Source: Puniceibacterium antarcticum | GTDB lineage: Bacteria; Pseudomonadota; Alphaproteobacteria; Rhodobacterales; Rhodobacteraceae | Length of the DNA: 64,000 bases | Reading direction: 5' to 3' | Assembly: GCF_002760615.1 (NCBI RefSeq) | Contig: NZ_AWWI01000016.1 | Location: forward strand, 62,001 to 126,000 | Part shown: piece by piece, positions 1 to 64,000 of the stretch | Layout of the letters: every line of letters starts with the position of its first letter | Numbering within the stretch: the stretch's first letter is position 1 | Made by a program: the position numbers and the translations under genes | Notes under the pieces: model-generated | Database searches by the model: none | What the model was told of the DNA's origin: nothing | The model's input: only the letters and a program-made list of their open reading frames with translations

Positions 1-122
1 TTCCGTGGGTGCGCGCCGTCAACAGGCCAATCTCGCTCGCGCTGAAGTCGGGAAATTTTGGGGCTGAAGATTTCTTCCTCGACTGCCAGCCAGAGTCCAT
101 TCGCAAGGAAGTTCAGTCATGA
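1..122 (+). CDS. otnK: 3-oxo-tetronate kinase OtnK, C-terminal end (partial)
   Basis: Only the last 39 codons are in the window, in the frame whose first full codon begins at base 3. The tail reads LALKSGNFGAEDFF, which matches the C-terminal signature of the four-carbon acid sugar kinase family (OtnK/DUF1537), where it helps form the nucleotide-binding C-terminal domain. The family phosphorylates 3-oxo-tetronate (from D-erythronate or L-threonate) to the 4-phosphate. The TGA stop overlaps the ATG of the following otnC by four bases (ATGA), implying translational coupling. Function is supported by the short motif and by the order otnK-otnC-otnI, which is the usual one for this pathway; the catalytic N-terminal part cannot be checked here. 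Confidence 0.8.
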   Translation, partial: PWVRAVNRPISLALKSGNFGAEDFFLDCQPESIRKEVQS

Positions 123-754
123 ATGACCACTCCCGGGCAGAGCGCATGGTGTTCCTGTGCAAAAGCCTTTTTGATCGGGGCTATTCGGTCGGCGGCGCGG
201 GCAATGTGTCCGTCCGTCGTGACGAGGGCGGGTTTATCGTGACCCCCACGGGCAGCAGCCTTGGGCGGCTGTCGGTTGACGATCTGGCCGTTGTGGGGGC
301 CGATGGCACCCCAACGCCCGGCCCGAAACCGTCCAAGGAATTTTCGTTTCACCGCGCGCTGTACGAGGTGCGCCCCGAGGCAAAAGCGATTGTTCACCTG
401 CATTCGACCTATCTGACGGCGCTGTCCTGTCTTGAGGATCTGCCGCGCGACAACGCGATCCGTCCCTTCACACCCTATTACGTGATGCGCATCGGTCACA
501 TGCCGGTCATTCCCTACTACCGTCCCGGCGCGTCCGAGATTGGCCGGGACCTGGCACAGGCTGCCGAACAGAGCAAAGCGCAGGCTTTTCTTCTGGCATC
601 GCACGGCGTTGTGGTTCTGGGGCGCGACATCGACGATGCGGTGAACAACGCAGAAGAGCTCGAAGAGACGGCAAAACTGCTGTTCGTCCTGCGTCAGGAG
701 AAAGTTCATTACCTGACAGAGGCCGAAATATCGGAACTGGGCGGAGGATACTGA
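119..754 (+). CDS. otnC: 3-oxo-tetronate 4-phosphate decarboxylase OtnC (class II aldolase)
   Basis: A 211-residue class II aldolase/adducin-fold protein, the usual full length. Visible catalytic features are Glu74 in KEF, the zinc ligands His93 and His95 in VHLHSTY, and the third histidine His162 in ASHGVVVLG. In OtnC the fold decarboxylates 3-oxo-tetronate 4-phosphate to dihydroxyacetone phosphate, the step after OtnK. It overlaps otnK by four bases and ends one base before otnI, so the genes are almost certainly one transcript. A fuculose-phosphate-aldolase-like activity would be the main alternative from sequence alone, but the neighbouring otnI and denD make the tetronate role much more likely. 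Confidence 0.88.
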   Translation: MNDHSRAERMVFLCKSLFDRGYSVGGAGNVSVRRDEGGFIVTPTGSSLGRLSVDDLAVVGADGTPTPGPKPSKEFSFHRALYEVRPEAKAIVHLHSTYLTALSCLEDLPRDNAIRPFTPYYVMRIGHMPVIPYYRPGASEIGRDLAQAAEQSKAQAFLLASHGVVVLGRDIDDAVNNAEELEETAKLLFVLRQEKVHYLTEAEISELGGGY

Positions 755-755
755 G

Positions 756-1553
756 ATGACAAAACTTGCTGCAAACCTGTCCATGCTTTTCACGGACGCG
801 CCGTTTCTGGATCGCTTTGACCGGGCCGCAAACGCCGGTTTCGATGCTGTCGAGTTCCTGTTTCCCTATGATCACACGATTGAAGAGGTGAAGGAGCGGC
901 TGGAGCGCAACGCGCTGAGCCTGACGCTGATCAATGCGCCTGCCGGGAACTGGGCCGGAGGGGAACGCGGGTTTGCCGCGCGCCCGGGCAAGAGTGCCGA
1001 ACACGAGGCAAGCGTTGGTCTGGCCGTCGACTATGCCGCCGCGCTGGGATGCCCGCGCATTCACGTCATGTCGGGGATCACCGGCGATGACCATGACCGC
1101 GCCGCCTGCGAGGCGGTCTGGGTCGAGAACATGCGCCTTGCGGCGGACCGGGCTGGGGCGGCGAACCTTGCGGTGTCGATCGAGCCGCTGAACAACCGGG
1201 ACGTTCCGGGCTATTTCCTGTCACATCAGGATCCGACGCTGGAGCTGATCCAGCGGCTTGAGCGGCGCAACGTGTTCCTGCAGTTCGACGTTTACCATGC
1301 GCAGATCATGGATGGCGACATCATCCGGCGGATCGAGCGGCTGAAGGGTGCCTATGGCCATGTGCAGATCGCCGGTGTCCCCGACCGGCACGAGCCTGAT
1401 AGCGGCGAGCTGAACTATACCGAGATCTTCAAGGCGTTCGACAGCGTCGGTTTCGACGCGCCGCTGGGCTGCGAATACAACCCGCGCGCCGGGACGGAAG
1501 ACGGTCTGGGCTGGGCCGCGCCCTATCTGCCACGCGGAGCAGGTTCCAAGTGA
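756..1553 (+). CDS. otnI: 2-oxo-tetronate isomerase OtnI (hydroxypyruvate isomerase family)
   Basis: A 265-residue xylose-isomerase-like TIM barrel of the Hyi/OtnI family. The metal-binding acidic residues are recognisable in SIEPLNNRD and near the end in GCEYNPRAGTEDGL. OtnI interconverts 2-oxo- and 3-oxo-tetronate, linking the dehydrogenase DenD to the kinase OtnK. The start is the ATG one base after the otnC stop, with GGAGGA upstream. The stop overlaps the next gene by four bases. Hydroxypyruvate isomerase of glyoxylate metabolism is the closest alternative, but the setting argues against it. Confidence 0.88.
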   Translation: MTKLAANLSMLFTDAPFLDRFDRAANAGFDAVEFLFPYDHTIEEVKERLERNALSLTLINAPAGNWAGGERGFAARPGKSAEHEASVGLAVDYAAALGCPRIHVMSGITGDDHDRAACEAVWVENMRLAADRAGAANLAVSIEPLNNRDVPGYFLSHQDPTLELIQRLERRNVFLQFDVYHAQIMDGDIIRRIERLKGAYGHVQIAGVPDRHEPDSGELNYTEIFKAFDSVGFDAPLGCEYNPRAGTEDGLGWAAPYLPRGAGSK

Positions 1554-2332
1554 TCCCCGCCGAGCGCCAGCAGTTCATTCTGTCCCAGCTTGCCGAACGC
1601 GACGTCCTCAGCATCCAGCAGCTGACCGAGCTGCTGGGGGTGTCTCACATGACCATCCGGCGCGACATTCAGGTTCTGGAAGAGACACGGCGCGTCGCGT
1701 CGGTCACGGGCGGAGTGCGCCTGTCGCGCAAGCTCAATCAGGAGCTGCCGCATCTGGAAAAGGCTGCGATCAACGCGGCGCAGAAAAGAGCCATCGGCGC
1801 TGCGGCGGCGTCCATGGTGCGCAACGGCATGGTTGTCTATCTCGACGCCGGGACCACGGGGCTGGAGATTGCGCGCCGTATCGCAGAGCGGTCGGATCTG
1901 ACCGTGGTGACCAATGATTTTGTTATTTGCGCCTATCTGTCGACCCATTCCAGCTGTGCGCTTTATCACAGCGGCGGGATGGTCGAGCGGGCCAACCAGT
2001 CTTGCGTCGGCGGCGCGACGGCGCAGGCCCTGACCCGGTTCAACTATGACATCGCCTTCATCTCGACATCCTGCTGGACGATTTCCGGTCTCAGTTCGCC
2101 GTCCGAGCTGAAGGGGCCGGTCAAGGCGGCCGTCATTGCGCAGGCAAACCGGTCGGTTCTGGTGTCGGATTCGACGAAATACGGCATGGTCGCCGCCCTG
2201 AACATCCTGCCGCTCAGCGTCTTCGACACAGTGGTGACCGACTCAGGAATGGACCCGGAGGTCGTGGCGAGCCTGCGGGACACGAATATCGACGTTGTTG
2301 TCGCAGATGACGCCGAACTGAAAGAAACCTAG
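1550..2332 (+). CDS. DeoR-family transcriptional regulator of the tetronate operon
   Basis: A 260-residue DeoR-type repressor, full family length. Residues about 15-50 form the winged helix-turn-helix (QQLTELLGVSHMTIRRD), and the C-terminal half carries the sugar-isomerase-like sensor domain with LDAGTTGLEIARR. Such regulators normally sense a phosphorylated sugar intermediate; here that could be a tetronate phosphate (inference). The gene is embedded within the operon, overlapping otnI by four bases, and corresponds in position and type to E. coli YgbI, which accompanies the same enzymes. The start follows GCAGG at good spacing. No operator could be identified because the operon promoter lies outside the window. 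Confidence 0.88.
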   Translation: MIPAERQQFILSQLAERDVLSIQQLTELLGVSHMTIRRDIQVLEETRRVASVTGGVRLSRKLNQELPHLEKAAINAAQKRAIGAAAASMVRNGMVVYLDAGTTGLEIARRIAERSDLTVVTNDFVICAYLSTHSSCALYHSGGMVERANQSCVGGATAQALTRFNYDIAFISTSCWTISGLSSPSELKGPVKAAVIAQANRSVLVSDSTKYGMVAALNILPLSVFDTVVTDSGMDPEVVASLRDTNIDVVVADDAELKET

Positions 2333-2343
2333 GGAGATCTGTC

Positions 2344-3285
2344 ATGAAAATCACCGTTACGGGTGGCGCCGGCTTTTTGGGAAGCCGCCTTATCGAGGCA
2401 TTGCTGGCCGCAAAAGAGGACGTCTCGATCGTCTCCCTGGACCGGGCGAAATGCCCTGTCGTGCATGATCGCGTGACCAGCATCGAAGGGTCCATTGACG
2501 ATGCAGCGGCGGTCGCACAGGCCATCGAAGATGACACCGACATCGTGTATCACCTCGCGGCGGTGCTTTCTGGGCAGTCCGAGCAGGAATTTGACGTCGG
2601 TCTGCACATCAATATCGATGCGACACGGCTGATCCTGGAACGCTGCCGCAGTCTTGATCATGTGCCGCGCGTCGTCTTTACCAGCTCTCTGGCCGTGTTT
2701 GGTGGAGTGATGCCCGAGATCGTGCCCGAAGGTATGGCGACACGACCGGGTTCTTCTTATGGGTGCGGCAAGGCGATCGGCGAATTGCTGGTGTCGGAAT
2801 ACACGCGCAAGGGGTTTATCGACGGGCTGACCTGCCGCCTTCCGACCATCTGCGTGCGCGCGGGCAAACCCAATTCGGCGGCGTCGTCCTTTGTTTCGGG
2901 GATCATTCGTGAACCTGTCGCGGGCGAAGCTTCGGAATGTCCGGTTCCGCTGGAGACGCGGCTCTGGATTTCATCGCCGGACACAGCCGTGCGCAACCTT
3001 GCGCTGGCCGCGGATCTGACAGCAGACGATCTGGGCGCGGACCGCGTTCTGGACATGCCGGGGATCACGGTCACGCCCGCCGCGATGCTGGACAGCCTTG
3101 AGCGTCTTGTCGGTGCAGAGGCACGGAGACTTGTCGCCGTGACATCCGAGAAGCGGGTCGCGGACATCGTCTGCAGCTGGCCCGGAGCTTTTGATGATGC
3201 GCGCGCGCGTTCGCTGGGCTTTGGTTCTGATTCCGATTTTGACGAGGTGGTCCGGCAGTACCTCGCGGAGGTTCGCCCGGCCTGA
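2344..3285 (+). CDS. denD: D-erythronate dehydrogenase DenD (NAD-dependent epimerase/dehydratase family)
   Basis: A 313-residue extended short-chain dehydrogenase. The Rossmann NAD-binding motif GGAGFLG is at residues 7-13, and the catalytic Tyr and Lys occur as YGCGK in the middle, after TSSLAVFGG. DenD oxidises D-erythronate to 2-oxo-tetronate, which OtnI, OtnK and OtnC then convert to dihydroxyacetone phosphate. The ATG lies 11 bases after the deoR stop behind AGGGAGATCTGTC. The identification rests on family plus pathway context; a generic NAD-dependent sugar epimerase is possible but less likely, and the hydroxyisobutyrate-type dehydrogenase LtnD is not seen here. Confidence 0.85.
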   Translation: MKITVTGGAGFLGSRLIEALLAAKEDVSIVSLDRAKCPVVHDRVTSIEGSIDDAAAVAQAIEDDTDIVYHLAAVLSGQSEQEFDVGLHINIDATRLILERCRSLDHVPRVVFTSSLAVFGGVMPEIVPEGMATRPGSSYGCGKAIGELLVSEYTRKGFIDGLTCRLPTICVRAGKPNSAASSFVSGIIREPVAGEASECPVPLETRLWISSPDTAVRNLALAADLTADDLGADRVLDMPGITVTPAAMLDSLERLVGAEARRLVAVTSEKRVADIVCSWPGAFDDARARSLGFGSDSDFDEVVRQYLAEVRPA

Positions 3286-3404
3286 CACGGCCCCGTTAGA
3301 TTTCACCAGCCCGTCAGCTTCGAGAGAGATGCGACCCCAACAGGCGCATGGCGCGGACGGCTATTTTTCAAAGAGCGCCATGGGCGCAGAGGAGGAGTAT
3401 TTTC

Positions 3405-4793
3405 ATGTCAGAAACAGGTTCCGAGTTTCAGTTGATTGCAGGATTGGTGATTGCCATTTTCCTGCTGATCTTCTTTGTCGTCAAAACGCGGGTGCATGCC
3501 GTCGTGGCACTGGTTGCTGCGGCGTCCATTGCCGGGATTTTTGGCGGAATGCTGCCCGCCGATGTGATCACGTCGATCACCACCGGCTTTGGGAAAACCC
3601 TGTCCACCATCGGTCTTGTCATCGGTTTCGGCGTGATGATGGGGCGGATCCTGGAAGTGTCGGGCGCGGCCGAACAAATGGCCTATTCGCTGATCCGCTG
3701 GGTCGGAAAGAAACGCGAAGACTGGGCGATGGTTCTGACCGGCTATCTCGTCTCGATTCCCATCTTTTGCGACAGCGCCTTTGTCATCCTCACGCCGCTG
3801 ATCAAGGGGCTTGCCCGTTCGTCGGGGATTTCGATCCTGACGCTGGGGATCAGCCTTGCCGGGGGTCTGATGCTGACCCACCACGCGGTTCCGCCGACGC
3901 CTGGCCCGCTTGGTGTTGCCGGGATCTACAATGTCGACCTTGGCCTGATGATCTTTTGGGGTGTCATCTTTACGATCCCGGGCATGGCAGTGCTGGTTCT
4001 ATACGCTCGCATGATGGGTCCGCGTCTAGAGGCGATGATCCTGCAGGACACCGGCGAGGATATCGCGGCCCCCTACAAGCAGTTCGAAAAGGCTGCCGGA
4101 GAGCGCCAGAAGACACTGCCCTCGCTTGGCTTGTCGGTTCTTCCGATCATGCTGCCGATTGTCCTGATCTTTCTGAACACCATCACCTCGGCCATGGTCA
4201 AAGGCACCGGCGCGGAGACTGGCTTCTTTGCTCAGGCAACCGCATTTTTCGGGAACCCGGTGATTGCCGTCGCACTTGGGCTGATGGTTGCGGCCTACAC
4301 GCTGCTGCCCGGCAGGCCGCGTGAAGAAGTGTTGCGCTATATGGAAGAGGGTGTCGAAAGCGCGGGCATCATTCTGCTGGTCACCGGTGCAGGTGGCGCG
4401 CTTGGCGCCGTTCTGCGGGATTCCGGTGCGGGAGATGTCATCGGGCAATCCATCGCAGGGCTGCCAATCCCGGCGATTCTGATCCCGTTCCTGATCTCTT
4501 CGATTGTTCGTTTGATCCAAGGCTCCGGAACGGTGGCGATGATCACGGGGGCCTCGATTTCGGCGCCGATCCTGATGAACATCCCGGACGTCAACATGGT
4601 CTTCGCGGCGCAAGCGGCGGCAATCGGGTCCATGGTCTTTGGCTATTTCAACGACAGTTACTTCTGGGTCATCAACCGGATGCTGGGCGTCAAGAACGCA
4701 AAGCATCAGATGCTGCTCTGGTCGGTACCGACAACGCTGGCCTGGGCCACTGCCCTGATCATGCTGCTGATCTGCAACGCGCTCTTTGGCTGA
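3405..4793 (+). CDS. GntP-family permease (tetronate/gluconate uptake)
   Basis: A 462-residue polytopic membrane protein with about 12 hydrophobic segments, typical of GntP/YgbN sugar-acid:proton symporters. It starts with MSETGSEFQLIAGLVIAIFL and has the internal glycine-rich loops of the family. The longest frame opens at 3348, but the ATG at 3405 is preceded by GAGGAGGAG and begins directly with the first membrane helix, so the 19 extra residues were dropped. It is last in the tetronate operon and is therefore the probable importer of D-erythronate or L-threonate (inference). The gap from denD is 119 bases without a clear terminator. Confidence 0.87.
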   Translation: MSETGSEFQLIAGLVIAIFLLIFFVVKTRVHAVVALVAAASIAGIFGGMLPADVITSITTGFGKTLSTIGLVIGFGVMMGRILEVSGAAEQMAYSLIRWVGKKREDWAMVLTGYLVSIPIFCDSAFVILTPLIKGLARSSGISILTLGISLAGGLMLTHHAVPPTPGPLGVAGIYNVDLGLMIFWGVIFTIPGMAVLVLYARMMGPRLEAMILQDTGEDIAAPYKQFEKAAGERQKTLPSLGLSVLPIMLPIVLIFLNTITSAMVKGTGAETGFFAQATAFFGNPVIAVALGLMVAAYTLLPGRPREEVLRYMEEGVESAGIILLVTGAGGALGAVLRDSGAGDVIGQSIAGLPIPAILIPFLISSIVRLIQGSGTVAMITGASISAPILMNIPDVNMVFAAQAAAIGSMVFGYFNDSYFWVINRMLGVKNAKHQMLLWSVPTTLAWATALIMLLICNALFG

Positions 4794-4800
4794 GCGCAGA

Positions 4801-4831
4801 CCGTGGAGCGCGGCGACACCGCGCTCCACGG
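4801..4831. terminator. Perfect 13-bp hairpin between convergent genes
   Basis: The arm at 4801-4813 is exactly complementary to 4819-4831, leaving a 5-base loop (CGACA). It lies 8 bases after the permease stop and about 60 bases from the end of the converging trxC gene. No long T run follows on either strand, so it is a strong stem that may terminate or protect both transcripts. Confidence 0.75.
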
Positions 4832-4893
4832 GACCATCACCTTTGCACAGACTGCCGCGGCGCGCTGACTGAAGAGCTGGCTCTGGCTTACTC

Positions 4894-5322
4894 TCAGCCC
4901 AAAGCAGAGGCCCATTCGACGATTTGCGCCGACGCGACCGACCCGGCCTGCCGTTTGATTTCACGTCCGCCCCGAAACGCGATCAGCAGTGGGATGCCGC
5001 GTATCGCGTATCGACCACCTGCCTGCGGATAGGTTTCGGTGTTCAGCTTGGCGAAGCGCGCGCGCCCCTTCAGCGTTTTGGCGGCTTTGGCAAATTCGGG
5101 CGCCATCATCTTGCACGGGCCGCACCAGGCCGCCCAAAAGTCCACGACAAGCGGCAGAGTGTCGATCCGCGCTGCTTTCTCAAGAACATCGAAGGCAATT
5201 TCAGTGGGTTTGTCCGCAAGCAGACCGGCACCGCAGGTCCCGCATATGGGAGCTGCATCAAGTTTCGCTTTTGGTATCCGGTTGCCCTGTCCGCAGGTGA
5301 GGCAAGCAAGTGTCACGCTCAT
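4894..5322 (-). CDS. trxC: Thioredoxin 2-like protein TrxC
   Basis: A 142-residue protein matching the TrxC architecture: an N-terminal zinc-finger with CLTC and CGTC pairs (residues 7-10 and about 27-30), followed by a thioredoxin fold with the redox site WCGPCK. It reduces cytosolic protein disulfides and is often linked to oxidative stress. The ATG is preceded by GGAG at 8 bases spacing. It is transcribed leftwards behind, but not obviously with, the sensor kinase gene starting at 6138; the gap to that gene is 93 bases. Function is firm at family level. Confidence 0.93.
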   Translation of the reverse strand: MSVTLACLTCGQGNRIPKAKLDAAPICGTCGAGLLADKPTEIAFDVLEKAARIDTLPLVVDFWAAWCGPCKMMAPEFAKAAKTLKGRARFAKLNTETYPQAGGRYAIRGIPLLIAFRGGREIKRQAGSVASAQIVEWASALG

Positions 5323-5415
5323 TCATTGCTCCAAACATTCTGATCTGGTTGTTTGCGTACCATGCTCGCGCCGACGCTGCATTGAGCTGTATCATCGATC
5401 TTCGCGGGGTGCAGG

Positions 5416-6138
5416 TCATGGCCGTGGCGCGGGCATGTCAGAGGAGAGCACACTGGCACCTTCCAAAGATGCCGGTAGAGCGAGGTCGGGAAGGGTGAGC
5501 CGAACTGTCAGCCCCTGATGCCCCGAAAGATATTCGATTCTGCCACCCACCTGGTCGGCCAAAGTCTCGATGATCCGCAATCCCAGTCCGGGGGGGGTCT
5601 TGGTCATTGCGGGCGCCGGCAGGCCGGGGCCATTGTCGCAAACCTCGATCAGGATCGACCCAAGGTTATCATTCTGGCAGGACACCCGAATGATGGCGCC
5701 GCCAGCCCCCGATTGACCGTGTTTTATCGCATTGGTCATCACTTCGGTCACGATCTGGGCGACGGGAAGCATGTCTTGTGGTGACAGGGCGCAACCGGCG
5801 CCAAAATCCTCGATGATCTGGACATCTTCAGCGACGGCCGAGCGCAGAGCCGCACAGATGTTGACCAAATAGTTTTGCAAATCCAGGTTGCGGGGCGTGG
5901 TTTGCACTGCCAGAAACCGATGAAGCTGAGAAATCGCATCGATCTGGACCCCGATCGCCTTGAGCACAAGAACGGCTTCGCCTACCGGGGCTGTTGCGCC
6001 CTGCCGTATCAGTTTGGCGCTTTTCAATCGCACATAGCTTCCCAGCATTGCGAGATGATTTGCGATCCGGTGGTCCGCTTCGTCGAGCCGGCTGCAGCCA
6101 TCACACTGCGGGAGCATCGTGGTCGTTTTGGCAAACAT
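5416..6138 (-). CDS. Soluble sensor histidine kinase, HisKA_2 type, without sensor domain
   Basis: A 240-residue protein. The phospho-acceptor H-box is DEADHRIANHLAML (His23), of the HisKA_2/HWE-like group, and is followed by a GHKL ATPase domain with EVMTNAIKHG (N box), VCDNGPGLP (G1) and GLGLRIIETLADQVGG (G2). There are no transmembrane segments or PAS/GAF domain, so its input must come from a partner or from expression level. Kinases of this class often feed stress or general-stress phosphorelays in alphaproteobacteria. A short N-terminal CxxC (QCDGC, residues 12-15) just before the H-box is unusual and could be redox or metal sensitive (inference). No response regulator is adjacent. An FNR-type box sits upstream. 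Confidence 0.82.
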   Translation of the reverse strand: MFAKTTTMLPQCDGCSRLDEADHRIANHLAMLGSYVRLKSAKLIRQGATAPVGEAVLVLKAIGVQIDAISQLHRFLAVQTTPRNLDLQNYLVNICAALRSAVAEDVQIIEDFGAGCALSPQDMLPVAQIVTEVMTNAIKHGQSGAGGAIIRVSCQNDNLGSILIEVCDNGPGLPAPAMTKTPPGLGLRIIETLADQVGGRIEYLSGHQGLTVRLTLPDLALPASLEGASVLSSDMPAPRP

Positions 6139-6528
6139 GGCTTCGGGTCCCTTTGTTTTTGCAAATGATAGGAAGATCCCCGCAATGCATATTGATCCAG
6201 ATCAGTCCCACCGAGCGGACCGCAGACGATCCGCGCCCCCACACAGGTCATCCATGTCATACCGGGTCATGGCGGCAGAACAGGCAGTGCGCGCGACCGG
6301 GACATGACGCGCTGCGCTGCGATGCCGACGGAATTCACGCTCCCGCAGGTCTTTGTCAGGGGTGCGGACTGCGCCTTATCAGCGCGAGGCCAAGCGCGAA
6401 GTTGTCAAGATCCTTGGTCGTCGCCATTGTTACCGCAAGGGTCGCGCCGTTTCAGGTCAGCGCGACCGGCCCCTCTTAGATCAGCGGTGGTTGTGTCGCA
6501 GTGTTGTCGTGCAGGAGCAGATACAGCG
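6139..6528. other. 390-base intergenic stretch; holds the FNR-type promoter only
   Basis: Between the start of the kinase gene and the end of the molybdopterin oxidoreductase gene, both leftward. Apart from the FNR-like site at 6192-6205 and a possible -10 at 6165-6170, I see no coding potential of its own: the reading frames that cross it are continuations of shadows of the flanking genes. Confidence 0.6.
6192..6205 (-). promoter_or_regulatory. FNR/FnrL-type binding site upstream of the kinase gene
   Basis: TTGATCCAGATCAG matches the FNR consensus TTGAT-N4-ATCAA in 9 of 10 conserved positions. Its centre is at 6198.5. On the minus strand TATCAT at 6170-6165 would serve as a -10 box, giving a start near 6158 and placing the site about 40.5 bases upstream, the usual class II activator position. 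The kinase ATG begins at 6138. Confidence 0.65.
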
Positions 6529-8832
6529 TCATGCCACGATCCTGACAGGTGTGCCTTTGTAGGCGGGCGTTTGCGAGTTCTTTTCATGATAGGACAAGGG
6601 CACCAGCGGGTTGAGTTCCGGATAATAGCCGGCAACGCAGCCATCCGGCAGATCATAGGGCGTCACGGAAAAATCCATGACGCGGCGCACGACGTCTGGT
6701 TCTATCGCCGTGATCAGGCTGACCTTTTGTCCTTCGCTCAGGCCCAGCCGCGCCATTTCGGCCCTGTTTATCAGCACGACCTCGCGGCTGCCCTTGAGCC
6801 CGCGCAGCCGGTCGGAAAAGCCGTAGATGGTGGTGTTGAACTGATCGTTGGAGCGCAGAGTGATCAGCGTCAGCACCGGATCGCCGCCGGGGTCCTCTCC
6901 CAGTGCCGAAAGCGTTGTTGGCGGGGTGAACTGGGCCTTGCCGCTTTCGGTTTTCCAGTTGCGCTCGCGCGCCGGATTGCCGCGATAAAAACCGCCCGGT
7001 TGCATCATCCGGCCGTTGAAATCCGCGAAGTCGTCGGGGTAGGTCTGTGCAATCAGGTCGCGGACCTGGTCATAGTTGGCAACCCAGCCGTCCCAATCCA
7101 GCCGGGGATTTGCGGGCAGCGTGGCCTTGGCAAGTCCCGCCACGATGGCGAGTTCGGAGAGCACATCCGGCGACGGGGGTTCAGCACCGCCCAGAGAGGC
7201 GTAGATGTGCGAAAAGGTGTCTTCCATCGAAACAGCCTGCGGTCCTGAGGCCTGAACGTCGCGGTCGGTGCGGCCAAGGCAGGGCAGAATGTACGACACC
7301 TGCCCGGGGGCGAGGTGTGAGCGGTTGAGTTTGGTTGCCACATGTACCGTCAGGCGCAGCCGGGGCCAGGCCGCTTCCATCCGGGCGCTGTCTGGCAGGG
7401 CGCGCACAAGGTTGCCGCCAAGGGAAATCATCGCCTCGACCCGGCCGTCCAGAATGCCCTCGCAGGCATGTACAGCGTTCAGCCCCTCTTGCGTCGGGGC
7501 ATCTATTCCGAACAGGTCCTTCAATTTATCCGCAGGCATCTGGGCGGATTTTTCGCCCACGCCGACCGTGCGCTGACCCTGCACGTTAGAATGACCGCGC
7601 ACAGGGGAAATCCCGGCGCCCAGCTTGCCGATATTGCCGCGCATGAGCAGCAGATTGCACAGCATCCCCAGATTGAGCCAGCCGTTGACATGCTGCGTCA
7701 GCCCCATGCCGTAGATCCCGATGGCGTTATCTGCGGAGAGGTAGATTTCTGCCGCCTCGCGGATCATCCCCTCTGTCAGGCCGGAATGTGCCTCGATCTC
7801 GGTCCAGCTTGCGTTGCGCACCAGAGCAACGGTTTCGTCAAAGCCGGTGGTTTCCTGCGCGATGAACGTCTGATCCAGCACTGTGCCCGGTGCGGCATCC
7901 TCGGCTTCGAGGACGCATTTCATCAGGCCTGTCATCACGGCAATGTCGCCTCCGGGGCGCACCTGATAGTATTTTTCCGAAATCTGCGTCGGTTTTGTGA
8001 TGGTCATCTGTCCGGGGCTTTGTGGATCGGCGAATTCGATCAGGCCACGCTCGCGCACCGGGTTGAAGGTCACGATGCGGCAGCCACGTTCAACGGCGGC
8101 TTTCAAGATATGCAGAAATCGCGGGCTGTTTGAGCCGGTGTTTTGTCCGAAGAAGAAGATTGTATCGCAGTGTTCGAAATCCTCCAGCGTGCAGGTGCCG
8201 ACGGGTGTGCCGATAAAGGTCTGCAGATTCACGCTGGTCGTTTCGTGACACATGTTCGAACTTTGCGGCAGGTTCTGATGCCCCATGGCGCGCGCGAACA
8301 GGGCGTAAAGGTAGGACGCTTCAAGGCCTGCGTGCCCAGATGCATAGAAGACGGCCTTTTGGGGTGCCATCGCGGCCAACTCTTTGCCGATTTCGGCAAA
8401 GGCGTCATCCCAGCTGACCGGGAGGTAACGGTCCTGATCGCGATCATAGCGCAGGGGTTCGCTCAGCCGTCCGGATTTCTCAAGATCGTGGTCATGCCAG
8501 CCTTGCAGCTCTGTGACGGAATGATCGGCAAAGAATTTGGCCCCGGCGCGGTTGCGGTCAAGTTCCCACATCGTGGCTTTTGCGCCGTTCTCGCAGAACT
8601 CAAAGGTGCCGGGGTCTTTCGGCTTTGCCCAGGCGCATGAGGAACACATGACCCCACCGGGTTTGTTCAGCGTTGCAAGGATCTTGGCTGCAACCGCAGA
8701 GGTGTGGGAGTCTGCGGCGATGCGGGCAATCCCCTGCAGTGAACCCCAGCCACCAGCAGGGTGATGGTCATATGGGGTGTCCGGATCCTGTGTGGTGGCG
8801 GGATGGTCGTCCGGGGGATTGATGTTGTCCAT
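6529..8832 (-). CDS. FdhF/YdeP-family molybdopterin oxidoreductase
   Basis: A 767-residue molybdopterin-dependent oxidoreductase, typical length for the YdeP/FdhF-like group. Near the N-terminus are GGVMCSSCAWAKP and FCENGA, a reduced cysteine set rather than the full four-cysteine cluster motif of true formate dehydrogenases. The middle part contains the large molybdopterin-binding domains (SSNMCHETTS, FFGQNTGSNSPR), and the C-terminal 150 residues form the dinucleotide-binding barrel (LTLITLRSNDQFNTTIYG). No signal peptide is evident, so it is probably cytosolic. The substrate is unknown; E. coli YdeP is associated with acid resistance, but this does not fix the role here. The ATG is preceded by AGGAG at 9 bases. 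No partner redox subunit or fdhD is adjacent. Confidence 0.88.
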   Translation of the reverse strand: MDNINPPDDHPATTQDPDTPYDHHPAGGWGSLQGIARIAADSHTSAVAAKILATLNKPGGVMCSSCAWAKPKDPGTFEFCENGAKATMWELDRNRAGAKFFADHSVTELQGWHDHDLEKSGRLSEPLRYDRDQDRYLPVSWDDAFAEIGKELAAMAPQKAVFYASGHAGLEASYLYALFARAMGHQNLPQSSNMCHETTSVNLQTFIGTPVGTCTLEDFEHCDTIFFFGQNTGSNSPRFLHILKAAVERGCRIVTFNPVRERGLIEFADPQSPGQMTITKPTQISEKYYQVRPGGDIAVMTGLMKCVLEAEDAAPGTVLDQTFIAQETTGFDETVALVRNASWTEIEAHSGLTEGMIREAAEIYLSADNAIGIYGMGLTQHVNGWLNLGMLCNLLLMRGNIGKLGAGISPVRGHSNVQGQRTVGVGEKSAQMPADKLKDLFGIDAPTQEGLNAVHACEGILDGRVEAMISLGGNLVRALPDSARMEAAWPRLRLTVHVATKLNRSHLAPGQVSYILPCLGRTDRDVQASGPQAVSMEDTFSHIYASLGGAEPPSPDVLSELAIVAGLAKATLPANPRLDWDGWVANYDQVRDLIAQTYPDDFADFNGRMMQPGGFYRGNPARERNWKTESGKAQFTPPTTLSALGEDPGGDPVLTLITLRSNDQFNTTIYGFSDRLRGLKGSREVVLINRAEMARLGLSEGQKVSLITAIEPDVVRRVMDFSVTPYDLPDGCVAGYYPELNPLVPLSYHEKNSQTPAYKGTPVRIVA

Positions 8833-9039
8833 GTGATCGCTCCTGGGTGCAAGGGAATCGACAAGTCAACGTATCGTCTTCTGGATGGTTCCGGGCAGGG
8901 GCGAGTCTGATCGGATCCTAACAGGGTTCGTTGGAAAACGGACAATGCAGGTTGGACAAACACTCCTCTGAGCTTTTTGCTGATCCTCGTCACCTCAGCA
9001 AGATATCAGGGCAGCGGCACGGGACTCTGACAAGGCCCT

Positions 9040-9225
9040 TCATGTTCCATCAAGATCCCTTGGCCCCACGCGATCAACGACCTCGATCATCCAGCGCAGG
9101 GTGGCGCTGTCATGGGGTGAAATTTCTGATCCAGAGCAGACTTCGATCATTGCGTGCCGGAGAGACGGCCATCTTTGGAAGAAATCGAACAAATCGACGA
9201 TTTTGCCCCGGTCGTCTGTCGCCAT
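9040..9225 (-). CDS. Small conserved-looking protein (61 residues), function unknown
   Basis: Starts MATDDRGKIVDLFDFFQRW and ends DRVGPRDLDGT. The ATG at 9225 is preceded by GGAAAGGA at suitable spacing; a longer frame from 9258 lacks support. The sequence is compositionally protein-like, with amphipathic helical stretches (PSLRHAMIEVCSG, SATLRWMIEVVDRVG), and has no membrane segment. The single cysteine lies mid-protein. I recall similar short proteins in roseobacter genomes but cannot name a function. It sits 207 bases upstream of the molybdopterin oxidoreductase on the same strand and could be cotranscribed. Confidence 0.6.
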   Translation of the reverse strand: MATDDRGKIVDLFDFFQRWPSLRHAMIEVCSGSEISPHDSATLRWMIEVVDRVGPRDLDGT

Positions 9226-9363
9226 GATCCGCGTCCTTTCCTTTCGTCGCCCGTCCACTGTGACGATAGTGTCTGGGACACTTTGAGGGGTGTGAAAATG
9301 GTGTGAGCCGCTTGTTTAATATGCTATTCGGGCGATAGTTGACGTAAGGGAACTTCTTGGGTC

Positions 9364-11004
9364 ATGTCCTGTATGCTGGAAATCTCATTCTTTGGAACCT
9401 GCACCGTTCGTGTGACAAGCCCTGCACCGTTTGAGGTCAAGGGAGTCAAGCACAGGGCGTTGTTTGCCCTTCTGGCAACGGCACCGATGGGGCGCCGGAC
9501 CCGAAGCTTTCTACAGGAGACACTTTGGGGGGCGGCGGATTATGACGCCGGTCATCAGAATCTGCGGCGCGCGCTGACAGATCTGCGCAAGCTGCTTGGC
9601 CCCGCTTTTGAGCAGTTGTTTTCGGTCAGCACGACGGATATCGAACTTAATCGCGACCGCCTGCAGTTTCAAAGCGTACCACCGGATGGCCCGTTTCTTG
9701 ACGATCTGAACATCCGCACACCGGCCTTCCTTGCTTGGCGCGATGGGATCCGTGCTGATCCCGGGGCTGTGGCCAGCCTGTGCGGGGCGGTGCGCCCGCG
9801 ACCCCGCGGGCGTTTCCTGCCACGTATCGCTGCGCTGCCGCTGTTCGTGCCGGATGGTGACCCGGAGCTGAGGGTTCTTGCTGACTGGGTTGCCGAAGAG
9901 ATGACGCGGATGCTGTCGCGGTCTTCGATCCTGTCGGTCATTTCGCATCTGTCGTGCCGCGCTATGGCCAAGCGTCTGCTTGATGTGGTCGAGATCCGCG
10001 CCACGCTGGATATCGACTATCTGTGTGCCGGAACCTTGCGGCGCGCGGGCGGCGAGATCATCTGCGATTTCGACTTTGTCGATGCAGAGACAGGTGTCTT
10101 TATGTGGAACCGCAACCTCAGCTGTCCTGAGGGTGCGTTCCTGAGAGAGCTGCCCGCGCGGATCGAGCATACGGTGCGCAGTATTGGTCGGAGCATCGCG
10201 GAGGCCACGGTGGGGCTGGCGCGCCAGACGGCCTTGCCGCACATGCCTGATCACAGGCTGGTGCTGACCGGGGTGGCCCTGATGCACCGCCCTACGCTGC
10301 GCGATTTCATGGCCGCGCGCGGCTATCTGTCAGAGGCTGCCCTGCGTGCGCCGGACGCGGCAGATGTGCATGCCTGGCTTGGGAAATGGCATGCGCTGAA
10401 CGTCTTCAAGGGTTACACAACCGACAGGGCAGGGGACACGGCTGCAGCGCTGGCCTGCACGGCGCGCGCGCTGGACCTGGACCCTGAATCGAGCTTTGGA
10501 CTGACCGTGGACGGGTTCATCCATGGCAACGTGATGGCGCGAATGGATATTGCCGAGGTCCGATATGGCGCCGCGCAGGAAATCAATCCCAATGAAAGCC
10601 TGTCGTGGCTGCTGCGCGGTGCGCTGATGGCCTTTCGCGACGACGGTCAGGCCGCGATCGAGGCGACACGCCGGGCGCGGCTTTTGTCGCCCATCGACCC
10701 GTTCGGCTATTACTTCGACAGCATCGCGGCGACCGCGCATCTGGCTGCGGGCAACTGGCAGACCGCGCTGGATCTGGCTGAGACGTCGATGAAGTCCAAT
10801 GACCGCCATATCTCGACGCTGCGTTCGCGGATCACCGCGCTGCACCAGTTGGACCGGGGTGAGGACGCACGCGTCGCCGCAGAGGATCTGAAGCGGCGGT
10901 TTCCCAACTTCACGCTCGACGAGTACAGACGCATGCACCCGTCGGCGCACAATCGGACCGGGCGCATCGTGATTGATGCGCTGTCGGCATCCGGCATTTC
11001 TTGA
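9364..11004 (+). CDS. SARP/OmpR-like winged-helix regulator with TolB-N-like and TPR regions
   Basis: A 546-residue putative transcription regulator. Residues about 5-95 resemble the DNA-binding winged helix of SARP-type activators (LEISFFGTCTV, ALFALLATAPMGRRTR, LRRALTDLRKLLG). Residues about 160-280 resemble the adenylate-cyclase/TolB-N-like module that often follows it in alphaproteobacteria (VADWVAEEM-type segment, LSCRAMAKR, DIDYLCAGTLRRAGG). The rest, about 290-530, is helical and TPR-like (ALDLDPESSFGLTVDGFIHG). ATG at 9364 has AAGGGA upstream; ATG at 9373 is an alternative. It is separated from the haloperoxidase-like gene by only 27 bases and probably controls the protease cluster (inference from position). 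Confidence 0.78.
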   Translation: MSCMLEISFFGTCTVRVTSPAPFEVKGVKHRALFALLATAPMGRRTRSFLQETLWGAADYDAGHQNLRRALTDLRKLLGPAFEQLFSVSTTDIELNRDRLQFQSVPPDGPFLDDLNIRTPAFLAWRDGIRADPGAVASLCGAVRPRPRGRFLPRIAALPLFVPDGDPELRVLADWVAEEMTRMLSRSSILSVISHLSCRAMAKRLLDVVEIRATLDIDYLCAGTLRRAGGEIICDFDFVDAETGVFMWNRNLSCPEGAFLRELPARIEHTVRSIGRSIAEATVGLARQTALPHMPDHRLVLTGVALMHRPTLRDFMAARGYLSEAALRAPDAADVHAWLGKWHALNVFKGYTTDRAGDTAAALACTARALDLDPESSFGLTVDGFIHGNVMARMDIAEVRYGAAQEINPNESLSWLLRGALMAFRDDGQAAIEATRRARLLSPIDPFGYYFDSIAATAHLAAGNWQTALDLAETSMKSNDRHISTLRSRITALHQLDRGEDARVAAEDLKRRFPNFTLDEYRRMHPSAHNRTGRIVIDALSASGIS

Positions 11005-11031
11005 CGCCACATTCATGAAAGGGAGCAGGTG

Positions 11032-12153
11032 ATGGCACAGAACGGTGGTTTTGGAGGGTTCGGGGGTTTTGGAGGATTTGGCGGCTTCGGGGGGTTTGGG
11101 GGGGTTGGCGGCGCGGGCATGTTCACCGGGCTTGGCGGGTTTCTGGGTTCTGGGGATACGGGCGGACACGATCCGATGACGACAGCGGGTCTGCAGATCA
11201 CGGCAGAAGGTCTGCACCATCTGACACTGGGGGTGGACCAGCCGGCCGTGGACGAGATGCCCATGAACGATACGGATAATTTCGACACCTGGGCCGCCTG
11301 GGTGCGCGGCAGTCTTTATGTGTCGGAGTTCGTGTCGGGGCTGTCGTACCAAGTCGACAAGGCGGCGCGCACAGCCGCGCTGAGCGTCGATGGCGCGATG
11401 GTGGCGCATTTCGTGAAACCGCAGCCGGACACACTGCGCGCACAAGGCAGGATCGTTGCGGATTATGCCGCGCTGCGCGCGGACCGCAGCGCCGAGATCG
11501 GATCGCAACTGGGGTTTCCCACCGCCTATTTTTCAATGTTGCTTGGGCTGAACGTGGCACGGCACAACAAGACCTACGAGCTGATCACAGCGACCCAAGT
11601 CGCCGCTGCCCATACCGCGATGATCATCAAGCATGCCCTTGCCGTGCGCCGCCCCGACCAGATGGATGCGGGAATCCTGCCAATGATTCCGACGCCGGGC
11701 CATGCGAGTTTCCCGTCCGCCCATGCGACCGAGGCTTATGCCGTGGCAACCGTGCTGCGGGCGCTGCTGCGCGAATGGGGGCATCTGTCGGATGGGGACG
11801 CCCGGGATAGGGTCCTGACGGGTCTGGCCGAGCGCATTGCCGTCAACCGCACCGTCGCCGGGGTGCATTACCCGATCGACAGCTGGGCTGGGGCGGCGCT
11901 GGGGCGGGTGGTCGGGCAGACCGTGCTTGCGCGGGCGAATGCGGGATGCGGAGGCGTGACGGCATTCCGGTATGACCCCGAGGCGGCCACTGCGACCCTG
12001 ACCCCGGGGGCGGTTGATTTTGCCGATGTTGATTTTGCGCTACCACAGACGGCCGCAACATTTGGGATTGAAGAGACGGGCACGATTGCCCCGGCGCATC
12101 GTCCGGGCTTTTCCTGGCTCTGGCAGAAGGCCGTGAGCGAGAGGGGGCTTTAG
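11032..12153 (+). CDS. Vanadium haloperoxidase/PAP2-type phosphatase-like protein with Gly-Phe repeat
   Basis: A 373-residue protein. Residues 5-25 are a GGF repeat; residues about 170-290 carry the full acid phosphatase/vanadium-haloperoxidase signature: Lys200 with RRP at 206-208, PSAHATEA at 228-235 and Arg273...His279...Asp283 in NRTVAGVHYPID. These residues bind vanadate or phosphate. The spacing suits the haloperoxidase-like branch, but true halogenation versus phosphatase activity cannot be told from sequence. There is no signal peptide or membrane helix. ATG at 11032 is preceded by AAAGGGAG; the in-frame GTG just before it was rejected. Its TAG stop shares one base with the next gene, so it is coupled to the protease. 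Confidence 0.82.
   Translation: MAQNGGFGGFGGFGGFGGFGGFGGVGGAGMFTGLGGFLGSGDTGGHDPMTTAGLQITAEGLHHLTLGVDQPAVDEMPMNDTDNFDTWAAWVRGSLYVSEFVSGLSYQVDKAARTAALSVDGAMVAHFVKPQPDTLRAQGRIVADYAALRADRSAEIGSQLGFPTAYFSMLLGLNVARHNKTYELITATQVAAAHTAMIIKHALAVRRPDQMDAGILPMIPTPGHASFPSAHATEAYAVATVLRALLREWGHLSDGDARDRVLTGLAERIAVNRTVAGVHYPIDSWAGAALGRVVGQTVLARANAGCGGVTAFRYDPEAATATLTPGAVDFADVDFALPQTAATFGIEETGTIAPAHRPGFSWLWQKAVSERGL
11044..11110 (+). repeat. In-gene GGN-TTY-GGN tandem repeat coding for Gly-Phe-Gly
   Basis: About seven copies of a 9-base unit (GGGTTTGGA-like, varied at third codon positions) encode the GGF repeat at the N-terminus of the haloperoxidase-like protein. The third-base variation implies selection on the protein rather than recent slippage. 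Confidence 0.75.
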
Positions 12154-14135
12154 TGTACGGGCCGCGGGAAACCCGGATAGACCGCTATACCGGACCTTAT
12201 GAACGCTGGGTGTTTTCGCAGGAACTTGGGCGGTCTTTTGCCTTTCCGGCGATCCGCGATGGCGAGTTGCGCTACATGACCGCGCTGATGGAGCGGGGCG
12301 GCACCCTGTCGAATTGTGAACTGAGCGATCTTCGGATCCCGCCGCTTTGGGCGGGACTGCCAAAGCCCGAGGTTGTGCCCTTTGCCTTTCGCGTTGACAC
12401 GGCGCCCGATGATGTCGGGCTGTCCCGCGCGATGTCGCGCCTTGGCGGGCCGCGCGTGAGGATGAATTTTCCCGTCGATCCTGCGGCCTGGACCGCAGAG
12501 TATGACGCGGGGGCAGCATCACAAGGCTGGACGCATGACCGCCCCGTGCCTTCGGTCGTGATCGGTGTCATCGATGATGGCCTGCCGTTCGCGCACCGGG
12601 CGTTTCTGAACGGACAGGGACAGACACGCGTCAGCAACGTCTGGCTGCAGGCGGCCCGGGCAGAGCCAAGCGCCGCCGTGCCGTTTGGTCGCGAGCTGAC
12701 GAACGGGCAGATCGACGCGCTGCGCACCGCGCATCTGCCCCATGAGCGGGCGATTTACCGCGCGGCCGGCGCCGTAGATGCCGGTCTGCCCGAACTTGGC
12801 GGGGCCCTGCGCCACCACGGCACCCATGGTGGACACATGGCCGGAATCGCGGCGGGCAACGATCCCTTTGTCGGCGCGTCGCCGCTGCCGGACGGGGCCT
12901 GGATCGTCGGGGTACAGCTGCCCAACACGGTGGCTTGGGACACTTCGGGATTTGGCAAGGAGGCGTATATGCTGGCAGCGCTACATTACATCTTTGATCG
13001 TGCTGACCGGATCGCCGAGGGTTTCGGTGTCGGGATGCTGCCGCTTGTCGTGAATTTCAGCTATGGCTGGTCGGCCAACGGCCATGATGGCCAGACAGGT
13101 ATCGAGCGGGCGATGGAGGATCTTTTGACGGCCAGGCGTGCGCGTCAGTCTCAAACCGCCATCGTCATGCCGACGGGCAACAACTTTGCGCAGGATATGC
13201 ACGCCGCGATCCCGCCTGAGCGGCTTGGTGGGCCATTCCGTGTCGGATGGCAGATCCTGCCGGATGACCGGACCTCCTCTTACCTCGAAATCTGGTGGCC
13301 CGAGGGTTTTGATGCCAAGGGCTGGCGGGTCGAGATTGCCCCGCCAGAGGGGCATGGGCTGGACCGGCCAGCATTGCTGTCTGTCACGGCTGATCCAGCA
13401 CTTGCTGGAGGCGATCCCCGGCGGTTCGACGAGATCGAGCAGGGCGGGCAGAACATCGGGCAGATCTCGGCGGATCGGCATCTTGGGCGGCGCTGGCGGG
13501 TGATGCTGGCGCTGATCCCTACGGTGACGGTCAGCGGCGATCCGCGGCGTGCGCCTGCCGGACGCTGGACGGTGACGCTTTGGCCCGGCAGCAATGTGCC
13601 GCAGGACCCTGTCGAGATCTGGGTCCAGCGCGATGACGATCCCGTGGCGCTGCACACGTTCGGACGACAGAGCAGGCTTGTGGATATGGCGGCAGAGGGC
13701 GCTACCCCGAGCGTGGTGACGGGCTTCGGGTGCTACAACGGCATAGGCTCAGCGCCATCGGTGACCCGCGTCGCGGGTCATTGCGGCACCAGCGGCAGCC
13801 CCGCAGCCTATTCGGGTGCGGGGAGGTTGGGATTTACGTCCGACGGCGTTGTTACGAGGGGAGTGGTTCCGACGCTGAGTGCCGTATCGGATCAGGGTCC
13901 GGCACGCCCGGGTCTGCCGTCCATCGGCGTTCTGTCAGGATCAGGCGCGCGGTTGCAAGGCACAAGTGCCGCCGCCGCATCCGTCACCCGGCTGATGGCC
14001 GCGAGTGTCGCATCTGGCGGTGCGCTCTTTGATGCGATGACGCCCATTCCGCAGAGTGAGACAGATGCCCGGCGCACCGCGCGGCAGGGGTCTGCCCTGG
14101 CCCCTGCGGTTTGTGGCAGACGTTTCGAAGGCTGA
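12153..14135 (+). CDS. Subtilisin-like (S8) serine protease
   Basis: A 660-residue S8-family protease. The catalytic triad is visible: Asp141 in VIGVIDDG, His225 in HGTHGGHMAG, and Ser605 in LQGTSAAAAS. The N-terminal 130 residues are an unassigned domain without a signal peptide, and a roughly 250-residue insert separates the His and Ser regions (about 290-590), including a segment resembling a beta-sandwich (WWPEGFDAKGWRVEI). Lack of an export signal suggests a cytosolic protease or non-classical export. GTG at 12153 is preceded by AGAGGGGGCT and overlaps the upstream stop by one base. It faces the caspase-like gene across a hairpin. Subtilases paired with caspase-like proteins recall regulatory or conflict protease systems (inference). 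Confidence 0.87.
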   Translation: MYGPRETRIDRYTGPYERWVFSQELGRSFAFPAIRDGELRYMTALMERGGTLSNCELSDLRIPPLWAGLPKPEVVPFAFRVDTAPDDVGLSRAMSRLGGPRVRMNFPVDPAAWTAEYDAGAASQGWTHDRPVPSVVIGVIDDGLPFAHRAFLNGQGQTRVSNVWLQAARAEPSAAVPFGRELTNGQIDALRTAHLPHERAIYRAAGAVDAGLPELGGALRHHGTHGGHMAGIAAGNDPFVGASPLPDGAWIVGVQLPNTVAWDTSGFGKEAYMLAALHYIFDRADRIAEGFGVGMLPLVVNFSYGWSANGHDGQTGIERAMEDLLTARRARQSQTAIVMPTGNNFAQDMHAAIPPERLGGPFRVGWQILPDDRTSSYLEIWWPEGFDAKGWRVEIAPPEGHGLDRPALLSVTADPALAGGDPRRFDEIEQGGQNIGQISADRHLGRRWRVMLALIPTVTVSGDPRRAPAGRWTVTLWPGSNVPQDPVEIWVQRDDDPVALHTFGRQSRLVDMAAEGATPSVVTGFGCYNGIGSAPSVTRVAGHCGTSGSPAAYSGAGRLGFTSDGVVTRGVVPTLSAVSDQGPARPGLPSIGVLSGSGARLQGTSAAAASVTRLMAASVASGGALFDAMTPIPQSETDARRTARQGSALAPAVCGRRFEG

Positions 14136-14212
14136 ATATAGGGGCTGTACGGCAGGCCTGAGAGGCACCGGGACATTTTGATCGCCGGGATAGCTGGGGC
14201 GCTTCAAAACGC

Positions 14213-14242
14213 TCTGCGGCGCTCGTTTCCGAACGCCGCAGA
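14213..14242. terminator. Hairpin between convergent protease genes
   Basis: TCTGCGGCG at 14213-14221 pairs exactly with CGCCGCAGA at 14234-14242 around a 12-base loop that can itself form a small CGTT/AACG stem. It lies between the ends of the subtilase (14135) and the caspase-like gene (14310). Confidence 0.6.
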
Positions 14243-14309
14243 TACGCCCGCCTGGGGCACTGGAGGGTTCGTCAACCGACCGGGAGAGGAGCAGGTTGAC
14301 CCGAGTGCA

Positions 14310-15665
14310 TCACAGGGCGAAGGGCCTTTCGCAGAGCCTTGCAGCAGCACCCATCGAACCGTCGGGCGAAAGCTGCGGCGTGGCATCGGGGCGCGAACGG
14401 CTGAGAACCGCGCGGTGGAACTGGCTGTAGCTTCCGGTGAACCCGCCGCTGTTCCAGGTCTGCGAAATGTTGAAGGTGAAGAGCGAGAGGGGATTGCCCG
14501 CCGGGGTGGTCTGATGATCCATCGCGGCGGCAAAGGCGGTGAGGGTGCAGGCCAGTTCTTCGCGCTCCTTGTTGCCGACTGCGGTGCGGACTGAATCGTA
14601 GACCTGCTTGTTGCGCTCGTAGAACTGCGAGCCTTCGACGAATTTGGGCCCGCCAACGGTGCTGCGCGCGATAAGATCGGCAAAAACATCCGCTGTCTTC
14701 TCGATCAGCTCATCGGAGTGGGTGGGGAGTTTGACAAGTTCGGGATCTTCCCCATCAAGAGCTGCCTCAAGCGATTTCGAGGTGATGGGGATGAACGCCT
14801 TTGCCGCTTCCACGGGATCAACACCGGGCAAGGTCAGAGCAAGAGGGGCCTTCAGCATTTCGATGGATTTGGTGCGTTGGGCGATCCGTTCGACATCCGC
14901 CATGTCTGCGGGATCGGCGGCAACCATCTTGAATGCTGTTCCGGAATGGCAGCTGTCAAAGACCAGATGTATGCGCACGCCTTCCTTGAATTCGGTCAGG
15001 AGGGCATGGAGTTCGTCGTCGATGAGCATGCGGTCATGAAAACACAGCGTCTCGTCACGCCCGTCGCCTTCGTCGTCCGAGGACAGATTGGCGACCTGAC
15101 TGCCATGACCTGAAAAGGTGATGAAAGCCACGTCGCCGGCAAAGAGGTTGGCCGCCGCATTGCGCATGAAGGATGCGAAATTGGCCGTGGTCGCCATTTC
15201 ATTCTCAAGCCGGGTCGTTTCGTACTGCAGCCGCTGGGCGATCCGCTCCATCTCGCGGGCATCGTTGACACAGGAGGGCAGCGCCAGATCACCGCCGTAA
15301 TGGTTGGGATCGACCTTATCTACGCCCACATGCAGGCTGACGCCCTGGGGCTTGCGGGCGGTTTCGCCTGCGAAGATGTCGTCGAGCTGGGTCAGCACTT
15401 GGCGCCCGACAACCCCGTCGGCGATCAGCCCGTAATCGCGTTGAAACGCCTCGACGGCGGCTTCGGTGCGGCGGCCAAAGGCGCCGTCGATTTCGGCACC
15501 GGCCATGTAGCCGTTGTTGAGCTCTGCAAGGGCCGTCTGGATCGCGACGATGGCGCCGCGTTCCCGTTCGCGCCTTGCGATCGGGGCTTCGTTGTTGGAC
15601 GCCCGTTCGAGGCGTTTCGCGGCGGAGTCGGTGACGACGGTGGTGAAACGGTTGGCACGGAGCAT
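14310..15665 (-). CDS. Caspase-like (C14) protease with N-terminal peptidoglycan-binding-type domain
   Basis: A 451-residue protein. Residues about 38-98 match the helical PG_binding_1 fold (AIQTALAELNNGYMAG, AEIDGAFGRRTEAAVEAFQ). Residues about 108-260 form the caspase/metacaspase p20 domain, with catalytic His187 in FSGHGS and Cys239 in LVFDSCHSG. The remaining 190 residues may include a p10-like part and an unassigned tail. No signal peptide or membrane helix is seen, so the PG-binding-type fold may serve as a protein-interaction module. ATG at 15665 has AGGAGG 7 bases upstream, so the nine-residue upstream extension was dropped. It is last in a three-gene leftward operon. Activation mechanism and substrates are unknown. 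Confidence 0.87.
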   Translation of the reverse strand: MLRANRFTTVVTDSAAKRLERASNNEAPIARRERERGAIVAIQTALAELNNGYMAGAEIDGAFGRRTEAAVEAFQRDYGLIADGVVGRQVLTQLDDIFAGETARKPQGVSLHVGVDKVDPNHYGGDLALPSCVNDAREMERIAQRLQYETTRLENEMATTANFASFMRNAAANLFAGDVAFITFSGHGSQVANLSSDDEGDGRDETLCFHDRMLIDDELHALLTEFKEGVRIHLVFDSCHSGTAFKMVAADPADMADVERIAQRTKSIEMLKAPLALTLPGVDPVEAAKAFIPITSKSLEAALDGEDPELVKLPTHSDELIEKTADVFADLIARSTVGGPKFVEGSQFYERNKQVYDSVRTAVGNKEREELACTLTAFAAAMDHQTTPAGNPLSLFTFNISQTWNSGGFTGSYSQFHRAVLSRSRPDATPQLSPDGSMGAAARLCERPFAL

Positions 15666-15688
15666 GGTTGTTCCTCCTTCTGGGGCTG

Positions 15689-17158
15689 TCAAACGGGAGT
15701 GTTGGCGGGCCAGCGGTAGCTGGGGTTGGCATTTGGGGCTTGGGGCAGCGGGTCACACCCGAAGCCGACGACCCATATGGTCTGATCGCGCGGTGTAGGG
15801 GGCGGGTTGGCCGGTGGTGCATTGGTTGCGCGTGCAGCGATGAGGCTGCGGGCCAGTGTCAGACGCGTCTGGATCTGCGCCCCGTCGATCTTTTGCAGGA
15901 GGGGGTTGTGGAGCTGGACGATTTTGCCTGTCCTTAGCGGGCTGCTGACGACCGGCGCGCGGGCCGCCGGTTTTACGGTGCTGAGGGATGCGGCGATTGC
16001 GGGTCTGACCGAGGCCCTGGAGGGGAGAGGTTTGATTGTCGCGCTTGCAAGGACGTCTTTGCTCAGCACGGCGGCGGTGACGACGGGGGAGCGCGGTTGC
16101 ATGGTGACGACCCCCGCGGCCGGCTTTGCGATCTGACCCATCACAAGCGGGACTGAGGTGCGCAAGACCACTGCGCGCCCGGGCTGAAGGGGGTTGGCGG
16201 GGCGTGGCGCGGGTGCTGGCCGCGGGTTTTCGAGCCGCAACTCTGCCTCTCTGACAAGGTAGACACGATTGGGAATGGCTGGCAGCACGCCCTTCGCGCC
16301 GGTGCCGTCCGAAACGCCGGAGCCGCTGAGGGTCCAGTCATCGGCGGCATAGATCGCTTCGGTCAGCCAGTCACGATGCAGCGACAGCACCGCGTAGCGA
16401 AAGCGAACGCTGCCCATGCGCGTGCCGACCCAGCTTTGCCAGGCGCGCAGACCGGCGGGACTGTGGTCAAGCGCACGCTGCAGGTCCTGCAGATCGACCT
16501 CGGCGTTGAGCCATCCGGCCTCATACACGGCTGATATCGGTGAAAAGCCCGTCATCGCATAGGGCAGACCTGCGGGATCCACAGGCAGGACCCCATCGAC
16601 CCGCAGCCTGTCCGCATCAGCCAGCGGCAGGGTCGACCGGCCTGCCAGCCGCGTGATGGTCGCCTGCGCCGCCTCGATATCAAGTTTCGAGCCCTCTACG
16701 ATCCAGGCCGTCATTGCCGCCGAGATCTCAAGATCAGAGGCGTCGGTTAGCACGAGGTCCGTGTAGCCATTGGAATGCTCTTGATAGAGACTGTAGCGCG
16801 CAGTCATCTGGGGAAGTCCGAGCGGACCTTCGGTGTAGAGCATTGCGCGGGCCGCGTCGAATTCGCGGGTCTCCCACTCGGTCCAGGCCCGCTCGGCGAA
16901 GATCATGCGCCGAATGATTTGGGCGTGGACATGCCATAGTGCGGTTGCAGCGAAAGGTTCAGCCGGCTGGTCCTTTTGCGCCGCAAAATTCACCATGCGG
17001 GAAAACTCTGCGACCCGGGCCATATCGGCCCCGTCCTGCGCCGATTCCAAGCGGGCCAGCGCCGTCTGATGGGGTGCCGAGGGCCATGATGCAAACCCCG
17101 CACCGTCGCAGTTGGCATGAAGCCACGCCGCGAGACCTATGTGGAGACCTGTCTGCAT
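15689..17158 (-). CDS. Unrecognised 489-residue protein of the caspase cluster
   Basis: No family recognised. Residues 1-290 look globular and helix-rich, with many Trp and His (WHVHAQIIRRMIFAERAW, YSLYQEHSNGYTDLVL). Residues about 310-440 are rich in Pro, Ala, Val and Arg, like a flexible linker. The end (TIWVVGFGCDPLPQ) is a short separate segment. There is no signal peptide or transmembrane helix. The ATG lies 4 bases past the stop of the upstream 537-residue gene, and the stop is 23 bases before the caspase start, so the three are surely cotranscribed. A role as partner, substrate or scaffold of the caspase-like protease is the simplest inference. Confidence 0.75.
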   Translation of the reverse strand: MQTGLHIGLAAWLHANCDGAGFASWPSAPHQTALARLESAQDGADMARVAEFSRMVNFAAQKDQPAEPFAATALWHVHAQIIRRMIFAERAWTEWETREFDAARAMLYTEGPLGLPQMTARYSLYQEHSNGYTDLVLTDASDLEISAAMTAWIVEGSKLDIEAAQATITRLAGRSTLPLADADRLRVDGVLPVDPAGLPYAMTGFSPISAVYEAGWLNAEVDLQDLQRALDHSPAGLRAWQSWVGTRMGSVRFRYAVLSLHRDWLTEAIYAADDWTLSGSGVSDGTGAKGVLPAIPNRVYLVREAELRLENPRPAPAPRPANPLQPGRAVVLRTSVPLVMGQIAKPAAGVVTMQPRSPVVTAAVLSKDVLASATIKPLPSRASVRPAIAASLSTVKPAARAPVVSSPLRTGKIVQLHNPLLQKIDGAQIQTRLTLARSLIAARATNAPPANPPPTPRDQTIWVVGFGCDPLPQAPNANPSYRWPANTPV

Positions 17159-17162
17159 GACA

Positions 17163-18776
17163 TCAGATCCAGTTCTTGATGTCGGGCGAAGGATCGGCGG
17201 TCTTGGGGAAAAGCGCGGACATGAAACCCAGCAGTTGCATCCCGTTCACCTTGATCGACGCGCCGTCATATTCGTAATTGCTTTTTGAGCTGCGGTTGGC
17301 CTGCTGGTAGCGGCCACCGATCACGAAGGGGCCGATGCCGACCAATCCGCCGCCCTGCGCCGTACTTTCCTGCGATTTCATGTACTTCACGATATCGCTG
17401 GAATAGATCCGCAGGTTGCGCAAAAAGAGCGCCTTGGTCGGATAGCCGATCAGCGCGCCATTCGGATTGCTGGTGCCGTCCGAATGCTTGTCGGTCTTGT
17501 AGTCGCGGACAAACGTATCATTCGGCTTCCAGCCACGCGACATGAAGAAGCTGGGCTCAAAGGCGAACCGCGCGATTTCAACGGTGGTGTATTCGAATTC
17601 GATACCGAAATCGGAACTGTCGAAATTGAAGGTTTTGGTGGTTTTGCCGCCGCCGCCGCCACCGCCGATGGTGAAGGCGCCCAGAGACAGACCAAACTGG
17701 CCCCCACCCGAACTGCTGCTGCTGCTGCGCTCGACCGTGCGTTTCAGCGAGCGTTCGGAAAAGTGCGACCAGCCGGAGGAGCGGGCAAATGCGCCGGGAA
17801 TGATGCTTGCGGGGGAGAAGGAGTAGCCGTAAGCGCCGGTCGTGGAATTTTCCAGATCCAGAACGGTCTGCAGAAGCATGTCCTTCCACAGGACCATGGA
17901 CTGACCGGTGATGTGGCTGATGGCTGCCTGAGCCCGCTCTATATCGTTCTTGTAACCGCGTGCGGTCCAGGCGCTCTGGGCCTGAAGCGCGCGCTGGCGA
18001 TAGATGCCACCCGATCTCTGCCATTCGATAGCATCGGCGGCGGTGCCGCTACTGGCCCGCGCCAGACGCGAAGCGTAGTCGATCGCCGCCTCCTCGTAGG
18101 CCTGCTTGTATTTCATGTAGGCTTCCATGGCCGGGCTTGGCCGCGGTTCCATGGTTTTTTTGCCAGTCAGGAAATCCTCGACCTCTACCTGGATGGTCAG
18201 AAGGGCCTGCATTCGTTCCAGCAGCGCCTTTTCCTGAGGGGTCAGCGCATCGTCGGCCACTTTGCACAGCTTTAGCGTGTCCTTGTAAACGGTGCTGAGC
18301 TTGCGGTTGGACTGGCCATAGACGACCGAGATATGCTTGTGCTTGCCCGCGCTCTGGTCGGCCGCCCAGCCGGTGTCGGAGGGCGCTGGTTCGGAAACGG
18401 GGATGAAATCCACCAGCCGCGACCACTGTTCCCAGCACCCCAGAAGGTGCTGCTGATACATGCGCTTGGCCTCTTCGAGGGCGTCCTGGGGGCTCATGCC
18501 CATCGGGCGCGCCTCGGCGTCGCCCGCGTCAGGGTCATCGTTCTCTTTCGGGCCGCTGAGCGTTTCCACCAATTCGCGGAAATCCTCGAGGTTTAATTGC
18601 GTCGGCCCGGCATAGGGGCCAGCGATGGCAAAATCAAAGAAGCTCTCGTCGATCGGCATCCCGGGGGAGAGAAAGTTGAGCTTCATGTTGGCGGGCAACG
18701 GCAGGTCCGCGGTGCCACCTGTCAGCCCTTCGTAAAGCTTGTTGATGACGTATCCCATCAGGTCTTCGAGTTTCAT
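17163..18776 (-). CDS. Unrecognised 537-residue protein heading the caspase operon
   Basis: No family recognised. The N-terminus (MKLEDLMGYVINKLYEGLTGG) is helical; residues about 95-300 are largely helical with coiled-coil character; a serine run followed by a glycine run (residues about 355-385, SSSSSSGGG and GGGGGGGK) separates them from a C-terminal beta-like part with FNFDSSDFGIEFEYTTVEIAR. The Gly-rich linker recalls proteins that assemble or insert into other structures, but there is no direct evidence. ATG at 18776 follows GGAGGGGAAACA; the six-residue upstream extension was dropped. No export signal is visible. As first gene of the operon it is probably the most highly expressed component. 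Confidence 0.75.
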   Translation of the reverse strand: MKLEDLMGYVINKLYEGLTGGTADLPLPANMKLNFLSPGMPIDESFFDFAIAGPYAGPTQLNLEDFRELVETLSGPKENDDPDAGDAEARPMGMSPQDALEEAKRMYQQHLLGCWEQWSRLVDFIPVSEPAPSDTGWAADQSAGKHKHISVVYGQSNRKLSTVYKDTLKLCKVADDALTPQEKALLERMQALLTIQVEVEDFLTGKKTMEPRPSPAMEAYMKYKQAYEEAAIDYASRLARASSGTAADAIEWQRSGGIYRQRALQAQSAWTARGYKNDIERAQAAISHITGQSMVLWKDMLLQTVLDLENSTTGAYGYSFSPASIIPGAFARSSGWSHFSERSLKRTVERSSSSSSGGGQFGLSLGAFTIGGGGGGGKTTKTFNFDSSDFGIEFEYTTVEIARFAFEPSFFMSRGWKPNDTFVRDYKTDKHSDGTSNPNGALIGYPTKALFLRNLRIYSSDIVKYMKSQESTAQGGGLVGIGPFVIGGRYQQANRSSKSNYEYDGASIKVNGMQLLGFMSALFPKTADPSPDIKNWI

Positions 18777-19419
18777 TGTTTCCCCTCCTGGCATCTGCCG
18801 CCGACACGGCGGTTCTGTCTGGAAGGACGATGCCCGCGAACGACCGTGAATGCGCGTGAGTTAAATGTGAACTTGAAATTCACACCTTCTCAATCTGTCC
18901 GCGGTATCCCGATTTGGGTCCCGGAAGATGCTGACAGGCCATTTTGACCTGTATGGATATTTCTATTTAATTTTTGATAGTTAAGAGCGAATCCTGCGCC
19001 AAAGGAGGCTCAACAGCGAACAGAGATTCCCCCGCAAATTCAGACAGAGTGCAGCGCGCATCGCCTTGGCGCGCAGGCTTTGTCCTTGCGCGACGGTCGA
19101 TATGCCCTGTCCGTGGTACGGGGTTCGAATGTGCTGATTGCCGCGAGAACTGACCCGGCATTGGTGGCGGGATTTGGTCGTCCGCCGGTCGTCGCTTCCC
19201 GAAAGAGCGTCACGATTGTGATTTTGGCGAAAGGCACAACTGCCGAACGACGTGCAAGCGTGTACGCAGCGGCGGGATCATTCCGCTGCGCCTAGAGCAT
19301 CCCGCCTGAAACTTGAATCCCTTTTTCGCTGTCTGTCGGCTGCGCCTCTAACGCGAAATGCGATGAGTGTGTTTCAGGTTAAAGGCGGGACGCTTTAAGT
19401 CAGAGAAGGCTGTTCTGCA
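18777..19419. other. 643-base intergenic region upstream of the caspase operon
   Basis: The part nearest the operon is the likely promoter region, including an AT-rich tract at about 18955-18985. Reading frames at 19040-19295 on both strands have no start-site support or recognisable protein character. The far end holds the inverted repeat at 19293-19396. I see no gene. Confidence 0.55.
19293..19396. repeat. Long-spaced imperfect inverted repeat
   Basis: TAGAGCATCCCGCCTGAAAC at 19293-19312 is mirrored by GTTTCAGG-TTAAA-GGCGGGACGCTTTA at 19371-19396, allowing for a 5-base insertion and a few mismatches. The 58-base centre is unpaired. The arms resemble intergenic palindromic elements I associate with Rhodobacterales genomes (memory, not verified); it may also act as a terminator for the cupin gene ending at 19420. 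Confidence 0.5.
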
Positions 19420-19773
19420 TCAGCTCAGCTTGATGCAGAAATGCTTCCTGACTGGCTTTTCGATCGTCCATGTGCCCTTGAAACCGGGTTCGACGGTGAA
19501 CGCATCGCCCGGCTGCAGGGTCACCGGGGCGCCGCCTTCGGGCGTGATGGTGATCTGACCTTCGATCAAATGCACGAACTCGTAAAACTTGTAGCTCGTG
19601 TGCCAGGTACCAAGGGTTGCTTCCCAAGTCCCGCTGATCACGCTGCCGTCGATGGAGGTATGCTGGACCCATGTCTTCATGGTCGGGTTGCCCTCGATCT
19701 TAGTCCAACCTTCAAGATCGGTCATCATTGGGTCGGGGCCCGGTGCGGGAAAACGGAAAACCATATCGCTCAT
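19420..19773 (-). CDS. Small cupin-domain protein (EutQ/DUF861-like)
   Basis: A 117-residue single-domain cupin. The two cupin motifs are visible as YEFVHLIEGQITITPEGG and LQPGDAFTVEPGF, the second ending with GTWTI. It resembles the DUF861/ureidoglycine-aminohydrolase-like group; the usual metal-binding histidines are only partly present, so catalytic activity is uncertain. The ATG at 19773 (MSDMVFRF) is used rather than the frame opening at 20058, because the cupin family starts here and the upstream codons are low-quality, although AAAGGGAC upstream gives a suitable ribosome-binding site. It is transcribed away from the GNAT gene. Confidence 0.8.
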   Translation of the reverse strand: MSDMVFRFPAPGPDPMMTDLEGWTKIEGNPTMKTWVQHTSIDGSVISGTWEATLGTWHTSYKFYEFVHLIEGQITITPEGGAPVTLQPGDAFTVEPGFKGTWTIEKPVRKHFCIKLS

Positions 19774-20002
19774 GTCAGTCCCTTTAAGATTGCGCTTTGG
19801 TCGTGGATTCGTCGTAGGGTGCTTGCGGTAAGCTGGCAAGGGACAACGATGCGGCTTGCTTTTCTTGCGGAAATTGGCGGCGGGAAAGCCCGCCTGTGAC
19901 ACGTCGGCCTGCCAGCTGAAACGGCTGGAAAAGACGCAATGAATGACTGATGACTGTAACCGGCATGGCCAGGATGCAGGAAATAGTGGAGAGGGGACGA
20001 GC

Positions 20003-20578
20003 ATGTTGATCCGCGAAGCAGAGCCATCAGACGCCGAGCATCTGGTGCGCTTCATCAATATGGCGGCGGATGATCTCCCGCTGCATTTCTGGCAGAAATC
20101 GGTCGGCGCTGATGGGGATGCCTGGGCCTATGGCCGGGAGCGGGCCACGCGGGAAACCGGCAGTTTTTCGTATCGCAACGCATCGCTTGCCGAAGTGGAC
20201 GGCAAGGTTGCGGCCTGCCTTCTGGGTTATCCCGCCGAGGGTGAGCCGGGGCCGATTGATCCGGACACGCCTGCGATCTTCGTCCCTCTGCTTGAACTCG
20301 AAGCGCTTGCGCCAGGGTCTTGGTATCTGAACGTGCTTGCGACTTATGAACCGTTTCGCGGCAAGGGGTTGGGCAGCGCCCTTCTGGTCTATGCTGAAGA
20401 GGTGGCGCGACGCACAGGATGCGGGACAATCAGCCTGATTGCCGAGGACACGCATCCGGACGCACTGCGCCTTTATGCGGCCAAGGGCTATCGCGAGATT
20501 GCCCGACGTCCGGTTGTAAAGGGCGATTGGCACGTCGATGCAAAGGAATGGATCCTGTTTGCGAAATCTGTCGGTTGA
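20003..20578 (+). CDS. GNAT-family N-acetyltransferase
   Basis: A 191-residue GNAT protein. The acetyl-CoA-binding motif A is YEPFRGKGLGSALLVYA at about residues 115-131, followed by the typical beta5-alpha4 segment (ISLIAEDTHPDALRLYAAKGY). The amino group acceptor is unknown. ATG at 20003 is preceded by GAGAGGGGACGAGC and begins MLIREAEPSDAEHL, the standard GNAT opening, so 20 upstream codons were removed. It stands alone between the cupin and the ugp promoter. Confidence 0.88.
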   Translation: MLIREAEPSDAEHLVRFINMAADDLPLHFWQKSVGADGDAWAYGRERATRETGSFSYRNASLAEVDGKVAACLLGYPAEGEPGPIDPDTPAIFVPLLELEALAPGSWYLNVLATYEPFRGKGLGSALLVYAEEVARRTGCGTISLIAEDTHPDALRLYAAKGYREIARRPVVKGDWHVDAKEWILFAKSVG

Positions 20579-20796
20579 GCCAGCGCAGGGTTTGTGGACG
20601 CGATCAGATCGTGGTGCTGTCACGTTGACCGGTCAGGGCATGTAGTCAGAACAGGCGCTGTCGGCCCCAGCGTTCCTGACGTCGCATGTCCGCAGTCAGT
20701 TACAGCTGAAGGATGACCCGAACACTCTAAGGGGCTTCAATGTGGCCTCAGCTGCTCTGTCCAGAGGGCCGTGCGTGCCAGTAGCGCAATATCGCC

Positions 20797-20840
20797 CGGT
20801 TACCAAACTGTCATGAAAGCGAAACGAAACTGTCAAAGGT
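20797..20840 (+). promoter_or_regulatory. PHO box (PhoB-binding direct repeats) upstream of ugpB
   Basis: CTGTCAT begins at 20808 and CTGTCAA at 20830, exactly 22 bases or two 11-base PhoB units apart, with the intervening unit GCGAAACGAAA and a weaker unit before (CGGTTACCAAA). The consensus alphaproteobacterial PHO box is built from 11-base units starting CTGTCA. This fits phosphate-starvation control of the ugp genes. Confidence 0.75.
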
Positions 20841-20873
20841 CGCGCATAAGGGTCGCCCAGCAAACAATAATAT

Positions 20874-20890
20874 ATTGTCAAAGGGACAAT
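20874..20890 (+). promoter_or_regulatory. Short inverted repeat over the ugpB ribosome-binding site
   Basis: ATTGTC at 20874-20879 pairs with GACAAT at 20885-20890, enclosing AAAGG. The loop and right arm contain the AAAGGGA ribosome-binding site, 5 bases before the ugpB ATG, so the structure could tune translation. The stem is only 6 bp. Confidence 0.35.
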
Positions 20891-20894
20891 CGAT

Positions 20895-22190
20895 ATGATG
20901 AAGACCGCGGCCACAACGATCGCACTTACCCTGACCGCTTCTTCGGTCATGGCTCAGACCAATATCAGCTGGTGGCACGGCATGGGCGGCCGCAACGGCG
21001 AGGTGATCAACGAAATCTCGCAAATGTTCAACGAAGCGCAGTCTGAATGCGTGCTGACGCCGGTATCGCGCGGAACCTATGAAGAGGCCCTGTCCTCTGG
21101 TATCGCCGCCTTCCGCTCGGGCGAACAGCCCAACATCCTGCAGGTGTTCGACGCAGGTGCCGCGACAATCATCGCCGCCAAAGGTGCTACGATCCCGGCA
21201 GAGGATCTGATCACCGGTGCTGGCGAAGAGTTCAACCGCGACGCGTTCATCGCAGGCGTGCGCAATTTCTATGCCGACAGCGACGGCAAGTTCGTCGGCA
21301 TGCCGTTCAACTCGTCTGCGCCGATCATGTACTACAACACCGAAGCCTTCGAGAAGGCCGGTGTCGCGCCGCCGAAGACCTGGGAAGAGTTCGAAGCGAT
21401 TGCGCCGGCTCTGAAAGAGGCGGGCTATACGCCCATGACAGCGTCGCAGCTGACCTGGATGATGGTCGAGAATTTCAAATCGCGCAACAACCAGCAGTTC
21501 GCGACGAACAACAACGGTTATGATGCGATCGAAGGCACCGAGATCATCGTCACCGACGAAAATCAGGTGATGATGTTCGAAAAGCTGAAGGATTGGGCCG
21601 ACAAAGGTCTGTTCGGGTTCTACGGCGCGGGCTGGGCTGACAACCTCAAGCCGTTCGAGGAAGGCCAGTCCGCCATGTGGATCGGGTCGTCCGGGTCTTT
21701 CGGTGGATTGCAGAAATCGACCGGTTTCGAATTCTCGGCGGTTCCCATGCCGTATTGGGATGCGATCGAAGGTGCGGGCACGCAAAGCTTTATCGGCGGG
21801 GCAGCCCTGTTCGCGATGTCGGGCAAGTCCGAGGAAGAGAACACCTGCACCGCGCAGTTCTTCACCTTCCTGACCTCGCCCGAGACCCAGGTGTTCTATC
21901 ACAAGGCCACCGGATATGTGCCGATCACCGAAGCCGCTTATGAGCTGGCCAAGAGCCAAGGCTATTACGACGAGCAGCCGGTGGCCGAAGTCGGCATCCA
22001 GCAGTTGATGCTGAAGGGTGGCGAATGGTCCAAGGGGTACCGTATGGGGTTCTACCCGCAGATCCGCACGGTGATGGAGCGCGAGTTCAACCGCATCTTC
22101 TCGGGTGAAGTGAGTGTCAAGGACGGCTTCCAGATCATCGAGGACGAAGGCAACCAGCTTCTGGCGCGCTTTGCAAAGACATCTGGCTGA
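20895..22190 (+). CDS. ugpB: Glycerol-3-phosphate ABC transporter substrate-binding protein UgpB
   Basis: A 431-residue periplasmic binding protein with a signal peptide of about 20 residues ending in SSVMAQ. The mature part opens TNISWWHGMGGRNGEVI, characteristic of UgpB, and continues with the family features PFNSSAPIMYYNTEAF and MWIGSSGSFG. It captures sn-glycerol-3-phosphate or glycerophosphodiesters for the UgpAEC permease. It is the first gene of the operon, behind a PHO box. ATG at 20895 follows AAAGGGACAATCGAT. A 130-base gap with a hairpin separates it from ugpA. Confidence 0.93.
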   Translation: MMKTAATTIALTLTASSVMAQTNISWWHGMGGRNGEVINEISQMFNEAQSECVLTPVSRGTYEEALSSGIAAFRSGEQPNILQVFDAGAATIIAAKGATIPAEDLITGAGEEFNRDAFIAGVRNFYADSDGKFVGMPFNSSAPIMYYNTEAFEKAGVAPPKTWEEFEAIAPALKEAGYTPMTASQLTWMMVENFKSRNNQQFATNNNGYDAIEGTEIIVTDENQVMMFEKLKDWADKGLFGFYGAGWADNLKPFEEGQSAMWIGSSGSFGGLQKSTGFEFSAVPMPYWDAIEGAGTQSFIGGAALFAMSGKSEEENTCTAQFFTFLTSPETQVFYHKATGYVPITEAAYELAKSQGYYDEQPVAEVGIQQLMLKGGEWSKGYRMGFYPQIRTVMEREFNRIFSGEVSVKDGFQIIEDEGNQLLARFAKTSG

Positions 22191-22210
22191 AACACGGCCT
22201 GCTTTAACGG

Positions 22211-22240
22211 CGGGGATCCGGGCAGACGCCCGGGGCCCCG
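22211..22240 (+). terminator. Intercistronic hairpin after ugpB
   Basis: CGGGGATCCGGG at 22211-22222 pairs with CCCGGGGCCCCG at 22229-22240 except for two central positions, around a 6-base loop. No T run follows, so it more likely stabilises the ugpB message or causes partial termination than stops the operon. Confidence 0.55.
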
Positions 22241-22320
22241 CTTCGTATTTGGACCTGCGCGTGGCGGGTCAGCGCCGCCCTGCCAATCCTCCGCCCCTTA
22301 CCTCAAGATCGGCTTGCCAA

Positions 22321-23292
22321 GTGACCGACTCCCCCCTCCGCACCACACTTCCGAATGGCGCGCTTCTGTCGCGCCTGCGCGCGTGGTATAGCGCCGATAC
22401 GCCGAACCCGGCAAAGCGCGTTCAGTTCGACCGCCCGCTAACGCCCTGGCTTTTCCTGCTGCCACAACTTGCCGTCGTAGTGATCTTTTTCTACTGGCCC
22501 TCGGTGCAGGCTGTCACATCGTCCTTCTATATCGAAGATCCCTTTGGTTTTGGCTCTACTTTTGTGGGCACCGAAAACTACACCGATGCGCTGACATCCA
22601 GTCAGTACGCCAGCACCGCCATGTTCACAGCGTTCTTCTGTGTGATGGTGACAGGGCTGTCGCTGGGGATCGGGCTTTTGCTGGCGGTCAAGGCTGACAA
22701 GGTGATCCGCGGCGCGGCCACCTACAAGACCCTGCTGATTTCGGTCTATGCGATCGCACCACCGGTGGCCGGTCTGATCGGGATGATGTTCTTTGACATG
22801 CACATCGGCCCGCTGACCGATCTGGCCGCCTTTTTCGGCCACGACCTGCGGGTTGGCATAAATTACTGGGATACTGCTTTTGCGCTGATCACCATCTCTG
22901 TCTGGAAGCAGATCCCCTATAACTTCATCTTTTTCCTGTCGGGCCTGCAATCCGTGCCGGTTTCGGTGCGGGAGGCCGCGCTGATCGATGCGCAATCCGG
23001 ATGGCGGCGGTTCTGCGACGTGACCCTGCCGCTGCTGGCGCCTACGGCCTTTTTCCTGCTGGTGATCAACATCACCTACGCGATGTTCGACACCTTTCCG
23101 ATCATCGACGTGGTGGTGAAGGACAAGCCGGCGAACAACCCGATCACGCTGGTCTACAAGGTCTATCTGGACGGGTTCAAAGGCAACGACATCGGCGGGT
23201 CTTCGGCGCAGTCCGTGATCCTGATGGTGGTGGTGGCGGCGCTGACGGTGCTGCAATTCCGCTTTCTTGAACGCCGCGTCCATTACGGGTGA
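22321..23292 (+). CDS. ugpA: Glycerol-3-phosphate ABC transporter permease UgpA
   Basis: An inner-membrane permease with six hydrophobic helices, starting TPWLFLLPQLAVVVIFFYW, and the EAA loop VREAALIDAQSGWRRFCDVTLP that contacts UgpC. The open frame runs back to 22114 but overlaps ugpB there; the GTG at 22321 gives 324 residues, close to family length, though its ribosome-binding site is weak. Forms the channel with UgpE. The stop overlaps no codon of ugpE in the chosen start, the two being one base apart. Confidence 0.88.
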   Translation: MTDSPLRTTLPNGALLSRLRAWYSADTPNPAKRVQFDRPLTPWLFLLPQLAVVVIFFYWPSVQAVTSSFYIEDPFGFGSTFVGTENYTDALTSSQYASTAMFTAFFCVMVTGLSLGIGLLLAVKADKVIRGAATYKTLLISVYAIAPPVAGLIGMMFFDMHIGPLTDLAAFFGHDLRVGINYWDTAFALITISVWKQIPYNFIFFLSGLQSVPVSVREAALIDAQSGWRRFCDVTLPLLAPTAFFLLVINITYAMFDTFPIIDVVVKDKPANNPITLVYKVYLDGFKGNDIGGSSAQSVILMVVVAALTVLQFRFLERRVHYG

Positions 23293-23293
23293 C

Positions 23294-24139
23294 ATGATGC
23301 AGAGAATAAAACCTTTCGACCACCTGATCCTGATCATCGGCGCGCTTTTCCTGATTGCGCCGGTCGTGATGGCGTTCATGTCCTCGACGCACAGTGCGAT
23401 AGATATCCATTCCAACGGGCTCTATTTCACGCCGGGGAGTGATGCCGTCGGAACCTATGGCAAGGTCCTGACCCACCGGGGCGGATTCACCGGAGATGTC
23501 ACCGGGATGCGGATGCTGATGAACTCGATGATCATGGGTCTCGGCTTTGCGGTGGGCAAGATCGTGCTGTCGATGATGGCAGCCTATGCGCTGGTCTATT
23601 TCCGGTTCCGCTTTGCAACATTGCTGTTCTGGATGATTTTCACCACGCTGCTGCTGCCGCTGGAAGTGCGCATCATGCCGTCCTATCAGGTGATGTCGAC
23701 GCTTGGTCTGCTCAACAGCTATACCGGCCTGATTGTGCCATTGCTGGCCTCGGCCACGGGAACGTTTTTTTTCCGCCAGTTTTTCCGTTCGATCCCGGAC
23801 GAGATGCTGGAAGCGGCACGGATCGACGGCGCGGGCCCATACAAGTTCTTCATCGACATTCTGGTCCCGCTGTCGCGCACGATGATGGCGGCGATCTTCA
23901 TCATCATGTTCATCTACGGCTGGAACCAGTACTTGTGGCCGCTGCTGATGACCACGGATGAGAGTTTCTACACCCTGATGCGGGGGATCAAGTCGATCCT
24001 GCAAGTCTGGATCGGCAGTCAGATCCCCGATTACAACGAAGCCTTTGCCCTGGCGGTGCTGGCGATGATCCCCCCGGTTGCGGTGGTGGTGATCTTCCAG
24101 CGCATGTTCATCAAGGGCCTGACCGAAAGCGACAAATAA
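23294..24139 (+). CDS. ugpE: Glycerol-3-phosphate ABC transporter permease UgpE
   Basis: A 281-residue permease with six membrane helices ([19 protein letters not shown] first) and the EAA-loop segment [25 protein letters not shown] at 23294 lies one base beyond the ugpA stop and begins [10 protein letters not shown]; the longer frame from 23267 would overlap ugpA by 26 bases. The following ATG at 23297 is equally possible. Its stop shares one base with the ugpC start (TAATG). Confidence 0.9.
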
Positions 24140-25212
24140 TGGCACATCTCTCACTCAGGAACGTCGGCAAGACCTATGCGGGCGGGAACCAGCCGGCAGT
24201 CTGCGGGATCAACATCGAGATCGCGGATGGGGAATTCATCGTTCTCGTCGGCCCGTCTGGCTGTGGAAAATCAACGCTTTTGCGGATGGTCGCCGGGCTT
24301 GAGACGACCACTGACGGCGAAATCCGCATCGGCGAGAGGGTGGTCAACACGCTTGACCCGGCCGAACGCGACATCGCAATGGTGTTCCAGAACTATGCGC
24401 TTTACCCGCATATGACGGTGCGCGACAACATGGCCTACGGGCTGAAGAACCGTGGCGCGTCCAAGGCCACCATCACCGAGCGGGTGAACGAAGCCTCGCG
24501 CATGCTTGAGCTGGGGCCATACCTTGACCGAAAACCCCGTGCCCTGTCGGGTGGCCAGCGCCAGCGCGTTGCCATGGGCCGTGCCATCGTGCGCCAGCCT
24601 GCGGCCTTTCTGTTCGACGAGCCGCTGTCTAACCTTGACGCCAAATTGCGTGTCTCGATGCGGATGGAGATCCGCAAGCTGCAGAAACGGCTTGGCACGA
24701 CCTCGCTTTACGTGACGCATGACCAGCTTGAGGCGATGACGCTGGCAGACCGTCTTGTGGTTCTGAACCAGGGGAAGATCGAACAGATCGGCGCCCCGCT
24801 TGAGATTTATCGCAAACCTGCATCCACGTTTGTCGCGTCGTTCATCGGGGCGCCGGCGATGAGCCTGCTTGACGCCTTTATCGAGAATGGCGCGATCACG
24901 CTGGAAGGGCATGTCCTCGCCCAGATCGGCAACATGGCCGGTCCGGTCACTCTGGGCCTGCGCGCCGAGGATCTGCGCATCGCAAAGGAGGGTTTGCCGA
25001 TGATGGTCGAGCATGTCGAGGAGCTGGGCGCGCAGCGCATTGTTCACGGCACCATCGGCGCGCAGACGCTGGCGGTGATCGATACGGGCGAGGCGGCGGT
25101 GCAGGGCGCGGTCCGCGTGGCCATCGACCCGGACAGGTTGCATCTCTTCGATACGACGACGGGCCAGCGGATCGAGAGCAAACGTCAAACCGCGCGTGAG
25201 CTTGCGCTATGA
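24139..25212 (+). CDS. ugpC: Glycerol-3-phosphate ABC transporter ATP-binding protein UgpC
   Basis: A 357-residue ABC ATPase with Walker [10 protein letters not shown] (about residues 38-46), signature [14 protein letters not shown], Walker [12 protein letters not shown], and the H-loop VTHDQLEAM. The C-terminal 120 residues form the MalK-type regulatory OB domain. It energises import through UgpAE. It overlaps ugpE by one base and its TGA overlaps the next start by four bases, so five genes are read as one unit. Confidence 0.93.
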
Positions 25213-26186
25213 TACGGGACACTGTGTCCGACCTGCCGGTTCCTGGGGCGGCAGAGCTGGCGCTGCACGGCCTTTCGCGGGATGTCGACACCCACGATGC
25301 GCATATGGCTGGCGTGCCCGGGATGAATTTGATCGAGGTGGGGGGGAGGCCCGGCGTTGCATCGCTGGCGCTTCCGATCACGGTTGGAGCTTGGAATCTG
25401 GAGCGCTGCCTGTTTCCCGAGGCGTCGGCGCGCCAGGTTGCAGATTGTAACGTGCTGCTGGTCTCGGAGATGGACCACGGCATGGCCCGCACCGCACAGC
25501 GCAATACGACCCGCGACGTCGCTGCGACACTTGGCATGGGCTATGCCTACGGCGTGGAGTTTCTGGAGCTTGGCCTTGGTTCTTCCACGGAGCGTGAATT
25601 CTGCGTCGATGACCACAATGCGCGCGGCTATCACGGCAATGGCCTCATGGCGAAAACCGGGCTGCGCTCGCCGTTTGCCGTCAGGCTATACGGCAAACGT
25701 CAGTGGTTTTCCGATGCCGAACAACCGCGTCTTGGAGAACGCATCGCTGTCGGTGCGATCATACCCACCGAAGCCGGGCCGTTCCTTGCCGTCTCGACCC
25801 ATCTTGAAAGCGCATGCGGACCCGACCATCGCGCGGCGCAGGTTCAGGGCCTTCTGGCAGTGATTGATGCCGAGTTTGCGGGGCTGCCCTGTCTTATCGG
25901 CGGCGATCTGAATACGGGAAATCACAATGACGGCGACTGGCGCGCCGAAGGTCTGTTCGACCTTGCCCGCGCCGCCGGTTTCACAGCCCATGGCGGGGCG
26001 GAAGATCAGGCCACGACACGGCCCAGCCTGATCACGCGATGGCCAGACCGGGCGATGAAGCTGGACTGGTTTCTGGCCCGCGGGCTGCGGATCGGCGACA
26101 CCGAGATCCGCTCCTCTCTGGATGAAACCGGCCGCCCGCTTTCAGATCACGATGTGATCGTGACACAAGTTCTGGGCTTGATTTAG
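25209..26186 (+). CDS. Endonuclease/exonuclease/phosphatase-family hydrolase in the ugp operon
   Basis: A 325-residue EEP-fold metal-dependent hydrolase. Conserved active-site segments are all present: [36 protein letters not shown] and LSDHDVI. EEP enzymes cleave phosphodiester or phosphomonoester bonds. Being translationally coupled to ugpC (ATGA) and under the PHO box, it may release phosphate or glycerol phosphate from imported glycerophosphodiesters, where other bacteria carry the unrelated phosphodiesterase UgpQ (inference). No signal peptide is seen, so it acts in the cytosol. A nuclease role cannot be excluded. Confidence 0.85.
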
Positions 26187-26397
26187 GCAGAGCCTGATCG
26201 AGAGGATCCTTTTGTCACGCTGACGCCCCCGAGAGCGTTCGCGTTGCCAATTACTCTTGGCTGTAGATGCGTTCACCCTGAGTTCAGAAGTTGCCGTCAG
26301 TGCGCCGCACCTACGTGGCTGACGCCCGCCGCTGTCGGAGTGTGGCCGTGCTGCCTGGCGGGTCGACAGGACAACACCCTGGAACGTATGTGATAAA

Positions 26398-26429
26398 TCC
26401 CGCTCAGCAGATCCAGCCGCTGAGCGGGA
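26398..26429 (-). terminator. Terminator of the leftward TRAP operon
   Basis: TCCCGCTCAGC at 26398-26408 is exactly complementary to GCTGAGCGGGA at 26419-26429 with a 10-base loop. On the minus strand the stem is followed by TTTATCAC, a short T-rich tract. It lies 14 bases past the dctM stop. Confidence 0.78.
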
Positions 26430-26442
26430 ACGCTCTTGAGGA

Positions 26443-27747
26443 TCAGCCGGGCAACCAGAGCGCCAATTGCGGGAAGAGTATCAGCAGTACAACCAACAGC
26501 AACGAGCAACCGATAAAGGGGAATGCGGCCGTGTAGATTTCGCGCATGGTGGTTTCAGGCGGCGAGACCCCCTTCATCACGAACAGAAGCAGGCCGAAAG
26601 GCGGTGTGGTAAAGCTGATTTCAAGTGCCAGCAGCATGATCAGGCCGAACCAGACAGGGTCAAACCCGAGCGAGGCGGCCAGCGGAAAGAAGATCGGCAC
26701 GGTCAGCAGCATCATTGAAATCTGCTCCATGAACATGCCCAGGATCAGCAGCACCCCGAACATCACCAGCAACATGGAAATCGGTGCCAGATCAAAGGAT
26801 GTGGCCCAGTGGATTAACCCGGAAGAGGCGCCGGAAAACGCCAGAAGCTGGCTGAAGGTCGCGGATCCGAAAACGATCAGATAGGCCATCAGCGTGACTT
26901 TAAGCGCGCCGATCACGGAATTCTTGATCGCCTCGACGGTCAGGCAGCGAAAGACCGCAGCAAGGATCAGCACACCCAGCGCGCCGAAGGCCGCAGCCTC
27001 GGACGGTGTGAAGAAACCGCTGATCATCCCGATCACCGTCAGCACCATCACGCCCATCATAGGCACCACATCGCGCAGGACCAGCATCAGCTTGGCCGAT
27101 ATCGGCATCGGCGACACCTCATAAGCCGGGGCGGCGTCGGGATCGATCTTGGTCTGGACATAGATCAGCCCAATGTACAAACAGGCAAGGATCAGGCCCG
27201 GAATGATCCCTGCAATCAGCAATGCGCCTACATCAATCTGTGCCAGCGTCGCCAGCAGCACGGCCAGCGCCGAGGGCGGGATAATGATGGCAAGGCCGCC
27301 GGTGCCGAGGATCGGGCCGATGCTCATGTGTTTCTTGTAGCCGCGCTTGTTCATCTCGGGGACCATGAGGCTGCCGAGCAGCGCGGTCGAGCCCATCGAA
27401 GACCCAGAAAGCGTCGAAAATCCGGTGCCGCCGATCACGGTGACATAGCTCAGTCGGCCGGGAAGCTTGCCCAGCAGACGGTCTATGGCATTGAACATGC
27501 GTTCGCCAAGGCCGGTGTAGAAAAAGATCTCGCCCATCAGCAGGAAAAGCGGGATCGGCACCAGCGCAAAACTCGTCAGCGATCCAAGCCCATTGTTGAG
27601 CAGCTGGCTGATGCCCCGCTCGCCCCCCATAAAGATCCAGGCACCGAGGATGTTGGCGGCAAGAAAGGCCAATGCCACGGGCATCCCAAGGGCCATCAGG
27701 AACATGATGGAGCCGAGGAGCAGCCCCAATGCTTCGTACCAGTCCAT
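26443..27747 (-). CDS. dctM: TRAP transporter large permease DctM
   Basis: A 434-residue DctM-type membrane subunit with about 12 hydrophobic helices (LGLLLGSIMFLMALGMPVAL first) and family motifs such as SGSSMGSTALLGSLMVPEM and ISFTTPPFGLLLF. It couples sodium influx to uptake of the ligand delivered by DctP. Its ATG shares one base with the dctQ stop. The operon context (LeuCD-like enzyme, GntR regulator) suggests the ligand is a carboxylate or a compound converted to one. Confidence 0.93.
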   Translation of the reverse strand: MDWYEALGLLLGSIMFLMALGMPVALAFLAANILGAWIFMGGERGISQLLNNGLGSLTSFALVPIPLFLLMGEIFFYTGLGERMFNAIDRLLGKLPGRLSYVTVIGGTGFSTLSGSSMGSTALLGSLMVPEMNKRGYKKHMSIGPILGTGGLAIIIPPSALAVLLATLAQIDVGALLIAGIIPGLILACLYIGLIYVQTKIDPDAAPAYEVSPMPISAKLMLVLRDVVPMMGVMVLTVIGMISGFFTPSEAAAFGALGVLILAAVFRCLTVEAIKNSVIGALKVTLMAYLIVFGSATFSQLLAFSGASSGLIHWATSFDLAPISMLLVMFGVLLILGMFMEQISMMLLTVPIFFPLAASLGFDPVWFGLIMLLALEISFTTPPFGLLLFVMKGVSPPETTMREIYTAAFPFIGCSLLLVVLLILFPQLALWLPG

Positions 27748-28253
27748 TATTCGTGTACTCCGGCCTGGCCCGAATGCAGCAATTCCTTGCCAAAGACGAA
27801 GCGTGCAAATTCAACAGCCATCAGGCTGAAACAGATGGGAAATGAGATCGTGAGCATCCAGCGCGGAAAGTAGTAGGCCCGCACGTCATAGTCATTGCGC
27901 GCGATATTGGTCAGAACCAGCTCCAGCCCTTTCCAGGCGAGGATCAGCGAAACCCCCACACAGGCAAGTGCTACACCACGCGAGACGAGGCGTTGCATCG
28001 CAGCTGGCAGGGTCGCTGTGACCAATTCGATATGAACGTGGCCCTTTTCACGGACCAGCCAGGGCGCCCCCAGCATGGTGAGATAAAGCACCGCATATTC
28101 AGAAGATGTGAACAGCCATGCATAGGGCTGGAACCCCGCATTGCGCATCAACACAGAGATGACGATCGAGACCATCAGCCATATCAGCATGGCAGCGGCC
28201 ACGGATGCCATCGCATAGAGAACCGTATCGTAGGCTCGGGTCAGCAGGCGCAT
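27747..28253 (-). CDS. dctQ: TRAP transporter small permease DctQ
   Basis: A 168-residue membrane protein with four hydrophobic helices (TVLYAMASVAAAMLIWLMV first) and the DctQ-typical REKGHVHIELVTATLP loop. ATG at 28253 is preceded by AAAGGAGTGGTC; the GTG two codons earlier was rejected because it would sit on the ribosome-binding site. It pairs with DctM in the TRAP complex. Confidence 0.9.
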   Translation of the reverse strand: MRLLTRAYDTVLYAMASVAAAMLIWLMVSIVISVLMRNAGFQPYAWLFTSSEYAVLYLTMLGAPWLVREKGHVHIELVTATLPAAMQRLVSRGVALACVGVSLILAWKGLELVLTNIARNDYDVRAYYFPRWMLTISFPICFSLMAVEFARFVFGKELLHSGQAGVHE

Positions 28254-28281
28254 GACCACTCCTTTCCGGGTGCAGACGGGC

Positions 28282-28303
28282 GTGCGGCCCCACTGGGCCG
28301 CAC
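28282..28303 (-). terminator. Intercistronic hairpin between dctP and dctQ
   Basis: GTGCGGCCC at 28282-28290 pairs perfectly with GGGCCGCAC at 28295-28303 around a 4-base loop. It follows the dctP stop and precedes dctQ, the position where such stems raise the ratio of binding protein to membrane subunits. Confidence 0.6.
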
Positions 28304-28312
28304 ATCATCGGA

Positions 28313-29341
28313 TTACTTGTCGGCGTCGGCGTCGTAGAAATGGCTGATCAGCGTGTCGTAATTGCCATCACCCTGAGGGGCTTCAGCCATCAGGCCCTTC
28401 ATGCGATCCCAGGTCTTTTCGCGCGCCGCGGCGAGGTAGTTTGTCGCGGCGGCGCCTTCGAGGGTGATCACCTGCATGCCGCCAGCTTCGAGCGCTGCAA
28501 AGTCCTCGTCACGTTTTGCACGCATTTCTTCGACGCTGGATTTTTCATGGGCGATGGCGACATCCTGAAGGATTTTCTTGGATTCGTCGGACAGGGAGTC
28601 CCATTTTTCAAGATTCACGATCACGCCCAGATCGGTGGAGAAGAAGCAGGGCTCGATCCGGTAGTTCAGGAACTCGTTCCATTTCAGATCGATCAGGCCG
28701 ATCTGGGTCCAGCCGGTGGCATCTACCACGCCACGCTCGAGGCCAGCAAACACGTCCGTGGTCGACAGATCGATGACCTGCGCGCCCAGGTAGTCCTTGA
28801 AAAAGGCGTTGTAGACCGCATTGCCGCGCAGCTTCAGCCCGCTGATGTCCAGATTGCCCTCTGCATCCAGCTTCGGCGCGTCCTTGGTCCAGAGGTTGTA
28901 GCAGACACCGGAATCAAACCAGCCAAGATACTTCACGCCCATCTTTTCCTGATGGATCTGGTCGATCAGCGCGATCCCGCCATTGGCGCGGGCCTCGACG
29001 GCGGTGATGTTGGACGCCACAAGAGCGTCCTTTTCAGGCACGGTGCCGCCATAGAAGGAGCTGGCCGTGTAGACCATGTCGACAATACCGTCGCGCACGG
29101 CATCAGCTTGCTGGAACATGCCGATCGCTTCGGGTCCGCCGCGCACGTCGATGCGCACAACACCTTGGCCGGCCTCGTTCACCTCATCGACGAACTTAAG
29201 AAAGCTCTTGGTGTAAATCAGCGTCTCGGGGAAGGCGTGAACGGCAGAGATCGTATCTTCGGCCTGAGCGGCGCCTGCTGCAGTGAGGCTGCCGAGCGCG
29301 ATGGACGCAGCTGCCAGGCCTTTGATGACTGTGTATTTCAT
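28313..29341 (-). CDS. dctP: TRAP transporter substrate-binding protein DctP
   Basis: A 342-residue periplasmic binding protein with a signal peptide of about 27 residues ending in GAAQAE. The DctP core includes the ligand-carboxylate region with a conserved arginine (KLRGNAVYNAFF) and VDATGWTQIG. It should deliver an organic anion to DctQM. Start ATG is preceded by AAGGAGACCCAA. It follows leuD in the same direction across 85 bases that contain a hairpin. The exact ligand cannot be read from sequence. Confidence 0.92.
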   Translation of the reverse strand: MKYTVIKGLAAASIALGSLTAAGAAQAEDTISAVHAFPETLIYTKSFLKFVDEVNEAGQGVVRIDVRGGPEAIGMFQQADAVRDGIVDMVYTASSFYGGTVPEKDALVASNITAVEARANGGIALIDQIHQEKMGVKYLGWFDSGVCYNLWTKDAPKLDAEGNLDISGLKLRGNAVYNAFFKDYLGAQVIDLSTTDVFAGLERGVVDATGWTQIGLIDLKWNEFLNYRIEPCFFSTDLGVIVNLEKWDSLSDESKKILQDVAIAHEKSSVEEMRAKRDEDFAALEAGGMQVITLEGAAATNYLAAAREKTWDRMKGLMAEAPQGDGNYDTLISHFYDADADK

Positions 29342-29410
29342 TTGGGTCTCCTTGTTGTAAGCCGGTTCAAAGCCGACGTTGCTTTTGGATGGGCGCAGGC
29401 CCGCTTCCTC

Positions 29411-29437
29411 CTCAGGACTGAACCTGTCAGTCCTGAG
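29411..29437 (-). terminator. Hairpin overlapping the end of leuD
   Basis: CTCAGGACTGA at 29411-29421 is perfectly complementary to TCAGTCCTGAG at 29427-29437 with a 5-base loop. The leuD stop codon lies in one arm. On the minus strand no T run follows, so partial termination or mRNA stabilisation before dctP is more likely than full stop. Confidence 0.6.
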
Positions 29438-30026
29438 GATTTTGTGATGCGGGCCAGCTCCAGCGATGCCGTTTGTGGCGCTGGTCGCGGAAGGTGCGGA
29501 TGTCGTCCAGATGGGCGCGGGTCAGGTCGATGTCGTCCCAGCCATTGATCAGCTTTGTCCGCCAGACCGGAGCGAGATCAAACTGCAGGGTCGCGCCGTT
29601 GAGTGCGATCTGGCTGGTTTCGAGATCGATGGAGGCACTGGTTGTGCGGCCCGCCAGCGCCTGCATCAACGCCGGAGTTTCTGCCAGCCGGGCGGGCAAG
29701 AGCCCGTTGTTGACGGCATTGGCTGCAAAAATGTCGCCAAAACCTGTCGCAATGACGCAGCGGATCCCGGCATCGACCAACGCATAGACCGCTGCTTCGC
29801 GTGACGAGCCACAGCCAAAGTTGCGCCCCGCGAGCAATATGCTGGCCTGCGGGAAACGGTCGAGCGGAAAGTCCGGATCGCCCTCGCGCAGATCGCGCAG
29901 CAGGAATTGCCCGTATCCTTCTGCGCGCGAGGCGGACATAAACCGTGCCGGGATCAGCTGGTCCGTATCGATGTTGTCGCGCGGCAAGGCGACGGCGGTG
30001 CCGTCATGTCTGCTCCATCCCGCCAT
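29427..30026 (-). CDS. leuD: LeuD-like small subunit of an isopropylmalate/methylmalate-type hydro-lyase
   Basis: A 199-residue aconitase-superfamily swivel domain. Key features are DNIDTDQLIPARFM near residues 17-30, GRNFGCGSSREAAVYAL, and ANAVNNGLLPARL. It pairs with the large subunit encoded just upstream to isomerise or hydrate a branched dicarboxylate. The ATG at 30026 overlaps the leuC stop by one base (TGATG). No leuA or leuB is nearby and the operon contains a transporter and a GntR regulator, so a catabolic substrate such as an alkylmalate or alkylmaleate is more likely than leucine biosynthesis (inference). Confidence 0.85.
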   Translation of the reverse strand: MAGWSRHDGTAVALPRDNIDTDQLIPARFMSASRAEGYGQFLLRDLREGDPDFPLDRFPQASILLAGRNFGCGSSREAAVYALVDAGIRCVIATGFGDIFAANAVNNGLLPARLAETPALMQALAGRTTSASIDLETSQIALNGATLQFDLAPVWRTKLINGWDDIDLTRAHLDDIRTFRDQRHKRHRWSWPASQNPQD

Positions 30027-31423
30027 CACAGCCGCCCTTTCATCAGCGGGCGCGGATCGGTGAGTGTGCCGGTGACGGCCGCCGCGGCCACCATGGCGGG
30101 GGACATCAGATGTGTGCGTGCGCCCTTACCCTGTCGTCCCCGGAAATTGCGGTTGGTTGACGATGCACAGCGCTTGCCCGCGCCAACCAGATCGCCGTTC
30201 ATGCCGACGCACATGGAACAGCCGGACGCCACCCAGTCCAGCCCTGCATCAATGAACACCCTGTCCAGCCCTTCGCGTTCGGCCTGCGCGCGGATCAGCA
30301 TGGAGCCGGGCGAGACGATGCCCGGAACTCTCGCCGTGCGCCCGCGCAGAACGGCAGCGGCGATGCGCAAATCTTCGATCCGTGCATTGGTGCAGGACCC
30401 GAGGAACACCTGATCCACCGGCACCCCGTCCAGCGCCTGCCCGGCGTGCAGCCCCATGTAGTCAAGCGCTTCGGAGGCCGCGCGCGCCTTGCCCTCGGGC
30501 AGATCGGCGGGATCGGGAAGTGTTCCGGTAATGGGCAGCGCCTGTTCCGGCGTCGTGCCCCAGGTCAGGGTTGGCGCAATTTCGGCGGCGTCAATGCTGA
30601 CTTCGCGGTCAAAAATGGCTGCTTCGTCGCTGTGCAGCAGCGCCCATTCCATCAGGGCCGCGTCCCAACTGGCCCCTTCGGGCGCAAAGGGGCGGCCCTT
30701 GATATAGGCATATGTCACCTCGTCCGGCGCGATCATGCCAAGCCGTGCACCCCCTTCGATCGACAGGTTGCACAGGGTCATCCGCCCCTCCATGGACAGG
30801 GCGCGCACAGCCTCGCCCGCATATTCGATGGCGTGGCCCCGAGCGCCGTCTGTGCCCAGCAACGCGATCCAGTGCAGCGCGATGTCCTTGGCGCTGATCA
30901 TCGGATCAAGGCGTCCGTCAATGGTGATCCGCATCGCACGCGGCTTGGTCTGCCAGACGGTCTGTGTGGCCAGCACATGCGCAACCTCGGTCGCGCCGAT
31001 GCCAAAGGCAAGCGCACCAAACGCGCCGTGAGTCGAGGTATGGCTGTCGCCGCAGTTGATCTGCAACCCCGGCAGGGTCAGACCCTGTTCCGGGCCGATG
31101 ACATGCACGATGCCCTGACGCGGATCATCCAGCCCGAATAGCGTGATGCCATGTTGCTTTGCATGTGTATCCAGCCGTTCCAGCATCTTTGCAATGGCCG
31201 GGTCGGTGATCCTGTTGCGATTCCCCGTGGGTGCGTAGTGATCCGCGACGCCGAACGTCAAATCCGGTTGAGCGACTGGCAGGCCGCGGGCGGCAAGCTT
31301 GCCAAAGGCGTGGTGGGACCCTTCGTGCACCAGATGGCGATCCACCCAGAGCAGGGACTGCCCGTCCTCATTGCGGCGCACTTCATGGGCGGCCCAGAGT
31401 TTGTCCAGCAGCGTCAGACTCAC
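30026..31423 (-). CDS. leuC: LeuC-like large subunit of an isopropylmalate/methylmalate-type hydro-lyase
   Basis: A 465-residue aconitase-family iron-sulfur enzyme. The [4Fe-4S] ligands are recognisable in FLGSCTNARIEDLR and SGCSMCVGMN, and the substrate region in GIVHVIGPEQGLTLPG and CGDSHTSTHGAFG. GTG at 31423 (VSLTLLDKLW) overlaps the GntR stop by four bases (GTGA) and fits the LeuC N-terminus; the longer frame was rejected. SGCSMCVG replaces the usual EPGCSMCLA, and ADHYAPTGNR the usual ADHNVPTT, mild deviations consistent with a paralogue of altered substrate choice. Confidence 0.87.
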   Translation of the reverse strand: MSLTLLDKLWAAHEVRRNEDGQSLLWVDRHLVHEGSHHAFGKLAARGLPVAQPDLTFGVADHYAPTGNRNRITDPAIAKMLERLDTHAKQHGITLFGLDDPRQGIVHVIGPEQGLTLPGLQINCGDSHTSTHGAFGALAFGIGATEVAHVLATQTVWQTKPRAMRITIDGRLDPMISAKDIALHWIALLGTDGARGHAIEYAGEAVRALSMEGRMTLCNLSIEGGARLGMIAPDEVTYAYIKGRPFAPEGASWDAALMEWALLHSDEAAIFDREVSIDAAEIAPTLTWGTTPEQALPITGTLPDPADLPEGKARAASEALDYMGLHAGQALDGVPVDQVFLGSCTNARIEDLRIAAAVLRGRTARVPGIVSPGSMLIRAQAEREGLDRVFIDAGLDWVASGCSMCVGMNGDLVGAGKRCASSTNRNFRGRQGKGARTHLMSPAMVAAAAVTGTLTDPRPLMKGRL

Positions 31424-32214
31424 GCGCTGTCGCCTTTGCCGCCAATCACCGGCTCCCAATGGCGCGCGCCGCCTTTGCCGACCCGGCTGAGCGTCATTTC
31501 CAATTGGAACCGATCAGGGCGATAAAGGGCCGACAGATATTCAACGCCGCGCCCGTTGATGTCGCGCACGATCCGTCTGAGCGACAAGAGGGCAGAGCCG
31601 ACCGCAACTTCCAGCGCTTCGCCGACGTCCGGGGTGGCCAGTGCTGCGCTGACGGTCTGGTGTGCAGCCTCAACTTGTACGCCGGACCGTTCGAGCAGTC
31701 GGAAGAGCGGCGTCGCCGCAAGATCTGACTCGGAATAATTCGCGGCGATGTCTTCGGGGACATAGGTGGTCAAGTGCGAAAACGGGCTGCCATCGGCGAT
31801 CCGCACCCGGACCGCGCGCTGAACCCGCTCCTGCGGCATAAGTCCCATGTCCCGGGCAACAACCTCGGGGGCTGGGCCATAGGAAAACGACAGCAGCCGG
31901 GCGGAATGCTGGCCCAGCTCGACCAGCTGAGGAATGAGCGTGGTCATGTCGGCGGCAATTGTCCCGGCCTCTTTCGCGGGCAGAACGGTGGTGCCACTGC
32001 CCGCGCGGCGGTCGATCATCCCGTCGGCTTCAAGCGCGTCCAGCGCGCGCCGTATGGTGACCCGGCTGACATCAAACTGTTGCGCCAGCCGTTGTTCACC
32101 GGGCAGCATGCCACCGGCCATATAGGCACCGTTGAGAATTTCGTCGCGCAGCAAAAGGTAGACCCGGCGGGCCTTTCCGCCTTCGGGAAGGCTGGACTTT
32201 ACGTGATCGCGCAT
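31420..32214 (-). CDS. GntR-family (HutC/UTRA) transcriptional regulator
   Basis: A 264-residue regulator. Residues about 15-80 form the GntR winged helix-turn-helix (LPGEQRLAQQFDVSRVTIRRALDAL), and the remainder is a UTRA ligand-binding domain (SFSYGPAPEVV, LRRIVRDINGRGVEYLSALYRPDRF). The chosen ATG (MRDHVKSS) has GGGGAA 9 bases upstream; an ATG six codons earlier (32232) is possible. It is first in the leftward leuCD-dctPQM operon and divergent from the hyu operon, so it probably controls both from the AT-rich spacer. Confidence 0.85.
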   Translation of the reverse strand: MRDHVKSSLPEGGKARRVYLLLRDEILNGAYMAGGMLPGEQRLAQQFDVSRVTIRRALDALEADGMIDRRAGSGTTVLPAKEAGTIAADMTTLIPQLVELGQHSARLLSFSYGPAPEVVARDMGLMPQERVQRAVRVRIADGSPFSHLTTYVPEDIAANYSESDLAATPLFRLLERSGVQVEAAHQTVSAALATPDVGEALEVAVGSALLSLRRIVRDINGRGVEYLSALYRPDRFQLEMTLSRVGKGGARHWEPVIGGKGDSA

Positions 32215-32321
32215 CGGCAGATTCCCCGTCATTCGCGTCTCAGGGTATCGGTTGTTTTTTGAAACGCAAGAAATTTGTATCAGAAGTGTCGTTAAAAATA
32301 TGCTTTGAATAAACATTAAGA

Positions 32322-32339
32322 TGTATTACAAAAAATACA
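32322..32339. promoter_or_regulatory. Candidate GntR operator between divergent operons
   Basis: TGTATT at 32322-32327 and AATACA at 32334-32339 form a perfect inverted repeat with a 6-base spacer, inside a clearly AT-rich spacer unlike the surrounding DNA. It lies 20 bases before the start of the rightward operon. Assignment to the adjacent GntR protein is by position. Confidence 0.55.
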
Positions 32340-32359
32340 ACTTGCCGGGGAGCGACGCC

Positions 32360-32920
32360 ATGCCGATTGTCGAACTGCATCTGCTGAAGGGCTATGAGGA
32401 TGCGGACAAGACCCGTCTGGGGGAGGCGCTGACAGATGCGGTGCGTCTGGTTGTGCCCGCGACCCCCGAGGCGATCACAGTCATGATCCATGAGCGCAGC
32501 CCGGCGCAGTACATGCGGGGTCGCATCCCACGAAATCCTGCGCCCGCGCTGCCTGATCCGGCCCTGATCGTGCGTGGCTATCTGGATGCGATGGAGGCGC
32601 GTGACCTTGACGCGGCCCGCACGTTTCTGGGGCGGGGTTTTGTGATGCACTTTCCCGGGGCGCCCGCGATGCACGATCTGCAGCAACTCATCGACTGGTC
32701 CGCGCCGCGCTACCGTGAGGTGCGCAAGACCTATGAGGCGGCCGAAGCATTCCAGGGCGCGGCTGAGGCTGCGACGGTTTACATGCGCGGTACGCTGTCG
32801 GGTGTCTGGTTGGATGGCACCGCATTCCACGCAATCCGTTTCATTGACCGGTTCGAGGTCGCGGGCGGAAAAATCATCAAACAAGAGGTCTGGAACGATA
32901 TGGCAGAGGTGCGCGCGTGA
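32360..32920 (+). CDS. Fusion of 4-oxalocrotonate tautomerase and SnoaL/NTF2-like domains
   Basis: A 186-residue two-domain protein. Residues 1-60 resemble 4-OT tautomerases: Pro2, which becomes the catalytic Pro1 after Met removal, in [12 protein letters not shown], then [11 protein letters not shown] and [13 protein letters not shown]. Residues about 72-183 form a SnoaL/NTF2-like cone ([34 protein letters not shown]), a fold used for small isomerase, hydrolase or cyclase reactions. ATG at 32360 has GGGGAG upstream and begins exactly at the tautomerase start, so the 13 upstream codons were dropped. It overlaps hyuB by four bases. The tautomerase probably handles an enol or unsaturated acid intermediate of the pathway (inference). 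Confidence 0.82.
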
Positions 32921-34620
32921 ACGAGCATACAGAAATTGACCCGATCACGCTGGCAGTTCTTGCCGGACGGATGGAGCAGATTGCAGACGAGATGGACGCA
33001 ACCCTGTTCCGCTCTGCCTTCAATCCGATCATTGCCGAGGCGCATGATGCGTCTCACGGGCTTTATCATGCTGTCACCGGCGACACGCTGGTGCAGGGGA
33101 AATCCGGTCTGCCGATCTTTGTCGGGGTCATGTCCTTTGCGGTAAAGGCGGTGATCGAAAAGGCCGCCGCAAGCGGGCAGGCCGAAGACGGTGATATCTG
33201 GATCTTCAACGACGCGCATGTGGGCGGCACGCATCTGAATGACATGCGTCTTGTGCGGCCCTATTTCCGCGATGGCGAGCTGTTCTGCTACCTTGCCTCG
33301 GTCGGGCACTGGCATGATCTGGGCGGCGGTGTTCCGGGCAACTACAACCCTGCAGCCACGGATGTCTTTCAGGAGGCGTTTGTGCTGCCACCCGTCCGTC
33401 TGGCCCGCAAGGGGGAGGTAAATCAGGACATTATCGACATTCTGATGCGCAACACCCGGCTGCCGCAATCCGCAATGGGGGATCTGAACGGGCAGCTTGG
33501 TGCGCTTGATCTGGGCGTGCGCCGCATGGATGAGCTGCTGGATGAATACGGTGTGGACACCGTCAGTGCCGGGCTTGAGGCCTTGGGACATCGCGCCGAA
33601 ACGCTGATGCGGGCCGAACTAGCGGCCCTGCCCGATGGTCGCTGGGAAGCGCTGGATTACCTCGACAACGACGGAATCAAGGATGAGGCGCTGCCTATTG
33701 CGGTCGCGCTTGAAATCCGCGGTGATCGCATGGTGCTGGACTTTGCGGGAACGGCGCCACGCTGCGCTGGACCTGTGAATATCGCGCTGCCGACCGCGGT
33801 GGCCACGGCCTACGTCGCGATCAAGCACATCTTTCCCGCCCTGCCCGCAAACGCCGGCGTGATGCGCCCGATCGAGGTGAAAATCCCCGAAGGATCACTG
33901 CTTGCCGCGGAATTCCCGGCGCCGGTCGGGGGTTATACGGAAACGATTCTGCGGATGATCGACGTGATCTTTTCTGCAGCGGCGCAGGCGGCGCCGGACC
34001 GCGTTGTTGCCAATGCCTATGGGACGATCAATGCGCTGTCGATTGCCGGGCGGCGCAGCAATGGCCAACCCTGGGTCATGTTTTCTTTCTACGGCGGGGG
34101 GCATGGCGGATCGCTGGAGTCGGACGGTTTGAACCATGGTAATGCGCCGATCTCGACCGCGACGATCCCGCCGATGGAGATTCTGGAAGCGGCCTATCCG
34201 GTGATGTTCCGGCAATGGGCCCTGCGTCCCGACAGCGCCGGTGCAGGTCAGCACCGTGGCGGTCTGGGCGCGGTCTATGAGATCGAAGTGCTGGAAGAAA
34301 ACGGTGCCGAAGCGTTTCTGTTCGGGGAACGCGGCCGCTTTGCCCCGCAGGGTGTCGCGGGTGGCGGGGCCGCAGCGATGAACGTGTTTTCCTATGATCA
34401 GGACGGCGCGCTGGCCTATCCGCCAATGACATCCAAGATGCGCGGCATCCCGCTGAAAGCGGGCGAAGCGGTGCGTCTGGAGACACCGGGTGGCGGGGGG
34501 TACGGGCCGGCCGCAGACCGTGATCCGGCCGCTGTGGCGCGGGATGTCGCGCTTGGCTTTCTGAGCACAGCCGAGGCAGTTCGGCTTTATGGAACCGCAT
34601 GGCAGGAGCAGCAGGCATGA
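32917..34620 (+). CDS. hyuB: HyuB-type hydantoinase/oxoprolinase, beta subunit
   Basis: A 567-residue HyuB-family subunit: [19 protein letters not shown] at the start, [18 protein letters not shown] as the metal-binding region, and the C-terminal [10 protein letters not shown] found across the family. With HyuA it forms an ATP-dependent enzyme that opens cyclic amides such as hydantoins or 5-oxoproline, or carboxylates small ketones in acetone-carboxylase-like members. Start is a GTG overlapping the previous stop (GTGA); its own stop overlaps hyuA (ATGA). The substrate cannot be read from sequence. Confidence 0.9.
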
Positions 34621-36680
34621 GCGGCAAGAAGATGATCGGCGTCGACGTCGGTGGCACCTTTACGGATGTGTTCGTTCTGGACGAAGCTGCAGGCACTGCC
34701 AGTGTTGCCAAGGTGCCTACCACGCGGCCCGACCAGTCTGGCGGCTTCTTGGATGGTATCGGCCGGCACGTCAGTGATCTGTCGGATGTGGCGGTGGTTG
34801 TGCATGGCACGACGGCCGGCACCAATGCGCTGCTGGAACGCAAGGGCGCAAAGATCGGCATCATCACCACGCAGGGTCTGCGCGATGTGCTGGAAATGCG
34901 CCGCCGTGACCGGCCCTGGACCTGGGGTTTGCGCGGTGATTTCGAACCCGTCGTGCCGCGTGATCTGCGCCTTGAGGTGCCAGAACGTACCTTGGCAGAC
35001 GGCACAATCCGCGTGCCCGTTGATCTGCAGGCCGTGCGTGACGCTGCGCAGCAGCTGCTGGATCAGGGATGTCTGGCGGTTGCGGTTCTCTTTGCCCATT
35101 CCTACGCCAACCCCGAAAACGAAGCCCTTGCCGTGGCCGCGCTGCGCGAGATCTGGCCGACGCCGCATGTGTCGGCCTCTCATGAAATCCTGCCAGAGAT
35201 CCGTGAATTCGAACGGTTTTCCACCACGGCGCTGAATGCCTATCTGCAACCCGAGGTGTCTGGTTACCTCGACCGGCTTGAAAGTGCGCTGAAAGGGGGC
35301 GGTTTTGAGGGCGAATTCATGATCGTGCAGTCCAATGGCGGCGTCATGGATGTTGGCACGGCCTGTCAGCTGCCGGTGCGCACAGCCCTGTCCGGCCCTG
35401 CCGCTGGTGTCATCGCGGCCGCCTATATTGCCGACACGGCGGGTTTTCCCGATGTGATCACGGGCGACATGGGCGGGACATCGTTTGATGTGTCGCTGAT
35501 CTCAGGCGGGCAGTCGATCCTGTCGCCGCAGACCTCGATTGATTTCGGCATGGTGGTGCGCACCCCGATGATCGAGATCACAACAATCGGGGCCGGCGGT
35601 GGGTCCATCGCCTGGGTGGACAAGGGCGGGTTGCTCAACATCGGGCCGGAAAGTGCCGGCTCCAACCCCGGGCCTGTGGCCTATGGGCTGGGCAACACGC
35701 GCCCGACGGTCACGGATGCCAACGTGGTTCTGGGGCGCATCGACCCTGACAACCCGATTGGCGGGAAACTGACCCGGCTGGATGTCGAAGCCGCGTCAAA
35801 GGCAATCGACATTCATGTCGGCGTGCCGCTGAACCTGACAACGCTAGAGGCTGCCGAGGCCATTCTGCGCGTCGCCAACAGCCGCATGGCCGGGGCGATC
35901 CGGCTGGTCAGCATCGAACGCGGCTTTGATCCCAAACGCTTTGCCTTCATGCCCTTTGGTGGCGGCGGCGCACTGCACACAGGCGCGATGCTGGCTGATG
36001 TGGGCATTGGCCGGGCCATCGTCCCGCGGTATCCTGGTGTCACCAGCGCCATGGGCTGTGTGATTGCTGATATGCGGCAGGATTTTGTCCAGACGATCAA
36101 CAGCCTTGCCGGTACTCTGGACACGACCAGCCTCTGCCGATTTATGCAAAGTCATGTGGATCAGGGGCTGGCCATGCTGACAGCGTCACGCACCACGTTC
36201 GAATCCCGCGATATCAGTTTTGAGCTGGATATGGCCTATCTGGGGCAGACCCACACGGTGTCTGTGCCGCTGACGGTCCAAGTGAACGACACGACGGTCG
36301 TCGCGCCCACGCTGGCGCAGATTGCTGCCGCCTTTGATGCCGCCTATATGGCCGCATACGGTCGCCTTCTGGACAAAGGCGTGCGCCGGGTGATGAACCT
36401 GCGCTCTGCCGTGACCGGGAAACGCCCCAAATTCGATCTCTCAACACTGGCGCCGGTGGGCGGACGGACCGGGGACGCGCTCAAAGGACATCGCGACGTG
36501 CATTTTGGCACCCAATGGTTCAGCACGGCGATCTATGATCGTCTGGCACTGCCGGTGGGCGCCGAAATCCACGGCCCGGCCATTCTTGAGCAGCCAGATA
36601 CAACAGTGCTGATTGAACCGGGGCTTATGGGGCGCGTCGACAGCTATGGAAACACCATCATCATGCGGGAGGACGCATAA
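34617..36680 (+). CDS. hyuA: HyuA-type hydantoinase/oxoprolinase, alpha subunit (ATPase)
   Basis: A 687-residue HyuA-family protein. The ASKHA-type phosphate-binding motif IGVDVGGTFTDVFVL is at residues 7-21, and further nucleotide-binding elements occur as GDMGGTSFDVSLISGG and GAGGGSIAWVD. ATP activates the cyclic substrate before ring opening by HyuB. ATG at 34617 overlaps the hyuB stop by four bases; the earlier in-frame start was dropped. The end shares one base with the isochorismatase-like gene. Confidence 0.92.
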   Translation: MSGKKMIGVDVGGTFTDVFVLDEAAGTASVAKVPTTRPDQSGGFLDGIGRHVSDLSDVAVVVHGTTAGTNALLERKGAKIGIITTQGLRDVLEMRRRDRPWTWGLRGDFEPVVPRDLRLEVPERTLADGTIRVPVDLQAVRDAAQQLLDQGCLAVAVLFAHSYANPENEALAVAALREIWPTPHVSASHEILPEIREFERFSTTALNAYLQPEVSGYLDRLESALKGGGFEGEFMIVQSNGGVMDVGTACQLPVRTALSGPAAGVIAAAYIADTAGFPDVITGDMGGTSFDVSLISGGQSILSPQTSIDFGMVVRTPMIEITTIGAGGGSIAWVDKGGLLNIGPESAGSNPGPVAYGLGNTRPTVTDANVVLGRIDPDNPIGGKLTRLDVEAASKAIDIHVGVPLNLTTLEAAEAILRVANSRMAGAIRLVSIERGFDPKRFAFMPFGGGGALHTGAMLADVGIGRAIVPRYPGVTSAMGCVIADMRQDFVQTINSLAGTLDTTSLCRFMQSHVDQGLAMLTASRTTFESRDISFELDMAYLGQTHTVSVPLTVQVNDTTVVAPTLAQIAAAFDAAYMAAYGRLLDKGVRRVMNLRSAVTGKRPKFDLSTLAPVGGRTGDALKGHRDVHFGTQWFSTAIYDRLALPVGAEIHGPAILEQPDTTVLIEPGLMGRVDSYGNTIIMREDA

Positions 36681-37297
36681 TGGATATCTCTCAGATTGAC
36701 CCGAAACGGACTGCTCTGCTGACAATTGATCTGCAAAACGACTTTTTGCATCCCGAAGGGGCCTATGGCCGCGCGGGACAGGGTGCGGAGAGCATCAAGG
36801 CGCTGCCGTCGCGGATTGCGCCGGTGCGCGATGCGTTACGGGCAAAGGGCGGTACCTATGTGTCGGCGCAGTTCACGCTGGTGCCAGGACCCGGGGGGGA
36901 ACCACTGATTGCGCCGCATCTCAAAGAACTGCGTCCCTTTCTGACCAAAGGCGATTTTGCACCGGGCGGTTTTGGCCATTCCCTTGTCGGGGATCTGGCC
37001 CCGGCGGATTATACCGTCGAAAAGGTTGCCTATTCCGCGTTCTATCAGTCCCGTCTTGAATATATCCTGCGCGCTCTGGACATCGACACGCTGATCATTG
37101 GTGGGATCGTGACGAATGGCGGCGTCGCATCGACCCTGCGTGACGCCCATCTGCGCAACGTTGATACCATCCTGCTGAGCGATGGCTGCGCTGCGTTCCG
37201 CTCAGAAGTGCATGAGGCGACGCTGATCTCTCTCGGCTCGCTTGGCGCGCAAATGACCTGCGCTGATGCTGTCGATTGGCTGGAGGGGGCGGCATGA
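36680..37297 (+). CDS. Isochorismatase-fold hydrolase lacking the amidase cysteine
   Basis: A 205-residue isochorismatase-superfamily protein. The catalytic Asp is in LLTIDLQNDFLHPEG (residues about 14-28) and a lysine occurs in LTKGDFAPGG. At the nucleophile position the family motif TNxCV reads TNGGV (GIVTNGGVASTLRDA), so the cysteine of nicotinamidase-, carbamoylsarcosine- or ureidoacrylate-type amidases is replaced by glycine, as in EntB and PhzD, which cleave a vinyl ether. The codons are GGC GGC, so this is not a sequence-reading artefact. It may therefore be a hydrolase of an enol ether rather than an amidase. It is coupled to hyuA and to the lyase. Confidence 0.83.
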   Translation: MDISQIDPKRTALLTIDLQNDFLHPEGAYGRAGQGAESIKALPSRIAPVRDALRAKGGTYVSAQFTLVPGPGGEPLIAPHLKELRPFLTKGDFAPGGFGHSLVGDLAPADYTVEKVAYSAFYQSRLEYILRALDIDTLIIGGIVTNGGVASTLRDAHLRNVDTILLSDGCAAFRSEVHEATLISLGSLGAQMTCADAVDWLEGAA

Positions 37298-38160
37298 GCC
37301 TGCGCTCTAGGTTGCAAGAGAGCCGCATCCTGACCGCGCCCGGTGTCTATGATGGCCTTACCGCTGCAATCGCCACCGAGGCAGGGTTCGAGGCGCTGTA
37401 TCTGAGCGGAGCTGCCGTCGCCTATACCCGGCTTGGGCGGCCCGATATCGGGCTGTCCACGGCATCTGAAATGGCCGATACGATGGCACTGATCGCGGAC
37501 AGGACCGATCTGCCTGTGATCATTGACGCCGATACCGGCTTTGGCAACGCGCTGAACGCGCAGCGGACCATACGCCAGTATGAACGCGCCGGCGCCTCGG
37601 CGCTGCAGGTCGAAGATCAGACCTACCCCAAACGTTGCGGCCATCTGGCGGACAAATCGCTGATCTCTGCCGCCGAAATGGTGGGCAAGCTGTCGGCGAT
37701 GGCCGATGCGCGCCATTCTGACGAGACGCTGATCATTGCCCGCACCGATGCGGTGGCTGTCGAAGGGATCGACGCCGCCTTTGACCGTGCCGAGCTTTAT
37801 GTCGAGGCGGGGGCGGATGTGCTGTTCATCGAAGCGCTGCGGTCGGTCGAGGAAATGCAGGCTGCGACGCAACGCTTTGCCGGACGCATCCCGCTTCTAG
37901 CCAATATGGTCGAGGGGGGTGCGACGCCGATTTCCTCGTCAGAGGATCTGGAGAAGATGGGGTTTTCCATCGTGATCTTTCCAGGTGGAATCGTGCGCGC
38001 GCTGGCGCGGACGGCGCAGGATTATTATGCCAGCCTTCGGGCCAATGGATCGAACCGGCGCTTTGCGGACCGGATGTTCGATTTCGACGGGCTGAATGCG
38101 GTGATCGGAACGCCTGCCCTGCTTGAAACCGGCCGCAAATACGGTCCCGCAGATGGCTGA
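37294..38160 (+). CDS. Isocitrate lyase/PEP mutase-family lyase (methylisocitrate or dimethylmalate lyase type)
   Basis: A 288-residue TIM-barrel lyase. Metal-binding aspartates lie in IDADTGFGN, and the catalytic loop reads EDQTYPKRCGH, with the Cys of true C-C lyases (2-methylisocitrate, 2,3-dimethylmalate or oxaloacetate-type enzymes) rather than the asparagine of PEP mutases. It should split a substituted malate or isocitrate into two smaller acids, one a 2-oxoacid. ATG at 37294 overlaps the previous stop (ATGA). The exact substrate is open. Confidence 0.87.
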   Translation: MSLRSRLQESRILTAPGVYDGLTAAIATEAGFEALYLSGAAVAYTRLGRPDIGLSTASEMADTMALIADRTDLPVIIDADTGFGNALNAQRTIRQYERAGASALQVEDQTYPKRCGHLADKSLISAAEMVGKLSAMADARHSDETLIIARTDAVAVEGIDAAFDRAELYVEAGADVLFIEALRSVEEMQAATQRFAGRIPLLANMVEGGATPISSSEDLEKMGFSIVIFPGGIVRALARTAQDYYASLRANGSNRRFADRMFDFDGLNAVIGTPALLETGRKYGPADG

Positions 38161-39517
38161 CATCGCCCCAACCCCCGAGTGTTTCGATTTTGAGACCGGC
38201 ACGCTGATCATTGGCGCGGGGGCTTGCGGCCTTGTCGCGGCTCTCGCCGCCCAAGAGGCGGGCGAGGAGGTGCTGGTGATCGAGGCTGATGCAGTCCCGC
38301 AAGGATCAACCGCGCTATCTGCGGGGCTGATCCCGGCTGCGGGTACCCGTCTGCAGGCTGTGGTCGGGATCACCGATGACGCGGCTTTGTTTGCCGCAGA
38401 TATCCAGAAAAAGGCCAAGTCGGAAAATGACCCCGATCTGGTCGATGCACTCGCCTGCGGGTCGGCGCCCGTGATCGATTGGCTGACGGATGAGATTGGT
38501 TTGCCGTTTTCGGTGGTGACGGATTTCGACTACCCGGGTCACAGCCGCCGCAGGATGCACGGTCTGCCCACGCGGTCTGGGGCTGAACTGATCGACCGGT
38601 TGCGCGCAGCGGCCGAGGACCGGGGTATCGACATCATTTGTGAACGCCGCGCCGTCACCCTGTATCACAGTGATCGCAAGATCACCGGCGTGCGATTGGA
38701 ACGTCCCGATGGTGCTGCAGAATCCATCGGCTGCGCCAAGCTGATCCTTGCCTGCAACGGCTTTGGCGGCAATCGTGCGATGGTGGCGCGGTATATGCCG
38801 GATATCGAAGACGCTGTCTGGTTCGGTCACGATGGCAACCGGGGTGAGGCAGTGCACTGGGGGCAGGCTTTGGGTGCGGCGACGCGCAATCTGGGCGCCT
38901 ATCAGGGGCATGGCAATGTGGCGCATCCGCATGGCATTCTGATCACCTGGGCGGTGATCACCCAAGGCGGGTTTCAGATCAACAGCTACGGACAGCGTTT
39001 CTGGGACGAAAGCCAGGGTTATTCCGAAGCGGCCCGCGCCGTGCTGTCCCAGCCCGATGGTCGGGCCTTTGCGATCTTTGATCACCGCATTGCTGAGATC
39101 GCGCGTCAGTTCGCTGATTTCAAGCAGGCAGAGGCACAGGGCGCCATAAAATCAGCGGAGAGTGGTGAAGCGCTTGCGCGGCTGCTTGGTGTGCCAGAAG
39201 CCGCGCTGGCGCAGGAGATTGCCGCGCGGCCTGTCGGTGGAAATGATCGTTTCGAGCGAAAGTTCGACATGCAGCCGCTTGTTCCTCCCTATATGGGTGT
39301 GCAGGTGAGCGGCGCGTTGTTTCACACGCAGGGCGGTCTGGAAACAGATACAGATGGTCGTGTGCGCGGCACGGACGGGAGCCTGTTTCCCAATCTCTTT
39401 GCTGCGGGCGGTGCGGCCTGTGGTGTCTCCGGTACGGGCGACAGTGGCTATCTCTCCGGCAACGGGCTGCTTGCGGCAGTGGTTCTGGGATATAGCGCGG
39501 GCCGTGGAGGGGTTTGA
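38153..39517 (+). CDS. FAD-dependent dehydrogenase (fumarate reductase/tricarballylate dehydrogenase type)
   Basis: A 454-residue flavoprotein. The dinucleotide-binding motif is TLIIGAGACGLVAALAAQEAG at about residues 17-37, and the C-terminal FAD segment is GDSGYLSGNGLLAAVVLG. The architecture is that of the succinate dehydrogenase/fumarate reductase flavoprotein and 3-ketosteroid dehydrogenase group, which introduce or remove a C=C next to a carbonyl or carboxylate. No heme or iron-sulfur motif is present. ATG at 38153 overlaps the lyase end by eight bases in another frame. It is last in the operon. Confidence 0.85.
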   Translation: MADIAPTPECFDFETGTLIIGAGACGLVAALAAQEAGEEVLVIEADAVPQGSTALSAGLIPAAGTRLQAVVGITDDAALFAADIQKKAKSENDPDLVDALACGSAPVIDWLTDEIGLPFSVVTDFDYPGHSRRRMHGLPTRSGAELIDRLRAAAEDRGIDIICERRAVTLYHSDRKITGVRLERPDGAAESIGCAKLILACNGFGGNRAMVARYMPDIEDAVWFGHDGNRGEAVHWGQALGAATRNLGAYQGHGNVAHPHGILITWAVITQGGFQINSYGQRFWDESQGYSEAARAVLSQPDGRAFAIFDHRIAEIARQFADFKQAEAQGAIKSAESGEALARLLGVPEAALAQEIAARPVGGNDRFERKFDMQPLVPPYMGVQVSGALFHTQGGLETDTDGRVRGTDGSLFPNLFAAGGAACGVSGTGDSGYLSGNGLLAAVVLGYSAGRGGV

Positions 39518-39705
39518 TCGAGAATGCGACCACCTCTCGGGGGAAACGTAAGCTGTTGAGCCCCAGCATGTTGGTCTGAATAATCATACTGCGAGTGTTG
39601 CGCTGCCACGCCATTTCCAACAACCCGATGATATCACCCATCTGCGTCACCGTGTACGGATTTGCAAGCGCTTGAAACCGATTGGAAAAAGCCGCCTTTC
39701 CGCCG

Positions 39706-40362
39706 TCAGAATTCAACTTCGAGTTCGAGGATTTCTTCCGGTTCGGCCAGCGCGCCCCCTGTCCATTCCTGCATCGGTGCCCAGGCGAGGATGTGGTCGA
39801 TATACACCTCAAGCTGTGGGCCCATGTCCACCGCATAGGTGCGGAATCGTGTGCAGACCGGGGCGAACATGGCATCGGCGACCGAAGGTGTGTCGCCCAT
39901 GAGGAAAGGCCCCTTGTAGGCATCAAGGCACTCTTGCCAGATTGTGCGGACACGGTCGACATCGGGGCGGGCGCCAGAAAACATCTTGAAACTCTTGTGG
40001 CGCGCCTTGAGGTTCATTGGCAGCGCTGAGCGCAGATTGTAAAAGCCGGAATGCATCTCGCCCGAGATCGCGCGGCAATGCGCCCGTCTTGCCACGTCCC
40101 TTGGATAGAGCCCCGCATCGGGAAAGGTCTCGTTCAGATATTCGGCTATGGCGAGCGTATCCCAGACCGCGACCGTTCCATGGGTCAGGCGCGGCACGCG
40201 CACGGATGGTGACAGCAGCAAAAGCTCTTGCCGGTAGTCGGCATCATCAGGATCAACAGGCGCTTCGGTGAAATTCAGACCGGACAACTTGCACAGTAAC
40301 CAGCCGCGCAGTGACCACGAGGAATAGTTCTTCGATGAAATCGTAAGCGTTGCCTGTGCCAT
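39706..40362 (-). CDS. Glutathione S-transferase family protein
   Basis: A 218-residue GST. The N-terminal thioredoxin-like domain contains SKNYSSWSLRGWLLCKLSG and the cis-proline region VRVPRLTHG, followed by the glutathione-binding DTLAIAEYLNE; the C-terminal helical domain starts near residue 90. Similar to the YfcF/YibF-type bacterial group. It is convergent with the FAD dehydrogenase gene (188-base gap without an obvious terminator) and divergent from phaZ. Substrate unknown. Confidence 0.88.
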   Translation of the reverse strand: MAQATLTISSKNYSSWSLRGWLLCKLSGLNFTEAPVDPDDADYRQELLLLSPSVRVPRLTHGTVAVWDTLAIAEYLNETFPDAGLYPRDVARRAHCRAISGEMHSGFYNLRSALPMNLKARHKSFKMFSGARPDVDRVRTIWQECLDAYKGPFLMGDTPSVADAMFAPVCTRFRTYAVDMGPQLEVYIDHILAWAPMQEWTGGALAEPEEILELEVEF

Positions 40363-40466
40363 CTTGTCCTGTCCGTCCTTTGAACCGGCGGGGTCATTAG
40401 GATTCTTGTCGCATGATGCGTCGCGATGTGACTAGCGTTTTCCAGCAACCCGGAGGTTTAACACCC

Positions 40467-41678
40467 GTGCTTTATGCTGCGTATCAAGGACTTGATGATT
40501 TTTTCGCCCCTTTGAGAAGCGCCTCTGCCCTGGGGCTGGCGCTCAGCCCGCTTGGCAGCGGTCCATTCGGGGCTGTGGCGCGAAAACAGGCGGCGGCGCT
40601 GGAGATGCTGAGCCGATTCAAGCTGAGCCATACACGCCCTGCTTTTGGCATTGGCAAGGTGCAGGTGGAAAACCGCGAGGTCCGGGTGACCGAAGAGGTG
40701 GTCTGCGATCTGCCGTTCGGGCAGCTTGTTCATTTCAAACGTGACATTGATACGCCGCAGCCAAGGGTGCTGGTCTGTGCGCCGCTTTCGGGTCATTTCG
40801 CCACCTTGCTGGTGGGAACGGTTAAGACGCTGCTGCGCGACCATGATGTCTATATCACCGACTGGAAAAACGCGCGGGATGTGCCGCGAGACGCCGGCGT
40901 ATTCGGCGTCGATGAATATGTGGGCTATATCATCCGTTTCCTGGAAGAAATCGGCCCCGGGGCGCATCTGCTGGCGGTGTGCCAGCCCTGTGTTCAGGCA
41001 CTGGCAGCGGTTGCCGTCATGTCCGAGCAGAACAACCCCGCAACCCCGCGCAGTATGGTGCTGATGGCGGGCCCGGTGGATGTTCGCGAAAGTCCGACGG
41101 CGGTGAACGAACTGGCCGATGAAAAGCCGCTGGAGTGGTTCAAGCGCAATGTGATTGCCACTGTGCCGGGGCGCTATCCGGGGGGCGGGCGTCGGGTTTA
41201 TCCGGGCTTCCTGCAGCTCACGGCTTTCCTGATGATGAACATGGATCGTCACAAGACGCAGCACAGCAAGATGTACGCACATCTGGCGGCCGGCGAAGAG
41301 AGCGAAGCCGCAAAGATCAAGGATTTCTATGACGAGTATTTCGCGGTGCTCGACATGACCGAGGAATTCTACATCGAAACCATCGACAGGGTATTCCAGC
41401 GTGCTGAACTGGCCACCGGCGATTTCCATTTTCACGGGGAAAAGGTGCGCCCTGAAGCAATACGCAAGACAGCGCTTCTGACCGTCGAGGGTGGGCGGGA
41501 CGACATATGCGGTTTGGGGCAGACCGCTGCGGCCCATGATCTGTGCACATCACTGCGTCCCCACCTGAAGCGGCATCATCTGCAAGCCAATGTTGGGCAC
41601 TACGGCGTTTTCAACGGACGCAGGTGGGAAAATGAGATCTATCCTGTGGTGCGCAACATGATCCTTGCCATGGAATAG
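40467..41678 (+). CDS. phaZ: Intracellular polyhydroxyalkanoate depolymerase PhaZ
   Basis: A 403-residue alpha/beta-hydrolase of the intracellular PHA depolymerase family. The nucleophile elbow is AVCQPCVQAL with cysteine in the family position, and QANVGHYGVFNGRRWENEIYP near the C-terminus supplies the catalytic His and conserved tail. It mobilises stored polyhydroxybutyrate. The frame opens at 40413, but GTG at 40467 follows CCCGGAGGTTTAAC and gives MLYAAYQGLDD, the usual start of the family. No phaC or phasin gene is adjacent. It is divergent from the GST gene. Confidence 0.88.
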   Translation: MLYAAYQGLDDFFAPLRSASALGLALSPLGSGPFGAVARKQAAALEMLSRFKLSHTRPAFGIGKVQVENREVRVTEEVVCDLPFGQLVHFKRDIDTPQPRVLVCAPLSGHFATLLVGTVKTLLRDHDVYITDWKNARDVPRDAGVFGVDEYVGYIIRFLEEIGPGAHLLAVCQPCVQALAAVAVMSEQNNPATPRSMVLMAGPVDVRESPTAVNELADEKPLEWFKRNVIATVPGRYPGGGRRVYPGFLQLTAFLMMNMDRHKTQHSKMYAHLAAGEESEAAKIKDFYDEYFAVLDMTEEFYIETIDRVFQRAELATGDFHFHGEKVRPEAIRKTALLTVEGGRDDICGLGQTAAAHDLCTSLRPHLKRHHLQANVGHYGVFNGRRWENEIYPVVRNMILAME

Positions 41679-41908
41679 AGATTGCGAAATGCGGGCATCA
41701 ATCGACCCCACCGAATGGCATAGGTCCCTCCTGAATTGATCCAAGACCACTGCTCCTGAGCTATATCTGGTTTTTTGAGCGGCCAAAGGGTTTGTCGCCG
41801 CGCAGCCTTAAGGATTTTGCGGCAACCTTGCATCGGATAATCACGGCCTTCCCGTTTGGTCGAGCGCGAAATCCGATGCTGTTTGTACCGGGTAAAACCG
41901 GAAACGCT

Positions 41909-43330
41909 TCAGTTCTTTACCATCACATGCCGGACGGTGGTGTAATCCTCAAGGGAATAGATCGACATATCCTTGCCATAACCCGACCGTTTCAACCCGC
42001 CATGTGGCATCTCGTTGGTCAGCATGAAATGTGTGTTCACCCAGGTGCAACCATAGCGCAGGCGCGATGCGATCTGCATCCCGCGCCCGATATCCTTTGT
42101 CCATACCGAGGAGGCAAGGCCATAGCCGCTGTCATTGGCCCAGCCAACCGCCTGTTCCAAATCGTTGAAGCGGGTCACCGACACGACGGGACCGAACACC
42201 TCTCGTTGCACGATCTCATCGCTCTGCTCGGCGTTCGCGACCACCGTTGGTTTGTAATAGAATCCGGTGCCATGGACCGCTCCGCCCGTGGCAATCTCGA
42301 TATGGCCGCACTCGCGTGCGCGTTCCACAAAGCCTGACACGCGGTCCAGCTGACGGCCTGAAATCAGTGGTCCCATCTCGTTTTCGGTGTCATCGGCCAG
42401 ATCGTACTTGATCGCGTCCACTGCGCCCGACAGATCCGCGACAAGGTTTTCATAGACGGAATCGCTGGCATAGACGCGACAGGCGGCGGTGCAATCCTGA
42501 CCTGAATTGTAAAATCCGAAGGCTGCCAGCCCTTCGACCACCTCTGCGATATCGGCATCGTCCAGCACGATCACCGGCGCCTTGCCGCCCAGCTCAAGAT
42601 GGGTGCGCTTGATGCTGCTGGCCGCCGCCTGGATCATCTTGGATCCGGTTCCGATGTCGCCGGTCAGCGAGATCATGTCGATCCCGGCATGGTTCACCAG
42701 ATGGCTGCCCACGGTCTGACCGCGACCGGTCACTATATTGACCACGCCGCTCGGCAGGACGTCGGCAAGGATCTTTGCCATCTTGAGGGCGCTCAACGGC
42801 GTCATCTCGGACGGTTTGAAGACAATGGTGTTGCCGCCCGCAAGCGCCGGGGCCAGTTTCCAGGCCATCATCATCAGCGGGTAGTTCCAAGGCGCAATCG
42901 ACGCCACGACCCCGACCGGATCGCGCCGCACCATCGAAGTATAGCCTTCGAGGTATTCGCCCGCCAGCATCCCCGTCATGGTCCGCACAGCCCCGGCAAA
43001 GAATCTGTAAGTGTCCACGATGGCAGGCATTTCGTCGTTCAGCGCGCAATTGATCGGCTTGCCGCAGTTCAGCGCCTCAAGCTTTGCAAAGTCCTCCGCC
43101 TCGGCTTCGATCCGATCAGCGATTCTGAGCAGATAGCCCGACCGCTGAGCCGGGGTTGTGCGTGACCATGTGGCAAAGGCGGCCTGTGCTGCGGCGACAG
43201 CTGCATCAACCTGTTGCGGCGATGCCTCGGGCTGGTCCTGGATCACCAGGCCGGTGCGGGGATTGAGCACTGTGTCGCCGGGGGCCGCGCCGGATTCTAA
43301 CCGGTCGCCAATCAAGAGGTGTGTATCCAT
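41909..43330 (-). CDS. Aldehyde dehydrogenase (aminobutyraldehyde dehydrogenase type)
   Basis: A 473-residue NAD-dependent aldehyde dehydrogenase. The catalytic glutamate is in LELGGKAP and the nucleophilic cysteine in [12 protein letters not shown]. It most resembles gamma-aminobutyraldehyde dehydrogenases of the YdcW/PuuC group, in keeping with the polyamine-type importer upstream in the operon. ATG at 43330 ([11 protein letters not shown]) follows the upstream ALDH by 62 bases; the longer frame was trimmed. Last gene of the operon. Confidence 0.87.
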
Positions 43331-43392
43331 GTTGATGACTTTCCTGTGGATGGTTTCAGCGGGGGTGCCATCACCCCCGCCGGAAAGAGTGG

Positions 43393-44880
43393 CTACCAGC
43401 CGCCCTCGGCACGCCGGTCGTATTTTTCGCCGCTGAGGTTGAAGACCAGCAGCTTGCGTTCGGTGAAGGTTTCCAGAAACCATTGTGACAACTCGCGGCC
43501 CACACCGGACTGACCCGCACCGCCAAAAGGTGCCAGCTGGTCCCAGTAGTTCGAGGTTTCGTTGATGTTCACCGTGCCATGCGGCAGCGCCTCGCCGACT
43601 CGCCAGGCGGTGGCAAGGTCCTGTGTCCAGAGCGAAGCGATGAGGCCCAGGCCGGACTGATGCGCGATCTTAATTGCTTCCTGCGCTGACGAGATCTTGA
43701 TGATCGGCGCGACGGGGCCAAAGGTTTCCTCCTGAGCGATCAGCATGTCGGTGGTAACACCGGTCAGAATGGTGGCGGGGAAATACAGCCCCTCTTCGCG
43801 GCCGAATTGTTCGATCTGTGCTCCCTTGGCTATCGCATCCTCCACATGTGCCTTGACCCGGCTGAGCGTGGCCGCATTGCAGAGCGGTCCCATTTCGGTC
43901 TCTTCATCCGCCGGATTGCCGATCTTCAGCAATGCCGCCTTGGCACGAAACTTTTCCAGGAATTCGTCATACACCGCCTCATGTACCAACAGGCGCTCGG
44001 CCGAGGTGCAGACCTGCCCCGCGTAGTAGAAACAGCCGTTCATCGCACCATCGACCGCAGCGTCTATATTGGCATCCGCAAGGATGATGAAGGGCCCGTC
44101 GCCACCCAATTCCAGCAGATGCGGGCGCAGCGCGCATTTCTCGGCAATGCCTCGGCCCGTCGCGGTGGATCCGGTAAAGAACACGCCGTCCACGCCTTTA
44201 CTTTCGACCAGCGCCGCGCCGACATCGCCATGGCCCTGCACCACGTTTATCACACCGTCGGGCAGGCCAGCATCCTTGAATACATCGGCCAGCATGGCGC
44301 AGCAGACGGCGGCATATTCTGATGGCTTCCAAATCACCGTGTTGCCCGCTGCCACGATATGCGCGAGCGCGATCGAGGAGATGTCGGTCGGAAAATTATA
44401 GGGCGTGATCGCGGCCACCACGCCAAGGGGGCGGTGGTTCATCACCAGCCGCTTATTTGTGGTGCGTTCCTGCGTCGATGGAAAGGAGAGCCCGCGGTGG
44501 CGCAGTATCTCTTCTGCTGATTTTGACCAGGACGGCACCGAGTATTCGAACACCTCTTCGCGGGCATCGGTGATCGGCTTGCCTATCTCTGCGCTCAGCA
44601 TCTGCGCGATGGGTTCGGCCCGTTCCAGAAACAGAGCGTGGATGCGCCGCATGATCTGCGCGCGTTCGATCACCGACAAGGCGGCCCAGGCCGGCTGTGC
44701 GGCACGGGCCGCGGCAACGGCGCGGGCGGCGTCAGCTGCGCTGCATCTGCCGACCTCGTGCAGGATCGATCCGTCATGGGGTGTCTGCACCGCAAATGTG
44801 CCGGCGGACCCGTCCACCCATTCGCCGCCGATAAGTGCGGCTTTTGTCACGTCGGTTTTGATCTTTGGATATGCGTTCAT
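43393..44880 (-). CDS. Aldehyde dehydrogenase (succinate-semialdehyde/lactaldehyde type)
   Basis: A 495-residue aldehyde dehydrogenase with LELGGDGPF (general base Glu) and [12 protein letters not shown] (catalytic Cys). It is clearly distinct from the next ALDH in the operon, so the two likely act on different aldehydes, for example aminobutyraldehyde and succinate semialdehyde (inference). ATG is preceded by GGGAGGCTGCT. It follows the transporter permease by 28 bases. Confidence 0.88.
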
Positions 44881-44908
44881 AGCAGCCTCCCGTCGTATTT
44901 CATTGATT

Positions 44909-45697
44909 TCATTTTATCTTTGTGTCGCGCTGCAAACGGACCGAGATAAAGATCAGCACGATGGACATCAGCACGATCAGGCTTCCGATGGCGTTGATTT
45001 CGGGTGTGAGGCCCCGGCGCATGGTCGACCAGATGAACATTGGCAAAGTGTTGTCGCGGCCAGTCAGGAAAAAAGTCACCGGGATTTCATCAAATGACAG
45101 CGTGAAGGCCAGCATGGCCGCGCCGATCACCGCCGTCCTGATATTGGGCAGGGTGATCAGGAAAAATGTCTGCAATCCTGACGCGCCCAGATCCGCCGAT
45201 GCCTCCTGCAGGCTGGCGGGCAGGCGTTGCAAGCGGGCATAGACCTGCGTCACCACCACGGCGAGCAAGGCCGTGGCATGACCGATGATCACCGTCTCCA
45301 GACTAAGACGAAAGCCAAGCTGGCGGAACAGGATCAGCATGGAAATTCCGGTGATGATCCCCGGCAGGGCGATGGGCAGCAGGATCAGCTTGCGAAACAA
45401 CCCCTTGCCGGGAAAGTCGATCCGGTCAAGCGCGATGGCCGCGGGAATGCCGATCATCAGAGTGAGGGTCGTAGCACAGACAGCGACATAGAGGCTGTTG
45501 TAGAACGCCTTGATCAGCGCGCTATTGTCCGCCAACTTCTGATACCACTGCATCGTAAATCCGGTCATCGGCCAGGTGAGCGAGCGGGACTCATTGAAGC
45601 TGTAGGCGACCAGCACCGCAATGGGCAGATAAAGGAAAAGCAGGATCAGCGTGATGCCGACAACCCATGCCGCGCGCTCGTACTGCGGTCGGCTCAT
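44909..45697 (-). CDS. Polyamine-type ABC transporter permease (PotC/YdcV-like)
   Basis: A 262-residue permease with six hydrophobic helices (VVGITLILLFLYLPIAVLVA first) and an EAA loop LQEASADLGASGLQTFFLITLPN. Together with the following PotB-like protein it forms the channel. It overlaps the PotB-like gene by four bases. Substrate class inferred from binding protein and ALDH genes. Confidence 0.9.
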   Translation of the reverse strand: MSRPQYERAAWVVGITLILLFLYLPIAVLVAYSFNESRSLTWPMTGFTMQWYQKLADNSALIKAFYNSLYVAVCATTLTLMIGIPAAIALDRIDFPGKGLFRKLILLPIALPGIITGISMLILFRQLGFRLSLETVIIGHATALLAVVVTQVYARLQRLPASLQEASADLGASGLQTFFLITLPNIRTAVIGAAMLAFTLSFDEIPVTFFLTGRDNTLPMFIWSTMRRGLTPEINAIGSLIVLMSIVLIFISVRLQRDTKIK

Positions 45698-46557
45698 GCG
45701 AATTTCCCCTGTCCAAGACGCTCAAATCTCTCAGAGACAGTGATGATGGACAGCACGATCATCAGCATGATCAGCGCAAGCGCGGCACCGAGCGGCCAGT
45801 TGAGTGATGCACCGAACTGCGAGGCGATGACGTTGGCAATCATCTGACCGTCCGGTCCGCCCACAAGGAAAGGCGCGATAAAATCCCCAAAGGTCAGGCA
45901 GAAGGTCATGGTGAACCCTGCAACGATGCCGGGAATTGAAAGCGGCAGCGTCACGTTCAGGAAGGTTTGCACGCGCCCGATTCCCAGATCCGACGATGCT
46001 TCTTTCAGGCTGCGCGGGATCTTTTCCAGCACGGCGTAGATCGGCATCACCATGAAAGGGATGAACACATAGATCAGCGTCACGATCATCGCTGTCTGAT
46101 TGTAAAGGAAAACCGACGACGGTTCGGACGTGATGCCAGTGGACATCAGGAAGGAATTGAGAATCCCCGTCGTCCCCAGAATCGTCTTCCAAGTGTAGGC
46201 GCGTAGCAGATAGGACACCCAGAGCGGAGCGACCACGGCCATGTACAGCGCCAGCCGCAGGCTGGGAGTGCGTACCCGGAAGACAAGGAAATAGGCGTAG
46301 GGATAGGCGATGAGTGCCGCCCCGAGCGAGACAAAGAAAGCGATCTTGAGGGTGCGCAGGATGACCCGGAAATACTGTGGATCGGTGAAGATCAGCACGT
46401 AGTTTCCGAGCTGGAAATCAGGCACGAAGGTTGGGTAATTCTGGCTCCAGAAGCTATAGACCAGCAGGATCGCATAAGGCACGAACATGAAAAGGAAGGT
46501 CCACAGCAACGGCGGCGAGAGGACCAGCGCGCGTTTCAGGCGCAGTGCCCGCCTCAT
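45694..46557 (-). CDS. Polyamine-type ABC transporter permease (PotB/YdcU-like)
   Basis: A 287-residue permease with six membrane helices, starting LLWTFLFMFVPYAILLVYSFW, and the EAA loop LKEASSDLGIGRVQTFLNVTLP. It overlaps the ATPase gene by four bases and the PotC-like gene by four, so the transporter genes are tightly coupled. Confidence 0.9.
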   Translation of the reverse strand: MRRALRLKRALVLSPPLLWTFLFMFVPYAILLVYSFWSQNYPTFVPDFQLGNYVLIFTDPQYFRVILRTLKIAFFVSLGAALIAYPYAYFLVFRVRTPSLRLALYMAVVAPLWVSYLLRAYTWKTILGTTGILNSFLMSTGITSEPSSVFLYNQTAMIVTLIYVFIPFMVMPIYAVLEKIPRSLKEASSDLGIGRVQTFLNVTLPLSIPGIVAGFTMTFCLTFGDFIAPFLVGGPDGQMIANVIASQFGASLNWPLGAALALIMLMIVLSIITVSERFERLGQGKFA

Positions 46558-47630
46558 GCCGCGACCTCATCCGCCAGAATCATGATCTTGTCCGAATCAA
46601 CCTGCAGGCTGACCGCCTGTCCGATCTGCGGCAGGGCCGCGGTCCCCGACATCGGCAGATCAACCATGACCTGCCCTGCGCCAAGGTCGATCATCAGCCG
46701 AACACTTTGACCGTGATACAGGCTGTCGGCCACCTTGCCGCGCAGCGTATCAGGTCCCCCAACGTCTTCCCCGAACTGCACCAGCGCCTTTTCGGGGCGA
46801 AAGCCGAACAGCGCCTGCTGGCCCGGGCGCACGCCTGCGGGCGCGCTGAGGGATTGGCCAAAGCAATGCACCACCGGCCCCGTGACACCCGCCAAAACGC
46901 TCGAACGGAACTGGTTCGTCGAGCCGATGAAACCGGCGACATAGCCTGTTGCGGGGCGTTCATACAGGTCGACCGGGCTGCCCATTTGCACGATCTTTCC
47001 CCCCCGCATCACCACGATACGGTCGGACATGGTCAGCGCCTCGGTCTGATCATGGGTGACAAGGATAAATGTCAGCCCCATTTTTGTGTGCAGCGCCTTC
47101 AGTTCCATCTGCATCTGTTCGCGCAGATTGGCATCCAGCGCCGAAAGAGGTTCGTCCAGCAGCAGCACCTTGGGGCGGCGCACGATGGCCCGGGCGAGTG
47201 CGACGCGCTGCCGTTGACCACCAGACAGGGTATGCGGCGCGGCATCGAACCGGTCCTCAAGCCCGACCAGCGCCAAAGCCTCCAGAGCTTTTTCGCGAAC
47301 CTTGAGGCGCGGCAGACCGGCGACGCGCAGGCCATAGCCAACGTTCTTGCCCACCGACAGATGCGGGAAGAGGGCATAGTCCTGAAACACCATGTTCACC
47401 GCGCGTTTGTTGGGCGGCACATGGGTCACATCCTGCCCGTCCAGAACGATGCGCCCCTTTGTGGGCTCTTCGAACCCGCCGATCATCCGCAGCAGCGTTG
47501 ACTTGCCACAGCCCGACGGCCCCAGCAGGGTCACAAATTCGCCCTGCCTGACGTTCAGCGATATGTCATCCACTCCGGTCACGTGACCGAAGGTCTTTGT
47601 CAGGTTTTCGATCTCGATAATATTGCGCAT
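46554..47630 (-). CDS. potA: Polyamine-type ABC transporter ATP-binding protein (PotA-like)
   Basis: A 358-residue ABC ATPase: Walker [10 protein letters not shown], signature [13 protein letters not shown], Walker B LLLDEPLSALD, H-loop VTHDQTEAL, and a C-terminal TOBE domain. ATG at 47630 has GGAG 8 bases upstream, better than the GTG at 47636 which would be too close. A 70-base gap separates it from the binding-protein gene. Confidence 0.92.
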   Translation of the reverse strand: MRNIIEIENLTKTFGHVTGVDDISLNVRQGEFVTLLGPSGCGKSTLLRMIGGFEEPTKGRIVLDGQDVTHVPPNKRAVNMVFQDYALFPHLSVGKNVGYGLRVAGLPRLKVREKALEALALVGLEDRFDAAPHTLSGGQRQRVALARAIVRRPKVLLLDEPLSALDANLREQMQMELKALHTKMGLTFILVTHDQTEALTMSDRIVVMRGGKIVQMGSPVDLYERPATGYVAGFIGSTNQFRSSVLAGVTGPVVHCFGQSLSAPAGVRPGQQALFGFRPEKALVQFGEDVGGPDTLRGKVADSLYHGQSVRLMIDLGAGQVMVDLPMSGTAALPQIGQAVSLQVDSDKIMILADEVAA

Positions 47631-47700
47631 TTCCACGACTCCGCCGTCAGAGGAGGGGCCGCAGCGTGACCTGCGGACCCTTTTGCACGAAAAGAAGGAC

Positions 47701-48756
47701 TTACTGAGACTTCACTGCGTTCCAGGCATTGGTGTACACAGGCAGACGCGCGCCCAGGTTTTCCCAAAGTAGCAGGCTGTTCAGATAGTCGGGATCGTCC
47801 TGATGCAGAGCGGAAAATTCCTCGTCCGTCATGAACTCTTTTGCAGCGACCGGATTAGTAGAGGAATAGCCGTTTACCTTGAAAACGCCTTCCTGCCCCT
47901 TGGCGCTGATTGCCATGTTCAGGAACTGATAGGCACATTCCTCGTTCGGGGTGCCCGCGACGATCATGTTGCTGTCCATCCAGCCCTCGGCGCCTTCATC
48001 TGGAATGAACTCGACCACTTCGATGCCGTCAGCCGCCAGCAGGCCGGACTGATAGCCGCCCCATGTGTTCGAGATCCAGACTTCATCAGATTTATACAGA
48101 TCTACAAGTTCGCCTGCCGTGGCCCAGTATTTGCGCACCAGCGGGCGCTGCTCGATCAGCTTTTCCTCTGCGGCGGCAAGTTCGTCGTCAGAGAGGCTGT
48201 AGATGTTCATGTCACCATTCAGACGCGCAGCCACATAGAGCGCGCTCTTGTCATCCCACAGAGAAATCCTCCCCTTCAGCGCAGGGTCCCACAGCGCGTT
48301 GATTGAAGTTGGCGGCGTGTCGAATTTGTCCTTGCGATACATGAAGGGCACAGCACCCCAAGCGTAGGGAATGCCGTAAACCTCGCCATCCTTGAGAATG
48401 CCATCGGCGGTGCGGAACTGTTCATAGATGTCGTTAAATGCAGGCACACGCGAGATGTCGATGGGATCAACGAACCCTGCCTCGATCAGGGAATAGGTGG
48501 TGTCGATCGACGGCGTCACGATGTCGAATACCCCTCCGCCTGCCGCCAGTTTGGGAGCGAAATCGTCGTTTGATCCAACGTAAGTGGCCGACACTTCGCA
48601 GCCCGTGGCGGCGGTGAAAGGGGCGATCACGCTGGGGTCAGCATACCCTTCCCAAGTCAGGATATTCAGCTCACCGGCAAGGGCGCTTGAGGCGAGGGAG
48701 GTCGCGCACAGGGCCGTGAGGCTGGTGCGCGCCAGCAAGGTCAGTCTGTTTGTCAT
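47701..48756 (-). CDS. Polyamine-type ABC transporter substrate-binding protein (PotD/PotF/YdcS-like)
   Basis: A 351-residue periplasmic binding protein. A signal peptide of about 28 residues ends SSALAGE, and the mature start ELNILTWEGYADPSVI is typical of the PotD/PotF family; VFDIVTPSIDTTYSLIEAG and ITPYAWG-like VYGIPYAWGAVPFMY are further family elements. It should bind putrescine, spermidine or a related amine. Its ATG overlaps the stop of the AAA+ regulator by four bases, an unusually tight link between regulator and transporter. Confidence 0.9.
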   Translation of the reverse strand: MTNRLTLLARTSLTALCATSLASSALAGELNILTWEGYADPSVIAPFTAATGCEVSATYVGSNDDFAPKLAAGGGVFDIVTPSIDTTYSLIEAGFVDPIDISRVPAFNDIYEQFRTADGILKDGEVYGIPYAWGAVPFMYRKDKFDTPPTSINALWDPALKGRISLWDDKSALYVAARLNGDMNIYSLSDDELAAAEEKLIEQRPLVRKYWATAGELVDLYKSDEVWISNTWGGYQSGLLAADGIEVVEFIPDEGAEGWMDSNMIVAGTPNEECAYQFLNMAISAKGQEGVFKVNGYSSTNPVAAKEFMTDEEFSALHQDDPDYLNSLLLWENLGARLPVYTNAWNAVKSQ

Positions 48757-50183
48757 TGTTTTGTTTCTCCGCTGTTGGGTGTTCTGTTGGTGTCATCTAT
48801 ATTGGCGGCCACTGGATCGGCCGTCTTCCGCACGATGGTTCCGATATCCACGCCAAGCGCCTGCGCTGCCTTGCGTTTGCTGCCGTGGATGCGGATCGCG
48901 CGGTCAATCAGTGTTCGCTCGTAGCGGCGGACTTCTGATTTGAGGTCGTAGGTTGCTGAGACGGGTCCCGTGTCAGCCCCGGCGCGTTCTACGTCCGGGA
49001 TGTCGATGGGGGACAACAGATCCTCCATCAATTCTGCCATGTCGTCAGCTTCCTCCAGAAAGATCGCAAGCTTTTGCACGATGTTCAGAAGTTCGCGGAT
49101 ATTGCCCGGATAGCTGTAATCGCCCAGAATCTCACGCATCCCTAGCGAGATCAGTACAGGTGTCTTGCGGCGCTGGTTGATGGTCTGCAAAAAACGGCTG
49201 ATCAGGTAATCGGTCAGCGTCGGCATGTCGCGCAGCGGCGGTACGCGCAAAGGCACCACTGCCAGGCGGTAATAGAGATCGGCGCGAAAGGCGCGTTCGC
49301 GGATCATCTGGCGCAGATCGCGGTTGGTCGCAGCGATCACCCGCACATCCATCACACGCTGCGCCCCACCCGTCGGGCGGGTGACCAGCCCATCTTCGAG
49401 AAAGCGCAGAAGCAGCGCCTGCGCGCTCAGCGGAATCTCTGCCACCTCGTCCAGAAACAGCGTTCCGCCTTCGGATTGTTCGATCAGCCCGGGCATGCCG
49501 TCACCGCCGAACATGGCCTTTGCAAACAGCGCGTCAGAAGATGAGGCGCAGTTTGCCACGACAAAAGGCGCGTCGGCATCCGCCACTGTGCCGTGCAGAA
49601 ATTTGGCGATCTCGGTCTTGCCAACCCCGGATTCACCGGTGATCAAAATGCGCGCGCCCTGCTGCATCGCGCGCTCGCCGCGCGATAGAACCTTGTGCAA
49701 TTCGGGTGCAAGGCGCCGCTGGGTGACAAAGTCGGGTCTGGTCCGCTTTTCCGCCATGACGGGGCTGCGCGCCGGACTTTGCCCGCCCGCACGGTCCCGG
49801 CGGTAGTCAAGCGCGCTCAGATCGCGCAGCACGATCATGCGCACCGGCGCGGTTTCGCTCTGGCCCGGCATCTGCCGCAACACGGCAAGAATTTCGCGCC
49901 CATCGTCACGCTGCAACAGACAGTCAGCGCTGCGTTGATCGGCCACTGCGGCCAAGAGCGCCTCCCAGCCGCTCACTCCGGGGATAAGATCCGGCAGCTG
50001 CACCGCCTTTGACGGATCGAATCTCTGGCCAAGCTGGCGCTCTGCCTCCGACGTCATCTGCGTTATCTGTCCATCCGGAGACAGCAGCAGTAGGCCGTCG
50101 TCGAAGAGTTCCAGGCGCGCTGCGGCGTCCCGCCGGGCCTTTACCGAAAAAAGCGGATGTTCGGGCCAGATGCTGTGCTTCAT
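48753..50183 (-). CDS. TyrR-like AAA+ regulator lacking the sigma-54 contact loop
   Basis: A 476-residue enhancer-binding-type regulator: PAS-like N-terminus about residues 20-130, AAA+ domain about 155-390 with Walker A GESGVGKT (183-190) and Walker B TLFLDE (241-246), arginine-finger region ADLYYRLAVVPLRVPPLRD, and a Fis-type HTH at the end (GSKRKAAQALGVDIGTIVR). The loop that normally carries GAFTGA is missing: MFGGDGMPGLIEQSEGGTLFLDE is about 13 residues shorter than in sigma-54 activators. Like TyrR it probably works with the housekeeping sigma factor. ATG at 50183 overlaps the PAS gene stop (ATGA). Confidence 0.87.
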   Translation of the reverse strand: MKHSIWPEHPLFSVKARRDAAARLELFDDGLLLLSPDGQITQMTSEAERQLGQRFDPSKAVQLPDLIPGVSGWEALLAAVADQRSADCLLQRDDGREILAVLRQMPGQSETAPVRMIVLRDLSALDYRRDRAGGQSPARSPVMAEKRTRPDFVTQRRLAPELHKVLSRGERAMQQGARILITGESGVGKTEIAKFLHGTVADADAPFVVANCASSSDALFAKAMFGGDGMPGLIEQSEGGTLFLDEVAEIPLSAQALLLRFLEDGLVTRPTGGAQRVMDVRVIAATNRDLRQMIRERAFRADLYYRLAVVPLRVPPLRDMPTLTDYLISRFLQTINQRRKTPVLISLGMREILGDYSYPGNIRELLNIVQKLAIFLEEADDMAELMEDLLSPIDIPDVERAGADTGPVSATYDLKSEVRRYERTLIDRAIRIHGSKRKAAQALGVDIGTIVRKTADPVAANIDDTNRTPNSGETKQ

Positions 50184-51028
50184 GACGCGCCTGCTTTGAT
50201 CGGGTCCGGGAGGATCATGACAATGCAGCCGGTGCCACCAGGTGTCTCGCGCGGGGCAAACTGCCATAGGCTCGACACTTCTGCGTTGTAAAGCCGTTCG
50301 GTGATCGGGATGGCCAAAGCCCGCACCTTGCGCATGGCCCGCAGCACATCGGCCTGCAGTGCATCGTTTTGAAGCACTGACTCGAGCGACTGCCCGACAA
50401 ATGCCTCTGCGTTACCGCGCAGCCAGGCTGCTCCGGCGTCATTTACTGTCTCAATCACGCCGACAGCATCGACGGCGATAAAGGGGGTCGGAATGGCTGA
50501 AATCATGCACGTGAGGGCTACCAGCTGCATTTCTAACGCCAGCTCGCGACGCCGGTGTTTGGCAACATTGCGCACCGTTCCAAACATCCGGTAAAGCGTT
50601 CCTTCGGCGATATGCGCGCGGACGTCATTTTCGACATAGATCTCGACCCCGTCATAACCCCGGTCCAGCGCCGGGGCCGCATCGACCTCGAATCCATTGG
50701 CAATAAGGGTGCGCACGAAATCCCGATTGCTGGCGTTTTCTGGAAAGATCTCGTTCACGGGACGATCATTCATGCTCTGCCCTGCAGGCAGATGATACAA
50801 CCGCTCCATTGCGGGATTGCAGAGCCGCCAGACCGGATCGTTGTCAAATATCTGGCGCATCACCGCTTCATCGGACGCCGTAAGATCGACTGGCGTCCTG
50901 AACTCCATGCACCAACAGGCATCGTTTGACGCGCCCAGCATCCCGTGCAGAACGTCGACATCCGAAAACCTGCGGGCATCGCCATCGCTTGGTTGAAGGT
51001 TTGAAAGAGGGGGCAATGTTTCAGTCAT
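50180..51028 (-). CDS. PAS-domain protein heading the polyamine operon
   Basis: A 282-residue soluble protein with two PAS-like regions: about 35-140 (WRLCNPAMERLYHLPAGQ, VNEIFPEN) and about 165-275 (AIPTPFIAVDAVGVIETVNDAGAAWL-type segment, SLESVLQND). There is no kinase, cyclase or DNA-binding domain, so it is likely a sensory partner of the AAA+ regulator encoded next in the operon (inference). ATG has AATGTTTCAGTC upstream with a GGGGG run further up. It is the first gene of the long leftward operon. Confidence 0.78.
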   Translation of the reverse strand: MTETLPPLSNLQPSDGDARRFSDVDVLHGMLGASNDACWCMEFRTPVDLTASDEAVMRQIFDNDPVWRLCNPAMERLYHLPAGQSMNDRPVNEIFPENASNRDFVRTLIANGFEVDAAPALDRGYDGVEIYVENDVRAHIAEGTLYRMFGTVRNVAKHRRRELALEMQLVALTCMISAIPTPFIAVDAVGVIETVNDAGAAWLRGNAEAFVGQSLESVLQNDALQADVLRAMRKVRALAIPITERLYNAEVSSLWQFAPRETPGGTGCIVMILPDPIKAGAS

Positions 51029-51048
51029 GATCGAATGCTGATATTCCG

Positions 51049-51088
51049 CATCGCATGATGCAATAATTAACTATGCTGCACGCATAGT
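51049..51088. promoter_or_regulatory. Two inverted repeats upstream of the PAS-regulator operon
   Basis: GCATC (51049-51053) with GATGC (51058-51062), and CTATGC (51072-51077) with GCATAG (51083-51088), the latter with a 5-base spacer. They lie 21-60 bases before the PAS gene start and are candidates for operators of the TyrR-like regulator. Confidence 0.4.
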
Positions 51089-51945
51089 ACACGTTTATTG
51101 AGGGTATGCGGCGCCCAAGCAATGTGCATTTGCATCACGCTGTGACGGAAATGATTGAAGTTCGGAAGCGGTGCAGTCGACGAACGGACTCAAGAGGTGA
51201 TCCCACGTCAACCATCCACGCGTCAAACCCACCGGGTCGCCCCTTTGGGTCTTCATTAGGTGTGAGTGATTTTCTAGACCGAAAGCAGCTGCACGATGCT
51301 GGGTTGGCCAGGCATTGGGCCAGGCTTACAATATTAAGTACCAGCAGCTTGATTGGCCCGATGGCAGCAGCGCATCCATACGCGGCTGGCGTGTCACGGG
51401 TTTTGGAGACGAGCCGAAAGATTTGCGCGCCGCCTCTCTGAAAAGCGCGGACGCGCTCAGAGCCGATTGTTTCCAAGTCGGACCGCGACACAACCAAAGT
51501 GAGAGTGAAGTTAAGCACAGCCCGGTGAGCAGAAATGTCTGTGCGGCAGGGACTGAACGTGCACGTTATGTCGATTCTAACCTCAGGGAATGACCCGGCC
51601 AAACGGGAGAGATGAAAGACCTTAAGATCGCGTCTACCTGTCTCAAGACGCTTGTGGGAGGTAGATGAGGGAGAAGGCGCGTTTGACGTTGTTTGTGACC
51701 TAGCTCCGGGGGGGCGAGAGACGTTGAGGCGAAGCGGAAGTTCGCTTTCATTGATGCGCGTATCGGGTTGAAATCGAAGTGGGCGGCCATCTCCTTGACC
51801 TCGCGATAGATCCTGTCTGAACGGCTGATTTTTTCGTCATTTTTATAGCGCCTTGAAAAAAAACCGACGGGCGCGCGAAGACCTTTTGTTCCTGTATCTA
51901 TTTTGACGAAACAGAAAATGCATTGCGCATAATTTTGAATGATGC

Positions 51946-51957
51946 TCTGTATACAGA
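51946..51957. promoter_or_regulatory. 12-bp perfect palindrome upstream of the TPP enzyme
   Basis: TCTGTATACAGA is fully self-complementary, 70 bases before the ATG at 52028, in an AT-rich setting. Its TGTATACA core is like operators of GntR (FCD)-type regulators. No regulator gene for it is in the window. Confidence 0.45.
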
Positions 51958-52027
51958 ATAAAACACAGTATTGCGTATCGATCGGATCGTCTCCGTTCGG
52001 GGCGACAGCCGCAGGGATAGACAGAAG

Positions 52028-53731
52028 ATGAACGAGCAGACGGGGAACGCACAGAACGGTGCACAGGCAATGGTGCGCATGCTGGAGGCGCATGGCGTGA
52101 AGCACATCTTTGGCCTATGCGGTGACACGACGTTGCCGTTCTACGATGCCATGCGGGAGCTGAACCACGGCATGACCCATGTGCTGACCCGCGATGAACG
52201 CAGCGCCACCTATATGGCCGATGGTTATTCCCGTGTCACCGGCCGCGTCGGCGTGGCCGAAGGGCCGTCGGGGGGCGGTGCCACCTATATCCTGCCGGGA
52301 CTGATTGAGGCTTCGGAAAGCTCTTATGCCGTGCTGGGCATCACGACAGATGTCTCTGTTGCCTCCTATGGGCGTTACCCGCTGACTGAGGTGGATCAGG
52401 AGGCGCTGATGCGGCCCCTGACCAAGTGGAACACCGTGATCCGCCGTGCCGATCACATTCCTCGCATGGTGCGGCAGGCGTTCCGCGCCATGACAACCGG
52501 TCGCTCGGGGGCGGCGCACCTGGGGCTGCCCTACGACATTCAGTATGACGCGGTACCCGAGGCCGATATCTGGGCTGATCCCTCTTTCTCAAGTTACCCT
52601 GCCTATCGTATGGGACCGGATGATAGCGCGATCCGTGCGGCGGCGGATGCCATCCTGTCGGCCAAACAGGCGATCATCGTCTGCGGTGGCGGTGTGGTCA
52701 TTTCCTGCGCGATGGACGAACTTGACCGGCTGGCGACACGGCTTGATATTCCGGTCGCGACCTCTATTTCAGGCCAGGGGTCCTTGGCGGAAACCCATCC
52801 AAACTGCGTCGGTGTCGTAGGCTCTAACGGTGGTACGGACGAGACGTGGGAGGCGATGGCGAACGCTGACCTCGTGATCTTCATGGGGTGCCGTGCCGGG
52901 TCCACGACAACGTCACGATGGGAGGCGCCAACGGCGGGCACGCGCGTTGTGCAGTTCGACGTGGATCCCATGGTTTTGGGCGCTGTCTATCAGATCGAAG
53001 TTGGCGTTCCGGGTGATCTGAAACTGTCCTTGGCGGCGCTGAATGCCGAGCTGGACCGGCGTGGACAGGGGAAAGAAAGTTTTGGCGGGGCGGCAGCTGT
53101 GGCCGATATTCGCAAGCGCAAGTTCGACCGTTTCGCGGAACTGGCAGACAGCAACGAGGCGCCCATTCGTCCCGAACGCATCATCGCCACGCTGCAGAAG
53201 GTGCTGCCCGAGGATGCAACGGTCGTGTCCGATCCCGGTACATCCTGCCCATACTTTTCGGCGTATTACACTCTGCCGAAGGCGGGTCGGCATTTCATCA
53301 CCAACCGAGCGCATGGCGCGTTGGGATATTCAATGTCAGCCTCTCTGGGTGCTTGGTTCGGTCGGCCAGACTCCAAGGTTGTCGCGATGATGGGCGATGG
53401 ATCCTTCGGCTTTACCGTGGGTGAGCTTGAGACCGTCACGCGCTGCCGCGCGCCGATCACCTATATCGTCTTTTCCAATTCCAATTTCGGCTGGATCAAG
53501 GCGAGCCAGCATGACGATTGCGATCAGCGCTATTACAACGTGGAATTCAACCGGACCGATCAGGCGGCGGTCGCTGCGGCTTATGGCGTCAAATCATGGA
53601 AAGTTGAGGACCCGGACAAGCTTGAAGCGGTCCTGCGCGAGGCGATTGCCCATGACGGGCCGACGCTGGTCGATATCATCTGCCAGCCGCTGGAAGAAGC
53701 CCGCGCACCAGTGCGGCGCTGGATGGGCTGA
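52028..53731 (+). CDS. Thiamine-diphosphate-dependent enzyme (acetolactate synthase-like)
   Basis: A 567-residue TPP enzyme with the three usual domains: N-terminal PYR domain (MVRMLEAHGVKHIFGLCGDT, catalytic Glu in AEGPSGGGATY-type region not assigned), central domain, and C-terminal PP domain with MMGDGSFGFTVGELETV and NSNFGW that bind Mg-TPP. It could be a decarboxylase, a carboligase or a sulfoacetaldehyde-acetyltransferase-like enzyme; sequence alone does not decide. ATG at 52028 (MNEQTGNAQNGAQAM) is preferred to the frame opening at 51971. It is followed after 49 bases by a TctC transporter gene, so it probably acts on the imported acid. Confidence 0.85.
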   Translation: MNEQTGNAQNGAQAMVRMLEAHGVKHIFGLCGDTTLPFYDAMRELNHGMTHVLTRDERSATYMADGYSRVTGRVGVAEGPSGGGATYILPGLIEASESSYAVLGITTDVSVASYGRYPLTEVDQEALMRPLTKWNTVIRRADHIPRMVRQAFRAMTTGRSGAAHLGLPYDIQYDAVPEADIWADPSFSSYPAYRMGPDDSAIRAAADAILSAKQAIIVCGGGVVISCAMDELDRLATRLDIPVATSISGQGSLAETHPNCVGVVGSNGGTDETWEAMANADLVIFMGCRAGSTTTSRWEAPTAGTRVVQFDVDPMVLGAVYQIEVGVPGDLKLSLAALNAELDRRGQGKESFGGAAAVADIRKRKFDRFAELADSNEAPIRPERIIATLQKVLPEDATVVSDPGTSCPYFSAYYTLPKAGRHFITNRAHGALGYSMSASLGAWFGRPDSKVVAMMGDGSFGFTVGELETVTRCRAPITYIVFSNSNFGWIKASQHDDCDQRYYNVEFNRTDQAAVAAAYGVKSWKVEDPDKLEAVLREAIAHDGPTLVDIICQPLEEARAPVRRWMG

Positions 53732-53780
53732 CGTCCCACGAAAGATAAAACAAAAAAACAACAACAAGGAGTTCAAGGAT

Positions 53781-54761
53781 ATGACAGTCAAAACGACCCT
53801 CAAGGCCGGTCTGGTCGGCGCGGCGCTGTTGCTGCCGTTGGTGGCACAGGCACAGGACTATCCGCAGCGCGACATCATGCACATCATGCCTTGGTCTGCC
53901 GGCGGCGGTACCGACACGGTGATGCGCAGTTTCCTGAACTTTGCCGAAGAACCGCTGGGCGTTGGCATCAACACCCAGAACATCACTGGCGCGCAAAGCG
54001 GGGTGGGCACCATGCGCCTGATGCGGTCGCGCCCGGATGGCTATACCATCGGCTCACTTACCTGGGACAGCGTGATCACCGTGCCGCAATTCGATCTGGT
54101 TCCGGGCTATGACACCGCGAACCTTTCCTATATCGGCTCGGTCACCGTGCATCCCACGGCATTGGTGGTGAGGGCGGATTCGCCCTGGAACACACTTGGT
54201 GAATTTGTCGAGGCGGCCAAGGCGACGCCGGGCGAGCTGACCATTTCCAACGTCGGCACCGGTGGTGTCTGGCACCTTCCGGCACTGGACTTTGCCGATA
54301 CGGCAGGCATCGACGTGCGGCATGTGCCCTATCCCGACGGGTCTGGTCCGCAGCGCGAGGCGCTGCTGAATGGTGAGACCGATGCGGCCAGCTTGTCGGT
54401 TTCTGCCGCCTATCCGGCCATTGCCTCGGGCGATTTGCGCGTGCTGGGCGTCATGGCCGACGAGCGCAGCGCCGATGTGCCGGATGTGCCGACTTTCAAG
54501 GAGGCTGGATATGACGTGGTCTGGGGCAGCTTTCGCCTGCTTGCTGCGCCTGCCGGGACACCTGAAGACGACATCGCCGCGCTGGTGAGCGCCTTTGAGC
54601 AGGTCTTTGAAAACCCCGCGTTTCAAGAACTTGCGGAAAAGACCGCGATGGGGCCGCACTGGATGGGTCCTGAAGAGACAACGACCTATGTTGCCCGGTC
54701 GCAGGAACGTGCATTTGCGCTGATTGGCAGCCTGATCGAACAGGGCATTCTTGAGCAGTAA
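53781..54761 (+). CDS. tctC: Tripartite tricarboxylate transporter substrate-binding protein TctC
   Basis: A 326-residue periplasmic binding protein. Signal peptide of about 24 residues ends VAQAQD; the mature start YPQRDIMHIMPWSAGGGTD is the Bug/TctC signature, followed by GAQSGVGTMRLMRSRPDGYT. ATG at 53781 is preceded by AAGGAGTTCAAGGAT; the longer frame overlapping the TPP gene was rejected. The ligand is likely a carboxylate, not identifiable from sequence. Confidence 0.92.
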   Translation: MTVKTTLKAGLVGAALLLPLVAQAQDYPQRDIMHIMPWSAGGGTDTVMRSFLNFAEEPLGVGINTQNITGAQSGVGTMRLMRSRPDGYTIGSLTWDSVITVPQFDLVPGYDTANLSYIGSVTVHPTALVVRADSPWNTLGEFVEAAKATPGELTISNVGTGGVWHLPALDFADTAGIDVRHVPYPDGSGPQREALLNGETDAASLSVSAAYPAIASGDLRVLGVMADERSADVPDVPTFKEAGYDVVWGSFRLLAAPAGTPEDDIAALVSAFEQVFENPAFQELAEKTAMGPHWMGPEETTTYVARSQERAFALIGSLIEQGILEQ

Positions 54762-54771
54762 GGCAAACCGG

Positions 54772-54801
54772 GGGCGCTGACCGCGAGTTGGCGCCCTTTT
54801 T
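54772..54801 (+). terminator. Terminator-like hairpin between tctC and tctB
   Basis: GGGCGC at 54772-54777 pairs with GCGCCC at 54791-54796, directly followed by TTTTT. It looks like an intrinsic terminator but lies inside the operon, so partial read-through would give more binding protein than membrane subunits. Confidence 0.7.
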
Positions 54802-54854
54802 GCGGGTCGGCCGCCGGCCTGCCAAAACATCTTACCCTGACAGGGAATACGCGC

Positions 54855-55355
54855 ATGTCGCATTACCGTTTCAACACTCAAGCGGCTTTCGCGATCTTTC
54901 TGATCGTGCTGACAAGCATTTACGCCAGCCAGATCCTTGAGCTTGGCATTCCCTTTTCCACTGGAGGAGAACCGGGTCCGGCCTTTCTGCCTGTGGCGCT
55001 GTGTCTGTTCATGTATCTCGCGGGGTTGCGCATCCTGCACGCCCAGCTGACAGAGGTGGAGCCTGTGATCGACGAAGAACCCAAGTCGGATACCGTGCCG
55101 CGCCTCGCACAGGTCGGACCGCAGGTCGTGCTGGTGCTGACGATGCTTTACCTTCTGGCTTTTCCCTGGATTGGGTACTTTTTCAGTACAGTTTTCTACA
55201 CACTGCTGATCGCGCTGTTCTTCAACTATGAATTCTCAGGCAATTGGAAGGATGCGGCGTGGAAATCGGCGCTGACGGCGGTGGCGATCACTGCTTTTGG
55301 CTGGTTGTTCTTCGTGCAGCTTTTCGGGTTGTTCCTGCCGGTTTGGGGGGGCTGA
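54855..55355 (+). CDS. tctB: Tripartite tricarboxylate transporter small membrane protein TctB
   Basis: A 166-residue TctB-family protein with four hydrophobic helices: AAFAIFLIVLTSIYASQIL, a second near residue 40, VVLVLTMLYLLAFPWIGYFF, and ITAFGWLFFVQLFGLFL. Start ATG follows CAGGGAATACGCGC. It lies 4 bases upstream of tctA. Confidence 0.88.
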   Translation: MSHYRFNTQAAFAIFLIVLTSIYASQILELGIPFSTGGEPGPAFLPVALCLFMYLAGLRILHAQLTEVEPVIDEEPKSDTVPRLAQVGPQVVLVLTMLYLLAFPWIGYFFSTVFYTLLIALFFNYEFSGNWKDAAWKSALTAVAITAFGWLFFVQLFGLFLPVWGG

Positions 55356-55359
55356 AGCA

Positions 55360-56874
55360 ATGCTTGCAGACCTTGGTGGCGGTTTCGCCGCGCTCTTTCA
55401 ACCGATGACCTTTTTGTTCCTGGTGGGCGGCTTCATGTTGGGGCTGTTTTTTGGCGCTATTCCCGGCCTCACGGCGACGCTCGCCATCGCTATCCTATTG
55501 CCCTTCACCTTCGGGATGGAGGTAACCCAGGCGCTGGTGATGGTCATGGGCATCTACATGGCGGGCATATACGCCGGATCGATCACCGGTATCACCGTCA
55601 ACATCCCCGGCGCGCCGTCGGGCGTCATGACCAGCTACGAAGGTTACGCCATGATGAAGCGGGGCGAGGGGCCGCGCGCGCTAGGCCTTTCTGCCTTTGC
55701 CTCGCTCATCGGTGGGCTGGTGGGGTCTGTGCTGCTGATGTTTCTGGCCGAACCGATCAGCCGGGTCGCCTTGCTGTTCCAGACGCCGGACAAATTCTCG
55801 CTCGTGCTTCTGGCGATTGTCACCGTGACCATCGTCAGTTCAGGCTCGCTCTGGAAGGCGTCGATGGCGATGGCGATCGGGCTTGCCATCTCGACCGTGG
55901 GGATTGATCCTATGGTGCCGGTGGGCCGGTTTGACTTCGGCAGCTATTACATGATCGAAGGCATCACGCTACTGCCCGCCGTGATCGGCTTGTTCGCCAT
56001 CTGCGAACTGTTCGTTCAGGCGGCAACCCCCAGCAAGATCGCCTTTGCCGACGCACCCGAAGTGCACAAACGCCTTGGACCGCGTGACTTCATTCCCAGC
56101 CGCGCCGACCTGCGTGAAGTGGGGGCCGCGACCTATGCCAAAAGCTCGGTCATCGGGGTGCTGATCGGGATGCTCCCGGGTGGAGGTGCCTCGATGGCCT
56201 CCTTCATCGCCTATGCTGAGGCCAAGCGTGGGGCCCGCAAGCCCGAGGAATACGGTAAGGGTTCGATCCAGGGGCTTTCGGCATCGGAGGCCGCGAACAA
56301 CGCCATGTGCGGCGGGGCCATCGTGCCGCTGCTGACCATCGGAATTCCGGGGGATGCGGTGACAGCTATCATCTTTGGCGTCTTCCTGATCCACGGCCTC
56401 GTGCCAGGACCGGGGTTGCTTGCCAACAGTTTCGACGTTGTCGCGCCTATGTTTGCGGCACTTGTTGTGGCTTCGCTGCTGATCTTCGTCTCTGTCCTGC
56501 TGTTCGGGCCGCTTTACATGCGGCTGGCGCGGATCAACCGGGGCATCCTTTATGGCGTGATATCCATGGTGTCAGTGGTGGGTGTTTATGCCTCGACCTA
56601 TTCCATGTTTCAGATGTGGATGGCGCTGGCCATCGGCGCTTTTGCGTTCGGGTTCCGTCGCTTCGGCTATCCCCTCCTGCCGCTGCTGATGGGCATCATT
56701 CTGGGCCCGTATTTCGAGGAGTTCCTGCGCCGGTCACTGATCGTGTCCGAAGGCAGCCCGCTGATATTCCTCACCCAGCCCTTCAGTCTTGCCTTTCTTC
56801 TGCTGACGGTTCTCTTCATCTGGTTGCTGCGTATCCGCCCGGCGCGGCGCGCAAAACAAGGACTCCGCCCATGA
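55360..56874 (+). CDS. tctA: Tripartite tricarboxylate transporter large permease TctA
   Basis: A 504-residue TctA permease with about 12 membrane helices. Family motifs GAIPGLTATLAIAILLPFTF and IPGAPSGVMTSYEGYAM are near the start, and LIGMLPGGGASMASFIAY about the middle. ATG at 55360 (MLADLGGGFAALF) follows GGGGGGCTGAAGCA; the longer frame would overlap tctB. Its stop overlaps the next gene by four bases. Confidence 0.92.
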   Translation: MLADLGGGFAALFQPMTFLFLVGGFMLGLFFGAIPGLTATLAIAILLPFTFGMEVTQALVMVMGIYMAGIYAGSITGITVNIPGAPSGVMTSYEGYAMMKRGEGPRALGLSAFASLIGGLVGSVLLMFLAEPISRVALLFQTPDKFSLVLLAIVTVTIVSSGSLWKASMAMAIGLAISTVGIDPMVPVGRFDFGSYYMIEGITLLPAVIGLFAICELFVQAATPSKIAFADAPEVHKRLGPRDFIPSRADLREVGAATYAKSSVIGVLIGMLPGGGASMASFIAYAEAKRGARKPEEYGKGSIQGLSASEAANNAMCGGAIVPLLTIGIPGDAVTAIIFGVFLIHGLVPGPGLLANSFDVVAPMFAALVVASLLIFVSVLLFGPLYMRLARINRGILYGVISMVSVVGVYASTYSMFQMWMALAIGAFAFGFRRFGYPLLPLLMGIILGPYFEEFLRRSLIVSEGSPLIFLTQPFSLAFLLLTVLFIWLLRIRPARRAKQGLRP

Positions 56875-57725
56875 CCCATCCTGTCACCGGTATCGACCAT
56901 GTCCTGATCATGGGTGAAGATCTTGACGCCGCTGAGGCGCAGTACAGGCGGCTTGGTTTCACTCTTTCGTCCCGTGGCATGCATCCGCCAGCAAAAGGCA
57001 CGGCAAACCATACGATCATGTTGCAGCACGACTATGTCGAACTTCTGGGTATCCTGCAGCAAACCGATCTGAACCGCCCGCGCTTTGAGGCGGTGAAACG
57101 GGATGGGCCGGGGCTGCATGCGGTCTGTTGCCGGATTGAAGATGCGGAGGCGGCGGCCCTCACGCTGTCAGATCTGGGCATTTCCACTGAGGTGCCAAAC
57201 AGTTTTGAGCGTGCCGTACCGTTGGCGGATGGAACCACGGGGCGAGCCGCTTTTTCGACCCTGAATTTCAGGAAATTGGATGTGCCGGTCGGCCTGCTGT
57301 TCATGTGCCAGCACAAGACACCGGAAACCGTCTGGCTGCCGGACCTCATGCGACACGCGAATACCGCCACAGGGATTTCTGCGTTGAAGGCGGTTTGTGC
57401 CGCGCCCAGTGCCGAGGCCGGTCGGTTTGCACGTTTCTGGAAAGACGCCAGCGTGACACACTTTTCGGGTGGAGCCTCTGTCACTACGGGCACGCAGTCG
57501 GCGCGGCTGGATCTGATGGAGCGGACAACGCTGGAGCAGAGATACCCGGCGGACTGGATCAATGCGACGGCCCGCGGCGGGTATGCGGTGCTGCAGATCA
57601 GCGTTTTGTCCATGGGCCAGGTGCTTGAGTGTCTGGAGCGTGCAGGGATTAACTCTCGTGCCACTGCAGAGGGACATGCGGTTGCGCCTGAGCTGGCGGG
57701 GGGGGTAATACTCGAATTTGTGTGA
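56871..57725 (+). CDS. Glyoxalase-like (VOC-fold) protein
   Basis: A 284-residue protein of the Glyoxalase_3/VOC type. The N-terminal half starts VTGIDHVLIMGEDLDAAEAQY with the His metal-ligand position, and ends with VELLGI; a second half is less conserved. Members are often lactoylglutathione-lyase-, dioxygenase- or resistance-like, and many are unassigned. The ATG overlaps tctA (ATGA), so it is part of the transporter operon. The longer upstream frame is only the tctA shadow. Function in the TPP/TctABC pathway is unknown. Confidence 0.82.
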   Translation: MTHPVTGIDHVLIMGEDLDAAEAQYRRLGFTLSSRGMHPPAKGTANHTIMLQHDYVELLGILQQTDLNRPRFEAVKRDGPGLHAVCCRIEDAEAAALTLSDLGISTEVPNSFERAVPLADGTTGRAAFSTLNFRKLDVPVGLLFMCQHKTPETVWLPDLMRHANTATGISALKAVCAAPSAEAGRFARFWKDASVTHFSGGASVTTGTQSARLDLMERTTLEQRYPADWINATARGGYAVLQISVLSMGQVLECLERAGINSRATAEGHAVAPELAGGVILEFV

Positions 57726-58074
57726 CCTGACGATTGGCTTTGCCTGCAAAAGGGCGCTTTGGTCGCATCGAGATGGTGCAAACGAAGACTGTTGTGTGCT
57801 GAAATAGCTCGTGGCGCGGCGGTCTCGCTAGTTATGCGTCCTCACGATATGGCCTGCCAGAAAATCGACCCAAAGTATCAAGATCTGAAGCAAAAGGGCC
57901 TATGTTCGCCGGAGGATGGAGCGTTTTTTCTGTCGATGGGTATGCCGCTTGCCGGAAAGCCTACCATCAGGCAACTGTTTTGCATCGAAAGTCTTTACCG
58001 GCCGCCTTGCAGAGCGATGTATAGTGTTCCATGCGAAGTTGGGGTTAATGCAAAGGCCATGACTTCGTCACCGC
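57726..58074. other. 349-base stretch between convergent genes; no gene seen
   Basis: Separates the VOC gene end from the histidine kinase gene end. A frame of 114 codons on the plus strand (from 57759) has no ribosome-binding site and no family resemblance. I see no strong terminator. Confidence 0.5.
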
Positions 58075-59319
58075 TCAGGTCGTCGGAGCAGCAACCGAGC
58101 TAACTGGGATCGCCATATGGATCAGAAACCCACCCTGCGTGCGGTTGTGCGCCCCTATTTCACCGCCGTGTGAGCGAATGGCGCTCGATGCGATCGCAAG
58201 CCCGAGGCCAATCCCTTGGGACGCAATGGCGTTGTCCACGCGAACAAAGGGGTTGAAGATCTTCTTCAAATCCGTTTCGGGTACTCCCGGCCCTTCGTCA
58301 GCGATCTCAAGCATGATGTATTCGCCAACCCGGCTTCCGGTGACAGAGACGGTTCCGCCTTGCGGCGAATGGGACAGGGCATTCCTGACGACATTTTCAC
58401 AGGCGCGGTGCAGCAGTTCCGGATTGCCCAGAAGTTCCAGCGTTTCGCTCCCCCGATACCCTACGCTTACATTCTTCAGTCGGCCTTCGAAATTTGCATC
58501 CGCGATAATGTTCTCGATCAGATCCAGCAAGTCGATCCTTTGAACTTTGCCCTGTTGTTCGCCCTGTTCGAACCGGGCCAGCGTCAGGATTTCGTCAACC
58601 AGATGGTCGAGCCTCGCAATATCGCCCTCCATGCGGCCGACCAGGGACGCGCCCCGGGCGGGGTTCACCTCGATCAGCCCGACGGCGGCATGCAGCCGGG
58701 CAAGCGGCGAGCGGATCTCGTGGGAGATGTCATGGAAAAGGCGGTTGCGGCCTTCGGACAGAGCCTGCAACCGCTCTGCGGCGAGGTCGAAATCTCTGCC
58801 GAGATCCTGAATTTCGCGATTTGAGGTGCGCAGGCCGTCTAGAATGCGGGTGTCGAGACGGCCTCCGGCGATCGCCTTGAGGCCCCTGCTCACATCACGG
58901 ATCGGTCTGGTCAGCCACCTCGAGAGGAAAATCGCCATGATCGCGCTGATCAACGCGCCCAGTACCAGCGGCATCGTGGCCGGCTTCAGAAGGGAAAATG
59001 TACTGACCTCAGGACCCGTGTAGATCAGTCGAAAGCAGCCATTTTCGGTCCTGCCGATTGCATTCGGCTCAGCACAATCGGCATTGTCCTTGAGCACATA
59101 GCTCTCATGGGCGGGTGCGATCTGGCGCCAGAGTGCCCGCACTCCTGCTGAGCCGGAGTTTGTGTGGACAAGCGTCAACTGGCTTTCGAGAAGTGCTGTT
59201 TCTACCCTAAGCCGGATGTCCTGGGGCGGCCTCAGATCCACCAGGTTCACCAGTATGGAAAAGAGCAGCAGGGTGAGCAGGTTTGCGCACCAGAAGAAGG
59301 CAAAGACCCTGACGATCAT
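58075..59319 (-). CDS. Membrane sensor histidine kinase (EnvZ/CpxA type)
   Basis: A 414-residue two-component sensor. Transmembrane helices about 5-27 and 113-133 flank a periplasmic loop containing two cysteines (82 and 95). Then come a HAMP linker (RWLTRPIRDVSRGLKAIAGG), the H-box FHDISHEIRSPLARL with His200, and a GHKL ATPase with NVVRNALSHS, IADEGPGVP and GIGLGLAIASS. It phosphorylates the response regulator encoded 6 bases upstream. Envelope stress sensing is an inference from the Cpx-like domain arrangement and the adjacent RND pump. Confidence 0.9.
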   Translation of the reverse strand: MIVRVFAFFWCANLLTLLLFSILVNLVDLRPPQDIRLRVETALLESQLTLVHTNSGSAGVRALWRQIAPAHESYVLKDNADCAEPNAIGRTENGCFRLIYTGPEVSTFSLLKPATMPLVLGALISAIMAIFLSRWLTRPIRDVSRGLKAIAGGRLDTRILDGLRTSNREIQDLGRDFDLAAERLQALSEGRNRLFHDISHEIRSPLARLHAAVGLIEVNPARGASLVGRMEGDIARLDHLVDEILTLARFEQGEQQGKVQRIDLLDLIENIIADANFEGRLKNVSVGYRGSETLELLGNPELLHRACENVVRNALSHSPQGGTVSVTGSRVGEYIMLEIADEGPGVPETDLKKIFNPFVRVDNAIASQGIGLGLAIASSAIRSHGGEIGAHNRTQGGFLIHMAIPVSSVAAPTT

Positions 59320-59325
59320 GGCCGG

Positions 59326-60018
59326 TCATTCCTTGACAAGAACATAGCCCACGCCGCGCAGGCTTTGGATGGGGGATCGGCCGTCCTCAAAATTTCCGAT
59401 TTTTTGCCGGATTGAGGACACATGCACGTCAACGGCGCGGTCGTAAGAGGCGAGTGGGCGGCCAAGCCCCTGTAGCGAAAGCTCTGCACGCGACACTGGC
59501 CGACCGACCTGTGCAATCAGGACATCGAGAATGTTGAACTCGACCCCGGTCAGCGCGATCGGGATATCGGCCCATGTGGCGATGCGGCGATGCCGGTCTA
59601 TGCTGAGCGGCCCTTCACGCTGAACGCCCGAATTTTCGCTCGCCTTCTCCTCCACTGGCAGGGTGCGGCGCAGGATGGCGCGGATCCTCGCGGCCAGTTC
59701 GGCTGGAGAGCAAGGCTTGGCAAGATAGTCGTCCGCACCCAGATCGAGCCCTGCGATCCGGTCGGCCTCGTCTCCGCGCGCGGTCAGCATCAGAACCGGA
59801 ACCGAGCTTTCCGATCGGATGCGGCGCAGCACCCGCAGTCCGTCTACTTTCGGCATCATGATGTCGAGGACGACGATGTCGGCGCGGGAATCCACGATGC
59901 GTCCCAATGCGCGCTCGCCGTCCTGAGCGATGGCCACACGAAAGCCCTCCTGTTCCAGATACTCTCCGAGCAATCCAGTCAGTTCGGAATCGTCGTCGAT
60001 TAGCAGAATGTTTATCAT
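59326..60018 (-). CDS. OmpR/CpxR-type response regulator
   Basis: A 230-residue regulator. Receiver domain: acidic pocket IDDD (residues 7-10), phosphorylation site Asp52 in VVLDIMMP, Lys101 in AKPCSP. The C-terminal winged helix resembles OmpR (FNILDVLIAQVGRPVSRAEL, VDVHVSSIRQKIG, SLRGVGYVLVKE). It is transcribed divergently from the RND efflux operon across 138 bases and probably controls it. Confidence 0.93.
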   Translation of the reverse strand: MINILLIDDDSELTGLLGEYLEQEGFRVAIAQDGERALGRIVDSRADIVVLDIMMPKVDGLRVLRRIRSESSVPVLMLTARGDEADRIAGLDLGADDYLAKPCSPAELAARIRAILRRTLPVEEKASENSGVQREGPLSIDRHRRIATWADIPIALTGVEFNILDVLIAQVGRPVSRAELSLQGLGRPLASYDRAVDVHVSSIRQKIGNFEDGRSPIQSLRGVGYVLVKE

Positions 60019-60156
60019 GGTCGGCTAGTCCTTCTGCATCGACCTTAACGCCAAAGCAGGGTTCGGATAGCCAGCTTTTGATAACTTTGCAAAGACTTGA
60101 CACAACTTAACATTTCCCTGCGGCATACCGACCCCAGTGAGTATCGGAGCCGATGA

Positions 60157-61524
60157 ATGAAAACTGCCCTTGCCCTTTTTGGTGCCTGCGCGCTGGCTGG
60201 GTGCAGCGTGCCGCTGATCCAGCCCGATGCGGCACAGGCCGTCGCGGACCATTATAGCACGTCTGTGCCCCAAGGCGGCGTAACTGTGGATGTGAACTGG
60301 TGGTCCCGTATCGGCGATCGGCAACTGACCGAAGTGCTGTCTCTGTCCCGGACGAACAGTCCTGATCTGCGCAGTGCTGCGGCGAGCGTGATGTCCGCTC
60401 GGGCGCAGGCCGGGCAGAGTCGGGCCGATCTTTTTCCCAGTGTGACGGGCACCGCATCTGCCACCGCAACCGAGACGGAACTGGAGGGGCGCAGCAACAG
60501 TCGTTCCGCGGCTCTGGACGCCAGTTGGGAAGTCGATCTTTTCGGAAAATTGCGCAACAGCGCGCGCGCTGAAACCACACGGGCCCGGGCGGAGGAGGTT
60601 TCGTACGCTGGGTCTTATGTGTCGCTCGCGGCTGAAGTGGCGAATGACTACGTGGATTACCGGGCCTGTAAGCTTGCAGAAGCCGAGTACCGCGATGCCC
60701 TGGCTTCACAGCAGGAAACCGTGACGGCGACAGGCAGTCTTGTGAACGCGGGGATGAGTGCATCCTCGGATCTGTCGCTCGCGCGGGCCAATGTGGCGAG
60801 CGCCGAGATCAGCCTGACGACACAGCGGGCCGACTGCAAAGTGGCCGCACAGAGCCTGACGAAGGTGGTCGGCGTGTCCCAGGGGCAGATCGACGCGACG
60901 CTCGCAAAGGGTGGCGGACTTCCTGCGACAAAGCACTTTCGGGTCGCATCCGTACCCGCCGACATGCTGCGCCAGCGGCCTGACGTCATCGAGGCTGAAA
61001 AGCGCTTTGCCGCCACACTGCTCGACCTTAAGGTCGCTCAGGCGGGCCTTTATCCCGCGCTGGACCTTAGCGGCAGTGTCACGCACTCAGATTCGAAGTC
61101 GTGGTCCTTTGGCCCGGCGCTGTCGCTACCAATTCTTGACGGCGGCGAGTCCCGGGCAAAGGTCCGCGTGGCGAATGCGGACGCCCTGATTGCAGCCGAG
61201 AGCTATCGCTCGACCGTGCTGACGGCGGTGGCAGAGGTCGAAGGGGCGCTTACCCGCCTTGAGGCTGCGCGCGCAAATCTGACCAGTGCCGAAAGTCTGG
61301 TGCAGCAATATCAGGCTTATTTCAATGCGGTGGACGAAGATTGGAAGGCGGGCGGGGTCTCCCTGCTCGACCGGGAAGACGCGCGCAGGCAGGTGCAGTC
61401 GGCCCGGATCACCCGCATCAGCCAGCGCAAGGAGCTGCTGGTGCAATGGATCACGCTTTACAAGGCAGTCGGAGGTGGCTGGGTGCCATCGGCGCCTGCC
61501 GTGCCAAGTCAAATTGAAAGCTAA
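60157..61524 (+). CDS. RND efflux outer-membrane factor lipoprotein (OprM/NodT type)
   Basis: A 455-residue TolC-like protein. A lipoprotein signal is visible with lipobox ALAGCS (Cys15), typical of the OprM/NodT group. Two repeated halves carry helical TolC motifs (LRSAAASVMSARAQAGQSRADLFPSV; LRQRPDVIEAEKRF). It forms the outer-membrane channel of the tripartite pump. ATG at 60157 is preceded by GGAGCCGATGA. The adaptor starts 3 bases after its stop. Confidence 0.9.
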   Translation: MKTALALFGACALAGCSVPLIQPDAAQAVADHYSTSVPQGGVTVDVNWWSRIGDRQLTEVLSLSRTNSPDLRSAAASVMSARAQAGQSRADLFPSVTGTASATATETELEGRSNSRSAALDASWEVDLFGKLRNSARAETTRARAEEVSYAGSYVSLAAEVANDYVDYRACKLAEAEYRDALASQQETVTATGSLVNAGMSASSDLSLARANVASAEISLTTQRADCKVAAQSLTKVVGVSQGQIDATLAKGGGLPATKHFRVASVPADMLRQRPDVIEAEKRFAATLLDLKVAQAGLYPALDLSGSVTHSDSKSWSFGPALSLPILDGGESRAKVRVANADALIAAESYRSTVLTAVAEVEGALTRLEAARANLTSAESLVQQYQAYFNAVDEDWKAGGVSLLDREDARRQVQSARITRISQRKELLVQWITLYKAVGGGWVPSAPAVPSQIES

Positions 61525-61527
61525 AAA

Positions 61528-62736
61528 ATGACCGGAAAAAGAAAACTCCTTCTGAGTGGCGTGGCCGCTGTCGTTGCCATTGGCGTGGTGGTTCTGGTGC
61601 TGCCGATGACCAAAGAAAACGACGCCGCATTGGGTGTTGCAGAGACGACGCAAAGTGCTGCTGCCCTCACAGTTGCCGTGACAACACCCCAGAGGGATGT
61701 CTGGCCGGTGGAGGTGCAGGCCAACGGCTGGCTCGCGGCCTGGCAGGAAGTGGTGATTTCCGCTCAGGTGGGGGGGCAGATGATTGTATCGGTGAATGCT
61801 GACGTCGGTGACACCGTGGCCGAAGATGACGTGCTGAGCGAATTTTCCCGCGGATCGCTGGAAAACGACATCCAGCAACTGGAGGCTGAATTGGAATCGG
61901 CCCGTGCGTCCGTCGAACTTGCGACCACCGATGCGGACCGCGCACGCAAACTCAGCAGCGGCAGTGCGATCTCGCAGCAGCAGGCCGCAGAATATCTCTC
62001 GACAGAGCGCAAGGCAAAGGCCGATGTGTCGTCTGCCGAAGCGCAGCTTGCCTCGGCCAGGCTGGACCTCGACCATACCGTCGTGACGGCTGTGACCAGC
62101 GGCGTGATTTCCTCTCGCAGTGCCGCTATTGGCGATGTGGTGAGCGCGGGCGCAGAGCTTTTCCGCATGGTGCGCGATGGGCGCGTGGAATGGCAGGCCG
62201 AGCTGCCGCTGAACCAATTGCGCAATGTCGATGTCGGCACGCCGGTCAGCATTCCCACCCCGATCGGCGAGATCGCCGGTGAGGTGCGGCGGATCTCGCC
62301 CTCTGCCTCGGAAAGCAACGGACGGGTGATCGTTTATGTTTCGCTGACGCCGCCCGACGGCACGGTACAGCCCAAGACCGGTATCATGATCTCGGGTGTC
62401 TTCAAGATTGGTGAACGTGAGGCCGTATCGGTGCCCTCATCCTCCGTGGTCATGCAGGACGGTTTTTCCTACGTCTTCACGCTGGAAGACGGTGAAACGC
62501 CAACGGTATCGCGGGTGCGGGTCGAGACCGGAAGGCGCCAGGATGACCGGGTAGAGATCACCAGCGATCTGTCGGTCGATGCGCGGGTTGTACAATCGGG
62601 TGGCGCGTTTCTGTCCGATGGGTCGGTTGTGCGGGTTGCAACGGCAGCGCAGACTTCCGACGCCACAAATGTCGCAACAGGTGAGGCAGAGCAGAACGCT
62701 GCGGCTTCCATTGAAAACCAAGTAGAGGCCGACTAA
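61528..62736 (+). CDS. RND efflux periplasmic adaptor (membrane-fusion protein)
   Basis: A 402-residue HlyD/AcrA-family adaptor. An N-terminal membrane anchor (LLLSGVAAVVAIGVVVLVLP) is followed by the barrel-sandwich (VSVNADVGDTVAEDDVLSEF), a coiled-coil hairpin around residues 105-170, and the beta-barrel with SVPSSSVVMQDGFSYVFTLE. There is no lipobox. Its TAA shares the last base with the pump ATG (TAATG). Confidence 0.9.
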   Translation: MTGKRKLLLSGVAAVVAIGVVVLVLPMTKENDAALGVAETTQSAAALTVAVTTPQRDVWPVEVQANGWLAAWQEVVISAQVGGQMIVSVNADVGDTVAEDDVLSEFSRGSLENDIQQLEAELESARASVELATTDADRARKLSSGSAISQQQAAEYLSTERKAKADVSSAEAQLASARLDLDHTVVTAVTSGVISSRSAAIGDVVSAGAELFRMVRDGRVEWQAELPLNQLRNVDVGTPVSIPTPIGEIAGEVRRISPSASESNGRVIVYVSLTPPDGTVQPKTGIMISGVFKIGEREAVSVPSSSVVMQDGFSYVFTLEDGETPTVSRVRVETGRRQDDRVEITSDLSVDARVVQSGGAFLSDGSVVRVATAAQTSDATNVATGEAEQNAAASIENQVEAD

Positions 62737-64000
62737 TGAATTTCTCCGCTTGGTCCATCAAGAACCCGGTTACTCCGATCCTCGCATTCGCTCTGCTGAC
62801 CATCACCGGACTGATGGCCTTTAACCGGCTCGACGTGCAGAACTTCCCGGACATGTCGCTGCCGACCATCTCGATATCCGCCAGTCTCGACGGTGCGGCA
62901 GCCGCCCAGCTTGAAACCGAGGTCGCGCGCAAGATCGAAGATCAGCTGACCGGGCTCGATCAACTCGACTCGGTAACTACCACAATCACTGACGGTTCGG
63001 TCAGCATTTCTGTCGCGTTTCAGGTGGGCAAGGATGTGCAGGTTGCTGCGGACGAAGTGCAGTCGAGCGTCGATCAGGCCCAGGGCGATCTGCCTGACGA
63101 GATGGACGCCCCCACTGTCTCCAAAACCACGCTGTCCGGCGGACCGCTGGTCACCTATGTCGTCAGCTCTGACAAGCTTGACGACGCTGAGCTGAGCTGG
63201 TTCATCGACAACGATTTCAAACGCGCGCTGATGTCGGTCGACGGCGTCGGCGAAGTGGGCCGACTGGGTGGGGTTGACCGCGAGATCCGAGTCGAGCTCA
63301 ACCCGTTGCTGCTGAACGGTCTGGGCCTTTCTACCTCTGACGTGAATGCCCAGCTTGATGACGTGCAGCGGGATCTCTCCGGAGGCAAGGCCGAGATAGG
63401 CAATGCGTCCCAGTCGGTCAGGGTGCTCGCCGCCTCGGAGAGCGTCGAGGATCTGCGCGCGATTCCGATCCCGCTGCCAAATGGCAACTGGGTGCGGCTT
63501 GATGAGCTGGGCACCGTCACCGACACCTATTCTGATCTATCGTCACTGGCCTATCTGAACGGCGAACCGGTGATAGCGGCACAGATCAAGCGCTTGACGG
63601 GCTATTCCGACCTCTCCGTGACCGAAAACGCGCGAGAGGCGGTCCGAGGGTTTGCGGCTGAAAACCCCCAAGTAAAGATCACCGAAGGCTATAACACCAT
63701 CCTGCCGACCGAGCAAAACTATGCCGCGTCGATGGACATGCTTTACGAGGGCGCGGTGATTGCCGTGATCGTGGTGTTTCTGTTCCTGATGGACTGGCGC
63801 GGCACCTTGCTGGCTGCAATCGCCCTGCCATTATCGATCATCCCGACATTTCTGGTGATGGATTACATGGGCTACTCGCTCAACACCGTCACCCTTCTTG
63901 CCCTGTCGCTGGTGGTCGGCATCCTTGTGGATGACGCAATCGTCGAGGTCGAGAACATTGAGCGGCACATGCAGATGGGCAAGCCTGCCTACGAGGCTTC
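62736..64000 (+). CDS. RND efflux inner-membrane pump, N-terminal part (partial)
   Basis: The open frame runs from the ATG at 62736 to the window end, 421 codons out of roughly 1,030 in the family. It begins MNFSAWSIKNPVTPILAFALL (first membrane helix), has the porter domain with LDVQNFPDMSLP and VEVNPLLLNGLGLS-like IRVELNPLLL, then membrane helices from about residue 340 (AVIAVIVVFLFLMDW) and the GILVDDAIVEVENIERH motif holding the proton-relay aspartates. Proton-driven export through the adaptor and channel encoded upstream; substrates unknown. Confidence 0.92.
   Translation, partial: MNFSAWSIKNPVTPILAFALLTITGLMAFNRLDVQNFPDMSLPTISISASLDGAAAAQLETEVARKIEDQLTGLDQLDSVTTTITDGSVSISVAFQVGKDVQVAADEVQSSVDQAQGDLPDEMDAPTVSKTTLSGGPLVTYVVSSDKLDDAELSWFIDNDFKRALMSVDGVGEVGRLGGVDREIRVELNPLLLNGLGLSTSDVNAQLDDVQRDLSGGKAEIGNASQSVRVLAASESVEDLRAIPIPLPNGNWVRLDELGTVTDTYSDLSSLAYLNGEPVIAAQIKRLTGYSDLSVTENAREAVRGFAAENPQVKITEGYNTILPTEQNYAASMDMLYEGAVIAVIVVFLFLMDWRGTLLAAIALPLSIIPTFLVMDYMGYSLNTVTLLALSLVVGILVDDAIVEVENIERHMQMGKPAYEA

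Follow-up and report, generated by a model that had tools for sequence, protein, structure and literature searches.

A conserved regulator–PAP2–S8 cassette with an N-terminal peptide array and an adjoining caspase module in Puniceibacterium antarcticum

The two modules and their proteins

The window (the whole stretch of Puniceibacterium antarcticum DNA that was analysed, 64,000 nucleotides) harbors six intact open reading frames, confirmed at the positions below and arranged as two modules. Module A comprises a regulator, a PAP2/haloperoxidase-fold enzyme and an S8 protease, and module B consists of X6, X5 and a caspase-type protease.

9364..11004, + strand: regulator, 546 aa; winged-helix-like N-terminus, TPR-like C-terminus
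11029..12153, + strand: PAP2/haloperoxidase-fold enzyme, 374 aa; PF01569 match (3.6e-11) and motif residues
11044..11097, + strand: (GGF)6 peptide array, then GGV and GGA, in the N-terminus of the PAP2 enzyme
12153..14135, + strand: S8 serine protease, 660 aa; Csp-like by family profile, with catalytic residues
14310..15692, − strand: PG_binding_1 domain plus caspase-type protease (C14); likely start 15665
15689..17158, − strand: X5, 489 aa; paralogue of X6
17163..18776, − strand: X6, 537 aa; founder of a rare family without a Pfam match

The PAP2 frame opens with GTG at 11029, leaving a gap of 24 bases after the regulator; a start at the following codon (ATG, 11032) would give the 27-base gap of the first-pass annotation. 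The 1-base overlap between the PAP2 and S8 frames is present (S8 from 12153). A longer X6 frame extends to 18794, and its start was set at 18776 since this position agrees with the aligned starts in two other genomes, G592 and G929; the caspase probably starts at the internal ATG at 15665, as suggested by its alignment to the G929 protein. The earlier annotation did not mention the (GGF)6 array, nor that X5 and X6 are paralogues or that the caspase has a peptidoglycan-binding domain. Its claim that export signals are lacking agrees with hydropathy, the only measure used: none of the six proteins has a strongly hydrophobic segment (maximum 19-residue Kyte–Doolittle mean 1.25).

The PAP2 enzyme carries K201-x6-RP, PSAH at 229-232 and NR-x5-H-x3-D from 273, i.e., the phosphate/vanadate-site residues of the vanadium haloperoxidase/acid phosphatase superfamily (K-x6-RP, PSGH, R-x5-H-x3-D, with PSAH in place of PSGH), and the Pfam match of the window protein exceeds the cut-off, so the original label “vanadium-haloperoxidase/PAP2-like” is supported. 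The nearest PDB entries to the family profile are acid phosphatase, LpxE and vanadium bromoperoxidase (matches include 7f17, 6.8e-19, and 1qi9, 1.8e-7). Acid phosphatase and LpxE are closer to the profile than haloperoxidases are, and an activity of the protein as phosphatase or as haloperoxidase is putative. Class A acid phosphatases and vanadium haloperoxidases share the pattern K-x6-RP, PS(A/G)H, R-x5-H-x3-D with this protein, whereas the N-terminal peptide array is a feature of the enzyme described here. Its structure model (pLDDT 31) was too poor to use.

Both proteases retain their catalytic residues, as first reported (D141, H225, N343 and S605 in S8; H196 and C248 in the caspase). The Peptidase_S8 match of the former falls just below the Pfam cut-off (4.5e-4; 20.1 bits vs. 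21.8), and the single sequence gave no PDB match at 1e-5. The S8 family profile matched 9sj6 (2.4e-22) and CspB (4i0w, 6.5e-14) best; together with the triad, this significant match, obtained with the family profile only, places the protein with the Csp-type subtilases. CspB and the related germination proteases of clostridia thus resemble S8 in profile and catalytic triad, but S8 belongs to an alphaproteobacterium and is accompanied by a PAP2-fold enzyme and a TPR regulator. Spore germination is the known setting of Csp proteases; spore formation is not expected in the class of the host.

The earlier designation of the regulator as SARP-like is weak: SARP regulators combine a winged-helix DNA-binding domain with a following BTAD domain, and the window protein has no BTAD match and yields sub-threshold Pfam matches only (Trans_reg_C, 0.066; TPR_14, 0.0044). 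In its Pelagimonas relative, Trans_reg_C (1.2e-11) and several TPR models exceed the cut-off.

In module B, the caspase matches Peptidase_C14 (3.2e-15) and PG_binding_1 (3e-14) over the Pfam cut-offs, bears the His-Cys pair of metacaspases within the C14 domain and has GSU0716 (3bij, 2.7e-43) as its nearest solved chain. The same C14 plus PG_binding_1 architecture is known from prokaryotic metacaspases with a peptidoglycan-binding domain, represented by 11 sequences (1.6%) in a survey (PMC3501461); X6/X5 partners and a link to module A do not figure in the accessible part of that account and are features of the present locus. X5 and X6, rightly called unrecognised in the first-pass annotation, are paralogues without a Pfam family (X5 matches the X6-family profile at 4.9e-27). 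Neither has a PHROG match; the X6 profile reached a best E-value of 0.17 against the PDB, and the X6 structure model (mean pLDDT 46) was too poor to use.

Recurrence of the modules, together and apart

Module A was followed through 60 family loci, chosen broadly best first (the fragment G212 was skipped, and G218:C3 was in the set already). The S8 gene lies within 1.5 kb of the PAP2 gene in 56 of the 60 frames. When all PAP2 frames are counted, S8 is found within this distance in 76/80 and a relative of the regulator within 4.5 kb in 73/80; this set excludes PAP2 frames weaker than 1e-60 (and thereby L140) as well as duplicates (L001-L003, L006-L027, L074, L075, L080-L082, L104, L108, L115). 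Four PAP2 frames, including one at a contig end, lack S8 within 1.5 kb; all carry an array (three detected automatically, one by eye). The module is present in Hyphomicrobiales too, and a laboratory strain of Phaeobacter inhibens carries it. Hence, the regulator, the PAP2-fold enzyme with its array and the Csp-like S8 form one conserved unit. Since ORFs of these same loci went into the regulator, PAP2, S8 and X6 profiles, the E-values of members are self-fulfilling; the ORFs came from a simple longest-frame caller, and some genes were missed in high-GC loci. G929 and the PAP2-like protein of G899 (1.7e-11; no array, no S8 seen) stand outside all cassette and array counts.

Module B is rarer than module A. 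Relatives of X5 and X6 were identified by the family profile and direct comparison; a scan of genome contigs for X6 returned two loci, both known already, and since it used a single weak pattern, the distribution seen for this rare gene is a minimum. Wall-related partners accompany X6/X5 at 4 of 10 loci, namely, the PG_binding caspase (window and G929), an M15 peptidase with PG_binding_1 (G592) and OmpA (Acuticoccus); no partner with a wall-related domain was recognised at the other six. The four next-best relatives of the caspase among 248 family genomes sit in another gene pair, away from the cassette.

The first-pass annotation suggested that the six genes could be a two-protease system activated under control of the regulator; elaborated, this would be an S8/caspase cascade serving cell death or conflict. 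The gene set does recur in a second genus: in G929, all six genes are contiguous and on one strand (identities: caspase 64%, X5 46%, X6 64%, S8 53%, PAP2 55%, and 58-61% for the regulator, read in two pieces). Moreover, the caspase has a wall-binding domain, and Csp proteases activate a wall hydrolase. Against this reading, a screen of 40 other PAP2 loci (L028-L067) yielded no caspase relative; caspase and S8 are therefore known as neighbours in two genera only, G929 and the window. The idea of a single system thus holds in so far as B can join A, and fails in so far as A mostly occurs without B; the cascade is unlikely. The converse suspicion, that the two operons are independent, is borne out at most loci seen, where the modules stand apart, and not in the two genera with all six genes together; chance neighbourhood was rejected as disfavoured by G929, G218 and G899.

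No defence genes were recognised on reading the window translations. Against PADLOC-DB 2.0.0, one of the six proteins, the caspase, matched a single generic caspase model (1.1e-9), i.e., fewer than the two components expected of a known anti-phage system; among 12 S8 family members, one to two matched IetS or subtilase models weakly. A phage or plasmid origin was likewise rejected: X5 and X6 had no PHROG match, two pattern scans of viral contigs found no relative, and the cluster had no close counterpart on plasmids. Like this locus, the ternary conflict systems with caspase or trypsin peptidases (PMC7159879) have operons in which a caspase-type peptidase accompanies uncharacterised proteins, but their NTPase parts, as described in the accessible text, were not recognised here, and that portion of the text mentions neither haloperoxidase nor PAP2. 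In agreement with the earlier statement that no system with this exact set is described, a search of full texts available without subscription found neither gene set nor array.

The N-terminal array of the PAP2 enzyme

The array is nearly universal in the family. Three or more units in a row occur in 76 of 77 readable PAP2 N-termini; four frames are cut before the N-terminus (L106, L109, L110, L113), and the arrays of L055, L065, L133 and L140 were read by eye. Under the stricter threshold of at least four units, applied to 44 loci and the window, it is found in 35/41 PAP2-profile ORFs, and in 0/42 S8, 0/36 regulator and 0/683 other ORFs. The word is constant within one protein and varies from lineage to lineage, with 51 different units among the S8-linked PAP2 copies. 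In this genome, the only (GGF)3 place is the array itself, so this word was rejected as a tag common to other proteins.

Adjacent units differ by 1289 synonymous and 18 non-synonymous codon changes, the latter number being a lower bound, as the array search relied on peptide identity and its extension step tolerated no more than one mismatch per unit. The codons of neighbouring units differ more than shuffled ones (z = 10). These observations led to the rejection of a pure slippage origin. In a broader version of that explanation, A and B would be neighbours without any relation, and DNA slippage would have produced the array incidentally. The separation of the modules at most loci and the variable copy number in Phaeobacter (5 to 7) fit it, but X6 occurs near regulator and PAP2 in 4/6 family genomes with an X6 hit, the six genes are together in two genera, and the array DNA is non-repetitive (23/609 adjacent units identical) though the peptide repeats; this explanation is highly improbable.

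It is possible, though doubtful, that the array is a structural tail, i.e., a self-assembling or clustering low-complexity region with regular packing and no reader. The units are rich in Gly, Ala, Ser and Asn, some are similar to silk motifs (GGX and GAGS, for example), and regular packing predicts homogeneity within a protein. However, the unit chemistry is diverse (AVE, GKE, TGW, HAD, TPH, QG), with no common physical property evident.

Alternatively, the array could be a precursor fused to its own modifying enzyme, which would halogenate or otherwise modify it before S8 releases short peptides, as likened to self-modifying peptide natural products. Homogeneous units beside a haloperoxidase-fold enzyme and a subtilase accord with this, as does an animal-type heme peroxidase adjoining the cassette at 5 of the first 40 loci (four on the S8 side, one on the regulator side) and also at L140, with Pfam run on one of these loci. 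Still, GGV, AGI, GNV and GGA units lack a residue expected to be modifiable by a haloperoxidase, and the family profile leans to acid phosphatases; such a fusion is improbable.

A word with a reader

Units that are the same within a protein and different between lineages would be expected if the array were a substrate or ligand matched to its own reader. The array is, we infer, a working part of module A at the protein level, and S8 and/or the TPR regulator are proposed as its reader(s). Over 57 loci, unit similarity correlated with S8 similarity (r 0.18, p 0.0005; shared ancestry not removed), but among the 43 loci whose units have three residues r was −0.01; co-evolution of S8 and word is not claimed, because the apparent signal is gone inside this class. 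For the regulator, the same 43 loci gave r 0.18 (p 0.001), with no individual segment above the null maximum and shared ancestry not removed. The 57 of the 80 frames were obtained by dropping eight Phaeobacter near-copies and loci lacking an array, S8 or a regulator frame above 400 aa.

Tentatively, and with about the same low confidence as the structural tail, the array may be read by its neighbours in the cassette. S8 would process or bind the array; the TPR part of the regulator would sense the freed peptide or enzyme, and the regulator would set expression of A and, where present, B. The X6/X5 pair would carry or admit a wall-bound partner (the caspase here) at the cell envelope, with lysis, conflict or envelope remodelling as alternative end effects. 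A wall-bound effector would need export by some route, and six proteins without an export signal count against the proposal.

A bolder and rather unlikely version takes module A as a cytoplasmic peptide-word system, in which a lineage-specific word of 2-5 residues, displayed by the enzyme in many identical copies, would be read by a dedicated Csp-like subtilase and the TPR regulator as a lock and key controlling the cassette; X6/X5 and the wall-bound caspase would be an optional effector arm, and the word would diversify like a pheromone or kin-recognition tag. Multi-copy or short peptides are known from RRNPP peptide signalling and from yeast alpha-factor with Kex2, and by analogy a TPR regulator, a subtilase and a multi-copy peptide may follow the same logic. 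TPR models exceed the cut-off in the Pelagimonas relative, and binding of a short processed peptide, as by RRNPP regulators, is putative; the DNA-binding part is of another type, there is no separate precursor and, by hydropathy only, neither PAP2 nor S8 has the export-like hydrophobic segment of an exported one. Short tandem repeats are also shared with the His-Xaa-Ser repeat proteins (HxsA): 2/13 PAP2 members match HisXaaSer_A4 (best 9.3e-10), a match that covers low-complexity repeats, but most members carry other units, and no radical SAM neighbours were seen among the annotated plasmid loci of the cassette.

An enzyme that is conserved, an N-terminus that seemingly must repeat and a word that is nearly free make a striking evolutionary pattern: strong constraint inside the protein, turnover across lineages and DNA avoiding repetitiveness. 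If the word is indeed read by a partner protease or regulator, this would be a recognition code of a new kind, with natural variants numbering in the dozens. A second unexplored module is the X6/X5 family, whose partners are exchangeable, and, as G929 shows, the two modules can form one locus.

Six genes, two modules

All six frames of the cluster at 9364-18776 were found intact on reading the window sequence, at the places and spacing that the first-pass annotation had claimed for them:

9364-11004 (+), regulator
11029-12153 (+), PAP2/haloperoxidase-fold enzyme
12153-14135 (+), S8 protease
14310-15692 (-), PG_binding_1 plus caspase-type protease (C14)
15689-17158 (-), X5
17163-18776 (-), X6

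Both proteases retain their catalytic residues, and none of the six proteins has a hydrophobic export-like segment, as judged by hydropathy only. Pfam recognizes PAP2, Peptidase_C14 and PG_binding_1 above cut-off, with Peptidase_S8 falling just under it; X5 and X6 were rightly called unrecognised, having no Pfam family. X5 matches the X6-family profile at 4.9e-27, and the two are distant paralogues. A long adjoining frame (6529-8832) resembles a molybdopterin oxidoreductase by eye, and elsewhere the window appears to hold transport and metabolism genes.

The earlier observation of the six genes stands. Their reading as one two-protease system (S8 plus caspase) under a SARP-like regulator, involved in cell death or conflict, is half right: the six-gene set recurs in another genome (G929), but what emerges instead is a common cassette (regulator, PAP2, S8; module A) with a rare add-on (caspase, X5, X6; module B). 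The modules are linked in four of the six family genomes with an X6 match, i.e., the window, G929, G218 (Pelagimonas) and G899. All six genes are contiguous in the window and in G929, where they follow on one strand as regulator, PAP2, S8, X6, X5, caspase; relative to this order, module B is inverted in the window. In the G929 assembly, the reading frames of the regulator and PAP2 are interrupted. In Pelagimonas, some 5 kb separate X6/X5 from a complete cassette. In G899, the neighbours of an X6-like gene are a regulator and a PAP2-like gene, the latter divergent and lacking an array, and no S8 was found within the 19.9 kb examined. No linkage was seen in G049 or in G230 (Shimia), which has a cassette at another place (L031). 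Outside the family, the examined X6 flanks of G592 and four plasmids contain neither PAP2 nor S8 of the cassette, and a remote regulator match (3e-8) occurs in Neorhizobium only. Caspase relatives were absent from the 40 other PAP2 loci screened; the four next-best in the family are longer proteins, the one run through Pfam being a GDSL-lipase fusion, and the gene beside them looks papain-like by eye, with no Pfam match.

In Pelagimonas, three adjacent proteins of 340-394 aa (L005:10673-14082) with alike starts and strongly acidic tails separate X6 from the regulator; the one run through Pfam gave no match.

Module A as a conserved cassette

Module A forms a conserved cassette. Among 248 family genomes, 84 have a PAP2 relative (E <= 1e-3), and 60 of the listed places, taken broadly best first, served as family loci; together with plasmid, class and Phaeobacter loci they yielded 80 frames with E < 1e-60. 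An S8 relative lies within 1.5 kb of 76 of these frames, and a regulator relative within 4.5 kb of 73.

Cassette neighbours of the PAP2 frames
Loci: PAP2 frames; with S8; with regulator
First 40 family loci: 41; 41; 40
Next 20 family loci (L140 under the cut): 19; 15; 19
8 plasmid loci: 8; 8; 8
8 class loci: 6; 6; 0 within short flanks
4 Phaeobacter loci: 4; 4; 4
Window and L005: 2; 2; 2

By annotation or profile match, the order is kept beyond Rhodobacterales on Microvirga, Terrarubrum and Bosea plasmids, and the S8 query matches 9 of 385 class genomes. Some regulators are co-oriented with the rest of the cassette, others divergent. An animal-type heme peroxidase family adjoins the cassette at 5 of the first 40 loci (S8 side at 4, regulator side at 1) and also at L140, among the next 20; Pfam confirms the one member run (L037). 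In G051 (L094:4415-10210), such a gene (PF03098, 3e-18), of a family also found beside module A at other loci, is the immediate upstream neighbour of a gene pair, the second member of which is a GDSL-lipase and caspase fusion.

The peptide array of the PAP2-fold enzyme

More surprising than the six-gene recurrence is an array of a short, tandemly repeated peptide (the word) at the PAP2 N-terminus, of which full-text searches in an open-access library turned up no description. Residues 6-23 in the window are (GGF)6, followed by GGV and GGA; G929 shares the word GGF, and at the same position relatives carry, e.g., GGV, GGL, NGA, GGY, SAY, QG, GNA or ATM, further words being TGW, SHG, HAD, NVG, GKE, EAV, ENW, TPH, and more. 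An automatic test detected a run in 72 of the 80 frames, and four of the other eight are cut by the locus end. Since arrays read by eye (GKM in L055, GAQ in L065, GPH in L133, and NGGM in the sub-threshold L140) add to the automatic runs and end-cut frames are set aside, 76 of the 77 N-termini that can be read hold at least three perfect units. By eye, the run in L057 is an imperfect one of NTRS type; the Pelagimonas L005 array has no more than three consecutive AAF units. The automatic arrays have periods of 3 (56 arrays), 4 (11), 2 (4) and 5 residues (1), and S8-linked copies hold 51 distinct words if rotations of one word are counted once. With the requirement tightened to four or more units (44 loci and the window), 35 of 41 PAP2-profile ORFs have a run, as against 0/42 S8, 0/36 regulator and 0/683 other ORFs.

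The array appears, from its codons, to be constrained as a peptide. Adjacent units differ by 1289 synonymous versus 18 non-synonymous codon changes (1861 comparisons), the latter a lower bound because array detection relied on peptide identity, and extension tolerated no more than one mismatch in each unit; random single-base changes in array codons would be 23% synonymous. Independently of such detection, DNA identity holds for just 23 of 609 adjacent units, and adjacent-codon differences exceed those after shuffling among units within an array (1262 versus 1089 ± 17, z = 10.2); their rate is 0.70, versus 0.55 predicted from gene-body codon usage. Preferential survival of stable arrays would produce such a pattern as well. 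The word is common to 36/36 pairs at >90% body identity (all Phaeobacter), 3/9 at 60-70%, 6/58 at 50-60% and 4/174 at 40-50%. Copy number in Phaeobacter is 5 to 7, two P. gallaeciensis strains having 7 and 6.

S8 and the TPR part of the regulator are natural candidate readers of the array. Across 57 loci, partial correlations with the word are r = 0.18 (p 0.0005) for S8, 0.06 (p 0.07) for the regulator and -0.03 for the PAP2 body, and the best-correlating S8 windows fall at what we presume, by analogy with subtilisin, to be substrate-cleft parts. By eye, 12 of the 14 loci whose word has a period of 2, 4 or 5 have an S8 of one type, which is absent from the 43 others. Within these 43, the S8 correlation is gone (r -0.01) and that of the regulator is 0.18 (p 0.001), with no window exceeding the null maximum. 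Because the S8 signal is lost in the 43 loci, and shared ancestry is still included in the signal of the permutation tests, we put forward as a hypothesis that S8 and/or the regulator read the word, our best guess although a rather doubtful one; a structural tail is about equally likely.

At L038:7358-18254, two complete cassettes with different words (GS versus SAY) face each other in one genome. The PAP2 frame breaks soon after the array in G929 (L155:3000-3700) and at L065:9150-9500, for which sequencing error, decay or slippage could each account.

The X6/X5 family and its partners

X6 relatives are rare (3/248 family and 2/385 class genomes; 5/390 order genomes with a wider profile) and occur on four plasmids. 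Eight of ten X6 loci, which exclude a weak short match in G049, carry an X6/X5 pair (window, G929, G218, G230, G592, Neorhizobium, Sinorhizobium, Rhizobium); Acuticoccus and G899 have a single member. Wall-related partners were recognised at four of the ten: the PG_binding caspase (window, G929), an M15 peptidase with PG_binding_1 (G592, with a hemopexin-repeat protein upstream) and an OmpA protein (Acuticoccus). In Sinorhizobium meliloti, X5 and X6 both start with apparent signal peptides (by eye). An envelope role would be compatible with these sequences; pore formation would be a guess.

The Shimia G230 pair (L004:8604-11130) resides within a photosynthesis gene cluster, flanked by PpsR-type regulator-like and bacteriochlorophyll synthase-like genes (all named by eye). 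On the S. meliloti plasmid (L078:2817-14174), a third family member lies downstream, with a series of genes annotated as TIR-domain a few kb off.
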